Assembly: GCF_900103005.1 (NCBI RefSeq) | Contig: NZ_FMWL01000013.1 | Span: 1 to 64,000, forward strand | DNA length: 64,000 nucleotides | Reading direction: 5' to 3' | From: Acidaminobacter hydrogenoformans DSM 2784 | GTDB lineage: Bacteria; Bacillota; Clostridia; Peptostreptococcales; Acidaminobacteraceae | Shown here: positions 1 to 64,000 of the stretch, piece by piece | Layout: every line of letters begins with the position of its first letter | Position numbering within the stretch: position 1 is the first letter of the stretch | Translations under genes and position numbers: made by a program | The notes under the pieces: model-generated | What the model was told of the DNA's origin: nothing | Databases searched by the model: none | The model's input: only the letters and a program-made list of their open reading frames with translations

Positions 1-107
1 TAGTTGCCGTAGAGCTCAAGGTCGTTCTCTGAAAGTCCGACTTTGGCAGCAACTTCCTTAATGTGGATCATTTGTGCTTCCTGTGCGATTTGAACATCTG
101 TTTTCAT
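1..107 (-). CDS. fhs: Formate--tetrahydrofolate ligase, N-terminal fragment (cut by window edge)
   Basis: Only the first 35 codons are inside the window; the gene continues to the left of base 1. The protein starts [11 protein letters not shown] and continues to [10 protein letters not shown], which I recognise as the typical amino terminus of clostridial and acetogen formyl-THF synthetase. That enzyme joins formate to tetrahydrofolate using ATP in the methyl branch of the Wood-Ljungdahl pathway and in one-carbon metabolism. The ATG at 107 is preceded by an AAGGAGG ribosome-binding site about 12 bases upstream. The active-site regions are not visible, so the call rests on the amino-terminal match alone. 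Confidence 0.8.
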
Positions 108-300
108 AATTGCGGGTGGCCTCCTTCTTCTTAACCATAAAATTTAGCTTATGTGGAAAACCTGCCGTGATGTTGATTGTCCATAAAGGATTTTCATATA
201 CTACATTTATATCAGAAGTTCGTCGCAATTACCTTATGGAGTTTTTACATTATTCACAGCACTAATGTTATACCCGAAACCCATGATCCCTAAAATATTT

Positions 301-368
301 TTTTCATTGTTCATATTCTTGATATAATGAAGGCAGTTAATCCAATACTGCGTCAAAATATCAGGGGG
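301..368 (+). promoter_or_regulatory. Promoter and RBS of the cyclase-family gene
   Basis: A perfect TATAAT -10 box lies at 323-328. A weak -35 candidate, TTTTCA, lies at 301-306 with a 16-base spacer. The ribosome-binding site AGGGGG at 363-368 is 7 bases before the ATG at 376. The rest of 108-300 shows no gene and no clear structure. Confidence 0.5.
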
Positions 369-375
369 TAGAAGA

Positions 376-1071
376 ATGAGACAGTTGAAACTCATTGACC
401 TTTCTCAGGAAATCTTTCAGGGAATGTCAGTATTTCCAATGCACCAACCAACTTTTATCATGACCAATATGACCCATGAAGAAAACATGAATCAGACAGG
501 CAGCAAAGCCCTTGGTTTTTCTGCCCGAAACATTCTGATCAGCGAGCACGGCGGAACACACTGTGACGCGGTTTGGGAGTATAAGCCAAGCGGCGCCACC
601 ATAGACAAAATGCCTATGAGCCACTTCTGGGGCAGCGCGATCTGTATTGATCTGTCCCATATTCGCTTTGACCGCTACATCGAGCCTAAAGACCTTGAGC
701 TCGCTGTCAAGAAGTCTGGCCAGGAAATACTTAAAGGGGATATAGTCCTTATGTATACGGGCCATTTTGACCGAAACTTTGGTACAGATAAGTGGCAGAC
801 AGAATACACAGGCCTCAGTTACGAAGCCGCTAAGTGGCTTGCAGAGCGGGGTGTGGTCAACATTGGCGTTGACGCCCCGGCCATTGACCACCCTGATGAT
901 ATCAATTTCTCCGGTCACTTGATCTGCGGCGAATACGACATGACCAATACGGAGAACCTGTGCAACCTGGATCAGATTGTCAACAAGCGGTTCCTGTACT
1001 TCGGTTTGCCACTGAGGATTCGGGACGGTTCAGGCTCTCCAATCAGAGCGGTTGCGCTGGTTGAAGAGTAA
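376..1071 (+). CDS. Cyclase-family metal-dependent hydrolase (kynurenine formamidase-like)
   Basis: This 231-residue protein has the layout of the cyclase family (PF04199), which includes bacterial kynurenine formamidase, isatin hydrolase and related amide or ring-opening hydrolases. The family metal motif HxGTHxD appears as HGGTHCD, with His58, His62 and Asp64 as likely metal ligands. Near residue 175 is the segment DAPAIDHP, where the family places further active-site residues. The amino terminus LIDLSQEIFQGMSVFP is also typical. The substrate cannot be read from the sequence. The gene stands alone, with its own promoter and a strong terminator, and faces a PucR-type regulator transcribed convergently. 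PucR proteins often control purine or amide catabolism, which would fit, but no shared operator was identified. The start is supported by AGGGGG seven bases upstream. Confidence 0.82.
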   Translation: MRQLKLIDLSQEIFQGMSVFPMHQPTFIMTNMTHEENMNQTGSKALGFSARNILISEHGGTHCDAVWEYKPSGATIDKMPMSHFWGSAICIDLSHIRFDRYIEPKDLELAVKKSGQEILKGDIVLMYTGHFDRNFGTDKWQTEYTGLSYEAAKWLAERGVVNIGVDAPAIDHPDDINFSGHLICGEYDMTNTENLCNLDQIVNKRFLYFGLPLRIRDGSGSPIRAVALVEE

Positions 1072-1144
1072 GCCTGGATCAGGAGTTTAGGCTTTGACGG
1101 CGCTTGGTTCTCGTGACCATCGGCAAAAACACTCTTAATATATG

Positions 1145-1191
1145 AAAAAAGGAAGGAAGTCGGTGCCGGGCACGCGCTTCCTTCCTTTTTT
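1145..1191. terminator. Bidirectional rho-independent terminator
   Basis: An A-rich flank, a 12-base stem (AAAGGAAGGAAG pairing with CTTCCTTCCTTT), a GC-rich loop and a T run. It lies between the convergent cyclase gene and PucR regulator and can serve both strands. Confidence 0.85.
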
Positions 1192-1293
1192 CTATTGTAG
1201 TTTTTTAACGAAATTATTTTGAATATTCACGAGATTAAAACAAATACTGCCTTGATTTTCGTGAAAAACTTCGTCTGAGCACGAAAGTTCAAC

Positions 1294-2952
1294 CTAAAGG
1301 TCAAGAATCCTCATGATTTTAAGAGCCGTCTGGAGGCCATAGCGGTCGCCCTCATTTTCAAGGCTTTTGCCGGTGATCTCCTGAATCCGGTTAATTCTGT
1401 AGAGCACGGTGTTGTAGTGGGTGAACAGAAGCTCCGACATCTTTTTCAAATTGCCATTGGTTTCGAAATAGACCATCAGGGATTTGACCAGCTCCGTGTC
1501 ACGTTTGCGGTCATAGGCGACAAGGGGCTCGAGGGTCGTTTCGTAAAAGCTGGTCAGCTCATTTTTCAGGTGGTCCTGGCAGAAAATCTTGTAAATGCCC
1601 AGCGCTTCAAAATCTATAACGCGCTCGTTAATGTAAGTTTTGGAGGCTTCGACCGCTTTATCCGCGTCGTAAAGACTCCTGTATGCTTCCTCCAGGCCTT
1701 TGTACAGCCGGCCAATGCCGACCTTGTAGCTGATATGTCCCATTTTGCCGTCGAGGACCGTCTCAGTCTCCTCCGCCAGCTTTTTGAACTCTTTGGCATA
1801 TTCCTCCGGGCTCTTCCACATGGTCATGACGTTGATTTTTTTGCCTTTGTTCGCGATCAGGTAGGTCCGGCCTTCTTTTCGGCAGATGGTGTCAATCAGG
1901 AACATGACTTTGGTCAGCTGCTGATTGTATTCTTCATCAGAAGCAATACTGGAATCTCCCTTACTGACTCTGACATTCATAATGCTGTAAAAGGCTTCCT
2001 TGTCAAACCTGTAATAATTGGCTCTTTCAAGCGCCTTTTGCTTTCTCTTTTCATCCAAGGACACCAGGTCCTCGAAAAATTCTGTCTTGTACTTGTTCTC
2101 AACCTCTTGCACGGATAGCCTTTTCAAAAATTCCAGGGCAATGACATTGGCCGTGGACTCCATATATAAGGCGTCAAAGTTCGTCAGCTCTCGTTCATAG
2201 CCATAGGCTACCAAGTGACCATAAACAGAATTTTTAATCATCACCGGCACCATGACCCTGTCCATTTCCTTGCCATTGATCACGACCCGGTCCGTCATGG
2301 TCTTCGTCTGCTTGCTCACGGACGCGCTTGAGCGCATGGAATGTCTGACATTCTCTTCAAACAGGGCGCAGAGCTCAGGCTCCCGCTCCCCGTCATGAAT
2401 AAATTCCTCAAAGTGATAATCCTTGACGAGGACAGGATTTTCTATGGATTTGATGAGACTCTTCAGAATATCCTTGACGCCGCCACCCTTGAGGACCACA
2501 TTCATGGTGTCATGATGAAGGGTTTCAACTTTTCTCAGGATATTGGTCTGACGCTCAAAAATTTCTTGAAACACAGGTGACATTATATCTGAAAATGGAA
2601 TTTCGTGATGAATCTCGACAATGGGAAATTTTAAGCGATCCGCCAGCTCCACGAGCTCTGATGGCAATCGTTCAAGATAAGGATAAACCTTGATCCCTAT
2701 GCCGCTGAGTTTTTTTGAAGCACTGACTTCAATCAGGTTGAGCTGATCCTCGAGGGAAGTCGTCTTGAAGAAATACCCTGTTGTCAGCAGGAATTCGCCT
2801 TCGTTGACCCAGCTTAATATATCCGGATCCGCCATGACGTTGACTCTTGTCACGACATTTTGGACGCCGTCTTCACCCGCGACAATTTTGGACTTCTCCA
2901 GCACCTTCATTTTAAGAATATCTTTTATAGAAACGCCCGTTTCATCTATCAT
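1294..2952 (-). CDS. PucR-family transcriptional regulator
   Basis: The 552-residue protein has the PucR/CdaR three-part layout. Residues about 10-130 form an amino-terminal PucR ligand-sensing domain, including DPDILSWVNEGEFLLTTGY. The centre is a GGDEF-like CdaR region without an intact GGDEF motif. The carboxyl end is a PucR-type helix-turn-helix of about 60 residues (LVKSLMVYFETNGNLKKMSE followed by THYNTVLYRINRIQEITG). Family members activate catabolic genes in response to small molecules such as purine breakdown products, amino acids or sugar acids; the ligand here is unknown. The ATG at 2952 follows an AGGGGTG ribosome-binding site. The gene is monocistronic. Its neighbours, a cyclase-family hydrolase and glutamate dehydrogenase, suggest nitrogen or amide metabolism, which is inference. 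Confidence 0.88.
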   Translation of the reverse strand: MIDETGVSIKDILKMKVLEKSKIVAGEDGVQNVVTRVNVMADPDILSWVNEGEFLLTTGYFFKTTSLEDQLNLIEVSASKKLSGIGIKVYPYLERLPSELVELADRLKFPIVEIHHEIPFSDIMSPVFQEIFERQTNILRKVETLHHDTMNVVLKGGGVKDILKSLIKSIENPVLVKDYHFEEFIHDGEREPELCALFEENVRHSMRSSASVSKQTKTMTDRVVINGKEMDRVMVPVMIKNSVYGHLVAYGYERELTNFDALYMESTANVIALEFLKRLSVQEVENKYKTEFFEDLVSLDEKRKQKALERANYYRFDKEAFYSIMNVRVSKGDSSIASDEEYNQQLTKVMFLIDTICRKEGRTYLIANKGKKINVMTMWKSPEEYAKEFKKLAEETETVLDGKMGHISYKVGIGRLYKGLEEAYRSLYDADKAVEASKTYINERVIDFEALGIYKIFCQDHLKNELTSFYETTLEPLVAYDRKRDTELVKSLMVYFETNGNLKKMSELLFTHYNTVLYRINRIQEITGKSLENEGDRYGLQTALKIMRILDL

Positions 2953-3350
2953 AAAAATTCACCCCTGAAAAGTTGAGACGTATAGTAGTGTTTCACAGCC
3001 AAACGATGTGCCACTCCATGATTTATCGATAAAGGGGCATACGGAGTGCCACCCATTTTGTTTATGTATATGGAATAAGAATATCACAAATAGATCTTAT
3101 TAACAACCGATTATCTTGTTGTATTCTTATAAACAAACGTGTAGGTTGCTGAAACAGATATCCTCAAGCGGGCGAAATGACTTGCTTGAATTACACGCTT
3201 CAGTTTATGAGAATCCTATAAACCTGCAGATCAGATAAACATTTGCTGGCTCACGAAAAACAGTCCAATGCCCCACGCTAATCCTTCAGCTCATATTTGG
3301 CGCTCAATAAGTTACCTGGCGGGAGTAAATTCATGCCGCTCAACGACATA
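2953..3350. other. Intergenic region between pucR-like gene and gdhA terminator
   Basis: About 400 bases without a credible gene. It must hold the promoter of the PucR gene. A pair of related GTGCCAC words (about 3010 and 3053) is present, but I could not assign a site with confidence. Confidence 0.5.
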
Positions 3351-3396
3351 AAAAAAGGTTCATGATCTGCTTTTGCAAGCAAACCATGAACCTTTT
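3351..3396 (-). terminator. Terminator of gdhA
   Basis: Stem AAAGGTTCATG paired with CATGAACCTTT around a loop of about 20 bases, followed on the minus strand by a T run. It sits directly downstream of the glutamate dehydrogenase stop codon. Confidence 0.85.
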
Positions 3397-3423
3397 AAAT
3401 GTCTTGTAGCTCTGAATCAGAAA

Positions 3424-4683
3424 TTAGTACCAGCCACGAAGCTTCATAGCGTCAGCAATGCGCTTAATGGACATAACATAAGCTGCTTTTCTGACATCAA
3501 TGTTGTACTTCTCTTTGATGACTATGATATCGTTGAACGCTTTGACCATGAGCTGCTCTTGCTTCTCCTGGACTTCTTCGAAAGACCAGTAGTAGTTCAT
3601 AAGGTTCTGAACCCATTCGAAGTAAGAAACGGTTACGCCGCCAGCGTTTGCAAGAATGTCCGGAATAAGGAGGACGCCTCTCTCATAAAGCGCTTTGTCC
3701 GCTTCTGGAGTCGTAGGGCCGTTGGCGCCTTCAATGACAATGCGGGCAGAGATCTTGCCAACGTTATCCATTGTGATGGAGTTTTCGAGGGCGCAAGGTG
3801 CGAAGATGTCGCTGGCAATGCCAAAGATTTCATTTCTGTCAAGCTCAGTAGTGCCTTGACCGAAGCCAGTGATAAATCTATTTGGAGCGTTAGTGGAGTA
3901 ATCCATGAGCGCTTCAATGTTGATGCCGTCTTCTTTATAAAGTGTGCATGAGTAGTCGGAAACTGCAACGACCTTGATGCCAAGCTTGTGCGCGAAGTAT
4001 GCCGCGAAACTGCCAACGTTGCCAAAGCCCTGGATCGCAACTTTGAGGTCGCTGAGGTTCATGCCAAGGTATTTCGCTGCTTCTCTCATCATGAGAGCAA
4101 CACCGTAGCCCGTTGCTTCGTTTCTCGCAAGGGAGCCGCCAAAGTTAACTGGCTTGCCAGTGATGACGCCAGGAACGTTTTCGCCTCTGAGCTTGCTGTA
4201 CTCGTCAACCATCCAAGACATGATCTGACCATTCGTATTGACGTCTGGCGCAGGGATATCTTTCTTCTCGCCAATAATTGGGGAAATTGCAGTTACGTAA
4301 GCACGGGACATTCTCTCGAGCTCGCCTTGGGAAAGCGTTGCAGGGTCAACAGTAATGCCGCCCTTGCCGCCGCCGTAAGGAATGCCTACAACGCCGCATT
4401 TGAAAGACATCCACATGGACAGTGCTTTAACTTCATCATAAGTAACGTGCTGGTGGAAACGGATGCCGCCTTTAGCAGGACCAACTGCATCATTGTGCTG
4501 GGATCTGAAGCCCTGGAACATGCGAATAGAACCGTCGTCCATCTTGACCGGGAAATTAACTTCGAGTACTCTGAGCGGCTGCTTGAGAAGCTCAAATACC
4601 GCAGGCTCTGCACCAAGAACATCACATGCTGCCTTGATTTGTTGCTGGGCGATTTCAAATGGATTTAACGTTTTTTCTGCCAC
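3424..4683 (-). CDS. gdhA: Glutamate dehydrogenase (NAD(P)-dependent)
   Basis: A 419-residue hexameric-type Glu/Leu/Phe/Val dehydrogenase, the usual length for the Gram-positive and archaeal short form. It interconverts glutamate with 2-oxoglutarate and ammonia. The glutamate-binding domain has PAKGGIRFHQHVTYDE (Lys71) and PYGGGKGGI with the probable catalytic Lys107. The nucleotide-binding fold begins with IQGFGNVGS near residue 216. The carboxyl end LRGWY is typical. Translation starts at GTG 4683, eight bases after AAGGAGG. The gene is monocistronic with its own terminator. Cofactor preference cannot be decided by eye. In an anaerobe it could serve amino-acid fermentation or ammonia assimilation. 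Confidence 0.95.
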   Translation of the reverse strand: MAEKTLNPFEIAQQQIKAACDVLGAEPAVFELLKQPLRVLEVNFPVKMDDGSIRMFQGFRSQHNDAVGPAKGGIRFHQHVTYDEVKALSMWMSFKCGVVGIPYGGGKGGITVDPATLSQGELERMSRAYVTAISPIIGEKKDIPAPDVNTNGQIMSWMVDEYSKLRGENVPGVITGKPVNFGGSLARNEATGYGVALMMREAAKYLGMNLSDLKVAIQGFGNVGSFAAYFAHKLGIKVVAVSDYSCTLYKEDGINIEALMDYSTNAPNRFITGFGQGTTELDRNEIFGIASDIFAPCALENSITMDNVGKISARIVIEGANGPTTPEADKALYERGVLLIPDILANAGGVTVSYFEWVQNLMNYYWSFEEVQEKQEQLMVKAFNDIIVIKEKYNIDVRKAAYVMSIKRIADAMKLRGWY

Positions 4684-4800
4684 TTTATAGGCCTCCTTAA
4701 ATCTAGTTATTGTGAAGCTTACCAGTTTTCACGAAAGAAACGCCATCCAACCCCCGGAATGCGACGATGAAGACCGGTATGCTTAACTACCCAGTTTTGT

Positions 4801-4825
4801 TGCAGTTTATTGCAATTTTACTGCA
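4801..4825. promoter_or_regulatory. Dyad element upstream of gdhA (possible operator)
   Basis: Six-base arms TGCAGT and ACTGCA are separated by 13 AT-rich bases that themselves contain the palindrome TTGCAA. The dyad lies about 120 bases before the gdhA start. No regulator can be assigned. Confidence 0.3.
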
Positions 4826-4979
4826 GAACCTTGCGCGGACCGTGTATATTATAAAATTGTTGAATCCTCACGTCATACTTAAAAATTATAGTGAAATTCA
4901 ATCGATAATTATTAAAATTCATATATTGTTATAATTTAAACATTCTCACACTGACATTTTAACACATCCTGCAACAGTG

Positions 4980-5807
4980 TCAATACAAGGTTTCGGTCTG
5001 AATTTTCAAACTTTTTATATAGACCAAAACTTTGATCACCTGAATTCTTGTCATTTCCTCAATAGCCTCCGAAACTTTCAGCTGCACCTCGGCCGCAGTC
5101 TCCAGCATCCGGTATGGCGGCTTCAGGTCGAGCTCCAGATGAATTTCAAGACCCTCCCCAAGCTCAATGACCTTAGATTTCTCCGCTGAATGCACCAGGG
5201 ACACCTCTTCCGCAGCGTAGCTCGCGATTTGTGCCAGCACCTTGTTTGAGACGCTGAATTTCCCCAAATAACTGAAGGTTGGCCGCACGACGGTTTTCTC
5301 ACCGATCACTGTTGAATGATCTCGCCTGCGAATGATCGTCTTGACCGCGTCCAGAAAATAACCGCTGAAATCGCGCTTCACTTCAACGGAAGGCAGCGGG
5401 ATAATGTGCTTCCCATATTTCAGCCTTTGACTCTTGGCCATTTGGATATCCTCTGGCGTAGAAACCTCCTCAATCCGAATCCACACGTCAATGCCGTGGA
5501 GCCCGAGGTTCTGGGCAATATTCTCCACCATCCTGTCGGAGGTCCCCAAAATCATTAAACTTTTGGGCTTCAGCCCTTCCAACGCTTCACTGACCTCTTG
5601 CCGATGGTCGCGGTGAAAAAAAATCGCCCGCTTCACTGCCGCCATCTTAGTCGCTTCTTTCTTGGCGGATTTCCCGGCTATTCGTTTAGAATCGCCAATC
5701 AAAAGGCCGTCGTCAATAATGTATTGGATGTCATAGTCATGTGCGACGTGCATAGCCTGGTGACTTTTTCCCGTTCCGCTGCTGCCAACGAGGGCGTATA
5801 CCTTCAT
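4980..5807 (-). CDS. P-loop ATPase fused to an Asp23/Gls24-like domain
   Basis: A 275-residue protein. The amino-terminal part has a Walker A-like loop, GSSGTGKS, at residues 8-15 and a predicted nucleotide-binding fold to about residue 165, with a possible acidic strand at YIIDDGLLI. From about residue 170 onward the sequence (FSVSNKVLAQIASYAAEEVS, then later VQLKVSEAIEEMTRIQVIKV) resembles the Asp23/Gls24 fold found in alkaline-shock and envelope-stress proteins. I know related clostridial proteins only as conserved hypotheticals, so no reaction is assigned. The gene is alone. A Fur-box-like palindrome lies about 160 bases upstream, shared with the divergent ferredoxin gene. The start ATG at 5807 follows a GGAG-type site. 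The P-loop call is firm; the Asp23-like call is by eye and less certain. Confidence 0.65.
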   Translation of the reverse strand: MKVYALVGSSGTGKSHQAMHVAHDYDIQYIIDDGLLIGDSKRIAGKSAKKEATKMAAVKRAIFFHRDHRQEVSEALEGLKPKSLMILGTSDRMVENIAQNLGLHGIDVWIRIEEVSTPEDIQMAKSQRLKYGKHIIPLPSVEVKRDFSGYFLDAVKTIIRRRDHSTVIGEKTVVRPTFSYLGKFSVSNKVLAQIASYAAEEVSLVHSAEKSKVIELGEGLEIHLELDLKPPYRMLETAAEVQLKVSEAIEEMTRIQVIKVLVYIKSLKIQTETLY

Positions 5808-5966
5808 AATTGATCACTCCTGAGAGACCACGGGCGTCAAAGCCGCTCAGAATGCTCTGCCCCGTTTCCCTGAATTCACTTTCATTATATCAGAAAGTCG
5901 CCTGTATATCGTGGATTCAATTGATTTTTATGTTAATCGAAGTCGTAATGTGGCTTGCCTTGTAAT

Positions 5967-5985
5967 TATAATGATAATCATTCTT
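5967..5985. promoter_or_regulatory. Fur-box-like palindrome
   Basis: The 19 bases around ATAATGATAATCATT agree with the classical Fur box at 16 of 19 positions. It lies between the divergent P-loop/Asp23 gene (start 5807) and the ferredoxin gene (start 6105), about 40 bases upstream of the ferredoxin -35 region. Iron-responsive control of either gene is inferred. Confidence 0.5.
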
Positions 5986-6021
5986 CTTTAAGCACTTTTT
6001 CGTATTTTTTGTCAAATAGCA

Positions 6022-6059
6022 TTGCTATGGGATGCTTTATACCGATATAATTTCGGTAT
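6022..6059 (+). promoter_or_regulatory. Ferredoxin promoter with a dyad centred on the -10 box
   Basis: A TATAAT -10 box at 6046-6051 has a -35 candidate TTGCTA at 6022-6027 (18-base spacer). Perfect seven-base inverted arms ATACCGA (6039-6045) and TCGGTAT (6053-6059) flank the -10 box, an arrangement expected of a repressor operator or a cruciform-prone site. Confidence 0.5.
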
Positions 6060-6104
6060 CGCTGGCCACACTGCCAGCAACTACATAATTGAGGAGGTCC
6101 TTTC

Positions 6105-6275
6105 ATGGCATATGTAATTCAGGATTCTTGTATCTCTTGTGGCGCTTGCGAGCCAGAGTGCCCGGTAAGCTGCATCACTGCTGGTGATTCTATCTACGTG
6201 ATTGACGAGTCTGCTTGCATCGACTGCGGCGCTTGCGCAAACGTTTGCCCAGTTGACGCGCCACAGCCTAAGTAA
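6105..6275 (+). CDS. Clostridial-type 2[4Fe-4S] ferredoxin
   Basis: A 56-residue protein with two CxxCxxCxxxCP motifs: Cys9, 12, 15 and 19, and Cys38, 41, 44 and 48. Each set binds one [4Fe-4S] cluster together with one cysteine of the other half, as in Clostridium pasteurianum ferredoxin. It is a cytoplasmic low-potential electron carrier for enzymes such as pyruvate:ferredoxin oxidoreductase, hydrogenase and Rnf. The ATG follows GAGGAGG about nine bases upstream. Codon use is strongly biased and the promoter looks strong, so high expression is likely. The gene is monocistronic with its own terminator. A Fur-like box and a dyad around the -10 box suggest regulated expression. Confidence 0.96.
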   Translation: MAYVIQDSCISCGACEPECPVSCITAGDSIYVIDESACIDCGACANVCPVDAPQPK

Positions 6276-6307
6276 GGTCTGAGGAAGCGAAAAACACAAA
6301 CATGAAA

Positions 6308-6352
6308 GAAGGAGAACATGGTGTATTAATACCACGTTCTCCTTCTCTTTTT
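6308..6352. terminator. Terminator between ferredoxin and the marR gene
   Basis: The stem GAAGGAGAAC-TGGT pairs with ACCA-GTTCTCCTTC and is followed by a T run on the plus strand. It lies between convergent genes and may act in both directions. Confidence 0.85.
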
Positions 6353-6354
6353 GT

Positions 6355-6813
6355 TTATACCTGCAAATCATACTTCTCAACCGTCAGCTGATTGACCCGG
6401 CTGAGAAATTTGAGCACCGCTTTTTGTTCATTGACCGTCATTTCTTCCAAAACGTAATCCAGATAGGCTTTCTCATGATCACTCCAGCTTACCAGGGCCT
6501 TAACGCCAGCTTTACTCAACCCAATCCGTTTTACACGCTGATCTTCAGAGGAAACGACTTTCTCTGCCAGACCCATCCTGTCGAGACGTTCTACACTTCT
6601 GGAGACTAAATCACGTTTCAAATCAAATCGCTGCGCGATTTCCTGGATGGACAGCGGCTGACGCCCCAGCTCTTTGAGCAGCCAGAGCTCCACCAGCGTC
6701 ACTTGCGCTTGACGCTGCTGCTGATCCAGCGCAAAGGACATGCGGTCATAGCGCAGGATCTTGGACATGATTTTTTCGATCATACGCTCAATCGAAAGCC
6801 TGTAAGAATTCAT
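6355..6813 (-). CDS. MarR-family transcriptional regulator
   Basis: A 152-residue protein with the winged helix-turn-helix of the MarR family: a recognition region around LSIQEIAQRFDLKRDLVSRS and the wing SSEDQRVKRIGLSKAG, where the D-x-R motif is typical. Such dimeric regulators usually repress their own operon until a small ligand binds. The gene starts 8 bases after the thiolase stop codon and is probably co-transcribed with it, so the regulator may sense an acyl-CoA or a fermentation intermediate; that is inference. No operator was identified upstream of the thiolase gene. Confidence 0.85.
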   Translation of the reverse strand: MNSYRLSIERMIEKIMSKILRYDRMSFALDQQQRQAQVTLVELWLLKELGRQPLSIQEIAQRFDLKRDLVSRSVERLDRMGLAEKVVSSEDQRVKRIGLSKAGVKALVSWSDHEKAYLDYVLEEMTVNEQKAVLKFLSRVNQLTVEKYDLQV

Positions 6814-6821
6814 AGCCCTGC

Positions 6822-8000
6822 CTATCTTTCCACGATCAACGCTTCACCCATTCCGCCGCCAATACAGAGCGTCGCGAGGCCTGTCCCAGCCTCTCTGCGC
6901 TGCATCTCATAAAGCAGCGTGACGAGGATGCGGGCGCCGCTGGCACCAATAGGATGGCCAAGGGCAATCGCGCCGCCATTGACGTTGGTTTTCTCCGCTG
7001 GAAGCTGTAGCTCTTTCATGACCGTAAGGGATTGAGACGCAAAGGCTTCGTTGGCTTCAATCAAATCCAGCTGATCCACCGTCATACCAGCTTTTTCAAG
7101 GGCTTTGCGCACTGCTGGGACTGGCCCATAGCCCATAATGGAAGGATCGACGCCGGCTGAGGCAAAGGATTTGACAGCAGCCAACGGCTTAAGGCCAAGG
7201 GCGTCCGCCTTTTCCCTGCTCATCAGAACTAATGCGGCTGCGCCGTCATTGATTCCGGAAGCATTTCCGGCTGTGACAGTTCCGTCTTTCTTGAAAGCTG
7301 GACGCAGCTTTGTCATACTTTCAAGGGTTGCGCCTTCTCTGATATATTCGTCTCTTGCGAACATCACCGGATCGCCTTTTCTCTGAGGTATTGGAACTGG
7401 CACAATCTCCTCATCAAAGCGTCCGCTTTCACGTGCTTCAAAGGCGCGGCGCTGACTCTCCACTGCAAAAGCGTCCTGAGCTTCTCTCGAAATTTCAAAC
7501 TGAGACGCCAGATTTTCTGCTGTAATTCCCATATGGTAATCGTTAAAAGCGCACCAAAGCCCGTCGTTGACCATGACGTCGTAAGTCTTTCCGTCACCCA
7601 TGCGCTGCCCCCAGCGCCCGGATGGCAAAAGATAAGGTGCCATGCTCATGTTTTCGGTTCCGCCCGCCACAACGACCTCATTCTGCCCCGCCATGATGCT
7701 CAGCGCAGCCATGGACACGGTTTTAAGTCCAGACCCGCAGATCATGTTGATGGTCGCTGCTGGTACGCTGTCCGGTACGCCTGCCCTGATTGAGGCCTGA
7801 CGTGCGACACCCTGACCGTAACCCGCCTGAAGCACGGAGCCAAAGAGCACTTCGTCAACCGCTTCAGGTGACACCTTTGCTCTTGAAAGCGCTTCACGAA
7901 TGACCAGCGCGCCAAGATCCACTGGTGTTATGTCTTTGAGCGAGCCACCAAATGAACCAACAGGGGTCCGAACTGCACTGACAATGACAACTTCTTTCAT
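6822..8000 (-). CDS. thlA: Acetyl-CoA acetyltransferase (thiolase)
   Basis: A 392-residue thiolase of the usual biosynthetic length. The nucleophile Cys88 lies in [12 protein letters not shown]. The second active-site region, [18 protein letters not shown], carries the catalytic His, and the carboxyl-terminal [13 protein letters not shown] carries the third catalytic Cys. It condenses two acetyl-CoA to acetoacetyl-CoA, the entry step to butyrate, ketone or polyhydroxyalkanoate pathways, or works in reverse. The start follows AGGAGG. It is followed by a MarR regulator in the same unit. No crotonase, hydroxyacyl-CoA dehydrogenase or butyryl-CoA dehydrogenase genes lie nearby, but an acetoacetate-type CoA-transferase pair lies at 33243-34549. 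The exact substrate range cannot be read from the sequence. Confidence 0.93.
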
Positions 8001-8072
8001 AAAGAATCCTCCTCAATGATCGACCCTATGTTTACCCACTCACATTATACACTGAATTATTGAATCGAGAAC

Positions 8073-8116
8073 AAAAAAAACTGCCGTTTAACCAGTTTGA
8101 CTGATTTTACGGCAGT
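8073..8116 (-). terminator. Terminator of rex
   Basis: The stem ACTGCCGT/ACGGCAGT has a 21-base loop and is followed on the minus strand by eight T residues. It lies directly after the rex stop codon. Confidence 0.85.
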
Positions 8117-8137
8117 ACTTTTACTTGTCATACGTTT

Positions 8138-8767
8138 TTACTGCTCTTTCACAAAGTAGGTCAGCGTAAGCAAGTTGTCAATAAGATGGACATTTTCTAC
8201 AATGACGTCATCATCTACTTTCAGATCGACTGGCGCGAAGTTCCAGACCGCCTTTATTTTGCATTCCATAAGGGCATCCGCTACATCCTGAGCGCCAGAA
8301 CGGCTGGTACAGATGTAGGCTATATCAACAGGCGTCTCGCTGGCGAAGGCTTTCAGCTCATCCATATCCCTGACCTCAACATTGTTGATTTTGAGGCCAA
8401 TAAGCTTTGGATTAATGTCAAAAATGCCTACCAGGTTGAAGCCGAACCTGCCAAAGCTCGCATAATTCGCAAGAGCCTGGCCCAAGTTTCCGGCGCCAAC
8501 GATAATAGTATTGTAATTCTTAGTCAAGCCTAAAATTTTCCCGATCTCATTGTAAAGATCCTCGACGTTATAACCATAGCCCTGCTGTCCGAAGCCGCCA
8601 AAATTGTTGAGGTCCTGACGAATTTGGGATGCTGTGAACCCTATGATCTCGCTCAATTCCTTGGAAGAGATTCTCTTGACATCTTTGTCGAGCAGTTCCC
8701 TCAAATAACGGTGGTATTTTGGCAGTCTTCGTATTACGGCCATTGAAATGTTCTGATTTGATGCCAT
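8138..8767 (-). CDS. rex: Redox-sensing transcriptional repressor Rex
   Basis: A 209-residue protein matching Rex along its length. The amino-terminal winged helix (about residues 1-75) includes RRLPKYHRYLRELLDKDVKR and ASQIRQDLNNFGGFGQQGYG. It is followed by a Rossmann fold with IIVGAGNLGQALANY and the partner motif NFAPVDL. Rex senses the NADH/NAD+ ratio and represses fermentation and respiration genes when NADH is low. The gene is monocistronic. A Rex-like operator (TTGTTAA, four bases, TTAACGT) is found upstream of the atp operon at 58523-58540, giving a possible target inside this window. No convincing Rex site was seen upstream of rex itself or of the thiolase. Confidence 0.95.
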   Translation of the reverse strand: MASNQNISMAVIRRLPKYHRYLRELLDKDVKRISSKELSEIIGFTASQIRQDLNNFGGFGQQGYGYNVEDLYNEIGKILGLTKNYNTIIVGAGNLGQALANYASFGRFGFNLVGIFDINPKLIGLKINNVEVRDMDELKAFASETPVDIAYICTSRSGAQDVADALMECKIKAVWNFAPVDLKVDDDVIVENVHLIDNLLTLTYFVKEQ

Positions 8768-8998
8768 ACGTTCATCCTCACATCCTTTAAGATCTTAAAA
8801 AAAATTATATCACTGATTTTATCTATATGTCAATTTAATAACAAATCAGGGGCCAAACGAAATAAACACGTTTACGGAATTGGGGATCTTATGACCATCG
8901 GCAGCAATCTTTTTCAGAGGTTTTTTTGGGACTTAGCGTTAAGTCACGCTGGATTATGATAAAATGAAGCTAATTTGTATTAGAATGGAGCGGTTATT

Positions 8999-10915
8999 TT
9001 GATAGCCTTATCTTGTAACAACCTGACAAAATACTACGGGGTCGACCGGATTTTTGAGGACATTTCTTTCACGATGTCCCAAGGGGACAGGGTCGGCCTG
9101 ATTGGGCGCAACGGGGCCGGCAAAACGACGCTTTTCAAGATTCTCACGGGGCAGATCAGCAGCGACAGCGGCACCCTTTACAGGGCAAAGGAAAGTGAGT
9201 TCGGTTACCTGGAGCAGATCGTCCCTTCCACGGAGCCTCAGACGCTGCTGGATTTTTCCATGTCCATCTTCTCAGAAATGCTGAACCGCGAGGCGGAGCT
9301 TCGGGCGCTTGAACACGAGATCGCCGGCGCAGACCCGGCGGCGGAGGAGGAAAACGACAAGCGCCTGGCGGATTATGCCCACAAGCTGGAGGCCTTTGAA
9401 AAGGACGGGGGCTACACGTTCAGAAGCGAGGTCAAAGGGGTCCTCAGGGGACTTGGCTTCGAGGAGTCCGAGTTTGGAAGAGATCTGAACGAGCTGTCCG
9501 GCGGACAGAAGTCACGGCTCAGCATAGGCAGGCTGCTTCTGAAAAAGCCGGCGCTGCTGCTGCTGGACGAACCGACCAACCACTTGGACATAGATGCCTG
9601 CGCATGGCTGGAAAGCTACCTGAAAAGTTATCCAGGCACCATGATGATCATCTCCCACGACCGCTACTTCCTCGACCAGCTGGTCAACAAGATCTACGAG
9701 ATCGAGAACGGGAAGCTCACTGAATACAATGGCCTCTACAGCGACTATGCCAGGGAAAAGCGCCTGCGGTTTGACGCTGAGATAAAGGCTTATGAAAAGC
9801 AGCAGCGTGAGATTGAGCGTCAGGAGGACATGATCCGCAGGTTCAAGCAGCACGGCACCGAGAAGCTGGCCAAGAGGGCCCGCAGTCGTGAAAAGCAGCT
9901 GGATAAGGTCGAGCGGATCGACCGGCCTGTCGAGGATCACCGCAGGACAAAGCTCCGGCTGACGCAGCGGATCCAAAGCGGCGAAGACGTTCTTGCCGCG
10001 GAGCACCTGTCCAAATCCTATGGCGGTCGGGAGATTTTTAAGGAAGCGGAGCTCTTTGTCTATAGGGGCGACCGGGTAGGCCTGATTGGCGCAAACGGGG
10101 TTGGGAAGACGACGCTCTTCAATATCCTTTGCGGCAAGGTCCAGCCTGATGATGGGTATTATAAGCTTGGCCACAAGGTCGAAATTGGACTTTATGATCA
10201 GGAGCAGTCCAACCTGAACCCGGAGCATACGCTTCTCGAGGAAATTTCTGACGCAGACCCCAAGCTGGATTTGACGGCCATTCGCACACTCCTTGGCGCG
10301 TTCCTCTTCTTTGGGGATGACGTCCAAAAGGTCGTTTCCCAGCTCAGCGGCGGAGAGAGAGGGCGGTTGTCACTGCTTAAGCTCATGCTCTCTGAGGCCA
10401 ATCTTTTGCTGCTGGACGAGCCCACCAACCACCTGGACATCCAGTCTAAGGAGGCCCTCGAGTCTGCCCTTGAAAACTACGCGGGCACCATTATCACCAT
10501 CTCCCACGACCGTTATTTCCTGAACCGCCTGTGCAACCGGCTGATAGAGCTGAAGCCGGACGGTACGACGCTTTACCTCGGCAACTATGATGATTACAAA
10601 GAAAAGCTCTCCACCAATCAGAAGCTGGAAAACGACCCAGAACAGACGGTGGTCAATAAGACAAAGCAGAAGGAAGAGCGGCGCAGGGAGAAGGAACGAC
10701 TATCGGAAGAGCGGGCCAGGAAAAGGGACCTACAAAGCCTGGAGACGCGCCTGCACTTGCTGGAAAACGAGCTTCACGAAATCGAGCAGAAAATGTGCGA
10801 CGTCAGCATCTCCCAGGATCATCAGGCACTTCTCAGCCTGACTGAAACCAGCGAGGCGCTGAAGTCTGAAATCGAAGCGCTTTATGAGCGCTGGAGCGAG
10901 CATCTCGAGGAATAG
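8999..10915 (+). CDS. ABC-F family ATPase (ribosome-associated type)
   Basis: A 638-residue soluble protein with two ABC domains and no membrane segments. Walker A motifs are GRNGAGKTT (near residue 36) and GANGVGKTT (near 360). Signature motifs are LSGGQKSRLSI and LSGGERGRLSL, and each half has LLLLDEPTNHLDI followed by SHDRYFL. A basic linker between the domains (KHGTEK-like region, about 265-315) corresponds to the P-site tRNA interaction motif of ABC-F proteins, and the last 90 residues form a charged coiled coil. Members act on stalled or antibiotic-bound ribosomes; subfamily assignment (YdiF/Uup-like) is tentative. Translation appears to start at TTG 8999, about nine bases after GGAG. 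acpP follows on the same strand. Confidence 0.92.
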   Translation: MIALSCNNLTKYYGVDRIFEDISFTMSQGDRVGLIGRNGAGKTTLFKILTGQISSDSGTLYRAKESEFGYLEQIVPSTEPQTLLDFSMSIFSEMLNREAELRALEHEIAGADPAAEEENDKRLADYAHKLEAFEKDGGYTFRSEVKGVLRGLGFEESEFGRDLNELSGGQKSRLSIGRLLLKKPALLLLDEPTNHLDIDACAWLESYLKSYPGTMMIISHDRYFLDQLVNKIYEIENGKLTEYNGLYSDYAREKRLRFDAEIKAYEKQQREIERQEDMIRRFKQHGTEKLAKRARSREKQLDKVERIDRPVEDHRRTKLRLTQRIQSGEDVLAAEHLSKSYGGREIFKEAELFVYRGDRVGLIGANGVGKTTLFNILCGKVQPDDGYYKLGHKVEIGLYDQEQSNLNPEHTLLEEISDADPKLDLTAIRTLLGAFLFFGDDVQKVVSQLSGGERGRLSLLKLMLSEANLLLLDEPTNHLDIQSKEALESALENYAGTIITISHDRYFLNRLCNRLIELKPDGTTLYLGNYDDYKEKLSTNQKLENDPEQTVVNKTKQKEERRREKERLSEERARKRDLQSLETRLHLLENELHEIEQKMCDVSISQDHQALLSLTETSEALKSEIEALYERWSEHLEE

Positions 10916-11010
10916 CACCGGGATATTGGACTTTGAGCCTATGGACAAATTTAGGCTGTGGGCTATAATAGAATAGTGATTATCCAAACACCGTATGAGG
11001 AGGCACCTGA

Positions 11011-11238
11011 ATGTTTGAACTGATAAAAGGCATCATTGAAGAACAGCTTGCAATTACAGATCCAGACAAAATCACCCTGAACACCAATCTCAGGGATGAC
11101 CTGGACGCAGATTCTCTGGACGCGGTTGAAATCATCATGGCCGTTGAGGATGAGCTCGACATAGAGATTCCGGATGACATCGCGGAGCGTCTGCAGACCG
11201 TCGGTCAGATCGTGGACTATTTGGAAAGCGTAAAATAA
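11011..11238 (+). CDS. acpP: Acyl carrier protein
   Basis: A 75-residue acidic protein with the phosphopantetheine attachment motif DADSLDAVE; Ser35 carries the prosthetic group. Helix II (AVEIIMAVEDELDIEIPDD) is typical of fatty-acid ACP. It shuttles acyl chains in type II fatty-acid synthesis. It starts 95 bases after the ABC-F gene with a good GAGGAGG site, and no fab genes are adjacent, so it may have its own promoter. FabZ is encoded further away at 45810-46247. The first of several ACP paralogues is possible, but the sequence looks like the housekeeping one. Confidence 0.92.
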   Translation: MFELIKGIIEEQLAITDPDKITLNTNLRDDLDADSLDAVEIIMAVEDELDIEIPDDIAERLQTVGQIVDYLESVK

Positions 11239-11274
11239 GCGATTCTTTGATCAAACGGATAAGTGAACAGCGTG

Positions 11275-11310
11275 AAAAAGCCCGGCCAAATTGATGGCCG
11301 GGCTTTTCTT
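11275..11310. terminator. Bidirectional terminator between acpP and the HAD gene
   Basis: An A run, the stem AAGCCCGGCC/GGCCGGGCTT, then TTTTCTT. It is suitable for termination on both strands. Confidence 0.9.
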
Positions 11311-11315
11311 GTTGA

Positions 11316-11969
11316 TCAGGCAATCTGCTGTTCCATTAAACTCACAACTTCAAGGAGCTCCAGGGGATGCTCGATTATGAAGTCCGGCTGGTGGGTCAAA
11401 AGGAGCTCCCGCTTAATCGAGGACCATCCCACGAGGACATTCACGACACCCGCCCGTCTGCTGGCAATCAAATCTCCTGAGCTGTCGCCAATAAAAATCG
11501 CTTCCTCAGGTCTGGCATTCAGGAGCTTAAGGGCCAAATGGACACCCTCTGGCGAAGGTTTCTTTTCAAGGACATCATCACAGGTGATCACGGCTTGGAA
11601 CAAATGGTTCATGCCAAGGTGCTCAAGGCCCATCTGAACACCCTCACGGCTATTGTTCGTCACTATGGCCAGTTTGAAATCCAACTGGCGCAGATCCTCA
11701 AAGAGCTCGTCCATGCCGTTAAAGGCCTGAGTCAGTTCATCGTGGCGCTGCGCGTACCACTTTCTGAAGCGGTCTGTCATCTCCTCTGCCCGGTGGGGCT
11801 GGATCGCCGCCATCTGATCAAAGAGCGGTCTGCCCGTCAGCTGTTCCAGTTCTTTCGGAGACAGCCGGGTACCCCTGTAGGCTCTTGAAAACAAGTTAAG
11901 CCCTCTCTCAATAATAAAATTCGTGTCTATAATAGTGCCGTCAAAGTCAAAAATAATGGTATCAATCAT
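11316..11969 (-). CDS. HAD-superfamily phosphatase (PpaX / phosphoglycolate phosphatase type)
   Basis: A 217-residue haloacid-dehalogenase-type hydrolase with all four motifs: I, FDFDGTIID, with the nucleophile Asp8 and the acid Asp10; II, IVTNNS; III, the lysine in KKPSPEGVHLAL; IV, FIGDSSGDLIAS. The cap domain inserted after motif I is of the helical beta-phosphoglucomutase/Gph type. The closest functional match by eye is pyrophosphatase PpaX or phosphoglycolate phosphatase, but substrate cannot be assigned. The start is placed at ATG 11969, nine bases after AAGGAGA; upstream ATG 11975 and GTG 11990 are alternatives. Confidence 0.85.
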   Translation of the reverse strand: MIDTIIFDFDGTIIDTNFIIERGLNLFSRAYRGTRLSPKELEQLTGRPLFDQMAAIQPHRAEEMTDRFRKWYAQRHDELTQAFNGMDELFEDLRQLDFKLAIVTNNSREGVQMGLEHLGMNHLFQAVITCDDVLEKKPSPEGVHLALKLLNARPEEAIFIGDSSGDLIASRRAGVVNVLVGWSSIKRELLLTHQPDFIIEHPLELLEVVSLMEQQIA

Positions 11970-12264
11970 TGCCATTCTCTCCTTTTCCACACGCCTCTTC
12001 CTTTTTCCGGCGCGGATCGTTTTATGCTTTTCTCATGGCTTGATCCTACAGGAGAATTGATAGATATGGATGAATTTCGTGTTAACAGTCTGTAAATTAT
12101 TTGCCGCTGTCAAAATTCAGAAATTTACGTGTTTTTTCGCGTTTTGAATTGAATGGTTTGAACGACTTACGCAGTGGCCATCTCAAAATGTCCCAAACTG
12201 CCGTTTTAGAAACATTATTCATGTATATACAATGTCAGATTATTCATCCCTACACCATACACAG

Positions 12265-12347
12265 TCTATCCACAGGCTTTTTTTCTCAAACAGGTATGTT
12301 CGAAGGGGTTTTGCGTTGTTTTCCACATTATCCACAAAGTCATCCAC
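12265..12347. promoter_or_regulatory. Cluster of DnaA boxes
   Basis: Four DnaA-box-like words occur in 83 bases on the same strand: CTATCCACA (12265), TTTTCCACA (12318), a perfect TTATCCACA (12327) and TCATCCACA (12339). Three further TTATTCA words lie nearby. They sit in the 490-base gene-free gap between the HAD gene and tsaD. No dnaA or dnaN gene is near, and the long gene run to the right points toward this site rather than away, so this is more likely a DnaA-binding control site than the chromosomal origin. Confidence 0.5.
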
Positions 12348-12400
12348 AGAAAAAATGTGTTATTCAGAATTTTCTGTTATTTATATGGGGTTAACATAAG

Positions 12401-12432
12401 GAAAAAGCGGGTGCCTGCAACACCCGCTTTTT
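12401..12432 (-). terminator. Terminator of the tsa operon
   Basis: The stem AAAAAGCGGGTG/CACCCGCTTTTT is symmetric with A and T runs and lies just downstream of tsaD. Confidence 0.88.
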
Positions 12433-12459
12433 TATAGACTTATGAAGTCTTAATACTAT

Positions 12460-13485
12460 TCAGAATGCCGGAAGATCCAGCGTTAAATTTGGCACCGCGT
12501 TTAAGGTCATATCCGCAATATGGCCATTCTTATAAGCATAATACCCCGCACAGCCAATCATGGCCGCATTGTCCGTGCACAGTTCAATAGGCGGATACAG
12601 CATCCTGAGGCCATTTGCTTTGGTCTTCAGGTCCAGGACTTCCCTAAGCCTTGAATTCGCTGCCACGCCGCCCGCCAGTACCAAGGTCTTCACCTGAGAT
12701 CTCAAAGCGGCCGCGACGGCCTTATCCGTCAGCACATCCACTACGGCTTCCTGAAAAGAGGCCGCTACGTCTTCAATGACGATTGGCTCCCCTTTCATCT
12801 TCATCTGATTCAGGTAGCTGAGCACAGCAGATTTCAAACCACTGAAGCTGAAATCCAGGCTGTCCTGATCCAGATAGGTTCTGGTAAATGGAATCGCTGT
12901 CCTATTTCCGAGCCTGGCGAGACGGTCGATCTGCGGACCACCCGGATAGCCTATCCCAAGAGCTCTCGCCACCTTGTCATAAGCTTCTCCCGCCGCGTCA
13001 TCCCGGGTTTTGCCCAGAATCTCGTAATGACCGTAATCCACGACTTTCACCAGGTGAGTATGGCCGCCGGAGACGATCAGCGCCACAAAGGGCGGCTCCA
13101 GGTCCGGATGGGCAATATAATTTGCCGCGACGTGCCCCTCAATGTGATTTACCGGAATCAGCGGCTTCCCAAGTGAAAAGGCCAAGGCTTTCGCGGTCGA
13201 TAGACCCACGAGCAGCGCGCCTACAAGGCCTGGGCCGTAAGTTGTCGCAATCTGGTCGACCTCTTCAAAGGTACAGCCCGCCGCGCGAAGGGCTTCATCT
13301 ATGACCCCGCTGATTTTTTCAACGTGGTTGCGGGACGCAATTTCAGGGACGACACCGCCATAGAGCTTGTGAAGATCAATTTGGGAATAAATAATGTTCG
13401 ACAAAACCTCTCGGCCGTTTCGTACAACCGCGGCTGAGGTTTCATCACAGCTGGTCTCAATGGCCAGGGTCAGCAATGCTTTCAT
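12460..13485 (-). CDS. tsaD: tRNA N6-adenosine threonylcarbamoyltransferase TsaD
   Basis: A 341-residue Kae1/TsaD protein of standard length. The amino terminus [19 protein letters not shown] carries the ASKHA phosphate motif, His114 and His118 in NHIEGHVA are the metal ligands, and [14 protein letters not shown] is the carboxyl-side nucleotide motif. With TsaB and TsaE it transfers the threonylcarbamoyl group to A37 of tRNAs that read ANN codons. It is the last gene of the run tsaE-tsaB-rimI-efflux-YIP1-tsaD. The ATG follows AGGAGG. The partner TsaB and TsaE genes lie upstream in the same direction, and a TsaC/Sua5 gene is at the right end of the window. Confidence 0.96.
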
Positions 13486-13634
13486 AGATTTTCCTCCTGA
13501 TGCTCAGCGCAACCTGTCAAGTTCGAATTTTGTCTGTCTCTCGGCATTTCCGAGCCATATACCCAAAGTACATGGCATATGGTATTAGCTTCTGGCTTAT
13601 GGCTTCACAGCGTATAGCCCAGAAGTCTTCGCGG

Positions 13635-14372
13635 CTACGCCGTACCGGTCAGTGCCGGTATCAAGGACGAGAATAGTGACATCACAAACGGGATCAAAAC
13701 GACGAGCGCCGCCTGCCAGGTCTTGAGCCTGTGTACCGTCTTGAAACCAATGACTGAAACGGCGAGATACCAGATCGTGAACAAGTCAAAGGCGGATAAA
13801 AACGCGTAAAGCGGATCTGTAGGCGCTGCCCCCGCTAACAGCAGCGCTGGTGAGAACGTGAAGAGATAATTTTCTGTAAGCAACGCTATAGGGATGCGAA
13901 TCAAAGTGCCAAGCATCATGATCAGATAGGCGTAGGCCACGACAGACAGGCTCCGTTTGAAGGTTGTCTTCGCGTCAAAAGCCATGCTGATCAGATGCGC
14001 GAACGCACCTTTGATGAATGGGGCCAAGACGCTGAAAACAATCATAGCGACCACGCTTGAAATCATAGTCATCTTGACAAAGCTCTGCAGCTCATTCGCT
14101 GGAATATCCACACCCATTTGCTGATAAGTTGCTGCCAAGGTGTCCAGCGTATAATCCCGCATGAGGTTCATAGTCAGCAGCGCAAACAAGGCACTCACCA
14201 ATACGTTGACGCTGTATGGGAAAAAGACATCCGGCTTCAGGCGGATCGCCTCAAAAGCCTTTACAGGATGGATAAATACATAAATGGCCTTCTGAAAAAA
14301 TGACATAGGATTTTCAGGCTGCTCAACAGGCTCAAGGCCATAGGGCGTTTGATCTTTATCATGGGGGTCCAT
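13635..14372 (-). CDS. YIP1-family membrane protein
   Basis: A 245-residue membrane protein with about five hydrophobic segments after a soluble, proline-rich amino end of roughly 25 residues. The segment SFFQKAIYVFIHPVKAFEAI is typical of the bacterial YIP1 family (PF04893), in which a short amphipathic helix precedes the first membrane span. No catalytic residues are visible and the function of the bacterial members is not established. It starts with ATG seven bases after AAAGGAGG, 50 bases beyond the stop of the MacB-type permease gene, so it may be a partner of that efflux system; bacterial YIP1 genes often sit beside such transporters. That role is inferred from position. Confidence 0.75.
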   Translation of the reverse strand: MDPHDKDQTPYGLEPVEQPENPMSFFQKAIYVFIHPVKAFEAIRLKPDVFFPYSVNVLVSALFALLTMNLMRDYTLDTLAATYQQMGVDIPANELQSFVKMTMISSVVAMIVFSVLAPFIKGAFAHLISMAFDAKTTFKRSLSVVAYAYLIMMLGTLIRIPIALLTENYLFTFSPALLLAGAAPTDPLYAFLSAFDLFTIWYLAVSVIGFKTVHRLKTWQAALVVLIPFVMSLFSSLIPALTGTA

Positions 14373-14422
14373 GGAAAGCCTCCTTTAACCATATTTAGGG
14401 CTGCTGCCAGCCCGCTGATCTC

Positions 14423-15643
14423 TTACTCATACCGAAGTGCCTCTATTGGGTCCAGCTTCGCGGCTTTGTTTGCAGGATAAATGCCAAAAAAGACGCCAAC
14501 CCCCGCCGAAAACAGCCAAGCTAAGAGAATGGTCCCCAAGCTTGTGGATGGCGGAATCTTGATCACCCAGGCTATACCATAAGAAAACGCAATACCTAAC
14601 AGTGTCCCAATCACACCCCCAATAAGGGCTACGATCACCGCTTCGACCAAAAACTGCATCAGTATGTCTTTGTGCTTTGCGCCAAGCGCTTTTCTTATTC
14701 CAATCTCACGAGTCCGCTCTGTTACAGAAACCAACATGATGTTCATGACGCCTATCCCGCCAACAATCAATGAAATTGCCGCAATTGCCCCTATGACCGT
14801 AGTCAGTACACCAAGGACCCGGTTCACCGCCTCCAGTTGCTCCTCCGCGCTGAAGACCCTGTACTTATCCTGGCCTACGTTATCATGGCGCCGCTCAAGC
14901 AGCGCTTTGACATCCTCTGTAAATGCCTTTTGGTCTGCTTCCATCACCAGATTGACTTCGATGCCATTCACCCTGTCGCCAATCCCGTAGAGTCGCTCCA
15001 GCAACGTATAGGGCACATGAATGGTCTTTGGCATTTCAAATCCCGGAATATTCGAAAATGAAGTTTTCGGGGTTTCATAAACCCCAATGACAACGTAGGA
15101 CATACTCGATCTGGACGTTATTGAAAGTCGTTCTCCCACCACATCTGACCTGCCAAAAAGATCCGTCGCCAGACCTGAGTCGATCACCGCCACTGCGCGC
15201 TTGGACTTTATGTCAGATTCGACGAGGAATCTGCCATGCAAGAGGTCAATCTCCTCTATACCATTATACCGCTCATTGACCCCATTCAAACTGACGGATA
15301 CCGGGTCCTGATTCTGCCTGCCCTTGATCTGCCCGCTGCCCGAGACTGAAATGGACAGTGCCTTAATGCTTTCTGGAAAGCTGCGCTCAATGGCTTCGAC
15401 ATCCGCGTGGTCCATCCGGTCTCTGGTGGTGATCTCTGTACCAAAGTTGGTCGTTATAAAGACGCGGTTCACGCCAAAGGCCTCGAATTCCTGACCAATA
15501 ATTGCTTCGCTGCCACTGCCCAGCGCTACCACGGTAATGACAGAAGAAATGCCTATAATGATGCCCAGCATGGTGAGAAGAGACCGCATTTTATTGACCC
15601 ATATAGCGTCCAGCGCAATTTTGAAGCTTTCTGCGAAATTCAC
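14423..15643 (-). CDS. MacB-type ABC transporter permease
   Basis: A 406-residue MacB/FtsX-like permease. One membrane helix near residues 20-45 is followed by a large extracytoplasmic MacB_PCD domain (to about 270) and then three carboxyl-terminal helices, ending with the conserved region [14 protein letters not shown] between the spans. With the ATPase and adaptor genes it forms a tripartite-like mechanotransmission system that moves peptides, antibiotics or lipids at the outer face of the membrane. It starts with GTG, overlapping the ATPase stop codon by four bases, with GGAGGTGA upstream, so translation is coupled. The substrate is unknown. Confidence 0.92.
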
Positions 15644-16365
15644 GGCGTCACCTCCGCGTTTAGGTCGCGAACCAACGTTTTCTCAAGCGCCATTTTTCGC
15701 TCATCCTTCACAATGCAGCCATCCTTGAAGGTGATAATGCGTTTGGCATTGTCCGCAATTTCGTGTTCGTGAGTGACAATGATCAGGGTGACGCCCTCTT
15801 CGTTCAGCCGCTTGAAGATCTCCATAATTTCCTCTGTGGAATGGGAATCCAGATTGCCCGTGGGCTCGTCCGCGAGAATAATTGCCGGACGGGTCACCAG
15901 CGCCCTGGCTATGGCGACCCTTTGCTTTTGTCCGCCACTGAGCTCATTGGGCTTATGGTCAATGCGATCCGAAAGGCCTACCCTCTCCAGGGCCTCCATG
16001 GCCCGCTGATGGCGCTCAGCACGGCTGACGCGGCCATAAATCAGGGGCAGCTCGACATTCTTGATCGCGTTGACCCTGGCCAGCAAATTGAAGGATTGAA
16101 AAACGAATCCAATCTTTTGGTTCCGGATGGCTGCCAGCTCGCCGTCATTCAAGCTGCTGACGTCGACGCCATCCAGCACATAACGGCCACTGGTAGGCCG
16201 GTCCAGGCACCCAATTATGTTCATCAATGTCGATTTTCCTGAGCCAGAGGCGCCTATGATCGCGACAAAATCCCCTTCCTCCACGTGAAAGTCCACTGCT
16301 CGAAGCGCCTCGACCTGGATGCTCCCCGTATCATAAATTTTGGTGAGTCCCTGTATATCGATCAT
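15640..16365 (-). CDS. MacB-type ABC transporter ATP-binding protein
   Basis: A 241-residue nucleotide-binding protein of the LolD/MacB class: Walker [10 protein letters not shown] (about 38-46), Q loop in FVFQSFNLL, signature [15 protein letters not shown], Walker [14 protein letters not shown] and switch His in IVTHEHEIA. It powers the FtsX-like permease encoded directly after it. The start ATG abuts the TAA of the adaptor gene, and the stop overlaps the permease start, so the three genes form a tightly coupled unit. Confidence 0.94.
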
Positions 16366-17601
16366 TTATTCCACCTCGATCGCTTTGACCGGATCTCCGT
16401 CCTTCAAGGTCTCCGTTGGATTGAGTATGATGACATCACCTTCTGCCAGACCATCACCCAGGACCTCGACGTTCAGGTCTCCCTCGATCCCCAGTGTCAC
16501 AATACGCGCCCTGGCTGTGCCCTCTTCGATCACAAAAATTCGGCGAACGCCCTGCGCGTCGGTATAGACAGCTTCATAGGGCACCATCAGGGCCTCGGAT
16601 TTTTTAGCGGTCAGGATTTCCATGGACGCGGAGTAATTCGGACGAAACTTAGTCTCCTGATCTTGAAAGGCAACCTCTATGGCAACAACCGTTTCTGCAG
16701 CTTGACCGCTGATGACATTTTCAGCCACCTCTGAAATATAGGACACCACGCCTTGATACGTTTCAGTAAAACCGTCACTTCGGATTAAAACGGACTGTCC
16801 CTCTTCAACAGAGGCAATATCATACTCACTGATGGTGGCGGTAACCTTTAACTGATCAGAGGACGCCACTGAAAACAGCGGCATTGTTTGAGCAGCCTGC
16901 TCCCCTGGTTGGGCGTTGATGGCGTACACGACACCATTGGCAGGGGACTTGATGAGCAGCTTTTCCTTTTGAGACTGAAGCTCCTCCAGAGCCAGGCGCG
17001 CAGAAGACACGGAAAGGTTCTGAATTCGCAGGACGCTGCCCTGTCCATAACCGCTGTAGCCACGCTCCGCAGAGAGCTTTTCAATTTCAGCCCGCTCGAG
17101 CTGACGCTTGGCCTGATCCAGCTCAGACTGACTGATGGCGCCCGCGTCGAATAAAGCCTGCTGATCCTCAACCAGCTTCACCGCGTCCTCGTAGGCCGCT
17201 TGCGCGGTCTTCAGCGGCAGGTCATAATTCAATTTGCCCGCATTTTGGGACTGGTTGAGGTTCTCCTGGGCTATGCTGAGCTGAATGCGCGCCGCAGCGA
17301 TCCGCTGATCCAGATCCTCAGAATCCAGGGTCGCCAGCACCTCGCCCTTTTGAACCTGCTGACCCAAAGAAACAGACACGGTCTCAATCAGGCCCGGCAC
17401 CTGGGCGTAGACACTTCGGTCCTCCGAAGCAACGACTTTGCCGCTCGCATAAACATAGGACTCAGCCTCACTGGCAATCACTTGATCTGTGTAAACCAAT
17501 GTCCCCTCTTCCATATGCGTCGTCCGCCAAATAACCAGCCCAATGGCAGCGATCACTGCAACCACAACGAGCAGCACCCACAGTACGGATTTACCTTTCA
17601 A
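16366..17601 (-). CDS. Membrane-fusion (periplasmic adaptor-type) protein of the efflux system
   Basis: A 411-residue HlyD/MacA-like protein anchored by one amino-terminal helix (VLWVLLVVVAVIAAIGLVIW). It has a split biotinyl-lipoyl domain (VSLGQQVQKGEVLATLDSED; later ANGVVYAINAQPGEQA), a helical coiled-coil hairpin between the halves (about residues 95-185), then beta-barrel and membrane-proximal domains. In Gram-positive bacteria such adaptors work with MacB-type permeases. The most probable start is TTG 17601, eight bases after GAGG; GTG 17610 is an alternative. The start lies inside the end of rimI, giving an 11-base overlap and implying co-translation. This module interrupts the tsa gene cluster. 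Confidence 0.9.
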   Translation of the reverse strand: MKGKSVLWVLLVVVAVIAAIGLVIWRTTHMEEGTLVYTDQVIASEAESYVYASGKVVASEDRSVYAQVPGLIETVSVSLGQQVQKGEVLATLDSEDLDQRIAAARIQLSIAQENLNQSQNAGKLNYDLPLKTAQAAYEDAVKLVEDQQALFDAGAISQSELDQAKRQLERAEIEKLSAERGYSGYGQGSVLRIQNLSVSSARLALEELQSQKEKLLIKSPANGVVYAINAQPGEQAAQTMPLFSVASSDQLKVTATISEYDIASVEEGQSVLIRSDGFTETYQGVVSYISEVAENVISGQAAETVVAIEVAFQDQETKFRPNYSASMEILTAKKSEALMVPYEAVYTDAQGVRRIFVIEEGTARARIVTLGIEGDLNVEVLGDGLAEGDVIILNPTETLKDGDPVKAIEVE

Positions 17602-18106
17602 ACTGATCACCTCTCTGAAGGGTTTTCCACATAATCAGCGCGTCTTCCCCACTGTCCAGATAATAACCTTTCCGTACCCCCATGGATACAAAACCTGCCT
17701 TTTCATAGACGTGTATCGCTGAAGCGTTGCCGCTCCTGACCTCCAGAGTCAACGCCACCGCGCCCAGGGCTTCAGCCTCTTTCATAAAGAGAGACAGCAT
17801 CTCCTGGCCATGTCCTTTGCCGCGAGCTTCGGGATCGATTGCCAGATTGGTGATGTGCCCCTCGTCAAGGATCAGCCACATGCCACAATACCCCAGGATT
17901 TTTTCGTCAACCAAATAGACAAAATAGTGGGCGCGTTCATTGGAGGCAAGCTCTTCCTCAATCGCGCTGCGAGGCCAGGGTGTCGTAAAGCTTAAAACTT
18001 CAAGGGCGGCTACCCTGTCGACGTCAGAAAGCGACATGGCGCGGAGGCTCCCAGCGGTGTTTTGCGAGGCCCCGGGGGCCTGAACCCCATAATCTGTTCC
18101 CATCAT
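17591..18106 (-). CDS. rimI: Ribosomal-protein-alanine N-acetyltransferase RimI
   Basis: A 171-residue GNAT acetyltransferase. The acetyl-CoA loop is ARGKGHGQEML, and the segments ITNLAIDPE and LEVRSGNASAIHVYEKAGF are characteristic of RimI, which acetylates the amino-terminal alanine of ribosomal protein bS18. Compared with short RimI proteins it has an extra amino-terminal stretch of about 20 residues (GTDYGVQAPGASQNTAG), so an internal start cannot be excluded; ATG 18106 follows AGGGGTGAGAAG. The rimI gene commonly sits between tsaB and tsaD in Firmicutes, as here. Its stop overlaps the start of the efflux adaptor. Confidence 0.88.
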   Translation of the reverse strand: MMGTDYGVQAPGASQNTAGSLRAMSLSDVDRVAALEVLSFTTPWPRSAIEEELASNERAHYFVYLVDEKILGYCGMWLILDEGHITNLAIDPEARGKGHGQEMLSLFMKEAEALGAVALTLEVRSGNASAIHVYEKAGFVSMGVRKGYYLDSGEDALIMWKTLQRGDQFER

Positions 18107-18110
18107 CTTC

Positions 18111-18821
18111 TCACCCCTTCATCCGCAGCTCCCGGGTGACTTCCGCCTCCGGACGCCGCAGATAATTCATGGGCACCTTGTCATAAGCAACAGCGGGAAT
18201 ACCTTCCAGCCGGGCGCACATAGCCACGGAGGAGGCTCGCTGACAGCGCATTTCCTGGGGCGCCAGAGCGACCCGGCTGCCCAGCTGAGCCTTGACACGG
18301 TCAAAGGCTTTTGCCGCGCCTTCGCCCAAAAGCAGTACGTCTGCCCCTTCCTGTTCAGCGGCTTCCACAAGCTTTGCCGCAAATTCATCCACCGGCCAAG
18401 CCCCTTCATCAACCATTTGCATCAGGCCCTGCGGCCCAAAGCGCCAGGCGCCGGCATAATATTCGTTTCGTCTGGCATCCATCATGACCGCCACAATCCG
18501 CCGGGAATCATAGGCGTTATAGGCCGCCGCCCTCAGACTTGACACCGGAATGACCCCAATCCCAAAGGGCTGGGCGAGACCTTTAGCGGCGGACACCCCA
18601 ATACGAAGTCCCGTAAAGGACCCTGGCCCATTAGTCACGGCAATCGCGTCAAAGTCCGGAATCTTCAAGCCCAAATACCCCAGGGCGCTCTCAAGCATGG
18701 GCATCAGCTTCTGGGAATGTGTCATGGGGTGCTGCAGGACAAAGTCCGCCAGCAGCAGATCATCCTCTACCACCGCCACGGAAGCCACCAGGGATGAGGT
18801 TTCTATTGCGAGTAGTCTCAT
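18111..18821 (-). CDS. tsaB: tRNA threonylcarbamoyladenosine biosynthesis protein TsaB
   Basis: A 236-residue TsaB (YeaZ) protein with the ASKHA fold but without the metal site of TsaD. The amino end LLAIETSSLVASVAVV and the segment VTNGPGSFTGLRIGVSAAKGLA are diagnostic. TsaB forms the platform that TsaD and TsaE bind in t6A synthesis. The start overlaps the tsaE stop codon (ATGA), so translation is coupled, and rimI follows four bases after the stop. Confidence 0.95.
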   Translation of the reverse strand: MRLLAIETSSLVASVAVVEDDLLLADFVLQHPMTHSQKLMPMLESALGYLGLKIPDFDAIAVTNGPGSFTGLRIGVSAAKGLAQPFGIGVIPVSSLRAAAYNAYDSRRIVAVMMDARRNEYYAGAWRFGPQGLMQMVDEGAWPVDEFAAKLVEAAEQEGADVLLLGEGAAKAFDRVKAQLGSRVALAPQEMRCQRASSVAMCARLEGIPAVAYDKVPMNYLRRPEAEVTRELRMKG

Positions 18822-19303
18822 GAGAGCTCCACCTCCTTGTAGGCTTCTATAAGCGCTCTAATTTTTGCCCGGGTCTCAGAGTCCGGCGAGGAGAGCCGCA
18901 GCTGGCGCTCCTCTGGTTCAAAGCCGTAGCCAATTTCAATCCAGAGAGCGGTTTCCGGAACCATGGGTTCAATCATCCCAGCCCATTCAACGAGGCTGAC
19001 GCCGCTGCCATACACAAAGTCCTCAAAGCCAATCTCCTCCATTTCAGAAGGATCAAGGATACGGTAAACATCAAAATGGTAGACTTCAAAGCCGCGGTTT
19101 GATGCGTAAACGTTCATCAGCGCGAAGGTCGGGCTTGTCACGTCTTCCGTCACGCCAAGGCCGGCGGCTATACTTTGGGACAGGGTCGTTTTCCCTGCAC
19201 CCAGGTCGCCGGTGAGTGCCACGACCGCTCCGGGCTCAAGCCAACCTGCCAGAAATTGTCCAAAGCGCTGCATGGCTTGGACGGAATGAACAGTCAAATT
19301 CAA
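18818..19303 (-). CDS. tsaE: tRNA threonylcarbamoyladenosine biosynthesis ATPase TsaE
   Basis: A 161-residue TsaE (YjeE) protein with Walker [10 protein letters not shown] at residues 32-40, the conserved [10 protein letters not shown] region with the family threonine, and VYHFDVYRI followed by LVEWAGMIE. Its ATP hydrolysis resets the TsaBD complex between rounds of t6A formation. Translation seems to start at TTG 19303, about ten bases after AAGGAGC; no ATG fits as well. It is the first gene of the tsa unit, 50 bases downstream of tex. Confidence 0.93.
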
Positions 19304-19353
19304 GGGGAATCAGCTCCTTACAGGCTTACAATAGGCTTTCTTCAGGTTTTCTT

Positions 19354-21540
19354 TTAAGCCTTCTTCATGGACAGCGAAATTTTGCCTCGCTCTCTGTCAA
19401 TCCCAATCACGCGAACCTCCACCGGATCCCCAACGCGGACAACGTCCATAGGGTCCTTTATAAATTTGTCCGCCAGCTGTGAAACATGGACCAGTCCGTC
19501 CGTCTTCACGCCAATATCAACAAAGGCCCCAAAATTAACCACGTTGCGGACCGTGCCCATCATTACCATACCCACTTCGAGGTCTTCCATGCTCAGGACA
19601 TCACTTCTGAAGACCGGTCCCGGCATGTCCTCCCGTGGATCCCTGCCAGGCTTGAGCAGCTCCTCCACAATATCCTTCAGGGTGAGCACGCCCGCGCCAG
19701 TGATTTCAGAGAGCGCCTTGAAAGCCTCTTCAGGTGACTTTTTACCCGCCGCCTCCTGCATGCGCGCAAAAAGATGCGTCCTGTCCATTTTTCGTGTTTC
19801 CTCCAGGCTCAGTTCCAGTGTCTTGAGCAGCGCTCTGCAGGCCCCGTAGGATTCAGGGTGAACAGACGTAGCGTCCAGCGGCTCTGTGCCGTCGGCGATG
19901 CGCAGAAACCCCGCGCACTGCTCATAAGCTTTTGGCCCCAGACGTTTAACCTTGAGCAGCGCCTTTCGGTTCTCAAACTTCCCGTTTTCTTCCCGGTGTG
20001 CCACAATGGATTTTGCCAGGGTTGAACCAATCCCGGAAACATACTGGAGCAGGGACGGCGTCGCGACGTTGAGGTCCACCCCCACCGCGTTGACGCAGGA
20101 CTCGACCACACCCTTCAGGGAATCGTCCAGCTTCGCGGGATTCAGGTCGTGCTGGTACTGTCCAACGCCAATGCTCTTCGGATCGATCTTGACCAGCTCC
20201 GCCATGGGATCCTGCAGACGTCGCCCAATGGAGATCGCGCCCCTGGTCGTCACGTCAAGGTCCGGATACTCCTCGCTGGCCAGCTTGGACGCGCTGTAGA
20301 CCGAAGCCCCCGCCTCGCTGACAATGGTATAGTGCACCAGCCGGTCGACCTCTTTGAGCATCTCCCCCACAAACTGCTCCGTCTCCCTCGAGCCAGTGCC
20401 GTTGCCGATGGAGATGAGATCCACACCATGCTTTTGGATCAAGCTTTTCAGCACTTTCTTCGAGCCTTCAATGTCGTTATGCGGCTTGGTCGGATAAATC
20501 GTGGTTTTATCCAGCAGCCGGCCGGTTTCATCCAAAACGGCGACCTTACAGCCGGTTCGGTAGGCGGGATCAATGGCCAGCACGGTCTTTCCCTTCACCG
20601 GCGCCTGCATCAGCAGCGGCTTCGTGTTCATGGCAAAGACACGAATGGCATCTTCCTGGGCTTTCTCCGTAAGCTCGCTGCGGATCTCACGCTCCACCGA
20701 GGGCAGAAGCAGCCGTTTCAGACCATCCTCCACCGCCAGCGACAGCTGAGCGCGCTGAGCAGCGGACAAATTCCTGATAAAATGCTTCTCCGCCATCCTG
20801 TTCACGTGGTCCTCGTCAATCAACAAACTCACTTTGAGGTATTCTTCCTTCTCCCCTCTGTCAATAGCGAGGATTCGGTGGGATGGAAGGGTTCTGAGCG
20901 CCTCTTCAAACGCATAGTAGGTTTCGTAAACAGAGGTCTTTTCAGGGTCTGCCGCCTTGGAAGACAGCTTGCCCTGCTTCTGATAAAACGCCCGGATCAC
21001 CTGTCTTAAGTCCGGATCATCCGACAGACGTTCTGCCAGGATGTCCCTGGCACCCGCCAGAGCCATTTCACTATCCACGACTTCTTTTTCAGCATCTATA
21101 AAGGTCGCTGCGAATTCGAGCATGGCGGCCTCATCTGTCCTTCGGTTGCTTTCGTCTGCCAGCCAGTCCGCCAGTGGCTCAAGGCCTTTTTCTTTGGCCA
21201 TGGTGGCTCTTGTGCGGCGCTTTTGCTTGTAAGGTCTGTAAAGGTCCTCTACCCGCTGCAGAACCTCGGCTTCAAGAATTGCGCCTTTCAATTCCTCCGT
21301 CAGGGCCCCCTGGCTTTCAATAGCCGCGAGTACCTCTTCTTTCCTTGCCTCGAGGCCCCTGAGATATTTCAGGCGCTCGTCAAAGGCCCGGAGGGTTTCA
21401 TCATCCGTACCACCCGTCATTTCTTTTCTGTAACGCGCTATAAATGGTATGGTGTTGCCCTCGTCGATCAGGCGCAGGATCGCCTCTGTCTGCTGGGCGG
21501 TCAAGCCCATTTCCTTTGACAGATGTTCTGTTATATTCAT
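19354..21540 (-). CDS. tex: RNA-binding transcription accessory protein Tex
   Basis: A 728-residue Tex protein: an amino-terminal helical region, a YqgF/RuvX-like RNase-H fold (VLAIDPAYRTGCKVAVLDETG, near residue 325), helix-hairpin-helix repeats (LLQYVSGIGSTLAKSIVAHR), and a carboxyl-terminal S1 domain (GTVRNVVNFGAFVDIGVKTD through DRERGKISLSMK). Tex binds RNA and associates with transcription complexes, like eukaryotic Spt6. Length and domain order are standard. It lies between prfB and tsaE, all on the minus strand. Confidence 0.95.
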   Translation of the reverse strand: MNITEHLSKEMGLTAQQTEAILRLIDEGNTIPFIARYRKEMTGGTDDETLRAFDERLKYLRGLEARKEEVLAAIESQGALTEELKGAILEAEVLQRVEDLYRPYKQKRRTRATMAKEKGLEPLADWLADESNRRTDEAAMLEFAATFIDAEKEVVDSEMALAGARDILAERLSDDPDLRQVIRAFYQKQGKLSSKAADPEKTSVYETYYAFEEALRTLPSHRILAIDRGEKEEYLKVSLLIDEDHVNRMAEKHFIRNLSAAQRAQLSLAVEDGLKRLLLPSVEREIRSELTEKAQEDAIRVFAMNTKPLLMQAPVKGKTVLAIDPAYRTGCKVAVLDETGRLLDKTTIYPTKPHNDIEGSKKVLKSLIQKHGVDLISIGNGTGSRETEQFVGEMLKEVDRLVHYTIVSEAGASVYSASKLASEEYPDLDVTTRGAISIGRRLQDPMAELVKIDPKSIGVGQYQHDLNPAKLDDSLKGVVESCVNAVGVDLNVATPSLLQYVSGIGSTLAKSIVAHREENGKFENRKALLKVKRLGPKAYEQCAGFLRIADGTEPLDATSVHPESYGACRALLKTLELSLEETRKMDRTHLFARMQEAAGKKSPEEAFKALSEITGAGVLTLKDIVEELLKPGRDPREDMPGPVFRSDVLSMEDLEVGMVMMGTVRNVVNFGAFVDIGVKTDGLVHVSQLADKFIKDPMDVVRVGDPVEVRVIGIDRERGKISLSMKKA

Positions 21541-21645
21541 GAGATTTTCCCCTTTAGTTAGATCAGAGTTTTTACAGCCATCCGGTCATCGACAGAAAAA
21601 CCGGTTCGCTGTGATGTTCGAACCGGTTTTGAGTCTGATAGGCTA

Positions 21646-22756
21646 TCAGGATTTTCTGGAGTTTTCTTTGAGGTACGCCTGAATAAAAACATCCAGATCG
21701 CCATCCATGACACCATAGACATTGCCGACTTCAGCGCCCGTTCTGTGATCCTTGACCAGATTGTAAGGATTGAAGACATAAGACCGGATCTGGCTGCCCC
21801 AGGCAATCTGGGAGTAGTCCCCCGCGAGGTCCTCAATCCGCTCCTTATGCTCCCGTTCCTTGAGCTCGAACAGCTTCGCGGTCAGCATCCGCATGGCGGT
21901 CGCTCTGTTTGAATGCTGAGAGCGCTCGTTCTGACACTGCACCACAATGCCAGTCGGAAGATGCGTGATCCGCACGGCGCTGTCCGTCATGTTGACGTGC
22001 TGACCGCCGGCGCCGGAGGCACGGAAGGTATCAATCCTCAGATCCCCGGGATCAATGTCCACTGTAATTTCTTCGTCCAGAACCGGCATGACGTCAACGG
22101 ACGCGAAGGAGGTATGCCGCTTCCCGGAAGAGTCAAAAGGCGATATTCTGACCAGACGGTGAACGCCTTTTTCCGACTTCAGATAGCCATAAGCATTATC
22201 CCCTTCTATCTCGAGGGCCGTACTCTTGATGCCTGCCTCTTCATCCCTGAGAAGGTCCAGTATTCGGACGGTGTAACCCCGTCCTTCCGCCCAGCGGGTA
22301 AACATGCGCATCAGCATGGATGCCCAGTCCTGTGCGTCTGTACCGCCAGTTCCGGCGTGAATGGACAGGATGCAGCTGTTGTGGTCGAACTCCCCGCTGA
22401 GCAAGGTCTCGAGCTCCAGCGCCTCAATCTCTTGAGCCAAACGGTCCACCCCGGTCACTATATCCTGTTCTATACTGTCATCCGCTTCCTCGAGGGCCAT
22501 CTCTGCCAGCATCTCAAAATCCTGGTGAGACGTGACAAGGCCGTCATAAAGCTCCAGTTTATCCTTAAGCTGTTTGACCTGCTTCAAGACCTTCTGAGCG
22601 ACGTCCGGATCATTCCAGAAATCCTCCTGCACGGTCTTCTCTTCGAGGTCCTGATGCTCTGTTTTCAGACGGTCAATGTCAAAGTGAACCCCTCAGTTCT
22701 TTCAGACGCTCTGCCAATTCCCGGAGCGTCTTTACTCTTTGTTCAATTGCCAACAT
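21646..22756 (-). CDS. prfB: Peptide chain release factor 2, with programmed +1 frameshift
   Basis: Two overlapping reading frames give one RF2 of about 369 residues. Translation starts at ATG 22756 and reads 25 codons ending in CTT at 22684-22682. An in-frame TGA follows at 22681-22679. Slipping one base forward on CTT TGA C moves into the frame that runs from 22680 to 21646. An internal AGGGG sits just before the shift site, as in the known RF2 frameshift. The downstream part has the anticodon-like SPF-region and the catalytic GGQ loop in ASGAGGQHVNMTDSAVRITH. RF2 recognises UGA and UAA, so a shortage of RF2 promotes the shift and the gene regulates itself. Upstream neighbour is secA. The gene is intact, not a pseudogene. 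Confidence 0.96.
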
Positions 22757-22819
22757 CCTATCACCTTCTTAATGAGGCCATCGATGAACCTCTTAATTTA
22801 CCGGCTTCGTTTTCCAGAG

Positions 22820-25519
22820 TTACTGCGCCTCATTCGCGCCGCAGCATTTCTTGTATTTCTTGCCGCTCCCGCATGGGCATGGATCATTCCGGCCGACTTT
22901 CGCCTCTTTTTTCGCCGGTGTTTTCGAAGACTCTGACACAGTCTCCCCGCCACCGGATTCCGCAGTCACCTTGACAGTGCTCGTACGCTCTGTACGAGTC
23001 TCAATAGTCGCATGGAAGAGATACTTAAGTGTATCCTCCTGGATCGTCTTGATCATTTCGCCAAACATATCAAAGCCTTCAATTTGGTACGCACGGACCG
23101 GATCCTCATTGCCCACCGCCCTCAGGGAAATGCCCTGTTTAAGCTGTTCCATGGCGTCAATATGATCAATCCATTTGTCGTCGACAACACGCAGCACCAG
23201 GAAGCGCTCCAGCTCTCTCATCCGTTCAGCCGTAAAGGCCTGTTCCTTCTCGTCATAAAGCGCCAAAGCCTTTTGCGTCATTGCCTCAGTCAGGGATTCC
23301 CTCGTCAGCGACTGAATCTCCATTTCCTCGAGAATGCCGCCCTTTGGCAGGAAAATCTGATGGAGATATTCCTCAAGACCCTTCAGGTCCCACTCTTCCG
23401 GGAACTCCGCACCTGCAGTGTACAATTCCACTGCTGACGTGATGACCTCGTCGATCATACCCAAAACATGTTCCTTCATGTTTTCGCCCTGAAGAACCTT
23501 GGAGCGCTCTGAGTAAATTATGCTGCGCTGACGGTTCATGACATCATCATACTGGAGGACATGCTTACGAATTCCAAAGTTTCTGCCTTCGACGCGTTTC
23601 TGCGCGGTCTCAATGGATTTAGAAAGGACGCTGGCTTCCAGCGGTGTTTCTTCATCCATACCCAGCTTTTCAACCATATCCTTGACGCGGTCAGAAACGA
23701 AAAGGCGCATGAGCTCGTCCTCGAAGGACAGGTAGAACTGTGAGGAGCCCGGGTCACCCTGACGTCCTGCACGGCCCCGCAGCTGATTGTCAATCCGCCT
23801 GGACTCGTGGCGTTCCGTACCAATGATATGAAGGCCGCCAACACTTTTGACCGCTTCCGCTTCAAGGTCAGTGACGCTCTTATGTTCCGCATAAATCTTG
23901 TCATAAAACGCCTTGGCCTCAATGACCTCCGGAATATCCGGTGTCCTTGGCCTCAGCACCTCGTAAATCATTTCATCTGTGTAGCCGTGCTTCAGCATAT
24001 CCCGCTTGGCCATAAATTCCGGATTGCCGCCGAGGACAATGTCCGTACCACGGCCCGCCATATTGGTTGCAATAGTGACCTGGTCTTTTCTCCCCGCCTG
24101 AGCGACGATTTCCGCCTCTCGTTCATGCTGCTTCGCGTTCAGGACTTCGTGGCGGATGCCCCGCTTTCTCAGGAGCTCACCCAGGTACTCTGAGGTCTCA
24201 ATGGAAATTGTACCAACCAGCACCGGCTGACCCTTTTGGTGCCGGACTATAATATCCTCAATAACCGCTTTGAATTTTCCATTTGTGGTCTTATAGATCG
24301 AGTCCGGCAGGTCCTCCCGCTGAATGGGACGGTTTGTAGGAACCTGGAGCACGTCCATGTTGTAGATGTGCTTGAATTCCTCTTCCTCAGTTTTAGCCGT
24401 ACCCGTCATACCCGCCAGCTTCCCGTACATTCGGAAGTAGTTCTGGAGCGTAATAGTGGCAAGCGTTAGGGATTCCTTGCGGACCTCGAGATTCTCCTTC
24501 GACTCAATGGCTTGATGCAGACCATTGGAATAACGGCGGCCAAACATAAGACGGCCCGTAAATTCGTCAACAATGACAATCTCGCCATCCTTAATGACAT
24601 AATCCACGTCTTTTTTCATGATCAGCCGCGCCTTAAGCGCCTGGTTGATGTGATGGGAAATCTCCATGTTTTCCGGATCGCTGAGATTTTCAAGGCTGAA
24701 GAAGCGCTCTGCCTTCTCAACCCCGCCCTCGTCTGTCAAAACGACAGATTTTTGCTTCTCGTCCACCGTGTAATCGATTTCATGCCGGAGCGTATTGACG
24801 AACATGTCCGCGACCCTGTAGAGGTCTGTGGACTTCGCGCCTTCCCCGGAAATGATCAGAGGCGTGCGGGCCTCGTCCACGAGAATGGAGTCCACCTCAT
24901 CCACGATAGCGTAGTTCAGGTCACGCTGCACCATTTGATCCTTGAAGACCACCATATTGTCTTTAAGATAATCAAAACCGAACTCATTGTTCGTCCCGTA
25001 AGTGATGTCCGCGTTATAAGCGTCCCGTCGCTCCTGAGTGCCAAGACCATGGACTATGCAGCCCACGCGCAGTCCCAGGAAGTTGTAAACCTTGCTCATC
25101 CATTCCTTGTCACGCTTGGCGAGATAGTCATTGACCGTGACAACGTGGACGCCTTTGCCTTCAAGCGCGTTCAAATACACTGGCAGCGTTGCCACCAGCG
25201 TCTTGCCCTCGCCTGTTTTCATCTCGGCAATACGCCCCTGATGCAGCACTATGCCGCCCAGCAGCTGCACAGGATAGTGCCTTAAGCCGATGGTTCTGAC
25301 ACTCGCCTCCCGAACCACCGCAAACGCTTCCGGCAATAGGTCCGCCAGTGCCTCGCCCGCAGCAACCCGCTCTTTAAACTCTGCGGTCTTGGCCGCCAGA
25401 CCCGCGTCACTCAGCGCCTGCATCTGAGGCTCGAGTGCCTCAATCTGTTCGACCATTTTCATGAGCCGCTTAATTTCCCTGTCATTGAAGCTTCCAAACA
25501 ATTTATCCAACAAAGCCAT
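22820..25519 (-). CDS. secA: Preprotein translocase ATPase SecA
   Basis: An 899-residue SecA of normal length. It has Walker [14 protein letters not shown]-type [14 protein letters not shown], the helicase-II region [17 protein letters not shown], and a carboxyl-terminal zinc-binding tail [16 protein letters not shown] that contacts SecB or phospholipid. It pushes secretory proteins through SecYEG at the membrane. I place the start at ATG 25519 (MALLDKLFG), about nine bases after AAAGGA; a TTG nine bases earlier is less likely. prfB follows 63 bases downstream, the common secA-prfB pairing in Firmicutes. Confidence 0.97.
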
Positions 25520-25655
25520 GCTTTTCAATCCTTTCTGACTGTAAAAGATACCTTATACATTATATCACATCACTTAAGTGACTATGTCACATTTATCTTA
25601 ACGTTTCATTAAATCGAGATGAGAATTCAGTACCACTTCTCACAATATTTTCATC

Positions 25656-25690
25656 AAAAAAGCCGCGGTAACCCCGCAGCCTTTGATTGC
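25656..25690 (-). terminator. Terminator after the DUF5317-like genes
   Basis: On the minus strand GCTGCGG pairs with CCGCGGC (one G-U pair), followed by six T residues. It closes the operon that starts near 28420. Confidence 0.75.
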
Positions 25691-25712
25691 CAATAATACA
25701 TCACACACATCC

Positions 25713-26294
25713 CTAAAATCTGTAGTTGATCATACTTCCGCTCTTTCTGAACCACTGATTCAGCATGGTGTTCTGAATAAAATAGGCCAGTCCGGCACTG
25801 ATCAGCAGATCCCCCACGCTAAAAAGCTTTGAAAGCGGATAAATTTCCGGAATGGCTATGACCTTGCCCAAATAATAGGCGAGACCATCTGCACTCGTGA
25901 CGAGAACGTAATTGATCACCGACCCGTCCTGGATCGTTTCGAGCAGAGACTGCATCCCCGCTCTCATCAGCGCGGTTTCTGTGACAGGCATTCTGAAGCC
26001 GGAAAGTCCCATAGCCAGGGCATTCAGAAGTGCGCCAATCAGGATGATATAGAAGCCTTTGTTTTTTCGGTTCATAAGAACTGCGGCAATCATCACCAGT
26101 GTTCCCACGAAAGGAAAAAACGCGAGCCAGTTTTCAGATTTGATGAAGGGCTCAAGTACAATGGGCGATATTTGAAGGATGACTGCTGTAATGATCAGGC
26201 TCACCCCTGCGATCTCAAGATCAAGCAGATTCCTGACTCTGCCGTTTCGAACAATACCGGCAATCAGTCCAATGGCTAAAGCCTCAATAAACAT
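25713..26294 (-). CDS. DUF5317-like membrane protein (second copy)
   Basis: A 193-residue hydrophobic protein with about five predicted membrane helices. The start IEALAIGLIAGIVRNGR and the segment LIGALLNALAMGLSGFRMPV parallel the neighbouring upstream gene product (LLVGVVLNMIVIFSNNGKMPVD), so the two are paralogues. Both share a G-x-MPV turn and a carboxyl segment SVGDLLI/SLGDLVMD-VG. I associate this layout with the DUF5317 family of unknown function. The ATG at 26294 follows GAGGAGG and overlaps the end of the preceding gene by 11 bases, so translation is coupled. The close link to an HD-GYP protein suggests a sensing or signalling role, which is inference. Confidence 0.7.
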   Translation of the reverse strand: MFIEALAIGLIAGIVRNGRVRNLLDLEIAGVSLIITAVILQISPIVLEPFIKSENWLAFFPFVGTLVMIAAVLMNRKNKGFYIILIGALLNALAMGLSGFRMPVTETALMRAGMQSLLETIQDGSVINYVLVTSADGLAYYLGKVIAIPEIYPLSKLFSVGDLLISAGLAYFIQNTMLNQWFRKSGSMINYRF

Positions 26295-26889
26295 GGGTTT
26301 CCTCCTCTTCAAGCGCATTTGGATTTTCCCTCAGATTCAGGACAAAAACCATCAATACGCCAACGTCCATAACCAAATCTCCCAGGCTGACGCTTTTGGG
26401 CATAGGATAAGGGGGTCTGAGATGTAATATGTCCGCAAGAAAGGCGAGCTTTGTCGTTTCGGCATTGATTGCTGAATGTCCAAACACCAAGCCGGATTTA
26501 AGCTGCTGGGCAGTATGAGTAAAGCCATAGCTTACCGCCATATCAATATCCACCGGCATTTTGCCGTTGTTGGAAAAGATCACAATCATGTTGAGGACCA
26601 CACCCACCAGGAGCATGGCCACGCCCGGTGTTTTGAGATTAAGCGCGAAAAAAGCCACCAGCAAGGAATAGACCAGCACCATCAGCGTCAGCTCGTAATC
26701 AAAGATCAAACCGCGCAGGTCATCAGAACCGCGGTTCAGGGCGATCTGAATACCCGCTTCAACGACAAAAGCCAGAAACGGCAGCCAAACCCCTTTGATT
26801 TTGACATTCTCGACCAGGTGATGCCAGCGGTTGCTGACCACGGCAATCAAAAGACCCAAAATTGTAGTTTCAATCAACATAGGTGTCAC
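26284..26889 (-). CDS. DUF5317-like membrane protein (first copy)
   Basis: A 201-residue membrane protein with about five helices, paralogous to the next gene. It contains the sequence VVLNMIVIFSNNGKMPVDID, where N-G-x-MPV is the shared motif, then a soluble loop (LKSGLVFGHSAINAETTKLA) and the segment PKSVSLGDLVMDVGVLMVFV. Function unknown. Translation probably starts at GTG 26889, overlapping the HD-GYP stop codon (GTGA) as in translational re-initiation; ATG 26880 is an alternative. The tail ends in an acidic cluster before HVY. Confidence 0.7.
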   Translation of the reverse strand: MTPMLIETTILGLLIAVVSNRWHHLVENVKIKGVWLPFLAFVVEAGIQIALNRGSDDLRGLIFDYELTLMVLVYSLLVAFFALNLKTPGVAMLLVGVVLNMIVIFSNNGKMPVDIDMAVSYGFTHTAQQLKSGLVFGHSAINAETTKLAFLADILHLRPPYPMPKSVSLGDLVMDVGVLMVFVLNLRENPNALEEEETHVY

Positions 26890-28166
26890 ATCATTTCATG
26901 TGTTTTAGGAATTTGTCCGCGCTCAGCGCAGCGGACAAACGCGTCAACGACCTCCGGATGGAATTGCTTTCCACGTTCCTCTTTGACAATGGACAGCGCA
27001 ACTTCAAAAGACATAGCTTTACGGTACACCCTGTCAGAGGTCATGGCGTCAAAGCTGTCTGATACCGCAATGATTGCCGCTTCAATGGGAATGGTCTCTC
27101 CCGCGATCCCTTCAGGGTAACCCTTTCCATCATACCGCTCATGATGGTAGCGGATATAGCTTGATAACTCCTCCAGGGACTTGACGTCCTTGACGATATT
27201 CGCGCCTATTTCAGGATGCTTTTGAATGATCGCCATTTCATGGTCCTCAAGTCTTCCAGGTTTATTGATAATAGTATCACTGATGCCAATCTTTCCAATG
27301 TCATGGAGGATCGCCGCCGTCTTGATTTCATCAATCAAGAGTACAGGGATTTTCATCTCTTTGGCGAGGATCATGGAAATCTGAGCTACCCGGTGAGAGT
27401 GGCCGTTGGTATACTCATCCTTGGCGTCCAGCGCGTTGGACAGGGTTTTGATGGTTTCAAAATACTGGTTCTTCATGTCCAGGTAAAGCTTGAAGCTGTA
27501 ACGGGCGACGAGGAGTGGACCGAGAACTAATAACACCATAAACCAACCGCTGTTAACGTATAGAATCGCCATGAAGACGCCAATTGGCGAAATGCCAATA
27601 AAATTTTGTACGATCCAAACCATTTCGTGCATGGCGCCCTTAAAATCAAAGCGATCCAGTAAAGCAAATAAAATAATAAAAATGCTGATATTGATAAACA
27701 CATTGACCGCAACTGCGACAATAATGCTAACAATTCCAAAACCAGCAACCGTAAATGCAGGGAGTACTGAATGGCTCATCTGATATGCGTTGCCTGCTAC
27801 CAATGATCCAATCGCGTACGCGCTGCCATTAAATAAACGTTTATATACAGAACTATTAAAAATATGATGGTATTTCCCTTCGGAATAATAAATGCTGAAA
27901 AAAGTCCCAAGAAAATTTACTGCTGCTGCTATATAGGGGTCAAATATCAAAATGGCAGCCAAACCAATCGCGAATCCAAGGGAAACATATTTCTTATCAT
28001 TAACTTGTATAACCATGGATTCAGCCAATAAAGACAGCAGTGCAAAAAAAAGCACTGAAGTTAATTTAGTTTCAGCGCTTATCATTTGTACCGCCTCGAA
28101 AATTATTAAGAAGCCAAACAGGATTATAAAAGTGGTAAAAATTCTAAATATATTATTATGCTTCAT
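26886..28166 (-). CDS. Membrane-anchored HD-GYP domain protein (probable c-di-GMP phosphodiesterase)
   Basis: A 426-residue protein. Residues 1 to about 225 hold six to eight membrane helices with no recognised sensor domain. A short linker leads to an HD-GYP domain from about 240: HSHRVAQIS, the HD pair at His288-Asp289 in ILHDIGKIG, HHERYDGKGYP with the GYP motif at 349-351, and SDSFDAMTSDRVYRKA. All metal-binding and GYP residues are present, so c-di-GMP hydrolysis is likely. The ATG follows AGGAGA by seven bases. Upstream on the same strand is a 26-residue peptide gene inside a structured RNA; downstream are two DUF5317-like membrane proteins. The membrane part may sense a ligand, and the adjacent peptide is a candidate; this is inference. 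Confidence 0.88.
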   Translation of the reverse strand: MKHNNIFRIFTTFIILFGFLIIFEAVQMISAETKLTSVLFFALLSLLAESMVIQVNDKKYVSLGFAIGLAAILIFDPYIAAAVNFLGTFFSIYYSEGKYHHIFNSSVYKRLFNGSAYAIGSLVAGNAYQMSHSVLPAFTVAGFGIVSIIVAVAVNVFINISIFIILFALLDRFDFKGAMHEMVWIVQNFIGISPIGVFMAILYVNSGWFMVLLVLGPLLVARYSFKLYLDMKNQYFETIKTLSNALDAKDEYTNGHSHRVAQISMILAKEMKIPVLLIDEIKTAAILHDIGKIGISDTIINKPGRLEDHEMAIIQKHPEIGANIVKDVKSLEELSSYIRYHHERYDGKGYPEGIAGETIPIEAAIIAVSDSFDAMTSDRVYRKAMSFEVALSIVKEERGKQFHPEVVDAFVRCAERGQIPKTHEMM

Positions 28167-28192
28167 AAATAATCTCCTAAATCGAATACAAT

Positions 28193-28418
28193 AAAAAATT
28201 CGGTCGGTCGATCGGCGGCCTAGGCTATTTCCAGCCTACGTAAGCTCCACCAGCCAGTAAAAGAGACAGGAAGGACATAAATACTACGGATAATCTCTTT
28301 TTCATTGAAAAGAACCCCCTTGTGAGTTGACTCTGCTGCTTCGCTATGGGCCGCAGGCTGTCTTACTCTTCGCTAAGGGTTTCCTGATATTAGCTTTGGT
28401 ACACCGACCGAATTTTTT
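28193..28418 (-). promoter_or_regulatory. Structured leader RNA bounded by a 16-bp inverted repeat
   Basis: The 16-base word AAAAAATTCGGTCGGT at 28193-28208 recurs as its perfect reverse complement at 28403-28418. In the minus-strand transcript the two ends can pair and the 3' copy ends in six U residues, so the stem would be a long-range terminator in front of the HD-GYP gene. Inside are a hairpin at 28372-28394 (GCUAA/UUAGC), a multi-part stem at 28324-28368 (GAG-GAC-CUGC/GCAG-GUC-CUC) and a 26-codon ORF. A segment AACCCUU (28375-28381) can pair with the peptide's ribosome-binding site AAGGGGG (28315-28321), competing with the first hairpin. It matches no riboswitch class I know. Confidence 0.5.
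28225..28305 (-). CDS. 26-residue hydrophobic, signal-peptide-like small protein
   Basis: The peptide begins MKKRLSVVFMSFLSLLLAGG and ends AYVGWK. It has a basic amino end (KKR), a hydrophobic core of about 14 residues and a short polar tail with aromatic residues, which is the shape of a secretion signal with only about six residues beyond the core. A strong ribosome-binding site, AAGGGGG, lies nine bases upstream. The stop is TAG at 28227-28225. It is too short for most gene finders. It lies inside the inverted-repeat RNA and 58 bases before the HD-GYP start. Possible roles are a secreted signalling peptide, a leader peptide controlling the downstream operon, or a membrane microprotein; I cannot decide between them. 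Confidence 0.6.
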   Translation of the reverse strand: MKKRLSVVFMSFLSLLLAGGAYVGWK

Positions 28419-28441
28419 GACGATGAGGATGTGGTACCTTG

Positions 28442-29065
28442 CTACAATTGGTACATCTTGCGGTTTACTGCATCTAACGTGGCTCTGACGATGGCTTCAT
28501 TCTCAGACTTTCTAACCACCGCTGCGCCTACGAGAAGATGCTCATCATGGCTGTCCGCAAGGGAAATTGCCACCATGGCCACTCTGGTTTTTGCAAGAAG
28601 GTTAACCTCAACATCTTCGACCACGAGCTGCCGGTCTGATTCCAGCATGTTGAGAACGCAGTTCAGCGTCGCTGTGACGACCAGTCTCATGGCATTTCTC
28701 ATGGAATTGACACCTTTGCAGGTCCCTATGAATTCTTCGTCAAACATTCTAAGCTTGACGGTGGCGGTCGCAATATTGTCTTCTTCCACCTCGTATGTAA
28801 CCTTGGACAAGAGGATGCGTTCAAGACGCTTATCCCTCGAACCGTCTTCGATTTGCGCAATACTGATCATCCTGTGATCTATAGGCATCCCATAGTATGC
28901 CGTCAGAGAGGACTGGATGTCTCTGGAAATCTGTTTTGGGGCTCTGGTTCGATTGGTCAATACGTGGATTTCTCTGATCTCCTGCCCATCCAGTACGACC
29001 TTGGAAGCGATGACGCCGGACAACTTATTTATGACGTCTTCGTACTTAAGTACTTTTTCTTCCAT
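28442..29065 (-). CDS. Conserved protein of unknown function
   Basis: A 207-residue soluble protein without membrane segments. It starts EEKVLKYEDVINKLSGVIA. A central stretch (EIREIHVLTNRTRAPKQISR followed by YGMPIDHRMISIAQI) resembles conserved hypothetical proteins I recall from Firmicutes and Actinobacteria, and the carboxyl half (VKLRMFDEEFIGTCKG onward) looks like a second alpha/beta repeat. No catalytic motif is visible. I chose ATG 29065, preceded by GGGGGG, over an upstream start. A strong promoter (TCGACA, 17 bases, GATAAT at 29158-29186) and a pair of TGTTAC boxes lie upstream. No function is assigned. Confidence 0.6.
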   Translation of the reverse strand: MEEKVLKYEDVINKLSGVIASKVVLDGQEIREIHVLTNRTRAPKQISRDIQSSLTAYYGMPIDHRMISIAQIEDGSRDKRLERILLSKVTYEVEEDNIATATVKLRMFDEEFIGTCKGVNSMRNAMRLVVTATLNCVLNMLESDRQLVVEDVEVNLLAKTRVAMVAISLADSHDEHLLVGAAVVRKSENEAIVRATLDAVNRKMYQL

Positions 29066-29157
29066 GCGTAATTCCCCCCATTCTGAATACCATGTTAAGG
29101 TCATTATACAAAAAAAAAGAAGTCTTGCAAATAGCGTCTATCAAGGATTCGAGCCGA

Positions 29158-29217
29158 ATTATCGCATAATTGCAGCAATTTGTCGACTTTTTACCCTTTT
29201 GTAACACAACTGTAACA
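29158..29217 (-). promoter_or_regulatory. Promoter with tandem TGTTAC boxes
   Basis: On the minus strand, -35 TCGACA (29186-29181) and -10 GATAAT (29163-29158) are 17 bases apart. Upstream, TGTTAC occurs twice with a five-base gap (29217-29212 and 29206-29201), which fits the TGTWAH-N5-TGTWAH pattern of WalR and, more generally, OmpR/PhoB-family direct repeats. Confidence 0.5.
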
Positions 29218-29250
29218 GAACCCCGTCTCAGCAACTGGAAGGCTGCAACT

Positions 29251-29279
29251 AAAAAGCCCGAAGCGCAAAGCTCCGGGCT
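29251..29279 (-). terminator. Terminator of hpf
   Basis: The stem AGCCCGGAG/CTTCGGGCT is followed by TTTTT on the minus strand, just after the hpf stop codon. Confidence 0.88.
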
Positions 29280-29287
29280 GAGATGAT

Positions 29288-29821
29288 TTATAACATAGGC
29301 TCAATCAGACCATACTTGCCATCTTTCCTCTGATAGACGACATTGACTTCATCCGTTTCCCCGTTCCGGAAAACAAAGAAGTTATGGCCCAACAGCTCCA
29401 TTTGAAGGATGGCCTCCTCAGCATCCATAGGTTTGACAGGAAAGCGCTTTGTCTTGACTATGCCATGCTCCACAGGCGCACTATAGGCGCTCTCAGGAAT
29501 ATGTTCAAATCTGATTGTGTCATGGCCTTTATAGCGTTTTTCCAGCTTGGTTTTATGCTTCGAAATTTGCTTCTGCAGCTTCTCCACCGCCATGTCAATT
29601 GACGCGTACATGTCAGGCGAAGATTCTTCTGCGCGGAAGATGGCACCATTTTTAAGAGGGATCGTAATCTCGACGATCTGACGGTTTTTCTGGACACTAA
29701 AGGTGGCAGTAGCCTCCACATCTGTCTTAAAGTACTTTTGGAACTTGTCCAGCTTTTCCTCGACCATCTTTTTCAGAGATTCCGTAATCTCCACATTTCT
29801 CCCTGCTACGATCACATTCAT
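29288..29821 (-). CDS. hpf: Ribosome hibernation-promoting factor, long form
   Basis: A 177-residue long-type HPF (RaiA/YfiA family). Residues 1 to about 100 form the S30AE domain (VIVAGRNVEITESLKKMVEE, later AEESSPDMYASIDMAVEKL). After a linker, the carboxyl-terminal domain from about 120 (FPVKPMDAEEAILQMELLGH, ending DGKYGLIEP) mediates 100S dimer formation in Gram-positive bacteria. It inactivates ribosomes in stationary phase or under stress. ATG 29821 follows GGAAGGAG. A sigma-B-like promoter signature lies about 95 bases upstream. Confidence 0.95.
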   Translation of the reverse strand: MNVIVAGRNVEITESLKKMVEEKLDKFQKYFKTDVEATATFSVQKNRQIVEITIPLKNGAIFRAEESSPDMYASIDMAVEKLQKQISKHKTKLEKRYKGHDTIRFEHIPESAYSAPVEHGIVKTKRFPVKPMDAEEAILQMELLGHNFFVFRNGETDEVNVVYQRKDGKYGLIEPML

Positions 29822-29913
29822 AACAACAACTCCTTCCGGGATTTCTTTATGTCACTTCCAGACAGTGGAATTTCCGAGTAATCTCCTCCCATCCTGATGA
29901 AGTTGTTATGATT

Positions 29914-29938
29914 TTACCCTATCCCTTCGCAATCAAAC
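29914..29938 (-). promoter_or_regulatory. Sigma-B-like promoter candidate upstream of hpf
   Basis: On the minus strand GTTTGA and GGGTAA are separated by 13 bases, close to the sigma-B pattern GTTTWW-N13-GGGWAW. A sigma-A reading (TTGTTT, 18 bases, TAAAAT) overlaps it, so the assignment is uncertain. Confidence 0.3.
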
Positions 29939-29958
29939 AATTTTCAATTAACATGATT

Positions 29959-30747
29959 TTAACAATTTAAAAACCGGCGGATCCGGTAGCGAACGCCCTT
30001 CCCTGCGGAAGGCTGGTTATCATAAACCGTCGCGAAGGTCATTGTCCAAACCTCAGAAGCGCCAGCCTCCAGAAGGGACTGGGCACAGACTTCCAGGGTC
30101 GACCCCGTTGTCATAATGTCATCTATGAGCAGCACTGACCTGCCAGTCACCTCAAGAGGCCATTTCACTGAAAAGCAACCCTTAAGGGCCTGGCTGCGGT
30201 TCTCGCGATTCAGCTTTTTCATTCTTGGCGTATCTTTGATCCGGACCAATGCCTTACTCAGATTGTCAAGACCAGTCATTTCGCTCAGAGAGGCGGCTAT
30301 AAGCGCCATCTGACAATAGCCGCGCTGACGGATTCTGCGCCGCGAGGATGGCACCGCCACAATGCAGTCCACATCGCTGATCCAGGTTGTCCTGAGCAGA
30401 GCCGCCATCATCTGCGCCAAGTGATAGCCTATGTAACGGTGGTCCTTGTATTTAAACCTGAAAATGAGCTGTTGTGCCAAAGGGGAATATGCCGCCACCG
30501 CGACATTCCCCCTGAAGGAAGTCCGCTTTCCAAAGCATGCGTAACACAGGGTGGTGGACGTTTCATGGAGCGGCCTCCCACAACGTCTGCAGACACGTCC
30601 GCGAATGAGCTCGAGGGCGTTCAGGCAGCTTTCACAAAGTCCATAAGGTGCCTCAAAAATATCTTCACCACAACCCACACATGTGACCCCTCTGGGAAAC
30701 CAAAAATTGGCAGTCAATCTGAGCCATAACTTGATGTCGTTGTTCAC
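29959..30747 (-). CDS. comFC: ComF-family phosphoribosyltransferase-like protein
   Basis: A 262-residue ComFC/GntX protein. The amino end has a four-to-six cysteine zinc ribbon (CVGCGEDIFEAPYGLCESC, then CRRCGRPLHE and CYAC). The carboxyl half is a phosphoribosyltransferase fold with the PRPP loop VLLIDDIMTTGSTLEVC. ComFC is needed for uptake of transforming DNA in naturally competent bacteria, probably with ComFA, and is also kept in non-competent species. Translation starts with GTG 30747, six bases after GGAGG. The order recD2-comFC-hpf is common in Clostridia. Confidence 0.9.
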   Translation of the reverse strand: MNNDIKLWLRLTANFWFPRGVTCVGCGEDIFEAPYGLCESCLNALELIRGRVCRRCGRPLHETSTTLCYACFGKRTSFRGNVAVAAYSPLAQQLIFRFKYKDHRYIGYHLAQMMAALLRTTWISDVDCIVAVPSSRRRIRQRGYCQMALIAASLSEMTGLDNLSKALVRIKDTPRMKKLNRENRSQALKGCFSVKWPLEVTGRSVLLIDDIMTTGSTLEVCAQSLLEAGASEVWTMTFATVYDNQPSAGKGVRYRIRRFLNC

Positions 30748-30828
30748 CGAATTCCTCCAAACACCGCCACCTTGCCCGAAAAAGCCAGGCGGCCGATTGT
30801 CGTTTCACCTGCCAAATAACCCAACAAT

Positions 30829-33102
30829 TCAGCGATTCTCTCCCATTTCCTCAATAAACGCGATCTGCTCCGCAATTTTCCTGCTGAGCGCCGTGTTGCG
30901 CTGATTCACGTCCGTCCGGTCCACCATCATTTTCATGTACTTTTCATCTCCAACGAGCACGACAATCTTTTTCGCCCTGGTCACCGCAGTGTATAGAATA
31001 TTCCTGCTCATCAGCATGGGCGGAAACCAAGTGACCGGCATGATGACAATGGGATATTCACTGCCCTGGCTCTTGTGAACCGTCACCGCGTAGGCGTGAG
31101 TGACCTCTTCCAGCTGGTTGAATTCATAGTGCGCCAGCTTGTCGTCATCAAAGCGGATTGCCATTTTACGCTCAGCCTCCAGGATGGACTCAATATACCC
31201 CATGTCTCCGTTAAAAACACCGTCCCCTTCCATGGCGTCATCCGTCACCCATTTCATGCTGTAATTATTCTTGATCTGCATGACTTTGTCCCCTACTTTA
31301 AAGACACGGTCCCCAATTTTCTTATGGGGCTTTTCCACTTCTCCATTAAGCGCGTGCTGCAGGAGCTCATTGAGGGCCTTGGTCCCAACCTTTGAATTTT
31401 TGACAGGCGTCAAAATCTGAATGTCTTTGATGGCATCAACGCCATAGTATTCCGGCAGCCTGCGCTTAACCAAATCCACGATCAAAGCGGCTATGTCATC
31501 CTGCTGCCGCGCGGTTACAAGAAAAAAATCCTTGTCACGGTCATTGAGCACGGGATACTCCCCATGGTTAATTCTGTGCGCGTTTAAGGCAATCATGCTG
31601 CGTTCGCTTTGCCTGAAAATTTCTGTCAGCCGAATAACGGGCACACATTTTGAATCTATAATATCCCGGAGAACATTGCCGGGACCTACTGACGGCAGCT
31701 GATCCGCGTCACCCACCAAGATCAGCCTGGTCTCAGGCTTAATCGCTTTTGACAGATGCTGCATCAGGACAATATCAATCATAGACACTTCATCCAGAAT
31801 TAGCACCTCCGCTTCCAAAGGTGCGTCTTCATTCTTCTGAAAACTCAAGAATTCCCTGTCCTCGCTGAAGGTGTACTCAAGGAGCCTGTGGATCGTCTTT
31901 GCTTCACGCCGCGTCGCTTCCGTCATGCGTTTTGCGGCGCGTCCTGTAGGTGCCGCTAATGCAATGCTGAGGCCCGCGCTTTCAAAGATTCTGATCAGGC
32001 CGTTGATAATAGTTGTTTTACCTGTCCCTGGCCCACCTGTAATGACAGCAATTTTTTCATTGACTCCCGCTTTGACCGCTTGCCTTTGCAGCTCAGAGAA
32101 GGCAATCCCAAGGCGTGCTTCAATTTTGTCGATCTCTTCATCAAGCTGGACTGTGACTTTGCCAACTGGCGTTCCTGCCATCTCCGCAAGAAAGCGTGCT
32201 ACACGGGACTCCGCCAAGTATAGCGCCGGAAGATACACTGCGTTCTCACCGGCTTCTTCCGCCTCTGAAGGCACTTCCAGATAAATTTCGCCCCTCAGCA
32301 CCATCTCACTCAAGACTTGTGACACGGTCTCCCCAGGAATGCCGAGCAGTTCTGCCACCTGAGCCCCAAGTCCAGCGCTGTGAACAAAAGTGTGCCCTTG
32401 AGAAGTGCTTTCCACAAGGACATAATGTAAGCCACCCCTGATCCGCTCTGGCGATCCTGGATCCAGTCCCATCCGTCTCGCCAAGGCATCCGCGTGCCTG
32501 AATCCAAAGCCGCTTACGAGCTCCGCCAATTGATAGGGGTTGTTATGGATGAGCCCCACCGCATCCGGTCCGAGGCGCTGATAGACTTTCAAGGACATCT
32601 GCGAAGACAGCCCCAGTTTCTGAAGCTGCATAATCACATCTCTGGATTCGAACTGCTCCCGGTATGAGGACACGATCTCCTCAAGCTTTTTTCTGCCTAT
32701 GCCCGGTATGGCCAGTAAGCGGTCCGGGTTATAGGAAAGGACATCAAAGGTCTCTTCACCAAAGGCTTCAATCAGCTTCGCGGCCATTGCCGGACCCACG
32801 CCCCTGATCATACCAGACCCCAGATAACGCAGTAAGTCGCCTTCACTGGCTGGCAGCGAAGTCTCACACTGCTTGACCTCAAACTGCATGCCGTAAGTGG
32901 GATGTTCGACGAACCTGCCCGTTAGAAGGACTTGTTCGCCTTCTCTGACATAGGGCATAACACCCTTGGCATGCCAATAAACACCCTCACAGTCCACAAC
33001 CATAACGGTAAAGCCATTTTCGTCGTTCCTGAACACGATCTCTTCTACAAAGCCGGTCAAGGTATTTTTTTGTAATTCGTGCGTCTCTTTTGCGCTTTCC
33101 AT
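30829..33102 (-). CDS. recD2: ATP-dependent DNA helicase RecD2
   Basis: A 757-residue RecD-like helicase with the long amino-terminal region of the RecD2 class (about 330 residues with an OB-like start and helix-hairpin-helix motifs around YLGSGMIRGVGPAMAAKL and LLAIPGIGRKKLEEI). The helicase core has Walker A ITGGPGTGKTTI, Walker B VLILDEVSMIDI, GDADQLPSVGPG, and the final motif HAYAVTVHKSQGSEYP. These enzymes work 5' to 3' on DNA in repair without RecBC. Length is standard. It lies 81 bases upstream of comFC. Confidence 0.95.
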   Translation of the reverse strand: MESAKETHELQKNTLTGFVEEIVFRNDENGFTVMVVDCEGVYWHAKGVMPYVREGEQVLLTGRFVEHPTYGMQFEVKQCETSLPASEGDLLRYLGSGMIRGVGPAMAAKLIEAFGEETFDVLSYNPDRLLAIPGIGRKKLEEIVSSYREQFESRDVIMQLQKLGLSSQMSLKVYQRLGPDAVGLIHNNPYQLAELVSGFGFRHADALARRMGLDPGSPERIRGGLHYVLVESTSQGHTFVHSAGLGAQVAELLGIPGETVSQVLSEMVLRGEIYLEVPSEAEEAGENAVYLPALYLAESRVARFLAEMAGTPVGKVTVQLDEEIDKIEARLGIAFSELQRQAVKAGVNEKIAVITGGPGTGKTTIINGLIRIFESAGLSIALAAPTGRAAKRMTEATRREAKTIHRLLEYTFSEDREFLSFQKNEDAPLEAEVLILDEVSMIDIVLMQHLSKAIKPETRLILVGDADQLPSVGPGNVLRDIIDSKCVPVIRLTEIFRQSERSMIALNAHRINHGEYPVLNDRDKDFFLVTARQQDDIAALIVDLVKRRLPEYYGVDAIKDIQILTPVKNSKVGTKALNELLQHALNGEVEKPHKKIGDRVFKVGDKVMQIKNNYSMKWVTDDAMEGDGVFNGDMGYIESILEAERKMAIRFDDDKLAHYEFNQLEEVTHAYAVTVHKSQGSEYPIVIMPVTWFPPMLMSRNILYTAVTRAKKIVVLVGDEKYMKMMVDRTDVNQRNTALSRKIAEQIAFIEEMGENR

Positions 33103-33242
33103 CTGGCCCTATCACCCTTTAACAAACAATAGATTTATTATATCATTATAACGCTTCGGATTTTGAATAAAATGAGGTGGCAATCGCCCGCTTTTCTGAT
33201 AATATAACCTTGGGGGTCGTGGAATATAAGAGGAGGGTTTAC

Positions 33243-33899
33243 ATGAACAAAATCATCAGTTTAGATGAAGCCGCTTCGAAGATTCGCGACGGCATGACAA
33301 TCATGATTGGCGGTTTCCTTGGGTGCGGAACACCAGAGCGCATGATTGACAAGCTGATCGAACTGGGTGTCAAGGATCTGACCATCATTGCCAACGACAC
33401 ATCCTTTCCGGACAAAGGCCTTGGAAAGCTGATTGTCTCAAAGCAGGTCAAAAAAGCTATTGTATCCCATATAGGCACCAATAAAGAGACCGGTCGTCAG
33501 ATGACGGCAGGTGAAACAGAGGTCGTCCTTGTCCCTCAGGGAACCTTAATCGAGCAGATACGCGCGGGTGGCGTCGGGCTCGGAGGTGTTCTGACACCCA
33601 CCGGATTGGGTACGGTGGTTGAAGAAGGAAAGCAAAAGCTGACGATCGAAGGCAAGGACTATCTTCTTGAGCTGCCGCTGAGGGCAGATGTTGCCCTGCT
33701 GTACGGATCAAAGGTAGACCGCAAAGGAAACATTTACTATAACGGCACAACGCGTAATTTCAATTCCATCATAGCTTTGGCGGCAGATTTGGTTTTGGTC
33801 GAAGCCATGGAACTCGTCGAAGTCGGTGACATCCATCCAAATGATGTCATGACGCCGGGCGTCCTCGTACACGGCATAGTTGGAGGTGATCAGGCATGA
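33243..33899 (+). CDS. CoA-transferase subunit A (acetate/butyrate--acetoacetate type)
   Basis: A 218-residue alpha subunit of the 3-oxoacid CoA-transferase family. It contains the glycine-rich [16 protein letters not shown] region, GANDTSF-like stretch near residue 60 and [16 protein letters not shown]. With the beta subunit it swaps CoA between acetoacetyl-CoA or butyryl-CoA and acetate. The start is ATG 33243, six bases after AGAGGAGGG; an upstream in-frame ATG lacks a site. The stop overlaps the next gene by four bases. A thiolase lies at 6822-8000, so the pair could work in acetoacetyl-CoA metabolism, though the genes are not linked. Confidence 0.92.
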
Positions 33900-34549
33900 T
33901 GGATCCTAAGGAATTTATAGCACGGAGAGTTGCGAAAGAACTCCATGATGGCGATCTGGTCAACCTCGGTATAGGGCTCCCAACCATGGTAGGAAACTTC
34001 ATTCCACCTGACGTTGACATCAACTTTCAGTCTGAAAACGGCATGATTGGCCTTGGCCCATCACCAGAAGAAGCCTGCTATGACTGGGAGATCACAAATG
34101 CGGGCGGGCAGCCTGTCAGCGTTCTCACAGGCGGCTGTTTCTTTGACAGCGCTTTCTCCTTTGGCTTAATCCGCGGCGGCCATGTCAACGCCACTGTCCT
34201 GGGAGCGCTCGAAGTGGACCAGCACGGCAATTTGGCCAACTGGATGGTGCCAGGCAAAATGGTTCCGGGCATGGGCGGCGCAATGGACCTGGTCACTGGC
34301 GCCAAGCGCGTCATTGTAGCCATGCTCCACACCGCCAAAGGCGAGCCAAAAATCATGAAGCACTGCACGTTGCCTCTAACGGCAAAAGCTCAGGTCAACC
34401 TGATCGTCACGGAGCTCGCTGTCATGGAAGTCACGGCGGAGGGCCTCAAAGTCCTCGAGATCGCTCCAGACATTACGGTGGAAGCGCTCAGGGCAGCGAC
34501 TGATGCTGATCTGATTATTCAGGAGCCGCTTAAACGTATTGAAGTATAG
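33896..34549 (+). CDS. CoA-transferase subunit B (acetate/butyrate--acetoacetate type)
   Basis: A 217-residue beta subunit. The catalytic glutamate is Glu47 in the family motif SENGMIGLG, which forms the covalent glutamyl-CoA thioester. [11 protein letters not shown] and [14 protein letters not shown] are further conserved segments. It begins within the last codons of subunit A (ATGA overlap), so the two subunits are made together. A strong terminator follows the stop codon. Confidence 0.93.
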
Positions 34550-34559
34550 AAACGCCTAC

Positions 34560-34588
34560 GCCGGCTGCATCCCGCAGCCGGCTTTTTT
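34560..34588 (+). terminator. Terminator of the CoA-transferase operon
   Basis: The stem GCCGGCTGC/GCAGCCGGC has a four-base loop and is followed by six T residues. Confidence 0.92.
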
Positions 34589-34594
34589 CTTGCG

Positions 34595-34629
34595 CAAAAA
34601 AGGATGCGACTCTAAAAAAGTCGCATCCC
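34595..34629 (-). terminator. Terminator of the CNNM/CorC gene
   Basis: The stem GGATGCGAC/GTCGCATCC is followed on the minus strand by a T run; the loop is also T-rich. It stands back to back with the plus-strand terminator. Confidence 0.88.
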
Positions 34630-34637
34630 CCAAGGCA

Positions 34638-35894
34638 TCAGGTCAAAATCCTGAGCTTCTCTATTCTGTTTTTCTCAATGCTTTCAACGACGAACTCAGC
34701 ATTATCATGCTCTATCCGGTCACCAACTTCAGGAAGCCTGCCAAATTCCCCAATGATAAAGCCGCCTATGGAATCGAAGTCCTCCGTTTCAATGCGCAGT
34801 CCAATCATTTCGTTGACCACATCAATCTTTGTAGCGCCATCCACAATATATTCATCCTCGCGAATGACCTCTATTGAGACCTCGTGCTCATCATACTCGT
34901 CCTGAATGTCGCCCACAATCTCCTCGACGAGATCCTCCATAGTTACCATTCCAGCTGTACCGCCGTATTCGTCAAGCACAATGGCAATAGCGACATGCTT
35001 AGCCCGCATTTCAGCAAAGAGCTCGCTGGTCATTTTAAACTCATAAGTAAAATAGGGTTCACGGATAAAGTCTTCAATTTGGAATTCCGTTTGTGACATC
35101 TCGTAGAAGATCAAATCCTTAACATTTAAAAGCCCAATAATATTATCCGGTGTCTCATCATAGACAGGGATTCTCGAAAACCTCTCATTTTTAAAGATCT
35201 CTACAATTTCAGCGAATTCTGTACTCTTCTCAATCATGACCATGTCCGTTCTTGGTGTCATAACATCGCCTGCTTGGGAATCGCCGAACTCAAACACATT
35301 GTAGATCATTTTCTTTTCGTCACCCTCAAGAACGCCCTCTTCGTGACTGACCGTGACCATAGTCTTCAGCTCTTCTTCTGTTATGAACGGCTTATCTTTG
35401 TCCGGCGTGCCGCCCAGAATACGGATCAAGAATCCGGTAATAAACATGATGGCCGTCAGAACTGGCGTCAGAATGACGACCAGGAAGGAAATAGGGCCTG
35501 CCACTTTAAGGGAGATCTGTTCTGAGCGCTCAGCGGCTATGGACTTAGGGGTTATTTCTCCAAAGATCAAGACAAGCAGTGTCATGACCCCAGTCGAAAT
35601 CCCAATCCCCCTGACAGGTCCAAAGACTTCAATGGCAATGGAAGTTGCCAGCGCAGAGGAAGCAATGTTGACAATGTTATTGCCGACCAATATGGCACCC
35701 AGCATATGGCTCGGAGATTTCAAGAGGTTTGATACGCGCCCCGCACCCTTGACGTTTTCCTCCACCATATGTCTGAGCCTGATTTTACTGAGAGACATCA
35801 GCGAGGTCTCTGAAGCAGAGAAAAATGCCGACATCATCAAAAGTACTACCAGTAATGATAACTGCCATAAGTCACCAGGTTCCAAATCAATCAC
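34638..35894 (-). CDS. HlyC/CorC (CNNM) family transporter with CBS domains
   Basis: A 418-residue protein with the standard order of the family: a DUF21/CNNM membrane domain with about four hydrophobic segments (residues 1 to about 190), a CBS pair (VMTPRTDMVMIEKS and later IAIVLDEYGGTAGMVTMEDL), and a CorC_HlyC carboxyl-terminal domain (IVDGATKIDVVNEMIGL). Members are linked to Mg2+ or Co2+ efflux or homeostasis. The start is either GTG 35894 or TTG 35885; a GGAG site fits the second slightly better. The gene lies downstream of metK on the same strand, separated by the metK terminator. Confidence 0.88.
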   Translation of the reverse strand: MIDLEPGDLWQLSLLVVLLMMSAFFSASETSLMSLSKIRLRHMVEENVKGAGRVSNLLKSPSHMLGAILVGNNIVNIASSALATSIAIEVFGPVRGIGISTGVMTLLVLIFGEITPKSIAAERSEQISLKVAGPISFLVVILTPVLTAIMFITGFLIRILGGTPDKDKPFITEEELKTMVTVSHEEGVLEGDEKKMIYNVFEFGDSQAGDVMTPRTDMVMIEKSTEFAEIVEIFKNERFSRIPVYDETPDNIIGLLNVKDLIFYEMSQTEFQIEDFIREPYFTYEFKMTSELFAEMRAKHVAIAIVLDEYGGTAGMVTMEDLVEEIVGDIQDEYDEHEVSIEVIREDEYIVDGATKIDVVNEMIGLRIETEDFDSIGGFIIGEFGRLPEVGDRIEHDNAEFVVESIEKNRIEKLRILT

Positions 35895-35955
35895 ACTCCA
35901 AAATGTTAGTAAGTTACTTAAATTGCATTATAGCATAATTCAGGCCTCAAATTCA

Positions 35956-35994
35956 AAAAAAGAGCCCCAAATCTTTCAAGATCCGGAGCTCTTT
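35956..35994 (-). terminator. Terminator of metK
   Basis: A long stem, AAAGAGCTCC-GATC paired with GATT-GGGGCTCTTT, is followed by a T run on the minus strand directly after metK. Confidence 0.88.
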
Positions 35995-36000
35995 GCCTCA

Positions 36001-37188
36001 CTATTTGAACGCTTCTTCTTTCAGGATCGCGGCTTTGTCCGTTCGTTCCCATGGCACATCGATATCCGTACGTCCAAAATGGCCGTAGGCTGCTACTTGA
36101 CGGTAAAGCGGACGTCTGAGGTCGAGGTCGCGAATGATCGCCGCCGGGCGAAGGTCAAAGTGCTTGTTCACAAGCTCCATAATTTTCTCCTCGGAGATTT
36201 TGCCGGTGCCAAAAGTCTCCACCAATACGGAAACCGGTCTGGCGACACCAATGGCATAGGCGAGCTCAATTTCACACTTATCTGCCAGCCCTGCCGCCAC
36301 AATATTTTTAGCGACATAACGCGCAGCGTAGGTCGCTGAACGGTCCACTTTCGTAGGATCTTTTCCGGAAAACGCGCCGCCGCCGTGGCGTGAATAACCG
36401 CCGTAAGTGTCCACTATGATTTTTCTGCCCGTCAGGCCGGAGTCCCCTTGAGGACCTCCAACGACAAACCGTCCCGTAGGATTGATGTAGTACTTCGTCT
36501 CGTCGTCCAACAGGTCTTCCGGAACAATATGCCCAATAACATATTGCTTCAGGTCTGCTTCAATCTGATCCCTTGTAACATCAGGGCTGTGCTGCGTCGA
36601 AATGACAATGGTGTCCACCCTGACCGGCGTGTCGCCATGATACTCAACGGTGACCTGAGTTTTACCATCCGGTCTGAGATAATCGAGAATGCCTTTTTTG
36701 CGGACCTCAGCCAAGCGGCGAGCCAGTTTGTGGGACAGGGAAATTGGGAGCGGCATCAGCTCAGGCGTCTCATTGCACGCGAAGCCAAACATGAGGCCTT
36801 GGTCTCCTGCGCCAATCGCTTCGATTTCGTCCATCATTTGACCGGTCTTATGCTCGAGGGCATCATCCACACCCATAGCGATGTCCGCGGACTGCTCATC
36901 AATTGAAGTAATTACGGCGCAAGTGTCAGCGTCAAAACCATACTTAGCGCGGGTATAGCCAATCTCTTTGATAATCTCGCGCACAGTCCTTGGAATGTCA
37001 ACGTAGCAGCTGGTGGTGATTTCACCCATGACCAGGACAAGCCCTGTGGTCACAGAAGTCTCACACGCGACGCGCGCTTTAGGGTCGTTGGCGAGAATGG
37101 CGTCAAGAATGCCGTCAGAAATCTGGTCACAGATCTTGTCCGGATGTCCTTCTGTTACACTCTCAGAAGTAAAGAGTCTTTTTTTCAC
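36001..37188 (-). CDS. metK: S-adenosylmethionine synthetase
   Basis: A 395-residue MetK. The amino end [17 protein letters not shown] carries the catalytic His, [10 protein letters not shown] is the nucleotide motif, and [17 protein letters not shown] is the third conserved block. It makes S-adenosylmethionine from methionine and ATP. Translation starts at GTG 37188, nine bases after AGGAGG; earlier in-frame starts would read through the leader. An S-box riboswitch followed by an intrinsic terminator lies upstream, so expression is shut off when S-adenosylmethionine is abundant. Confidence 0.97.
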
Positions 37189-37298
37189 TTTTTCATGCCT
37201 CCTGAATTTCATTAATTGGTATTGTCGTCTTACCGGCACCAAATGATGTATGCCGATGGTCGCAAAATCTTCCCTTTGCCTTAGGCCGCTGCGCAAAT

Positions 37299-37326
37299 AA
37301 AAAAGCCCCTTCTGAAAAGAAGAGGC
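37299..37326 (-). terminator. Attenuator terminator of the metK leader
   Basis: On the minus strand GCCTCTTCT pairs with AGAAGGGGC (one G-U pair) and is followed by TTTTTTATTT. It lies between the SAM riboswitch and the metK start. Confidence 0.88.
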
Positions 37327-37345
37327 ATGTAAGATCACTTCAGCT

Positions 37346-37497
37346 CACCTCATCTCTCAGTCACTAAAGCCGCGACTGTAGGATTTAGCACCTTTTTACG
37401 CCACGAGTCATCACCCTGCGCACTGCGCAAGGCTAAACCGTCCGTACCGGTTGCCGGGTTTCATTGGGCCTATTCCCTCCACCACTCTCAATAAGGA
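37346..37497 (-). promoter_or_regulatory. SAM-I (S-box) riboswitch
   Basis: The minus strand carries the S-box consensus in order: CTTATTGAGAGTGGTGGAGG, then GGCCCAATGAAACCCGGCAA, later GGTGCTAAATCC, and a closing GAGAGATGAG that pairs with the 5' end. It controls metK by forming the downstream terminator when S-adenosylmethionine binds. Confidence 0.97.
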
Positions 37498-37623
37498 TTC
37501 AATTATTTGTTTTTGACCATTGCAATTATAGCATAGGCCACTTACATATAGCAACCTATTTTTTAATGCGTTTTAAAGGCGCAAAGACATCCTTAACGCC
37601 CGCTTTATCTTGCCTCAGAGCAT

Positions 37624-37678
37624 TGTAACCATTTCGTAAGGACATTGTAATAGGCCCGCCTGATAATTAAAGTATAAT
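37624..37678 (+). promoter_or_regulatory. Promoter with three tandem hexamers at 11-base spacing
   Basis: TGTAAC (37624-37629), CGTAAG (37635-37640) and TGTAAT (37646-37651) are each separated by five bases. The last overlaps the expected -35 region of a perfect TATAAT -10 box at 37673-37678, which has no good -35 of its own. This is the layout of promoters activated by OmpR/PhoB-family regulators such as WalR or PhoP. Confidence 0.5.
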
Positions 37679-37698
37679 TGAGACAGGAAGGTGATTCT

Positions 37699-40536
37699 AT
37701 GCAAAACCAAACACTTCGCGCAGGGCGAAAAATTGCTTCAATCGCTCTGGCACTGTCACTCGTCACCTCGTCAGCCTTTGCTGACTATCAGCTGTATTAC
37801 CAAAACAAAACCACGCAGTCCATCTCGAACGGCGTTCAGTACGAAACGCTGCTGCGCTTGACCGACGGCGGCTGGGTCAACGTCAACGTCTTAAGGGTCG
37901 ATCTGAAAAATTCAACCCACAAGATCAAGCCCATCTATCCAGGTTCATTATCAGCAAAAGCCAGTTTGTCAGAAATCTCAAAATCCTATCAGAATTTGAT
38001 AGGCTCCGTCAATGCAGACTTTTTTGATCCAGCGACCAGTTCAACCCTTGGCCCTATCATAGATGAAGGCGCACTGATCACTACTCCGAATGGCGACACG
38101 CGCTTCGCGGCGCTCAACATCACAGATTATGGTGTGCCTTTTATAGATTACTGGAACGGCTATGAAATATCGCTCTCAAATGGCACGAATTCTGTTTCAC
38201 TGGATTACATCAATAAGCCTTATCTCAATTACGACAGAATCATACTTTTCGATTCGAAGTGGGCTGCCACTTCCTTCGGTAAAACGGCAAACGTCCCAAT
38301 CCTCGAAATGTACGTTGAAAACGGCATTGTAAGAGGGTTCCAGGAAAATGGAAATCCGTACCCGCTTAACGGCAACGCCTTTGTGGTCGCAGCTGTGGGA
38401 AGTAAAATTGAAGAACTTCGCAAGAGCTTCCGCGTTGGGGATTCTGTAGAAGTTGATTACAGTGATGCCCTGAAAAGTGTTGATTTCACAATTGGCGGCG
38501 GCTCCGTCATGGTCAAGGACGGTAAGCCCGTCAGTACTTATACCCTTAACATTGCGGGCCAAAATCCAAGAACGGCTGCAGGCATCACCAAAGACAAGTC
38601 TCAGCTGATCCTATTGACCGTTGACGGCCGGACGAATAATTTAAGAGGTTTGAACCAGCCAGAGCTCTCTCAGCTTTTGATAGAGCTTGGCGCCTATGAT
38701 GCCATCAATCTGGATGGCGGCGGCTCAACGACTATGGTCGTGCGACCTGTCGGTTCCACGGCGCTGGAAGTGGTCAATACCCCTTCTGATGGTTCACAGC
38801 GAAGAGTCCATAATGGTATTGGCATCATCAGCACAGCTCCCGGAGGCACTTTGGAAGACATTATTCTGGATGTCGATCAAAATGGTGTTTTCATCAACAC
38901 ACCGCTTGAGCTCTCCTTAAAAGGGATTGACGCCAATAGAAGTCCTGTCGAAATAGATCCTGCCCAAATCGTCTGGACGGTTTCAGGCGTCAACGGGAGC
39001 TTCACAGAAGCCGGCTTTATTCCGACCACTACAGGCAAGGCAACCCTCATGGCAAACTATAATGGCATGTCCGCAACGAAAGTCATTGAGGTCTATGGTG
39101 AGGCCGTCGACTTGATTGTCAAACCAGCCACATTGCAGCTAAAGATGGGAGAGTCCGGTGCCTTCAGGCTCTACGCTATTGACGCTTCAGGCCATCAAGC
39201 TGAGCTGCCCACGCAGTTCGCGACCTGGTCCATCCCGGATCAGCTGATCACCCTTAACACAGATGGCACCTTCACTGCGAACTCAAGCGCCGGCAAAGGC
39301 GTGCTCTCCGTTGAATACAACGGCCTCAAGAAGCATTTGCCTATTGCAGTGGGCGAGTTCCATAGAGTATTGTTTGATTTTGAGCAACCATCGGCAACTT
39401 TCCTTGGCTATCCGCAGGAAGTCAGCGGAAGCTTCGTACCACTCAAATTCAGCCTGAATGGTTCCATGGGTGGCCGCTTGATTTTCGACTTCACGAAAAC
39501 AGAAGCAACCAGAGCCGCTTATGTCATGCTACCAGAGACAGGCGTCACCATACCTGAAACGCCGGACAAGCTGGGCTTATGGGTCTTTGGCAATTACGGC
39601 TATGAGCACATGCTCAAAGCGAAGCTGGTAGACGCAGATGGAAAAGCCATGAATATCCAGTTTGCGCCAAGCATCAACTGGGAGGGCTGGAAGTTCGTTG
39701 AAGCCGCCTATCCAACTGACTTGAAGCCGCCAGTCAAAGTAGAGCGCATTTATGTGGCAGAGGACAATCCCGCAAGGAAGGATCGCGGTGTCATTGTCAT
39801 GGATCATTTGGTTGCAATCGAAAAGAATACTTTGGATATGGACTTGCCAAAGGATGTTGATAAGCTGCCAAAGCTGGAATCTCAAAAGATGAATACAGAC
39901 GGCGGTACTACGCTGCTGGTTTACGGCGGTTTCCAGGCAGGATCGAAGCTGAACGGCACTGAAGGCTCGACAACGGACACGACTTATCTCAATTATGTCA
40001 ATGCCGCGACGCAGCTTAACCGCTCTTCAAAGACCTACTTTGCCGGCCCGGTTGATACAATGCTGGCAAACCTCATGGGCACGGAGGTCATTGCCTCAGG
40101 GTACAGCGAATTTATTTCTGACCAGGTGGCTGTCGTGACCCTGAATTTTAAAAATAACGCCATCATCAAAGCGGACGCTTCTCAGTGGCAAGCTTTCCTG
40201 GCACGCACCAATGCCATGCTGGCAGGCAGCGGAGAGAAATCGCTCATGATTGTCACCAATTCGACGCTGAATTTCTCAGACAAGCTCGAAGAAGCGCTCT
40301 TTTATGAAAAGCTTGAGCAGCTCTACAACAAAGGGATCCGCACAACTATCTTCAGCGGCGGGGGTGCTGTCAAAGACCCGGACCTCAGGCTGACACGCTA
40401 CGCCACTGTCGTCGACGTTCAGTCCCTGACGGCCTCAAGCACATTTGACCTCAAAACAGAGGGAAAAGCGATTGCTGTCAATTTAAAAGATGGCAACATC
40501 ACTTATCAAATCAGACCCCTTCAGTTGAAAAAATAG
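37699..40536 (+). CDS. Large secreted phosphodiester-glycosidase (NAGPA) family protein
   Basis: A 945-residue exported protein. The signal peptide (about residues 1-29) ends in SSAFA before DYQ. Residues about 30-380 match the phosphodiester glycosidase/NAGPA domain: VNADFFDP, NPRTAAGITKD, LTVDGR and the hallmark AINLDGGGSTTMV. Two Ig-like/BIG-type segments follow (about 400-560), then a jelly-roll-like region (570-720). The last 200 residues line up loosely with the calcineurin-type phosphoesterase domain of related proteins (ASQWQAFLARTNAMLAGS, IFSGGG) but lack the metal-binding His and Asp residues I would expect, so that part may be inactive. It probably acts on envelope glycopolymers. 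ATG 37699 follows AAGGTG. Response-regulator-like boxes lie upstream. Confidence 0.85.
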   Translation: MQNQTLRAGRKIASIALALSLVTSSAFADYQLYYQNKTTQSISNGVQYETLLRLTDGGWVNVNVLRVDLKNSTHKIKPIYPGSLSAKASLSEISKSYQNLIGSVNADFFDPATSSTLGPIIDEGALITTPNGDTRFAALNITDYGVPFIDYWNGYEISLSNGTNSVSLDYINKPYLNYDRIILFDSKWAATSFGKTANVPILEMYVENGIVRGFQENGNPYPLNGNAFVVAAVGSKIEELRKSFRVGDSVEVDYSDALKSVDFTIGGGSVMVKDGKPVSTYTLNIAGQNPRTAAGITKDKSQLILLTVDGRTNNLRGLNQPELSQLLIELGAYDAINLDGGGSTTMVVRPVGSTALEVVNTPSDGSQRRVHNGIGIISTAPGGTLEDIILDVDQNGVFINTPLELSLKGIDANRSPVEIDPAQIVWTVSGVNGSFTEAGFIPTTTGKATLMANYNGMSATKVIEVYGEAVDLIVKPATLQLKMGESGAFRLYAIDASGHQAELPTQFATWSIPDQLITLNTDGTFTANSSAGKGVLSVEYNGLKKHLPIAVGEFHRVLFDFEQPSATFLGYPQEVSGSFVPLKFSLNGSMGGRLIFDFTKTEATRAAYVMLPETGVTIPETPDKLGLWVFGNYGYEHMLKAKLVDADGKAMNIQFAPSINWEGWKFVEAAYPTDLKPPVKVERIYVAEDNPARKDRGVIVMDHLVAIEKNTLDMDLPKDVDKLPKLESQKMNTDGGTTLLVYGGFQAGSKLNGTEGSTTDTTYLNYVNAATQLNRSSKTYFAGPVDTMLANLMGTEVIASGYSEFISDQVAVVTLNFKNNAIIKADASQWQAFLARTNAMLAGSGEKSLMIVTNSTLNFSDKLEEALFYEKLEQLYNKGIRTTIFSGGGAVKDPDLRLTRYATVVDVQSLTASSTFDLKTEGKAIAVNLKDGNITYQIRPLQLKK

Positions 40537-40577
40537 CATCCTGAAAGTTCGTGAAATAAAATAAAGAACAAACAAAG

Positions 40578-40626
40578 AGGGCTGCTGCAAACTATAAATT
40601 TAGTTTTGCAGCAGCCCCTTTTTTTT
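40578..40626. terminator. Bidirectional terminator
   Basis: A long stem, GGGCTGCTGCAAA-CTA paired with TAG-TTTGCAGCAGCCC (one bulged base), is followed by a T run on the plus strand. It lies between the NAGPA-like gene and the convergent AEC transporter gene. Confidence 0.9.
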
Positions 40627-40644
40627 GCTCTTTTTTGAAGTGTC

Positions 40645-41610
40645 CTACCCCGCGAGCAGCGCTACAAACAGGGGGATTGTGGCAATTGACAGCAGTGTTG
40701 AAATGAAGACCGCCCTGCTGGCCAGCTGAAAGTCGCTGCCATACTGGGCGGCAATGACGGCCGAGTTGGCTGCTGCCGGCATGGCGGAAATGACCACCGG
40801 CACCCCCAGCAAAAGGCCTTCAAAGCCCATCATCTTAAGCACGAGGTAAACGCATACCGGCATGACAAGGAGTCTGATCGCAGAGAAGGCATAGACCTTC
40901 CAGTCCATGGTCAGCTGCTTGAAGTCGCTCTCCGCTAAAATAAAGCCAATAAACATCATGGAGAGTGGCGTCGTCATTGAACCCACAAGTGACAGTGCAT
41001 CATAAATTGGCGCTGGAAGCTTCACCGACAGCAAGAACAGGATAAAGCCTGCAACTACAGCGATCAAACTCGGGTTCGGACGAAAGCCCTTCCTATGGGT
41101 ATGGGCTGCATCACCATGTCGTTTCAGGACGTGAACGCCATGGGTCCAAACGAGAAAGGAAAAAGGCAGATTATAAATTGCTGTATAAAAAACGCCTTGA
41201 GCACCAAAGATCAGGTTGATGACCGGATAGCCCATGTAGCCAAAGTTAGAAAATAAAATAATGTACTCATAGACATCCATGGCTTTTCCGTCGACTCTTA
41301 AAACCCAGGTCGCCGGTCTGACCATCAGGATGCCAAACACATAGACACAAAGGGAAATGATGAGAAAAACCGCGCTGCTCCTCAGTACGGAGGGTGAAAA
41401 TTCCATGTTCATGGAAGTGATCAGGAAAGCTGGCAGCGTCACGTTGATGACCAGGCTTCCAACCTCGCGAATGATATCATCTGAAACGACCCTCAGCCGC
41501 TTGACGACAGCGCCAATCACTATGAGAAGGAATATGACAAAGATTTGCTGTAGGACCACTGGCAACACTCCTTGAAGAACAGCACTGAAGCTGGATGACG
41601 CATTTGTCAA
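40645..41610 (-). CDS. AEC-family transporter (auxin-efflux-carrier type)
   Basis: A 321-residue membrane protein with about ten hydrophobic segments in two halves, typical of PF03547 (AEC) carriers such as bacterial malonate or malate transporters. The segment FSNFGYMGYPVINLIFGAQG and the last repeat SAMPAAANSAVIAAQYGSD, both glycine- or alanine-rich with charged or polar residues inside the membrane, are characteristic. The substrate is unknown. It starts six bases after the stop of the next upstream gene, so the two genes are probably co-transcribed. Confidence 0.88.
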   Translation of the reverse strand: MTNASSSFSAVLQGVLPVVLQQIFVIFLLIVIGAVVKRLRVVSDDIIREVGSLVINVTLPAFLITSMNMEFSPSVLRSSAVFLIISLCVYVFGILMVRPATWVLRVDGKAMDVYEYIILFSNFGYMGYPVINLIFGAQGVFYTAIYNLPFSFLVWTHGVHVLKRHGDAAHTHRKGFRPNPSLIAVVAGFILFLLSVKLPAPIYDALSLVGSMTTPLSMMFIGFILAESDFKQLTMDWKVYAFSAIRLLVMPVCVYLVLKMMGFEGLLLGVPVVISAMPAAANSAVIAAQYGSDFQLASRAVFISTLLSIATIPLFVALLAG

Positions 41611-41615
41611 TCCGT

Positions 41616-42767
41616 CTATAGATATTCGAAAAAGTCGGCAATGCCGCTGTTGATGAAATCGTAAAGCAGAGGCTGATCTGCTGAGAAGTCGCCTATTTTG
41701 GACAGGGCGTGGCTCAAATGACCATCGGCAAAACGCTTTTCAATTATTTTCAGCGTTTCCTGATCAAATGCAGCAACGAGCAGCTGGTTTGCCTCTGTCA
41801 CAAAATAATTCGCAAATACATCCCCATTCAAATAGTAGATCCACTCGGCCACGTGCGCATTATCGCGATTGAACTCCGTAAAGAGGTCGCCGGCCATATA
41901 GCTGTTTGGCATGAGCTCGGGCATGGCAGCCTCGAAATCCGCCAGAAAACCGGGGTCAAGGATGCTATAAAGCGACAGATACTCCGTTTTTCGAAGCATG
42001 AAAGACGCTTCCACCGGAGAAACGGCCAGCTGATGCTTCAGCTCACAGCTTTTTACCCAGCGCGGCGGATGTCCCGGCAGTTCCATCCCTATCAGAAGGT
42101 CGAAGATCCGGACAAAATAGCCGTTTTCATTCTCGATCAGCGCTTCACAGCGATAAAATCCCGGTTTGTCACCTTCCTTGACCACATTCTTAAGCAGCGT
42201 CGACTTTGGCCCATCCAGCTTTTCATCCAGAACGAGGTCACCAAGGTAGAGGATCCCTTCAGCATCCTGACCGTGAAGGCGCATGAGATAATAGTGAAGG
42301 TGCTCGCACGTCGTCTCTGGGCAAGGGCCAAGCCGGTCAAAGAGCGCGATTGCCGCCTCCGTGCCAAGGCCATTTTTTTCATAATCCTTGAGTACAAATT
42401 CAAATTTTGGCAAAAAGTCATAAATTGCATTTGGAGACTCCGGATCGACTGCATGAGAGGTGGCAATAAGATAGGCAAGTTCTTGATAGGTGATGGCCTC
42501 AAATCCGCCGCCAAGACCGCCTGTCATCTCCTGGATCCGCTGCTCTATGCGTTCTTTTTCAAGGGCATCAAATTCATCATAAGCATCAATGCCGTAATCC
42601 TCATAATCCAGATGCAGAAGTTGAAAAATTGTACTGGAGCCATCGATTCGCCATCTGGCGACGACGCCAACGACACCCATGAGTCTCGTCTTTGTCGCCT
42701 GGGCGTCAATCAGCTCTACACGCTCTGAAAAAGGGCGGGTAAACCGCCCTTCTATTACTTTTCCCAT
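41616..42767 (-). CDS. Hypothetical protein, no recognised family
   Basis: A 383-residue acidic, soluble protein that I do not recognise. It has no membrane segment, signal peptide or nucleotide-binding loop. The first 70 residues look like a beta-rich domain (RLMGVVGVVARWRIDGSSTI). A second part contains CPETTCEHLHYYLMRLHG, a Cys/His cluster that could bind metal. A third part ends FINSGIADFFEYL. It lies in a unit between a phosphoglucomutase gene (20 bases upstream) and the AEC transporter (6 bases downstream). Good ribosome-binding site and dense packing show it is a real gene; no function is proposed. Confidence 0.75.
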   Translation of the reverse strand: MGKVIEGRFTRPFSERVELIDAQATKTRLMGVVGVVARWRIDGSSTIFQLLHLDYEDYGIDAYDEFDALEKERIEQRIQEMTGGLGGGFEAITYQELAYLIATSHAVDPESPNAIYDFLPKFEFVLKDYEKNGLGTEAAIALFDRLGPCPETTCEHLHYYLMRLHGQDAEGILYLGDLVLDEKLDGPKSTLLKNVVKEGDKPGFYRCEALIENENGYFVRIFDLLIGMELPGHPPRWVKSCELKHQLAVSPVEASFMLRKTEYLSLYSILDPGFLADFEAAMPELMPNSYMAGDLFTEFNRDNAHVAEWIYYLNGDVFANYFVTEANQLLVAAFDQETLKIIEKRFADGHLSHALSKIGDFSADQPLLYDFINSGIADFFEYL

Positions 42768-42786
42768 ATAATTTCCTTTCCCGCGA

Positions 42787-44475
42787 TTAAACGGCGGGTA
42801 CTAACCGTTCCTGTACCTCTTTTGCTACCGCATCCGCTCTGGTTTGTGCTTCCTGGTTGGAAGCCGCGACTGAAGAAACATAAATCTTCAGCTTTGGTTC
42901 TGTGCCGGACGGTCTGATGGCAAACCAAGTGCCACCCTCCAGTTCGTATTTGACAACATCAGATTTTGGAAGGCCAGTATCATCATTTTCAAAATCTGTG
43001 ATCTTGACGGCCTTGAGGCCCGCCACCGATTCCATGCGGTCATTTCTGGCGTTTGACATGATTTCCGCGATTTGCGCCATGCCATCCTTGCCCTCGCGCT
43101 TCAAATTTACCAGGGACTCATAGTGATAGCCGTACTCTCTGTATAGCGCATCAAGGCGATCCAGGAGGGATTGCTTGCGCGCATAGTAGTACATCAGCAT
43201 TTCAATGATCCAGACCGTCGAAATGACAGCGTCCTTATCCCTGACGTCCGTGCCAATCAAGTAACCATAGCTCTCTTCATAACCGAAGAGAAAGCTCTTT
43301 GAACCGTCTTCATACTGGCGAATTTTTTCTCCAATAAATTTGAAGCCCGTCAGAGTGCTCACAACTTCAATGCCGTGCTTCTTCGCTATGGCCGCACCAA
43401 AATCAGAGGTGACTATGGTATCCAGAATGACTGGATTTTTAGGAAGCTCGCGCAGCTGTGAGATCATATAATCCAGGAGAAGACCACCCGTTTGATTCCC
43501 CGTCAGCTTAATATATTGGCCCATGTCGTCACGCACGACGACGCCAACCCGGTCGCAATCCGGATCTGTAGCGATTGCTGCCGTTGCGCCATATTGCTCT
43601 GCATAAGCGACCGCGCGCTCATAGGCAATCATTTCCTCAGGATTAGGCAGTTTAATGGTGGTAAATTCGCTGTCCTCAACCATTTGCTCCTGCACAGGGA
43701 TCAGACCTTTAAAATCCAGCGCGTTTAGTGCGTTCACCACAGGACGTCCGCCTGTGCCGTGAAGCGGTGTGAACACGACTTTAAACCCTTCAGGTGCGTT
43801 GCTGAACAGGGACGGCGTACAGGTCTTGGCAATGACGCCTTTAATATAGGCCTCATCCACAGCTTCTGGCACAATCTGAAGCAAGCCCTTTGCCTCCGCT
43901 TCAGCCTGCTCCATATAGGAGACGTCTTCAAAGGATTTAACGGCCACTACAGCCTCTATAACTTTGTCAGCTTCTTCAGGCACCAGCTGACAGCCGTCTT
44001 CCCCATAAACTTTATACCCATTATACTCAGGCGGATTATGGCTGGCTGTGATGACAATGCCTGCGGATGCATTCAGATGGCGTACCGCAAAGGAAAGCTC
44101 CGGCGTTGTTCGAACACCTTCGTAAGTATAGGCTTTTATGCCATTCGCTGCCATAACCAAAGCAGCTTCGAGGGCAAACACCTTGGAAAATCTGCGCGTA
44201 TCATAGGCAATGACTATGGCCGGTTCTGTCCGGGCATTCCGTTCAAGAATATACCTGGCGAAGCCCTGTGAGGCCTTGCGGATGACGTAGCGGTTCATTC
44301 GGTTGGTACCTGCGCCAATAATGCCGCGCATACCACCCGTCCCAAACTCGAGATCTTTATAAAAGCGTTCCTCAATTTCCTTTTTGTCATCCGCTATAGC
44401 CTGGAGCTCCTCACGCGTCTGGGCATCCACATAAGCGCTCTCAAGCCAGCTTTGATAATTTTTCTGAAAATCCAT
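42787..44475 (-). CDS. Phosphoglucomutase / phosphomannomutase
   Basis: A 562-residue alpha-D-phosphohexomutase of the long PgcA type. The phosphoserine Ser145 lies in VITASHNPPEYNGYK, the metal loop is DPDCDRVGV, the sugar-recognition loop is FGYEESYGYLIG, and the carboxyl-terminal phosphate site is RPSGTEPKLKIY. The start FGTGGMRGIIGAGTNRMN is also conserved. It interconverts glucose 1-phosphate and 6-phosphate and supplies UDP-glucose and wall precursors. The ATG follows GAGGAGG by seven bases. Confidence 0.93.
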   Translation of the reverse strand: MDFQKNYQSWLESAYVDAQTREELQAIADDKKEIEERFYKDLEFGTGGMRGIIGAGTNRMNRYVIRKASQGFARYILERNARTEPAIVIAYDTRRFSKVFALEAALVMAANGIKAYTYEGVRTTPELSFAVRHLNASAGIVITASHNPPEYNGYKVYGEDGCQLVPEEADKVIEAVVAVKSFEDVSYMEQAEAEAKGLLQIVPEAVDEAYIKGVIAKTCTPSLFSNAPEGFKVVFTPLHGTGGRPVVNALNALDFKGLIPVQEQMVEDSEFTTIKLPNPEEMIAYERAVAYAEQYGATAAIATDPDCDRVGVVVRDDMGQYIKLTGNQTGGLLLDYMISQLRELPKNPVILDTIVTSDFGAAIAKKHGIEVVSTLTGFKFIGEKIRQYEDGSKSFLFGYEESYGYLIGTDVRDKDAVISTVWIIEMLMYYYARKQSLLDRLDALYREYGYHYESLVNLKREGKDGMAQIAEIMSNARNDRMESVAGLKAVKITDFENDDTGLPKSDVVKYELEGGTWFAIRPSGTEPKLKIYVSSVAASNQEAQTRADAVAKEVQERLVPAV

Positions 44476-44545
44476 AAAAATCCCTCCTCAAGTGTCTGTT
44501 CCCGGACTGTTGACACTTTCAGCGCCACACCAGGTGTTTTTACGT

Positions 44546-45757
44546 CTATGCTTTCAGCAGTTCTTCCAGAACTGTCACAAGAAGCTGATCCTTAATGGTA
44601 TTCAGATAGAGTCCGTTGCTTTTCAGAACATCCGGCAGCCAGCCTGGGATCTTTTTTCTGTCCTCCACTTGAATCAGCGGATCACTGGAAAGCACCTCCC
44701 GGGCAAGCATATCATCACTGGTAATTCTGAAGCGGTCTATGCCCACTTTTTCAGCACCATATTCAATGAGGGCCAGTGCGATCTCTGCGTAGGTTGCCGC
44801 AGCTGGAAGTTTTAGCAGCTCGCAGAGCTTAGGTATAACATCTTCAAAAAGCAGGCGCTGCGGGCTCTTATCCTTGATCCCAATCAGTGCCGCCAGCTTT
44901 GCCAATACCGCGTCATCCATCTGTGAGAACCGCTGGATATAATAACCGTTTTCCCTCAGGTGATCCACATAGAACAGTTTTCCATGATACCCCCGGTAAT
45001 GCTTCAGGGTATCATAATACCCCATTTTCATGTTTCGATGCAGTGTCTCCGGCAAGACTTCCAAGGTTTTTCCCAAATCTCCGGATGGGTAGAGCCGCGT
45101 CAGGTTCAGGCCGGTTTCATCAAATTTCTGCTTGACACCGATTCCCTGAGACTCTACACAGATCAACTCTTTAAACCCCTTCTGTTTCAACAGTCTCACA
45201 GGGAGATTGTCGTAGAAACCACCGTCTATGTAGAGCTTGCCGTCAATACGTTCCAGCTGGAAAACCGGCAAATTTGCCGAGGCCATAAGATACTCAGCCA
45301 GCATCCCCTCCGGAATCTCGGAAAGATAAACATCCAGAGGCTTAAAGTCTGTCAGAGAGACTGTCACAAAGCCAAAAACCTTGTCTGTCCCTCTTATCAC
45401 ATCTTCTTTCAAGGTATCTTTCAACAATTTTCTCAGGGGTGTGATGTCCAGGCCACCCTCTGAAATGAAGCGTTTCAGCGAAGCGTGAATTTTATTGAAG
45501 TCTCCGGTTTCGAGGTCCATTCGAATGATCTTGTCCATGAGCTTTTCGTCGCCCTTGAAGACATGAGTGGGCTTCATATTGTACCAGATCTCCCACGCCA
45601 GATCGAAGTCATCCTGAATGATATAGGCCCCGTTGATCGCGCCAATCGACGTGCCGGCGACGCCTTCTATGTCGATCCCAAGCTCTCTGAGCGCTTTCCA
45701 GACACCGACATGATAAGAGCCTTTGGCGCCGCCGCCCTCAAGTACCAAACCCGCCAT
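44546..45757 (-). CDS. Patatin-like phospholipase (RssA type)
   Basis: A 403-residue patatin-domain protein. The oxyanion loop is LEGGGAKG at residues 6-13, the nucleophile Ser37 is in GTSIG, and the catalytic Asp178 is in YIDGGFYDN. The dyad is complete, so lipid acyl-hydrolase activity is likely; the substrate is unknown. The carboxyl half (about 200-403) is not recognised. The start is ATG 45757, six bases after GGAGGG; an earlier ATG lacks a site. It is flanked by phosphoglucomutase and fabZ on the same strand. Confidence 0.88.
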   Translation of the reverse strand: MAGLVLEGGGAKGSYHVGVWKALRELGIDIEGVAGTSIGAINGAYIIQDDFDLAWEIWYNMKPTHVFKGDEKLMDKIIRMDLETGDFNKIHASLKRFISEGGLDITPLRKLLKDTLKEDVIRGTDKVFGFVTVSLTDFKPLDVYLSEIPEGMLAEYLMASANLPVFQLERIDGKLYIDGGFYDNLPVRLLKQKGFKELICVESQGIGVKQKFDETGLNLTRLYPSGDLGKTLEVLPETLHRNMKMGYYDTLKHYRGYHGKLFYVDHLRENGYYIQRFSQMDDAVLAKLAALIGIKDKSPQRLLFEDVIPKLCELLKLPAAATYAEIALALIEYGAEKVGIDRFRITSDDMLAREVLSSDPLIQVEDRKKIPGWLPDVLKSNGLYLNTIKDQLLVTVLEELLKA

Positions 45758-45809
45758 TACGAACCCTCCATTTGCTTTGAAACAAGCCCTCGAAGCTGAC
45801 TCCAACTAA

Positions 45810-46247
45810 TTACAGCGCTTTATTCTCTATCACAGCGAACATCAATGTTCCCTTACAAGCCAGCTCTTCACCGACATATGCCGTCGCGCTGCCCTTTCCA
45901 ATACCCCTGCGAAAGGTGTGCAGCTCAACTTCCAGTCGAAGCTGATCCCCAGGGACAACCTGGCGTTTAAACCTTACCTCATCTATACCCGCAAAAACGG
46001 CAAGTTTTCCTTTATTTTCTTCTAAACTCATTAAAGCTACCGCGCCCACCTGGGCGAGGGCTTCCACAATTAAAACCCCTGGCATGATTGGGTTCCCCGG
46101 AAAATGGCCCTGAAAGAACGGCTCATTGGCTGAGACAGATTTTATGCCCACTGCACTCTTTCCTGGTTCATAAGCCTCAATTTGGTCCACGAGGAGAAAT
46201 GGATACCTGTGAGGAATAATCTTTTGAATTTCAATGCTGTTCAACAT
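45810..46247 (-). CDS. fabZ: 3-hydroxyacyl-[ACP] dehydratase FabZ
   Basis: A 145-residue hot-dog-fold dehydratase. The catalytic His48 is in [14 protein letters not shown] and the catalytic Glu62 in [12 protein letters not shown]. The amino end [17 protein letters not shown] is diagnostic. It removes water from 3-hydroxyacyl-ACP in fatty-acid elongation. ATG 46247 follows AGGAGG by eight bases. It is not next to other fab genes here; the acpP gene is at 11011. Confidence 0.95.
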
Positions 46248-46313
46248 AAATACAAACCTCCTGTTTGCTCGCTCAATGGAAAGCTTCATCTTGAGCGGCT
46301 TCCATCACTTGTT

Positions 46314-47309
46314 TTAGATTTCGAGCTCCGTTTCACCTTTAATGGACGCAGAGCCGCCGACCCACACGGTCTGAAGTTTGCTTCCCAAAGTGTCAATGTC
46401 GTTCTCGTGTGCGCCTTCCGGGTCCAACGGCACATTCGGTACAAGTCCGCTTTCCTCAAGCTTATCCCCACCTGCTTGCCGGGCGGTGCTGGACCACACC
46501 GTCCTGGCCTTGATCAAGGACGGCTTGTTCATCCACATGCCCTGAACAAAACGCATGTCATTTCCCCGAACGGCGCCGTAGGCGCTGAGATACGCTGCAA
46601 GGGCGCCATTTGAGGTCCCTGTGGCCGACTCTTCATCTATGCCGAACAGTGGCGCAAAGTTGCGGCACCATGCTGTCACAGAGGGTTGCCCGGGGTTGCC
46701 GGTGGACGTACCCGTCTCCAGCGTAAAGCAGTGATAACCGGTAACGCCGTGAGCCTCACTGATCTGGCGAATGTCCTCAAAGTCAGGCTGCATTTCTTTC
46801 AAAGCCTTTAGGCTCGATACTGGCACTAAAATGTCCCTGAGTCCGGTGGAGACAATTTGAACAGGCAGACCAGCCGCCTGGAAATCCTCAGAAAGTCCTA
46901 ACGACCAAAAAATCTCTTCAGGCTCGAGAATTGGACCAAAATCAGGCGCTACCTGAGCCATTAAAATCTCTTCAGCGTCTGCCTTGATTCTCAAAAGTCC
47001 CGCCTTGGTCTCCTGAACAAAGTCGCGGCGTCCATTCAACCGCCCAAGCTTCTGAAGCAGCGAAAAAACAGCAATGGTCGCATGTCCGCATAGCGCCACC
47101 TCGTCTGAAGGCGTGAAAAATCTGACCTTAAAGTCAGCCATGTCGCTCTCAGAGACAAAAGCCGTCTCAGAAAACCCCATGCGTGCCGCGACCTTTAGCA
47201 TTTGCTGCTCCGTCAGCATGGCATCCTCTGATTGAATGACCACACCGGCTGCGTTTCCACCCTGACCGTCCTGCGTAAAGGCATGGACTTCATAAATATG
47301 GACTTTCAT
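46314..47309 (-). CDS. PhzF-family isomerase/epimerase-like protein
   Basis: A 331-residue PhzF-fold protein, two similar halves, related to diaminopimelate epimerase. The start VHIYEVHAFTQDGQGGNAAG and the region SDEVALCGHATIAVFSLL are typical; the catalytic Glu expected near MGFSETAFV is present. Most family members have unknown substrates. ATG 47309 has GGAGG eleven bases upstream. It precedes fabZ on the same strand with a 66-base gap. Confidence 0.88.
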   Translation of the reverse strand: MKVHIYEVHAFTQDGQGGNAAGVVIQSEDAMLTEQQMLKVAARMGFSETAFVSESDMADFKVRFFTPSDEVALCGHATIAVFSLLQKLGRLNGRRDFVQETKAGLLRIKADAEEILMAQVAPDFGPILEPEEIFWSLGLSEDFQAAGLPVQIVSTGLRDILVPVSSLKALKEMQPDFEDIRQISEAHGVTGYHCFTLETGTSTGNPGQPSVTAWCRNFAPLFGIDEESATGTSNGALAAYLSAYGAVRGNDMRFVQGMWMNKPSLIKARTVWSSTARQAGGDKLEESGLVPNVPLDPEGAHENDIDTLGSKLQTVWVGGSASIKGETELEI

Positions 47310-47432
47310 GTCAATCACCGCCTCCAATTTTCAGTTCTAAGGGCTCTGCCATAGGCTGACCTTTTGTCTGAAAAACAGGCTGTGCATACACTCCCAATTC
47401 TTCCAAAGGTCTACTATACGATTTTATAAATA

Positions 47433-47461
47433 CGGCGCGTTGGGAGGCTCCCTACGCGCCG
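47433..47461. terminator. Strong hairpin downstream of mbl
   Basis: CGGCGCGT, then GGGAG, pairs with CTCCC and ACGCGCCG to give a nearly perfect stem with a one-base loop centre. T residues after it are sparse on both strands, so it may be a terminator or an RNA-stabilising hairpin between mbl and phzF. Confidence 0.6.
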
Positions 47462-47573
47462 CAGTTCTTTTCTTTTGGTCTGATAAACAACCGTTTCTGA
47501 TCTTTGATCCAAGACGTCGCCTGTGCTCTGACCTGAAATGGCTTGTCCTTGTCTCAAATCAATGACACTGAAA

Positions 47574-48593
47574 TTAGCGACGACGCTGGGTCATCATACT
47601 TTTTTCAAGCACATCAATGTGCTCAAGGGACATGCCCGTTCCTTTAGCGACGCAGGAAATGGCGTCCTCTGCGACATAAGTAGGGATCCCTGTTCTCTTT
47701 TCGAGCATTCTGTTCAGCCCGTGAAGCAATGAGCCGCCGCCTGTCATGACGATTCCCCGAGCGCTGATATCAGAAGCCAGCTCCGGCGGTGTTTTCTCAA
47801 GCACGGAATGCACCGCGTCGCTAATAGCGTTGACGGGCTCACGAAGCGCTTCAAGCATCTCCTCACTGCTGACCGTAATGTTCTTTGGCAGGCCTGTGAT
47901 CAGGTCCCGGCCACGGCAATCCATGGTGATGGGCTTTGGACGCGGAGACGCCGTTCCTATTTCCATTTTAAGTTCTTCTGCAGTCCGCTCACCAATCAAA
48001 AGATTATGTGCTTTTCGCATATATTTTATAATAGCTTCATCAAATTTGTCGCCTGCTACTTTGATGGATTTGCTGACGACTATGCCCCCAAGTGAGATGA
48101 CGGCAATGTCCGCTGTGCCACCGCCAATGTCAATGATCATGTTGCCGTCTGGCTTAGTGATATCAAGACCGGCCCCGACAGCTGCCGCAATAGGCTCCTC
48201 GATCAGGAAAGTCTTGCCGCCGCCCGCTTCAACTGTAGCGTCTATGACTGCCCGCTTCTCTACCTCGGTTACCCCGCTTGGCACGCAGATTATAATTTTG
48301 GGTTTTATAAAACGACGTGGTCCACAAGTCTTATTGATAAAATGGCGCAGCATTTTCTCGGTAACTTCATAGTCCGAGATGACACCGTCCTTCAAAGGAC
48401 GGATCGCGACAATATTGCCCGGCGTTCTGCCAAGCATCTTTCTCGCTTCTGAGCCAACGGAGAGAACGCGGCCCGTATCCCGGTCAATGGCGACCACGGA
48501 AGGCTCTTGAAGCACAATCCCCTTGCCTTTTATGAAAACGAGGACGCTGGCAGTACCAAGGTCAATCCCGATTTCAGTGCCTAATCCAAACAT
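47574..48593 (-). CDS. mbl: Rod-shape-determining protein, MreB/Mbl family
   Basis: A 339-residue bacterial actin. The phosphate-1 motif is IGIDLGTASVLVF, then the region MIDIGGGTADIAVISLGGIV (phosphate-2) and ARGIVMTGGGSLLHGLN (adenosine motif). It forms membrane-bound filaments that guide cell-wall synthesis, so the cell is probably rod-shaped. The neighbour murA and the ATP synthase operon upstream match the gene order seen around mbl in Bacilli and Clostridia, which is why mbl is preferred over mreB. ATG follows TTAGGAGG. Confidence 0.92.
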   Translation of the reverse strand: MFGLGTEIGIDLGTASVLVFIKGKGIVLQEPSVVAIDRDTGRVLSVGSEARKMLGRTPGNIVAIRPLKDGVISDYEVTEKMLRHFINKTCGPRRFIKPKIIICVPSGVTEVEKRAVIDATVEAGGGKTFLIEEPIAAAVGAGLDITKPDGNMIIDIGGGTADIAVISLGGIVVSKSIKVAGDKFDEAIIKYMRKAHNLLIGERTAEELKMEIGTASPRPKPITMDCRGRDLITGLPKNITVSSEEMLEALREPVNAISDAVHSVLEKTPPELASDISARGIVMTGGGSLLHGLNRMLEKRTGIPTYVAEDAISCVAKGTGMSLEHIDVLEKSMMTQRRR

Positions 48594-48674
48594 ATGTGAC
48601 CTCCTAATTTCTTTTGTATATCAAGATGCAGCGTTTCACTGACTACTGAAATTTCTTGTGTTGAGACCGGGGCA

Positions 48675-49931
48675 TTAACCTTCCGCGCGAGAAATATTCG
48701 CACCCAACTGACGGAGCTTATTTTCAATCTCGACATAGCCTCGGTCTATATGATAAGTATTTCCTATTTCCGTCGTTCCTTCAGAGATCAGCCCCGCGAG
48801 AATCAGCGCAGCACCAGCTCTCAGGTCAGTCGCCATGACCTTTGTGCCCCTGAGTGACCGGACACCTGTAACGACGGCACTGTGACCCTCAATCTTTATG
48901 TCAGCGCCCATGCGGTTAAGCTCTGCCACATGCATGAACCGGTTTTCAAAAACGGTTTCAATGACGACAGAAGTGTCAGAAGCCGCTGCCATCAGCGCCA
49001 TAAATTGAGCCTGCATGTCCGTAGGAAAGCCCGGATAAGGGAGGGTTGTCACATCTACGGAATTGATTTTCCCCTGCCCAATGACACGCAGGGAATCCTC
49101 TTCCTCCTCTATGACAACGCCTGCTTCCTTGAGCTTGGCAATGATAGGCTTGAGGTGACTTGGAACTACGTTTTCAACAACCACATCACCGTTTGTGATC
49201 GCTGCGGCTACCATATACGTGCCCGCTTCTATGCGGTCCGGAATGACCTGATGTCTCGAGCCTTCCAGACGCTCCACACCTTGTATTCGGATGGTGTCTG
49301 TCCCGGCGCCCTTGACATTTGCGCCCATCTTGTTTAAAAAGTTCGCCAAATCAATAATTTCAGGCTCCTCAGCTGCGTTTTCAATGATGGTGGTTCCCTC
49401 AGCCATAGTGGCTGCCATCATGATATTTTCCGTTGCGCCAACGCTTGGAAAGTCAAGATAGACACTGTTTCCTATCAGCTTATCCGCCCGGACCTCAATA
49501 AATCCCTCACCCTGCTCGACGTGGGCGCCAAGGGCGGCGAAGCCCTTCAGGTGAAGGTCTACCGGCCGCGCGCCTATGGCGCAGCCGCCCGGCATAGGGA
49601 TGCGCGCGACGCCGCACCTTGCAAGCAGCGGGCCCATGACAAAAAAAGACGCCCTCATTTTCTGAACCAGTTCAAACGGCGCCTCCGTCTGTGTAATTTT
49701 TGGGGTGTTTACTTCCAAAATGCCATCCTGCACACTGCTGACCTCAGCACCAAATGCTCTGAGAACGTCGCTCATGACCTCAACGTCCTTCAGAGGAGGT
49801 ACATCTTCCAGCACACAAACCGTTTCAGCCAAAAGGGTCGCCGCCATAATAGGCAGCACCGCATTTTTTGCTCCGCTTATTTTCACGCGGCCTTTCAAAG
49901 GTCCGCTCTTATGAACTAATATATTCGCCAA
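48675..49931 (-). CDS. murA: UDP-N-acetylglucosamine 1-carboxyvinyltransferase MurA
   Basis: A 418-residue MurA. The PEP-binding Cys117 is in [18 protein letters not shown]; Lys22 and Asn23 in SGAKNAVLP bind substrate; the segment NTYHIDRGY near the end is standard. It makes the first committed peptidoglycan precursor and is the fosfomycin target; the active-site Cys is present, so fosfomycin could bind. The start is TTG 49931, six bases after GAGAGGAGG. It lies between the atp operon and mbl. Confidence 0.95.
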
Positions 49932-50226
49932 AATTGGCCTCCTCTCGCGATCGCCAAAATCCACACTATAATTTGAACCACGTCAATTTTTACCGGACAT
50001 AATTCACCGCTTGCATTATATACAATTACGAAAGAAAGTTCAACCTCTTTCATTATAACGTAAAAAACGTCAGTCAAAAAGACAAAAGGTGAGGACTTCA
50101 GGCTCCCGGAGAGTTTTATTTTAAGCCGCGGGACTATTCGATACCCACGTCTGAATTTTCTTAGTGAGTAAGACACTTATTTGCTCTGAAAAGTGTCTGT
50201 GTTTTTCAGGATCTGTGTTATTCATG

Positions 50227-50336
50227 GAAAATAAAAAAGCACCCTTGCGCCAAAGCAAGCTGAGCACCGCCGGAAAACGCTGTCAAACGTCCGGCGGCGG
50301 CCTCAGCGGATTTTGCCTCGGTGCCAGAATGCTTCT
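50227..50336 (-). terminator. Large composite hairpin after atpC
   Basis: On the minus strand nested stems CCGCCGG/CCGGCGG, GCTGAG/CTCAGC and GCACC/GGTGC form one long arm ending in TTTTTTATTTT. It is much larger than needed for termination. The rest of 49932-50226 has no credible gene; a smaller hairpin (AGACACTT/AAGTGTCT) lies near 50171-50200. Confidence 0.7.
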
Positions 50337-50344
50337 TTCTTAAA

Positions 50345-50755
50345 TTAGTTTTTTTCTACGATTCGGATTCTGTTGGTAGCCCGGCTGAGAGAATCCAGCG
50401 CCCGAGCGTAATCCAGTTCGCTGTCGCGCCTTTCAAGACGCTTCTGCGCGCGCTGAAGTGCGGCTTTGGCCCTGTTCATGTCAATTTCATCCGCCCACTC
50501 GGCAGAGTCCGTGACAACGGTTGTCTTCTCATAAGTTACGGTGACGAAGCCGCCGCTGCAGGACGCCTCCCTGAATTTCTCCTCGCCTTGTTTCCGAACT
50601 CGCAATGAGCCTATGGCGACTGGCGCCACCATTTGCTCGTGGTCATTCATAATCGCCATATCGCCTTCGGTGGTTCTGAGAATGACCATGTCAACTTCCC
50701 CATCGAAAAACGTTCTGTCTGGCGTTACGATTTCAAGCATAAAATTAGTTGCCAC
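50345..50755 (-). CDS. atpC: ATP synthase subunit epsilon
   Basis: A 136-residue epsilon subunit: amino-terminal beta sandwich (LEIVTPDRTFFDGEVDMVIL) and carboxyl-terminal two-helix domain (AKAALQRAQKRLERRD). It links the rotor to the catalytic head and can inhibit ATP hydrolysis. It is the last gene of the atp operon, 35 bases after atpD, followed by a large terminator. Confidence 0.95.
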   Translation of the reverse strand: MATNFMLEIVTPDRTFFDGEVDMVILRTTEGDMAIMNDHEQMVAPVAIGSLRVRKQGEEKFREASCSGGFVTVTYEKTTVVTDSAEWADEIDMNRAKAALQRAQKRLERRDSELDYARALDSLSRATNRIRIVEKN

Positions 50756-50790
50756 CTGGGCTCACCTCCTGGAGATCGATCTGTTAAGCG

Positions 50791-52197
<1,407 letters not shown>

Positions 52198-52222
52198 TCA
52201 GTTGGTTCTTCAGGGACACTCC

Positions 52223-53101
52223 CTATTTGAGCGCTTCCGCGCCGCCGACAATTTCCGAGATTTCCTGCGTGATAGACGCTTGCCGCGCCTGGTTGAAGGT
52301 CAGCGTCAGGCTCTCAATAATATCTTCGGCGTTGTCGTTCGCGTTCTCCATAGCCAGGCGCCGAGCTGCCTGCTCCGCTGCCGCTGACTCGACAAGCCCG
52401 CCATAAATCGTGCTTTCAATGTATTTTGGAATCACATAGCTGAGCACTGTTTCAGGGGATGGCTCGTAGACCATGTAGCTTTCGTCGTCGCCTTCCTCCT
52501 CAACCGCTGTTTCCTCAACCTGTTCCTCCAACACCATAGGCAGCAGCTTCAGCATGACCGCCTCCTGAGAGATTGTGCTGACAAAACGCGTATAGACGAA
52601 CTTAATCTCATCAACCTCTTCCTGGGCATACAGCTTCAGAAGGTATTTGGCGATTTCCTGCGCGTCCGAATACTGCGGATTTTCAGAAATATAGACATAT
52701 TCTCGAACCACGTCATATTCTCGCTTTGTAAAGCTATCTCTGGATTTTTTGCCGATGGTTATAACTTTTGCGCTGGATTTGTCCTGAATATCTTGAAACA
52801 CCAGCTTCATTGCGTTGTTGTTGTACCCGCCGCAGAGTCCGCGGTCCGCAGTCACAACGACATAGATACTGTTCTTTACTTCTCTGTAGCCCAGAAACTC
52901 ATGCTTCACATTCTTTTGAGTTTTCATGAGTTCTTGGACGGTTTCGAGAACAGTTTCGAAATATGGCCGCGTAATATCCATCCGGTCCCTGGTCCGCTTA
53001 AGCTTCGCAGTCGAAACAAGCTCCATGGCCTTTGTGATCTGCATGGTGGAGTTGACGCTCTTAATTTTGCGCTTAATGTCGCGCGTTCCCATTCCTGCCA
53101 C
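52223..53101 (-). CDS. atpG: ATP synthase subunit gamma
   Basis: A 292-residue gamma subunit with the two long coiled-coil ends (RDIKRKIKSVNSTMQITKAM at the start; ARRLAMENANDNAEDIIESL near the end). It is the central shaft that couples rotor turning to catalysis. Residues about 195-210 contain an acidic, low-complexity loop (EETAVEEEGDDES). The start is GTG 53101, eight bases after AGGAGG. Confidence 0.97.
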   Translation of the reverse strand: MAGMGTRDIKRKIKSVNSTMQITKAMELVSTAKLKRTRDRMDITRPYFETVLETVQELMKTQKNVKHEFLGYREVKNSIYVVVTADRGLCGGYNNNAMKLVFQDIQDKSSAKVITIGKKSRDSFTKREYDVVREYVYISENPQYSDAQEIAKYLLKLYAQEEVDEIKFVYTRFVSTISQEAVMLKLLPMVLEEQVEETAVEEEGDDESYMVYEPSPETVLSYVIPKYIESTIYGGLVESAAAEQAARRLAMENANDNAEDIIESLTLTFNQARQASITQEISEIVGGAEALK

Positions 53102-53132
53102 TATCGATCCCTCCTAAGGTGACGTCTTCAGA

Positions 53133-54683
<1,551 letters not shown>

Positions 54684-54697
54684 TCATTTAGAAAGCT

Positions 54698-55240
54698 CTA
54701 AACGACTACCAGCCGCAGCTCTTCCTTGATCTGTGCCAGCTTTTTGCGGACTGAGCCATCTATCATCCGGTCGCCAATCTCGATCACGACACCTGCAATG
54801 ATGCTTTCATCCACAATGTTTACCAGCGATACCTTCTTACCTGCCTGCTTCGACAGTTTTTCCTCAAGAGCCTTCAGCTGCTGCTCTGTCATTTCGATCG
54901 ATGTTCTGGCCCGGCCTTTGACCAAGCCTTGAGATTCATCCGCCATGACTTCGAATCTTTTTCGAATTTCTTTGAGCTCGCTTTCACGTCCCTTGTCAAT
55001 GAGGACTTTGATGAAACTCATCACATCCTTGGAGACGTTCTTCGCGAACACTTCCTCCATGGCAGACTTCTTATCCTGTTCCGTCATAGATGGGGCGAGG
55101 AACAGCTCGTTGAAGTCTGGGTTTTCAGCCAACGTGTCGGCGACAAACCCGAGATCGCGTCTGATTTCTTCCAGCTGGCCCAGCTCGACCGCGGCTTCCA
55201 TCAGCGCTTCCGCATAGGCTTTCGCGACTAGTTGTGCCAT
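54698..55240 (-). CDS. atpH: ATP synthase subunit delta
   Basis: A 180-residue OSCP/delta subunit that caps the stator and connects b to the F1 head. The amino end AQLVAKAYAEALMEAAVE and the carboxyl block VNIVDESIIAGVVIEIGDRM are typical. It overlaps the end of atpF by 13 bases. Confidence 0.94.
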   Translation of the reverse strand: MAQLVAKAYAEALMEAAVELGQLEEIRRDLGFVADTLAENPDFNELFLAPSMTEQDKKSAMEEVFAKNVSKDVMSFIKVLIDKGRESELKEIRKRFEVMADESQGLVKGRARTSIEMTEQQLKALEEKLSKQAGKKVSLVNIVDESIIAGVVIEIGDRMIDGSVRKKLAQIKEELRLVVV

Positions 55241-55761
55241 GCTGTATCCCCTACCTCCTGAATGAATTGATCGATCAGAGCCTTGTGCTTGTTTCCGTCG
55301 ATGTCTTTGTGAATGACTTTGGAAGCCGTGAGGATTGCCATGTCAGCAATATCATCTTTAAGCGCGTTGATCGCTTTGACTTTTTCCTGCTCGAGTTCCT
55401 TTTGGGTGGCTTCTCTGATTTCAGAAGCTTTATTCTCAGCTTCTTTAATTATATCAGCCATGCGCTTGTCTCCGCGCTGAACCGCCGCTCTGACGATTTC
55501 CTTGCCTTCATCCTCAGCATTCCTGATCTTGTGGGAATACTCTGAAATTAATTGATCTGCTTCCTGCTTTTTGAGTGCTGCTGCATCAAACTGGCTCTTG
55601 ACCTCGTTTTCGCGTTTCTCCATAAATGCCGTTACCGGTTTGAAGAGAATTTTGCGAAGCACCAGGAACAAAATCAATGTGTTGACAATCTGAACCGCCA
55701 ACATCCAGTCTATTGCGACAAGACCCATTCTCAATTCGGAAGCGAGTACATACACATTCAT
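55228..55761 (-). CDS. atpF: ATP synthase subunit b
   Basis: A 177-residue b subunit: one membrane helix near residues 20-40 (MLAVQIVNTLILFLVLRKIL) and a long charged helix (about 45-150) that forms the peripheral stalk. Only one b gene is present, so the stalk is a homodimer. The ATG follows GGAGGCAG. It lies between the single-hairpin c gene and atpH. Confidence 0.95.
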   Translation of the reverse strand: MNVYVLASELRMGLVAIDWMLAVQIVNTLILFLVLRKILFKPVTAFMEKRENEVKSQFDAAALKKQEADQLISEYSHKIRNAEDEGKEIVRAAVQRGDKRMADIIKEAENKASEIREATQKELEQEKVKAINALKDDIADMAILTASKVIHKDIDGNKHKALIDQFIQEVGDTAWHN

Positions 55762-55808
55762 TTATTCTGCCTCCTTTTTGCGGATTTTCACAACTGGTCC
55801 TGTCTGAA

Positions 55809-56946
<1,138 letters not shown>

Positions 56947-56964
56947 CTATTTCAACATTCTTGA

Positions 56965-57666
56965 TTAGTCCATTGCCATGGAGACATATACCATTGTCAG
57001 CATGGTGAAAATAAACGATTGCAGCAGCCCCGAGAAGAGGTCAAAATAAATGTGAAACACAGCCGGGACGCCCACTGCAAGCAATGGGATGTTCAAATTG
57101 ATCAGTGCTGATGTAAATCCGCCAAGGGCGCCATAGAGCAAACTCATGATAATCAAGCCGCCTACAATGTTGCCGAACAGACGAAACGACAGAGAAATTG
57201 GTGTCGCGACTTCACCCAACAGGTTGATTGGGAACAACAGGAAAAACGGTTCAAAAAATCCTTTGAGGTATTTTCCGACACCTTTTGACCTGATGCCAAA
57301 GGCGTGGATCATGAGAAAAGTAATCAATGCCAGCGCCAAGGTCGTATTGATGTCCGCTGTAGGCGGCCTTAGCCCCAGCAGTCCTGCCAGGTTGGCAACC
57401 GCAAGGAAAATCATCAGCGTACCAATATAAGGCGCAAACTTCATGTTCTTTTCTCCCATGGTCTGCTTGGTCAGATTATTGATCATTTTAACAATGGTCT
57501 CAACGACAATCTGACGCTTTCCAGGCACCATCTGAAGATTTCTGGCGCCCAGCCAGGCGAGCAAAATGATCCCTGCCATGATCCACCATGTGACGGTCAC
57601 CGTTTCAGTAACTTGAATCCCAAATGGCAATTCTACGATCCGTGGTCCAAATCCTTCAGTACCCAC
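56965..57666 (-). CDS. atpB: ATP synthase subunit a
   Basis: A 233-residue membrane subunit with five or six helices. The essential arginine is in PISLSFRLFGNIVGG. It forms the ion half-channels that face the c ring. Translation starts at GTG 57666, seven bases after AGGAGG. The stop is followed 39 bases later by the triple-hairpin c gene. Confidence 0.96.
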   Translation of the reverse strand: MGTEGFGPRIVELPFGIQVTETVTVTWWIMAGIILLAWLGARNLQMVPGKRQIVVETIVKMINNLTKQTMGEKNMKFAPYIGTLMIFLAVANLAGLLGLRPPTADINTTLALALITFLMIHAFGIRSKGVGKYLKGFFEPFFLLFPINLLGEVATPISLSFRLFGNIVGGLIIMSLLYGALGGFTSALINLNIPLLAVGVPAVFHIYFDLFSGLLQSFIFTMLTMVYVSMAMD

Positions 57667-57668
57667 TT

Positions 57669-58082
57669 CTATTCCTCCTTTCTTTTCGAAATGTTTTTTG
57701 ATTTTGAACTTCCTGATAACAACTGCGTCATATAAATGATCAGTTTGACGGTCATAAGGCCCGCTACCATGCCAAGAACCTGGATCTGTTCTGACAGGAT
57801 AGAAACCAGAAGTGCGGCCGCAACCAGCGAAAACCGGATAAAATAGTGTACGGTGGCATAAGTCTGAGCTTTGCTTGGAGACATGGCGACTGCTTTTTCA
57901 ATGGTCACACCGAGCTGTCTGAAATTCAGGATGCCAAGTGCAGTACCAAAAAGCAAACCCAGCAGGTAGGGTAAAACGCCACCTCTGAAAAAAATCAAAA
58001 AAATGACGGCAAACACTGCCGCAAGCATCAGAGACCGGAGTGTCACTGTCCTCAGCAGCGCCTGAGTGGTTTGCACAGGCAT
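57669..58082 (-). CDS. atpI: ATP synthase subunit I (AtpI-like)
   Basis: A 137-residue membrane protein with about four helices, matching the ATP synthase I family (PF03899): AVIFLIFFRGGVLPYLLGLL and ALGILNFRQLGVTIEKAV. AtpI helps assemble the c ring, in Na+-type enzymes too. The ATG at 58082 overlaps the atpZ stop (TGATG), so translation is coupled; GTG 58085 is an alternative. Confidence 0.82.
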   Translation of the reverse strand: MPVQTTQALLRTVTLRSLMLAAVFAVIFLIFFRGGVLPYLLGLLFGTALGILNFRQLGVTIEKAVAMSPSKAQTYATVHYFIRFSLVAAALLVSILSEQIQVLGMVAGLMTVKLIIYMTQLLSGSSKSKNISKRKEE

Positions 58083-58321
58083 CACTTCCTTTTGTTTGGG
58101 GGATGGTCGTTTGTCTTTCTGAGAGCAAGCTTAAACAGTTCCATAAAAGCGGTTGCCGTACCAATCAAGACAAAAATAAGTAAAAAAATACCGTTGGTCC
58201 CAACCTTATCATCCAGATAGCGTCCAATCAGAACACCACCCAGGATAGGTGTGATCATCATTAGTGCGACCTGGGACAACAGCGCGAGGTTTTCATACAT
58301 TTTGAAGCTGTTCTTAGACAT
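58082..58321 (-). CDS. atpZ: AtpZ/AtpI-like small membrane protein
   Basis: A 79-residue protein with two helices (LALLSQVALMMITPILGGVL and FLLIFVLIGTATAFMELFKL), of the ATP synthase gene 1 family (PF09527). AtpZ works with AtpI in c-ring assembly or cation supply. The start at ATG 58321 has only a weak ribosome-binding site. It is the first gene of the atp operon. Confidence 0.78.
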   Translation of the reverse strand: MSKNSFKMYENLALLSQVALMMITPILGGVLIGRYLDDKVGTNGIFLLIFVLIGTATAFMELFKLALRKTNDHPPNKRK

Positions 58322-58721
58322 GTCTAATCCGCTCTCAATCTTATTTAGATGCAAGTAAGGCCATCCTAAGAATAACACAATTTTTGCCGAATGTGGATAG
58401 CTAAGTGTTGCGCAAATTCCCACTTTATGTAAATCTAAAGCAGTATACATGTTTTTTTGTTTACAAAAGTACGAATAATCTTAATATTTTCGTTTATATT
58501 TTACAATATAATAGCGGCTTTCTTGTTAAGGAATTAACGTAATTGTACTGCTGAATCAAATGCAATGTCAAGAGTTTGAAAAAGAATACATGCATACAAC
58601 TGCTAAATTATGTGGTTTGTGACCAAAATGAAATAATTTAAATATTTTTAAAATTGATGTTGTCAATAAAAAAACAGACACCTAATTGGGTCTGTTTTTA
58701 TATATATATCTCACAAAATTT
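58322..58721. other. AT-rich upstream region of the atp operon
   Basis: About 400 bases without a gene. On the minus strand a promoter candidate TTGTAA, 17 bases, TAAGAT lies near 58472-58502, downstream of a Rex-like site. The stretch also holds the terminal part of the wecB transcript: a short hairpin near 58672-58700 (AGACACC/TCTG with T-rich flank) could end it, but this is not strong. Confidence 0.4.
58523..58540. promoter_or_regulatory. Rex-operator-like site upstream of atp operon
   Basis: TTGTTAA, four bases, TTAACGT agrees with the Rex consensus TTGTTAA-N4-TTAACAA at 12 of 14 specified positions. It lies about 200 bases before atpZ and just upstream of the promoter candidate. The rex gene is in this window. 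Confidence 0.45.
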
Positions 58722-59858
58722 CTAATTCGCGTTCATTTCTGGTCTCAAAGTCTTCTTGATTCGCTCAACTATACGCTGTGAAGCCATACCATCACCATAA
58801 GGATTCACGGCATTCGCCATGGCCTGATAGGCCTCAGGTATTGTCAACAAAGCTTCGCACATGGAAATTATTGTCTCCTTCTCAACGCCTGCCAGTTTTA
58901 CAGTCCCGGCATCTACCGCTTCCGGGCGTTCCGTCTCTCTTCTCAGAACCAAAACCGGCTTGCCCAGCGCCGGTGCTTCCTCCTGTATCCCGCCAGAGTC
59001 CGTCAAGATCAGCCAGGATTTCGCCATGAGATGCGCAAAAGGCTCGTAATCCAGAGGTTCAATCCTGTGAATCCGGTCGCAGCCTTCAAAATGCGCCGCC
59101 GCAATTTCCCTAACTGCTGGATTTTTATGCATGGGGAATATGAGCTCAACCTCAGGATACCGGTCGACAATCTCTCTCACAGCGCCAAAGATCGCATGCA
59201 TAGGTTCTCCCAGATTTTCGCGCCTGTGTGCTGTCAGGAGGATGACCTTTTTGTGGTCGTAATCAATATCCTGGAGCTCAGGTACATCAAAAACGTAGTC
59301 TGGCCGAACGACACTGAGCAGCGCGTCAATAACTGTATTTCCCGTTTTCAGAATCCCAGCGCTGTCAACACCCTCGTTCAAGAGATTCTGCACATTCTGA
59401 GCCGTAGGGGAAAAATGGAGGTCAGCGAGCCTTCCCGTGAGACAGCGATTCATTTCTTCCGGAAACGGCGAGAATTTGTCAAAGCTTCTGAGCCCTGCTT
59501 CGACGTGACCGACTCGAGCGCCTTGATAATACGCCGCCAGTGCCGCTGAGAACGTCGTTGTGGTGTCGCCGTGAACCAGCACCATTTCCGGCCTGAATTC
59601 CCGGATGACAGGCTCCAGGCCTTTCAAAACACGACAGGTGATGTCTGACAGCCCCTGACCCGCCTGCATAATATCAAGATCATAATCCGGTGATATCCCA
59701 AAGAGTGACAGCACCTGATCCAGCATTTCCCTGTGCTGAGCCGTCACGCAGATGCGTGCGTCAAAAGCCGGATCTGCCGCCAGGGCTTTAACCACCGGCG
59801 CCATTTTTACAGCCTCTGGTCGTGTTCCAAAGACAGAAAGGACTCTTATTCTTTCCAC
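58722..59858 (-). CDS. wecB: UDP-N-acetylglucosamine 2-epimerase (non-hydrolysing)
   Basis: A 378-residue epimerase. VFGTRPEAVKMAPV at the start, VHGDTTTTFSAALAAYYQGA, GHVEAGLRSFDKFSPFPEE and LTDSGGIQEEAPALGKPVLVLR are diagnostic. It converts UDP-GlcNAc to UDP-ManNAc for wall teichoic acids or other glycopolymers. Translation starts with GTG, preceded by GAGG inside the end of the tagO-like gene (13-base overlap). Confidence 0.95.
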   Translation of the reverse strand: MERIRVLSVFGTRPEAVKMAPVVKALAADPAFDARICVTAQHREMLDQVLSLFGISPDYDLDIMQAGQGLSDITCRVLKGLEPVIREFRPEMVLVHGDTTTTFSAALAAYYQGARVGHVEAGLRSFDKFSPFPEEMNRCLTGRLADLHFSPTAQNVQNLLNEGVDSAGILKTGNTVIDALLSVVRPDYVFDVPELQDIDYDHKKVILLTAHRRENLGEPMHAIFGAVREIVDRYPEVELIFPMHKNPAVREIAAAHFEGCDRIHRIEPLDYEPFAHLMAKSWLILTDSGGIQEEAPALGKPVLVLRRETERPEAVDAGTVKLAGVEKETIISMCEALLTIPEAYQAMANAVNPYGDGMASQRIVERIKKTLRPEMNAN

Positions 59859-60904
59859 AGATTTTCCTCGCTTTCTTCAAGCATCAGCCTCTCCCGGCTG
59901 ATGGACCGCCTGATAGGAATGAGAATGAGAAGCGCGGCCGCTGCCAGCGCTACCGTCATGGAGCCTATAGCGCCCTGAATCAGGAAGATTCCGGACAGGC
60001 CCAGAAGGACGCTGATGAAGTACATGGCCAGGACGACCGTCCTCTGATGATAGCCCAGGGACAACAGCCGGTGATGCAGGTGCCCCTTGTCCGCCTCCAT
60101 AATTGGCCTGCCGCTCAAAAACCGCCTCAAGATCGCAAAGGTCGTATCAAAGATTGGAAGTCCAAGGGCGAGAACAGGCGCGGCAAACACCAGGAATGTC
60201 GCACCTTTGATTGAGCCGTCAATAGAGGTTGCTGCAAGTATAAAGCCAAGAAACAGCGAACCGGTATCCCCCATGAAAATTTTGGCAGGATTGAAATTGT
60301 AGGGCAAAAAACCTACACAGCTGCCAACGATTAATATTGTAACCAGCGCTGTTTCCATGCGACCGTTGACAATGGCAACGTAGGCCAGGGACGCAGCCGC
60401 TATTATGGATATGCCTGCAGCGAGGCCATCCAGGCCATCAATCAAATTGACAGTATTGGTGATTCCGACAATCCAGAATATTGTAATTGGCAAACTCAGC
60501 ATGCCAACGTAAATCATTTCAGAAGCGCCAAAATAATTCGTCAAAAAATCGATTCTGGTCCCGCTGAAGTAGAGAATCAGCGCCGCGAGGATCTGAGCAG
60601 CCAGCTTAAGCTTTGCTGAAATGGGCCGCATGTCGTCTATAACTCCTGTGATGACAATGATCAGGGCCCCAGCGATCAGCCCCAGTTCTTTGATTCCGGA
60701 CATGGTATTGAACGCGAGATAGGTTGCCATAAACGCAACAAAAATTGCCAGACCACCTAAGCGCGGAATGGGCTTGGAATGCACCCTCCGTTCATCCTTG
60801 GGTACATCAATAGCCCCCACCGCATGGGCAATCCGGATCGCGATTGGCGTCATAAGGTAACTGATCATAACGGACATTACAAACGGCAAAAATAAATTGT
60901 ACAA
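59846..60904 (-). CDS. tagO: Undecaprenyl-phosphate GlcNAc-1-phosphate transferase (TagO/WecA-like)
   Basis: A 352-residue polyprenyl-phosphate sugar-1-phosphate transferase with about ten membrane helices. The catalytic DD region is in ITGVIDDMRPISAKLKL, the NLIDGLDGLAAG block and the segment GDTGSLFLGFILA follow, and the HLHHRLLSLG motif is present. It starts lipid-linked glycopolymer synthesis, and wecB follows with overlap. The best start is TTG 60904, seven bases after AGAGGT; GTG 60913 is the alternative. Confidence 0.92.
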   Translation of the reverse strand: MYNLFLPFVMSVMISYLMTPIAIRIAHAVGAIDVPKDERRVHSKPIPRLGGLAIFVAFMATYLAFNTMSGIKELGLIAGALIIVITGVIDDMRPISAKLKLAAQILAALILYFSGTRIDFLTNYFGASEMIYVGMLSLPITIFWIVGITNTVNLIDGLDGLAAGISIIAAASLAYVAIVNGRMETALVTILIVGSCVGFLPYNFNPAKIFMGDTGSLFLGFILAATSIDGSIKGATFLVFAAPVLALGLPIFDTTFAILRRFLSGRPIMEADKGHLHHRLLSLGYHQRTVVLAMYFISVLLGLSGIFLIQGAIGSMTVALAAAALLILIPIRRSISRERLMLEESEENLWKE

Positions 60905-61091
60905 TACACACACCTCTTATAAGGAACGCCGCCAAAATGCCGAAGGCCAGACATTCAAATTCAGTCTCATTTTATCATGATTTGCCTGACTTTCAACTTA
61001 ATCATTGATATTTGTAAATCTATTGTGACTTAGTGGTAGTACAACCCGACAAGAGGAATAATCATATTGAAGTTCACGCAAAATACAAACC

Positions 61092-61580
61092 TCATAGCCT
61101 GTTGCTGAGAGAATCATCCTCGTCGACCCATTCACGCGCCACATCCACAATCCTGAAGCTGTCCCGGTCATCCCGAATGATGACTCTGGCAATGCCCGCA
61201 TTGATGACCAGGCGCTTACACATACTGCAGGAGGTCGCGTTTGGCACATAGCCGCCAGCTGACATTTCAATGCCCACCAGGTATAAATCCGCGCCAATCA
61301 TATCCCGTCTCGCCGCAGAGATTATAGCATTTGCTTCCGCGTGCACCGAGCGGCACTTTTCGTACATCTGACCGCTTGGAATATTAAGCCTCATACGTTC
61401 ACAATAACCCAGCTCAATACAGTTTGCGCGGCCTCTGGGCGCGCCAGTATATCCCGTCGCAATAATTTCATCATTCTTGACGAGAATAGCGCCGTAATTG
61501 CGCCTTAAGCACGTCCCCCTCGCCAGGACAGTCTCTGCAATGTCCAAATAATAATTGGTTTTATCTCGCCTTGTCGCCAA
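61092..61580 (-). CDS. Deoxycytidylate deaminase family protein
   Basis: A 162-residue zinc-dependent deaminase: CRSVHAEANAIISAAR (His ligand and catalytic Glu) and ATSCSMCKRLVINAGI (two Cys ligands). The ComEB/dCMP deaminase layout with an extra Cys-rich loop (ELGYCERMRLNIPSG) is typical. It makes dUMP from dCMP for dTMP synthesis. The start is probably TTG 61580 after AGGGGAGGG; ATG 61604 is possible. Confidence 0.88.
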   Translation of the reverse strand: MATRRDKTNYYLDIAETVLARGTCLRRNYGAILVKNDEIIATGYTGAPRGRANCIELGYCERMRLNIPSGQMYEKCRSVHAEANAIISAARRDMIGADLYLVGIEMSAGGYVPNATSCSMCKRLVINAGIARVIIRDDRDSFRIVDVAREWVDEDDSLSNRL

Positions 61581-61686
61581 AAGAAACCCTCCCCTGCTGC
61601 TCACAACTCAAGGCGGCACACATGGCACCTCTTGAGGCAAATCTGCCTTAAAGCCCTGTCCGGGCATGCGTCAAGCGCCTCAATCG

Positions 61687-61728
61687 AAAAAAAGGACAGC
61701 AGTTGTGTTTAACGCAACAGACTGTCCT
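61687..61728 (-). terminator. Terminator of upp
   Basis: AGGACAG, mismatch, TTG pairs with CAA, mismatch, CTGTCCT; on the minus strand it is followed by seven T residues. Confidence 0.85.
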
Positions 61729-61748
61729 GACGACCTTTCTGACCTTGA

Positions 61749-62378
61749 CTATTTCGTGCCGAAAAGTCTGTCCCCGGCATCTCCGAGGCCCGGTACAATG
61801 TAGGCGTGATCATTGAGCTTTTCATCAATTGCCGCTACAAAAATATCCACGTCCGGATGTTCACTGTGAACCGCCGCAATCCCCTCAGGGCATGAAATTA
61901 TGGAGATCAGCTTGATATTTCTCGCGCCTCTGTTTTTGATGAATCTGATGGCCGCTCTGGCGGAGCCGCCTGTCGCAAGCATTGGATCCAAAACGAGAAG
62001 ATCCCTTTCAGGAACGTCTGAAGGCAGCTTGCAGTAATACTCCACTGGATTAAGCGTTTCAGGATCTCTGTAAAGGCCTACGTGACCGACCTTTGCTGCA
62101 GGCAGCAGTGAAAGGAACCCGTCAACCATACCCAGGCCAGCTCTCAGAATTGGAACAATCGCAAGTTTTCTGCCTGCGATTGCCTTACCTTTCATGACGC
62201 AGATTGGCGTCTCAACCTCGACATCCTCAAGGGGAAGCTCTCTGGTCACTTCGTAGGCCATGAGCATGGAGACCTCTTTGATGAGCTCACGGAATTCTTT
62301 AGCCCCTGTGTTTTTGTCCCGGATCAGAGTCAATTTATGTTGGATCAGGGGATGGTTTAGTTCAAATACCTTATTCAT
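61749..62378 (-). CDS. upp: Uracil phosphoribosyltransferase
   Basis: A 209-residue Upp. The PRPP loop is [18 protein letters not shown] and the uracil-binding end is [16 protein letters not shown]. It salvages uracil to UMP. ATG 62378 follows AAAGGAG; the reading frame continues upstream but without a start signal. rpiB lies just before it. Confidence 0.97.
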
Positions 62379-62478
62379 CTGAATTCTCCTTTCAAATTCG
62401 GCGCCGTCGCAGCCGTAGAGCGTCTTTTTTATATAGAATTGGCTTGAAAATCTTTGTAAAAGTTTAAGCAGTGCCCAC

Positions 62479-62928
62479 TTATTTTGGATATTTGGCTTCG
62501 ATCGCGGTAAGCAAATCCACCCTGCGCTCGTGACGCCCGCCTTCAAAAGGTGTAGCTATAAAAGTTTCAACGATTTTAAGCGCCAGGCCAACACCCACAA
62601 CGCGGCCACCCAGGCTCAAAACATTGGCATTGTTGTGAAGCCTCGCCATTTCGGCGCTGTAGGTCTCAGACACCACAGCTGCACGGATTCCTTTTACTTT
62701 GTTGGCCGCCATAGCAATCCCCTGACCAGTGCCGCAGACCACAATGCCGAGCTCTGCTGCCCCTGAGGCCACCGCTTCAGCCACCGTTTCGCCGTAAACC
62801 GGATAATCCACTGAATCCAGCGAATGGGTTCCAAAATCCTTTACCACTATGTTTTTACCTTTAAGATACTTTGAAATTTCTTCTTTCAATTCATAACCGC
62901 CGTGGTCACTGCCAATCGCTATGATCAT
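62479..62928 (-). CDS. rpiB: Ribose-5-phosphate isomerase B
   Basis: A 149-residue Rpi[17 protein letters not shown] at the start, and the catalytic Cys in [16 protein letters not shown]. It interconverts ribose 5-phosphate and ribulose 5-phosphate. ATG follows AGGGAGG. It lies between tsaC and upp, a common order in Firmicutes. Confidence 0.96.
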
Positions 62929-63029
62929 AACTGCCTCCCTAAACTCAATCCTACAAAAGTCATAAATAACCTTAAATAGCCTTCACAAGCCGTTAAAAAT
63001 ATCATACACCATTTTAACTCTATTTTGCC

Positions 63030-64000
63030 CTATGACTTTTCAACCTGGACAATTCTATAACCTGCCGCTTTGATCAGGCGGTTCATAATTGCTTTGCCGA
63101 GGCCGCTGTCCTCAATGGTTTCAGACAAAACGACATCCACGGCTCTCTCGTCAAATGTCCTGAGCGTCCTGAAGAGATTTTGGGCCACCTGTTCCGGCTG
63201 GAAACAGCTGCCCAGAGAAATCACTTCCCCACAGTCTGAATAGGCCTGCGCGCGTTCGTCAAAGGTCATGACCCCGACCCGCTTGCCTTCAAGGCTGAGC
63301 TGTTTTGCCCTCGCGCATATTTCAGCGAGCACAGCTTCAGGGTCACCCCGAAAAAGGATCACCTCAGCCTCTGGTGCATAGTGCGTATACTTCATTCCAG
63401 GCGACCTCGCCGCCTCGCCTTCGACAAGCTTTCTGTCAACAGCCTCATCATGTCTGCCTGTGCCCACCGCTGCCCGAATCATTTCAAGGGTAATCCCGCC
63501 AGGCCGCAAAACGACCGGCTCACTGCCAGTAACATCTACCACCGTCGATTCAAGACCAATGTCACTGAGCGCCCCGCATAAAATACACGCAACCCTGCCT
63601 GACAAGTCCCGGATGACGTCCTCGCACCGTGTGGGACTGGGCCGCCCTGAGAGATTGGCACTTGGTGCGGCTACAGGCACACCGCTGAGTCGAATTAAGC
63701 GTCTGGCCAAGGGATGGGCCGGCATGCGAACAGCGACTGTGTCCAGTCCCCCAGTGACTTCAGAGGGCACTTCTGGCTGCTTCTTCATCACAAGCGTCAG
63801 CGGTCCGGGCCAAAAGGCAGCCATCAGGGCCTCAGCCAGGGGCGTCACTTCACGCACCAGACCGTCCAGCGCTTCACGGTCAGCAATGTGCACGATCAAA
63901 GGATTGTCCGCAGGTCTTCCCTTCGCTTTAAAGATTTTTCTTATGGCCATTGGTTTCAGCGCGTTTCCCCCGAGGCCATAGACTGTCTCCGTAGGGAAAG
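63030..64000 (-). CDS. tsaC: L-threonylcarbamoyladenylate synthase, Sua5 type (5' end beyond window)
   Basis: At least 322 residues are visible; the start lies beyond base 64000. The visible amino side, FPTETVYGLGGNAL then KIFKAKGRPADNPLIVHI, and SANLSGRPSPT belong to the YrdC domain. After about residue 200 a separate Sua5 domain follows (KYTHYAPEAEVILF onward), so it is the long Sua5 form. It makes threonylcarbamoyl-AMP, the substrate used by TsaBDE, whose genes are at 12460-19303. Confidence 0.94.
   Translation of the reverse strand, partial: FPTETVYGLGGNALKPMAIRKIFKAKGRPADNPLIVHIADREALDGLVREVTPLAEALMAAFWPGPLTLVMKKQPEVPSEVTGGLDTVAVRMPAHPLARRLIRLSGVPVAAPSANLSGRPSPTRCEDVIRDLSGRVACILCGALSDIGLESTVVDVTGSEPVVLRPGGITLEMIRAAVGTGRHDEAVDRKLVEGEAARSPGMKYTHYAPEAEVILFRGDPEAVLAEICARAKQLSLEGKRVGVMTFDERAQAYSDCGEVISLGSCFQPEQVAQNLFRTLRTFDERAVDVVLSETIEDSGLGKAIMNRLIKAAGYRIVQVEKS

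Follow-up and report, generated by a model that had tools for sequence, protein, structure and literature searches.

A structured RNA element that may gate a looped-out micropeptide gene upstream of HD-GYP genes in Bacillota

Results

The window, a stretch of 64,000 nt from Acidaminobacter hydrogenoformans DSM 2784 (contig NZ_FMWL01000013.1), carries on its minus strand an element that runs from 28418 to 28193. In the order of transcription, this strand holds hpf (29288-29821), UP220, the element, an HD-GYP gene, two DUF5317 genes, and secA. UP220 (28442 to about 29065, minus strand) is an ORF of 220 aa; it lies upstream of the element and is its conserved partner. The HD-GYP gene (26886-28166, minus strand; Pfam HD_5, 2.6e-37) is of the c-di-GMP phosphodiesterase type with an ECF S-component-like membrane domain, and directly 3' of it lie the tandem DUF5317 membrane-protein genes (25713-26889, minus strand). 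DUF5317 also follows the HD-GYP gene in some relatives (e.g., locus L009). Two further features of the window are a CAGTGC-A8-GCACTG hairpin with a poly-A/T loop (28038-28057), which lies within the 5' coding part of the HD-GYP gene and is terminator-like on both strands, and a SAM riboswitch (RF00162, 37347-37497, minus strand, 69.4 bits), the sole Rfam match in the window.

A consensus scan for promoters placed sigma-70-like sites (consensus matches only) just upstream of UP220 and 3' of a terminator that follows hpf, and one weak promoter-like site within UP220; none was found between UP220 and the element, and none on the plus strand from 27900 to 29400. We infer that UP220, the micropeptide gene within the element, the HD-GYP gene, and the DUF5317 genes form one operon with a polycistronic mRNA. 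The first-pass annotation had placed the start of the RNA at the 5' arm of the element, a position that fits neither the nearest promoter-like sites, which lie in or upstream of UP220, nor the relatives, in which this arm begins a median of 6 nt 3' of the UP220 stop codon (quartiles 2 and 15).

The HD-GYP protein keeps the HD residues, and its HHE and GYP-motif residues are invariant. Its N-terminal ~200 residues are predicted to fold like ECF S components of the riboflavin, folate, and biotin types (4hzu_S, Z 14.5, rmsd 3.2, 160 aligned; several others above Z 12); given this match, the protein may be a membrane sensor of a small molecule. UP220 has no family match above cut-off and a weak match to LeuA_dimer (E 0.0032). 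Its predicted fold combines a cation-efflux-CTD-like domain with a LeuA regulatory domain, the C-terminal half resembling the regulatory domain of LeuA/citramalate synthase (3f6h_B, Z 10.7, rmsd 3.2, 118 aligned).

A protein-based first scan of the genome collection returned one close relative only, Acidaminobacter sp. MAG4, whose element is about 95% identical (estimated from the alignment) and whose HD-GYP gene has a diverged start. To reach wider relatives, whole genomes had to be searched with proteins and with the RNA model. HD-GYP orthologues from other genera of the order (35-47% identity) have the same element upstream each time. For the core, we built a covariance model (R1) with 74 positions and 12 pairs from 14 sequences. 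Searched without gene information, it had matches, mostly in single copy, in 35 of 394 genomes at the level of the order, 41 of 391 at that of the class, and 32 of 398 at that of the phylum; about 10% of the class genomes thus carry the element. We examined 85 loci by tblastn: UP220 lies before the element in 84 of them and the HD-GYP gene after it in 79, and a contig end cuts the locus in each of the other cases. This agrees with the first-pass annotation, which saw the HD-GYP gene directly downstream.

UP220 was found in 46 of the same 391 class genomes, and all 46 have the element, 40 by the model and 6 by eye; the latter six carry a recognizable divergent version, peptide and closing stem included. 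Conversely, 40 of the 41 genomes with the motif have UP220, and one of the 345 genomes without UP220 has a match, a weak one (Fisher's exact p 5e-47, with the six divergent genomes counted as negative). As far as these data go, the element is obligate in the UP220/HD-GYP locus. One model match, in genome G476 (E 0.0015), sits at a contig edge without UP220. A second match in G455 (E 0.003, L119) was rejected as chance; it lies in an open protein-coding frame that is phosphoglycerate kinase-like. At two loci, a raiA RNA (RF03072) lies upstream of UP220 (L134:450-653 and L146:324-526), which puts two large structured RNAs in one neighbourhood.

The ends of the element in the window are 16-nt perfect inverted copies, AAAAAATTCGGTCGGT and ACCGACCGAATTTTTT, with 194 nt between them, as the first-pass annotation had recorded; they are the sole inverted repeat detected in 27900-28700. 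The 5' arm (28403-28418, minus strand) is complementary to the 3' arm (28193-28208, minus strand) at 16 of 16 positions, and the 3' arm ends 26 nt before the HD-GYP start. At each homologous locus, the 60 nt preceding the core were compared with the 60 nt following the peptide stop, and the best complementary stretch was scored; 72 of 86 loci have a closing stem, of differing sequence, at p<=0.01 against per-locus dinucleotide shuffles; several of the loci that failed have a stem further out. These shuffles replaced an earlier null in which 3' flanks were permuted among loci, which was weak because arm sequences are common to related lineages. Between lineages the arms are wholly different (e.g., TTTAGGTCGGCA/TGCCGACCTAAA, AAGCCAAAACATCGA/TCGATGTTTTGGCTT, and AATAAAAGATCAACACCA/TGGTGTTGATCTTTTATT), which is compensatory change.

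The stem has a median length of 15 bp, many stems being only 9-14 bp, and a median arm-to-arm length of 206 nt. At the other foot, the 3' arm ends a median of 21 nt before the HD-GYP start (quartiles 18 and 28), just 5' of the HD-GYP Shine-Dalgarno (SD) sequence. With its arms at the UP220 stop and the HD-GYP start, the stem therefore loops out the peptide cistron exactly between both genes. The first-pass annotation had also taken the stem for a terminator, a reading that is not supported as a general one. The window has a U-tract. Beyond the GC part of the 3' arm, 21 of 75 loci, window included, have 6 or more T in 8, and 39 of 75 have 5 or more; most relatives lack the tract (e.g., GCCGACCTAAAATACTATATAAGG at L041). 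A GC-rich stem with a U-tract conserved in homologues, the mark of an intrinsic terminator or attenuator, was thus not found, and termination is not the general role.

Within the stem, the relatives share a fixed order of elements: nAGCGNAGCG, a variable stretch, CCUGY, a loop with UAGCGRA, RCAGAG, a spacer, a purine-rich SD, and an ORF of 21-26 codons, the whole framed by long-range complementary arms of unrelated sequence. In the window, the first copy of the conserved UAGCGAAG lies at 28368-28375 (minus strand, as are all parts of the element); the family consensus is nAGCGNAGCG, and its columns are near-invariant across 55 homologues. This copy is followed by the 5' strand of the P2 hairpin (CUGC, 28353-28356), by a second, near-invariant copy of the same octamer, UAGCGAAG, in the P2 loop (28339-28346), and by the P2 3' strand (GCAG, 28333-28336) with a conserved AG after it; the P2 strands covary.

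The 228-nt element folds with a better energy than its shuffles (z -2.5; 2 of 200 shuffles), and z is about -2.5 on either strand. This is a modest signal, and single-sequence folding alone decides nothing; the comparative evidence is decisive. In 72 homologues aligned to the model, 83% of the P1 and P2 cells are standard pairs, and 11 of the 12 pairs have changed on both sides. P2 is the stronger helix, with 94.8% of cells paired and double changes in all four of its pairs (72 homologues), and P1, which is 77% paired, shifts its register among lineages. The 163 double-change cells in P1 and P2 were reached by none of 500 shuffles, and sliding the partner by one to three columns lowered the covariation score from 0.468 to at most 0.09; the picture is the same with 55 homologues. 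The alignments were fitted to the model structure, so that the pair counts lean to it, a concern that the slid controls limit. RNAalifold recovered P2 only, plus one or two neighbouring pairs, and missed P1 because its register shifts between lineages; P1 rests on the pair counts for the named structure, on per-sequence folds, and on the SD-pairing statistics given below, and it is weak in the window itself. Helices that covary and sit at a constant position with respect to a gene, as seen here, are what a cis-acting structured RNA would show. The main suggestion of the first pass, a new structured RNA with a long-range stem and inner hairpins, is supported. In cores from outside the class (L092-L118; e.g., L096, L103, and L118), a GCGGU after the first UAGCGAAG can pair with an ACCG that sits between P2 and the SD; this pairing would compete with P1 and could be an 'on' state.

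The SD of the peptide (GGGGG, 28315-28319) contains in its 3' part the 3' strand of P1, as defined by SD pairing and P1 covariation in the family. Over 85 homologous cores, the mean predicted SD pairing probability was 0.62, as against 0.45 with the 5' part shuffled (Wilcoxon p 4e-9), and in 20 of the 85 it was not above the shuffled mean. The predicted partner is P1 in most lineages, a local CCC...GGG hairpin in four loci (L134, L137, L138, and L146), and, in the window and its sister species, the ACCCU/CCCU just 5' of the first UAGCGAAG. This last partner belongs to a GGAAACCCU-like segment (28376-28386) predicted for the Acidaminobacter genus from the partition function only; the probability that the SD G's pair with CCCU is about 0.39 in the window, and in the sister species it reaches 0.98-0.99. 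Pairing of the SD is thus non-random by prediction, with P1 or substitute helices hiding it. Because occlusion is retained while its partners change between lineages, the pattern suggests that occlusion itself is under selection. The alternative folds of the first-pass annotation are supported by this predicted SD pairing, with one correction: the ACCCU partner predicted in the window is not the family's covarying one, which is P1.

The micropeptide ORF (28225-28305, minus strand) encodes 26 aa, MKKRLSVVFMSFLSLLLAGGAYVGWK, and belongs to a conserved family of 20-34 aa. The usual plan is MKK, a hydrophobic stretch, a small motif such as GGA, and a short tail in which W is frequent. Conservation extends over the hydrophobic N-terminal part and is marked at the C-terminal tail; the latter follows GG(A/S)-x-aromatic-x-W, with W among the last three residues in 60 of 86 peptides. 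The peptide assigned to L093 was left out for a wrong start. Between close pairs, differences fall at codon positions 1, 2, and 3 in the numbers 49, 24, and 106, and 90 changed codons are synonymous and 52 non-synonymous, where 25% synonymous would be expected by chance (p 1e-21). Given this positional bias and synonymous excess, the ORF is very likely translated and its peptide is, by the measure of these substitutions, under purifying selection, which also upholds the peptide gene proposed in the first pass.

No NCBIfam model matched the peptide above cut-off, nor did the Phr- and AgrD-type pheromone models of NCBIfam for five peptides (best PhrK, 14.3 bits vs 35). Judged by eye, the body of the peptide looks like a short signal peptide in which an AxA-like site precedes a pentapeptide, making export a possibility; lineages with MTFLTMILDLFTRTIASISWW or MKKVMRIVARLLSGGSNYIW are unlike signal peptides by the same measure. 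Some lineages therefore lack signal-peptide features and yet keep the tail, which weakens the idea of a secreted pheromone. Short C-terminal tails include SFSWK, HISWW, and NYTLI. The distance from the peptide stop to the 3' arm has a median of 12 nt and a range of 0 to 88 nt.

At the Rfam gathering threshold, no family, c-di-GMP-I and -II riboswitches included, matches the element in the window or in 34 related loci. With E up to 10, the region 27900-28700 gave four chance-level matches only, none of them a c-di-GMP riboswitch, in agreement with the first-pass view that the element is neither type. The covariance-model search and Rfam scan proposed there as checks thus found covariation and no known family, and its reading was not refuted. 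No description of the element was found in the open-licence PMC literature. Three genome-wide RNA discovery surveys do not mention HD-GYP genes in their main texts, and an earlier listing of the element without a name is possible. Element and micropeptide family are apparently absent from Rfam, NCBIfam, and the open-licence literature.

Discussion

We consider it fairly probable that the element represents a new family of cis-acting RNA, one by which a micropeptide cistron is looped out and its translation gated within an HD-GYP operon. This reading builds on the structure and its covariation, on synteny, and on coding selection, all of which are observed, and on SD occlusion as predicted. We infer the switching, its trigger, the coupling effect of the loop-out, and the target and membrane role of the peptide. 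In the proposed mechanism, the closing stem would fold out the intergenic region of roughly 200 nt as a single domain, one foot standing on the stop codon of the first gene (UP220) and the other on the ribosome-binding site of the third (HD-GYP). P1, or a substitute local helix, would hide the peptide SD, and the P2 hairpin with the two UAGCGRAG copies would serve as the sensing or recognition part. A ligand or an RNA-binding protein bound there would shift the balance of P1 and so turn translation of the peptide on or off, and the loop-out would let UP220 and HD-GYP be translated as neighbours either way. For the hydrophobic peptide, the most likely site of action is the membrane, where the membrane domain of the HD-GYP protein is a plausible target.

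A bolder version, which we hold to be unlikely as it stands, makes the locus a phylum-wide signalling unit: the RNA would sense a ligand or protein and gate a signal-peptide-like micropeptide with a tail, and the peptide, exported or inserted into the membrane, would then act on the S-component-like sensor domain of HD-GYP. If true, this would add both a new riboswitch-like class and a new peptide input into c-di-GMP signalling.

Other explanations were weighed against the gating of a functional micropeptide. The peptide could be a leader (arrest) peptide without a job of its own, whose conserved C-terminal residues, adjacent to the stop codon, would make the ribosome pause; the paused ribosome would open the stem foot and so tune HD-GYP expression. 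The median of 12 nt between the peptide stop and the 3' arm, within reach of a ribosome at the stop, the marked conservation of the tail (60 of 86 peptides have W among their last three residues), and the odc1 precedent of an SD-sequestering RNA with a conserved short peptide (PMC8632094) all speak for such a role. Yet conservation includes the hydrophobic N-terminal part, the stop-to-arm distance varies between 0 and 88 nt, and the HD-GYP SD lies outside the closing stem in the listed loci, so that opening the stem would have no obvious effect; we regard this explanation as doubtful. Less probable still is an attenuator or riboswitch of the HD-GYP gene, in which the closing stem would be a terminator stabilized by ligand-induced inner folding, as in HMP-PP. 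HD-GYP does follow wherever the contig allows, and the window and about a quarter of the relatives (21 of 75) have a U-rich tract at the 3' arm, but most relatives lack the tract, the loop of about 170 nt holds a translated gene, and the conservation of the peptide sequence is left unexplained.

The architecture itself, with paired ends, SD masking, and a hydrophobic peptide of 20-34 aa, is also that of a type I toxin-like module, a membrane-active micropeptide mRNA that, like hok and aapA, is silenced by pairing of its 5' and 3' ends and by masking of the SD (aapA as described in PMC6733600). Against this, the element is single-copy, lies within an apparent operon, and is fixed between the same two genes across the phylum rather than mobile, and the opposite strand has no promoter-like site in the element by the consensus scan; we regard a toxin as very improbable. 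The position of the stem, exactly between cistrons and with a median of 15 bp, would suit an RNase III-type processing or stability site that separates the UP220, peptide, and HD-GYP messages. We give this hardly any weight, since it leaves the conserved core motif and P1/P2 unexplained and many stems have only 9-14 bp.

It is unusual for an RNA element and a micropeptide family to keep a single gene position across a phylum, and standard gene finders would tend to overlook a micropeptide gene this short. The locus ties RNA control and a hydrophobic peptide to a c-di-GMP phosphodiesterase with a vitamin-transporter-like membrane domain, in an architecture where a cistron is looped out by a stem set on one gene's stop codon and the next gene's ribosome-binding site. 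Should the UAGCGRAG/CAGAG core bind a ligand, the element would be an orphan riboswitch candidate with a clear gene context.

Comparison with known systems

Nearest in kind is the odc1 motif (uORF-25-1), a structured RNA with a hidden ribosome-binding site and a short peptide ORF upstream of the main ORF, in which P1 hides the ribosome-binding site and leads into the conserved short ORF (Brewer et al., 2021; PMC8632094). The present element resembles it in that a main ORF is preceded by a conserved short ORF whose SD takes part in alternative structures. The odc1 motif belongs to alpha-proteobacteria, encodes an 11-aa peptide, has the start codons of peptide and main gene close together, and differs in sequence (PMC8632094), whereas the present element occurs in Bacillota and its long-range stem loops out the entire peptide gene.

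The hok and aapA mRNAs, in which long-distance end pairing is combined with SD masking (PMC6733600), are alike in being small hydrophobic peptide mRNAs with paired ends and a masked SD. In aapA, the long-distance pairing itself masks the SD (PMC6733600), and the present closing stem has no SD inside it. The present element is also a fixed operon element beside an HD-GYP gene, with a conserved UAGCGRAG/CAGAG core and no antisense promoter-like site seen. The HMP-PP (thiS) riboswitch, whose aptamer is embedded in a terminator (PMC6478431), shares an aptamer-like domain inside a long terminator-resembling stem; the present element differs in its lack of an Rfam match, the mostly absent U-tract, the peptide-coding loop, and the genes involved. 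With the c-di-GMP-I and -II riboswitches, the likeness is the neighbourhood of a c-di-GMP enzyme, and the difference is that neither gives an Rfam match here. The raiA motif/ModT (RF03072; PMC11706538) is likewise a Bacillota structured RNA in a raiA/hpf neighbourhood, but it is a separate RNA in a separate place, with no raiA match in the element or the window. Sequence, genes, and looped-out layout are shared with none of odc1, hok/aapA, and HMP-PP. RNA elements that control short ORFs are known, and this family, its peptide, and its layout appear to be new.
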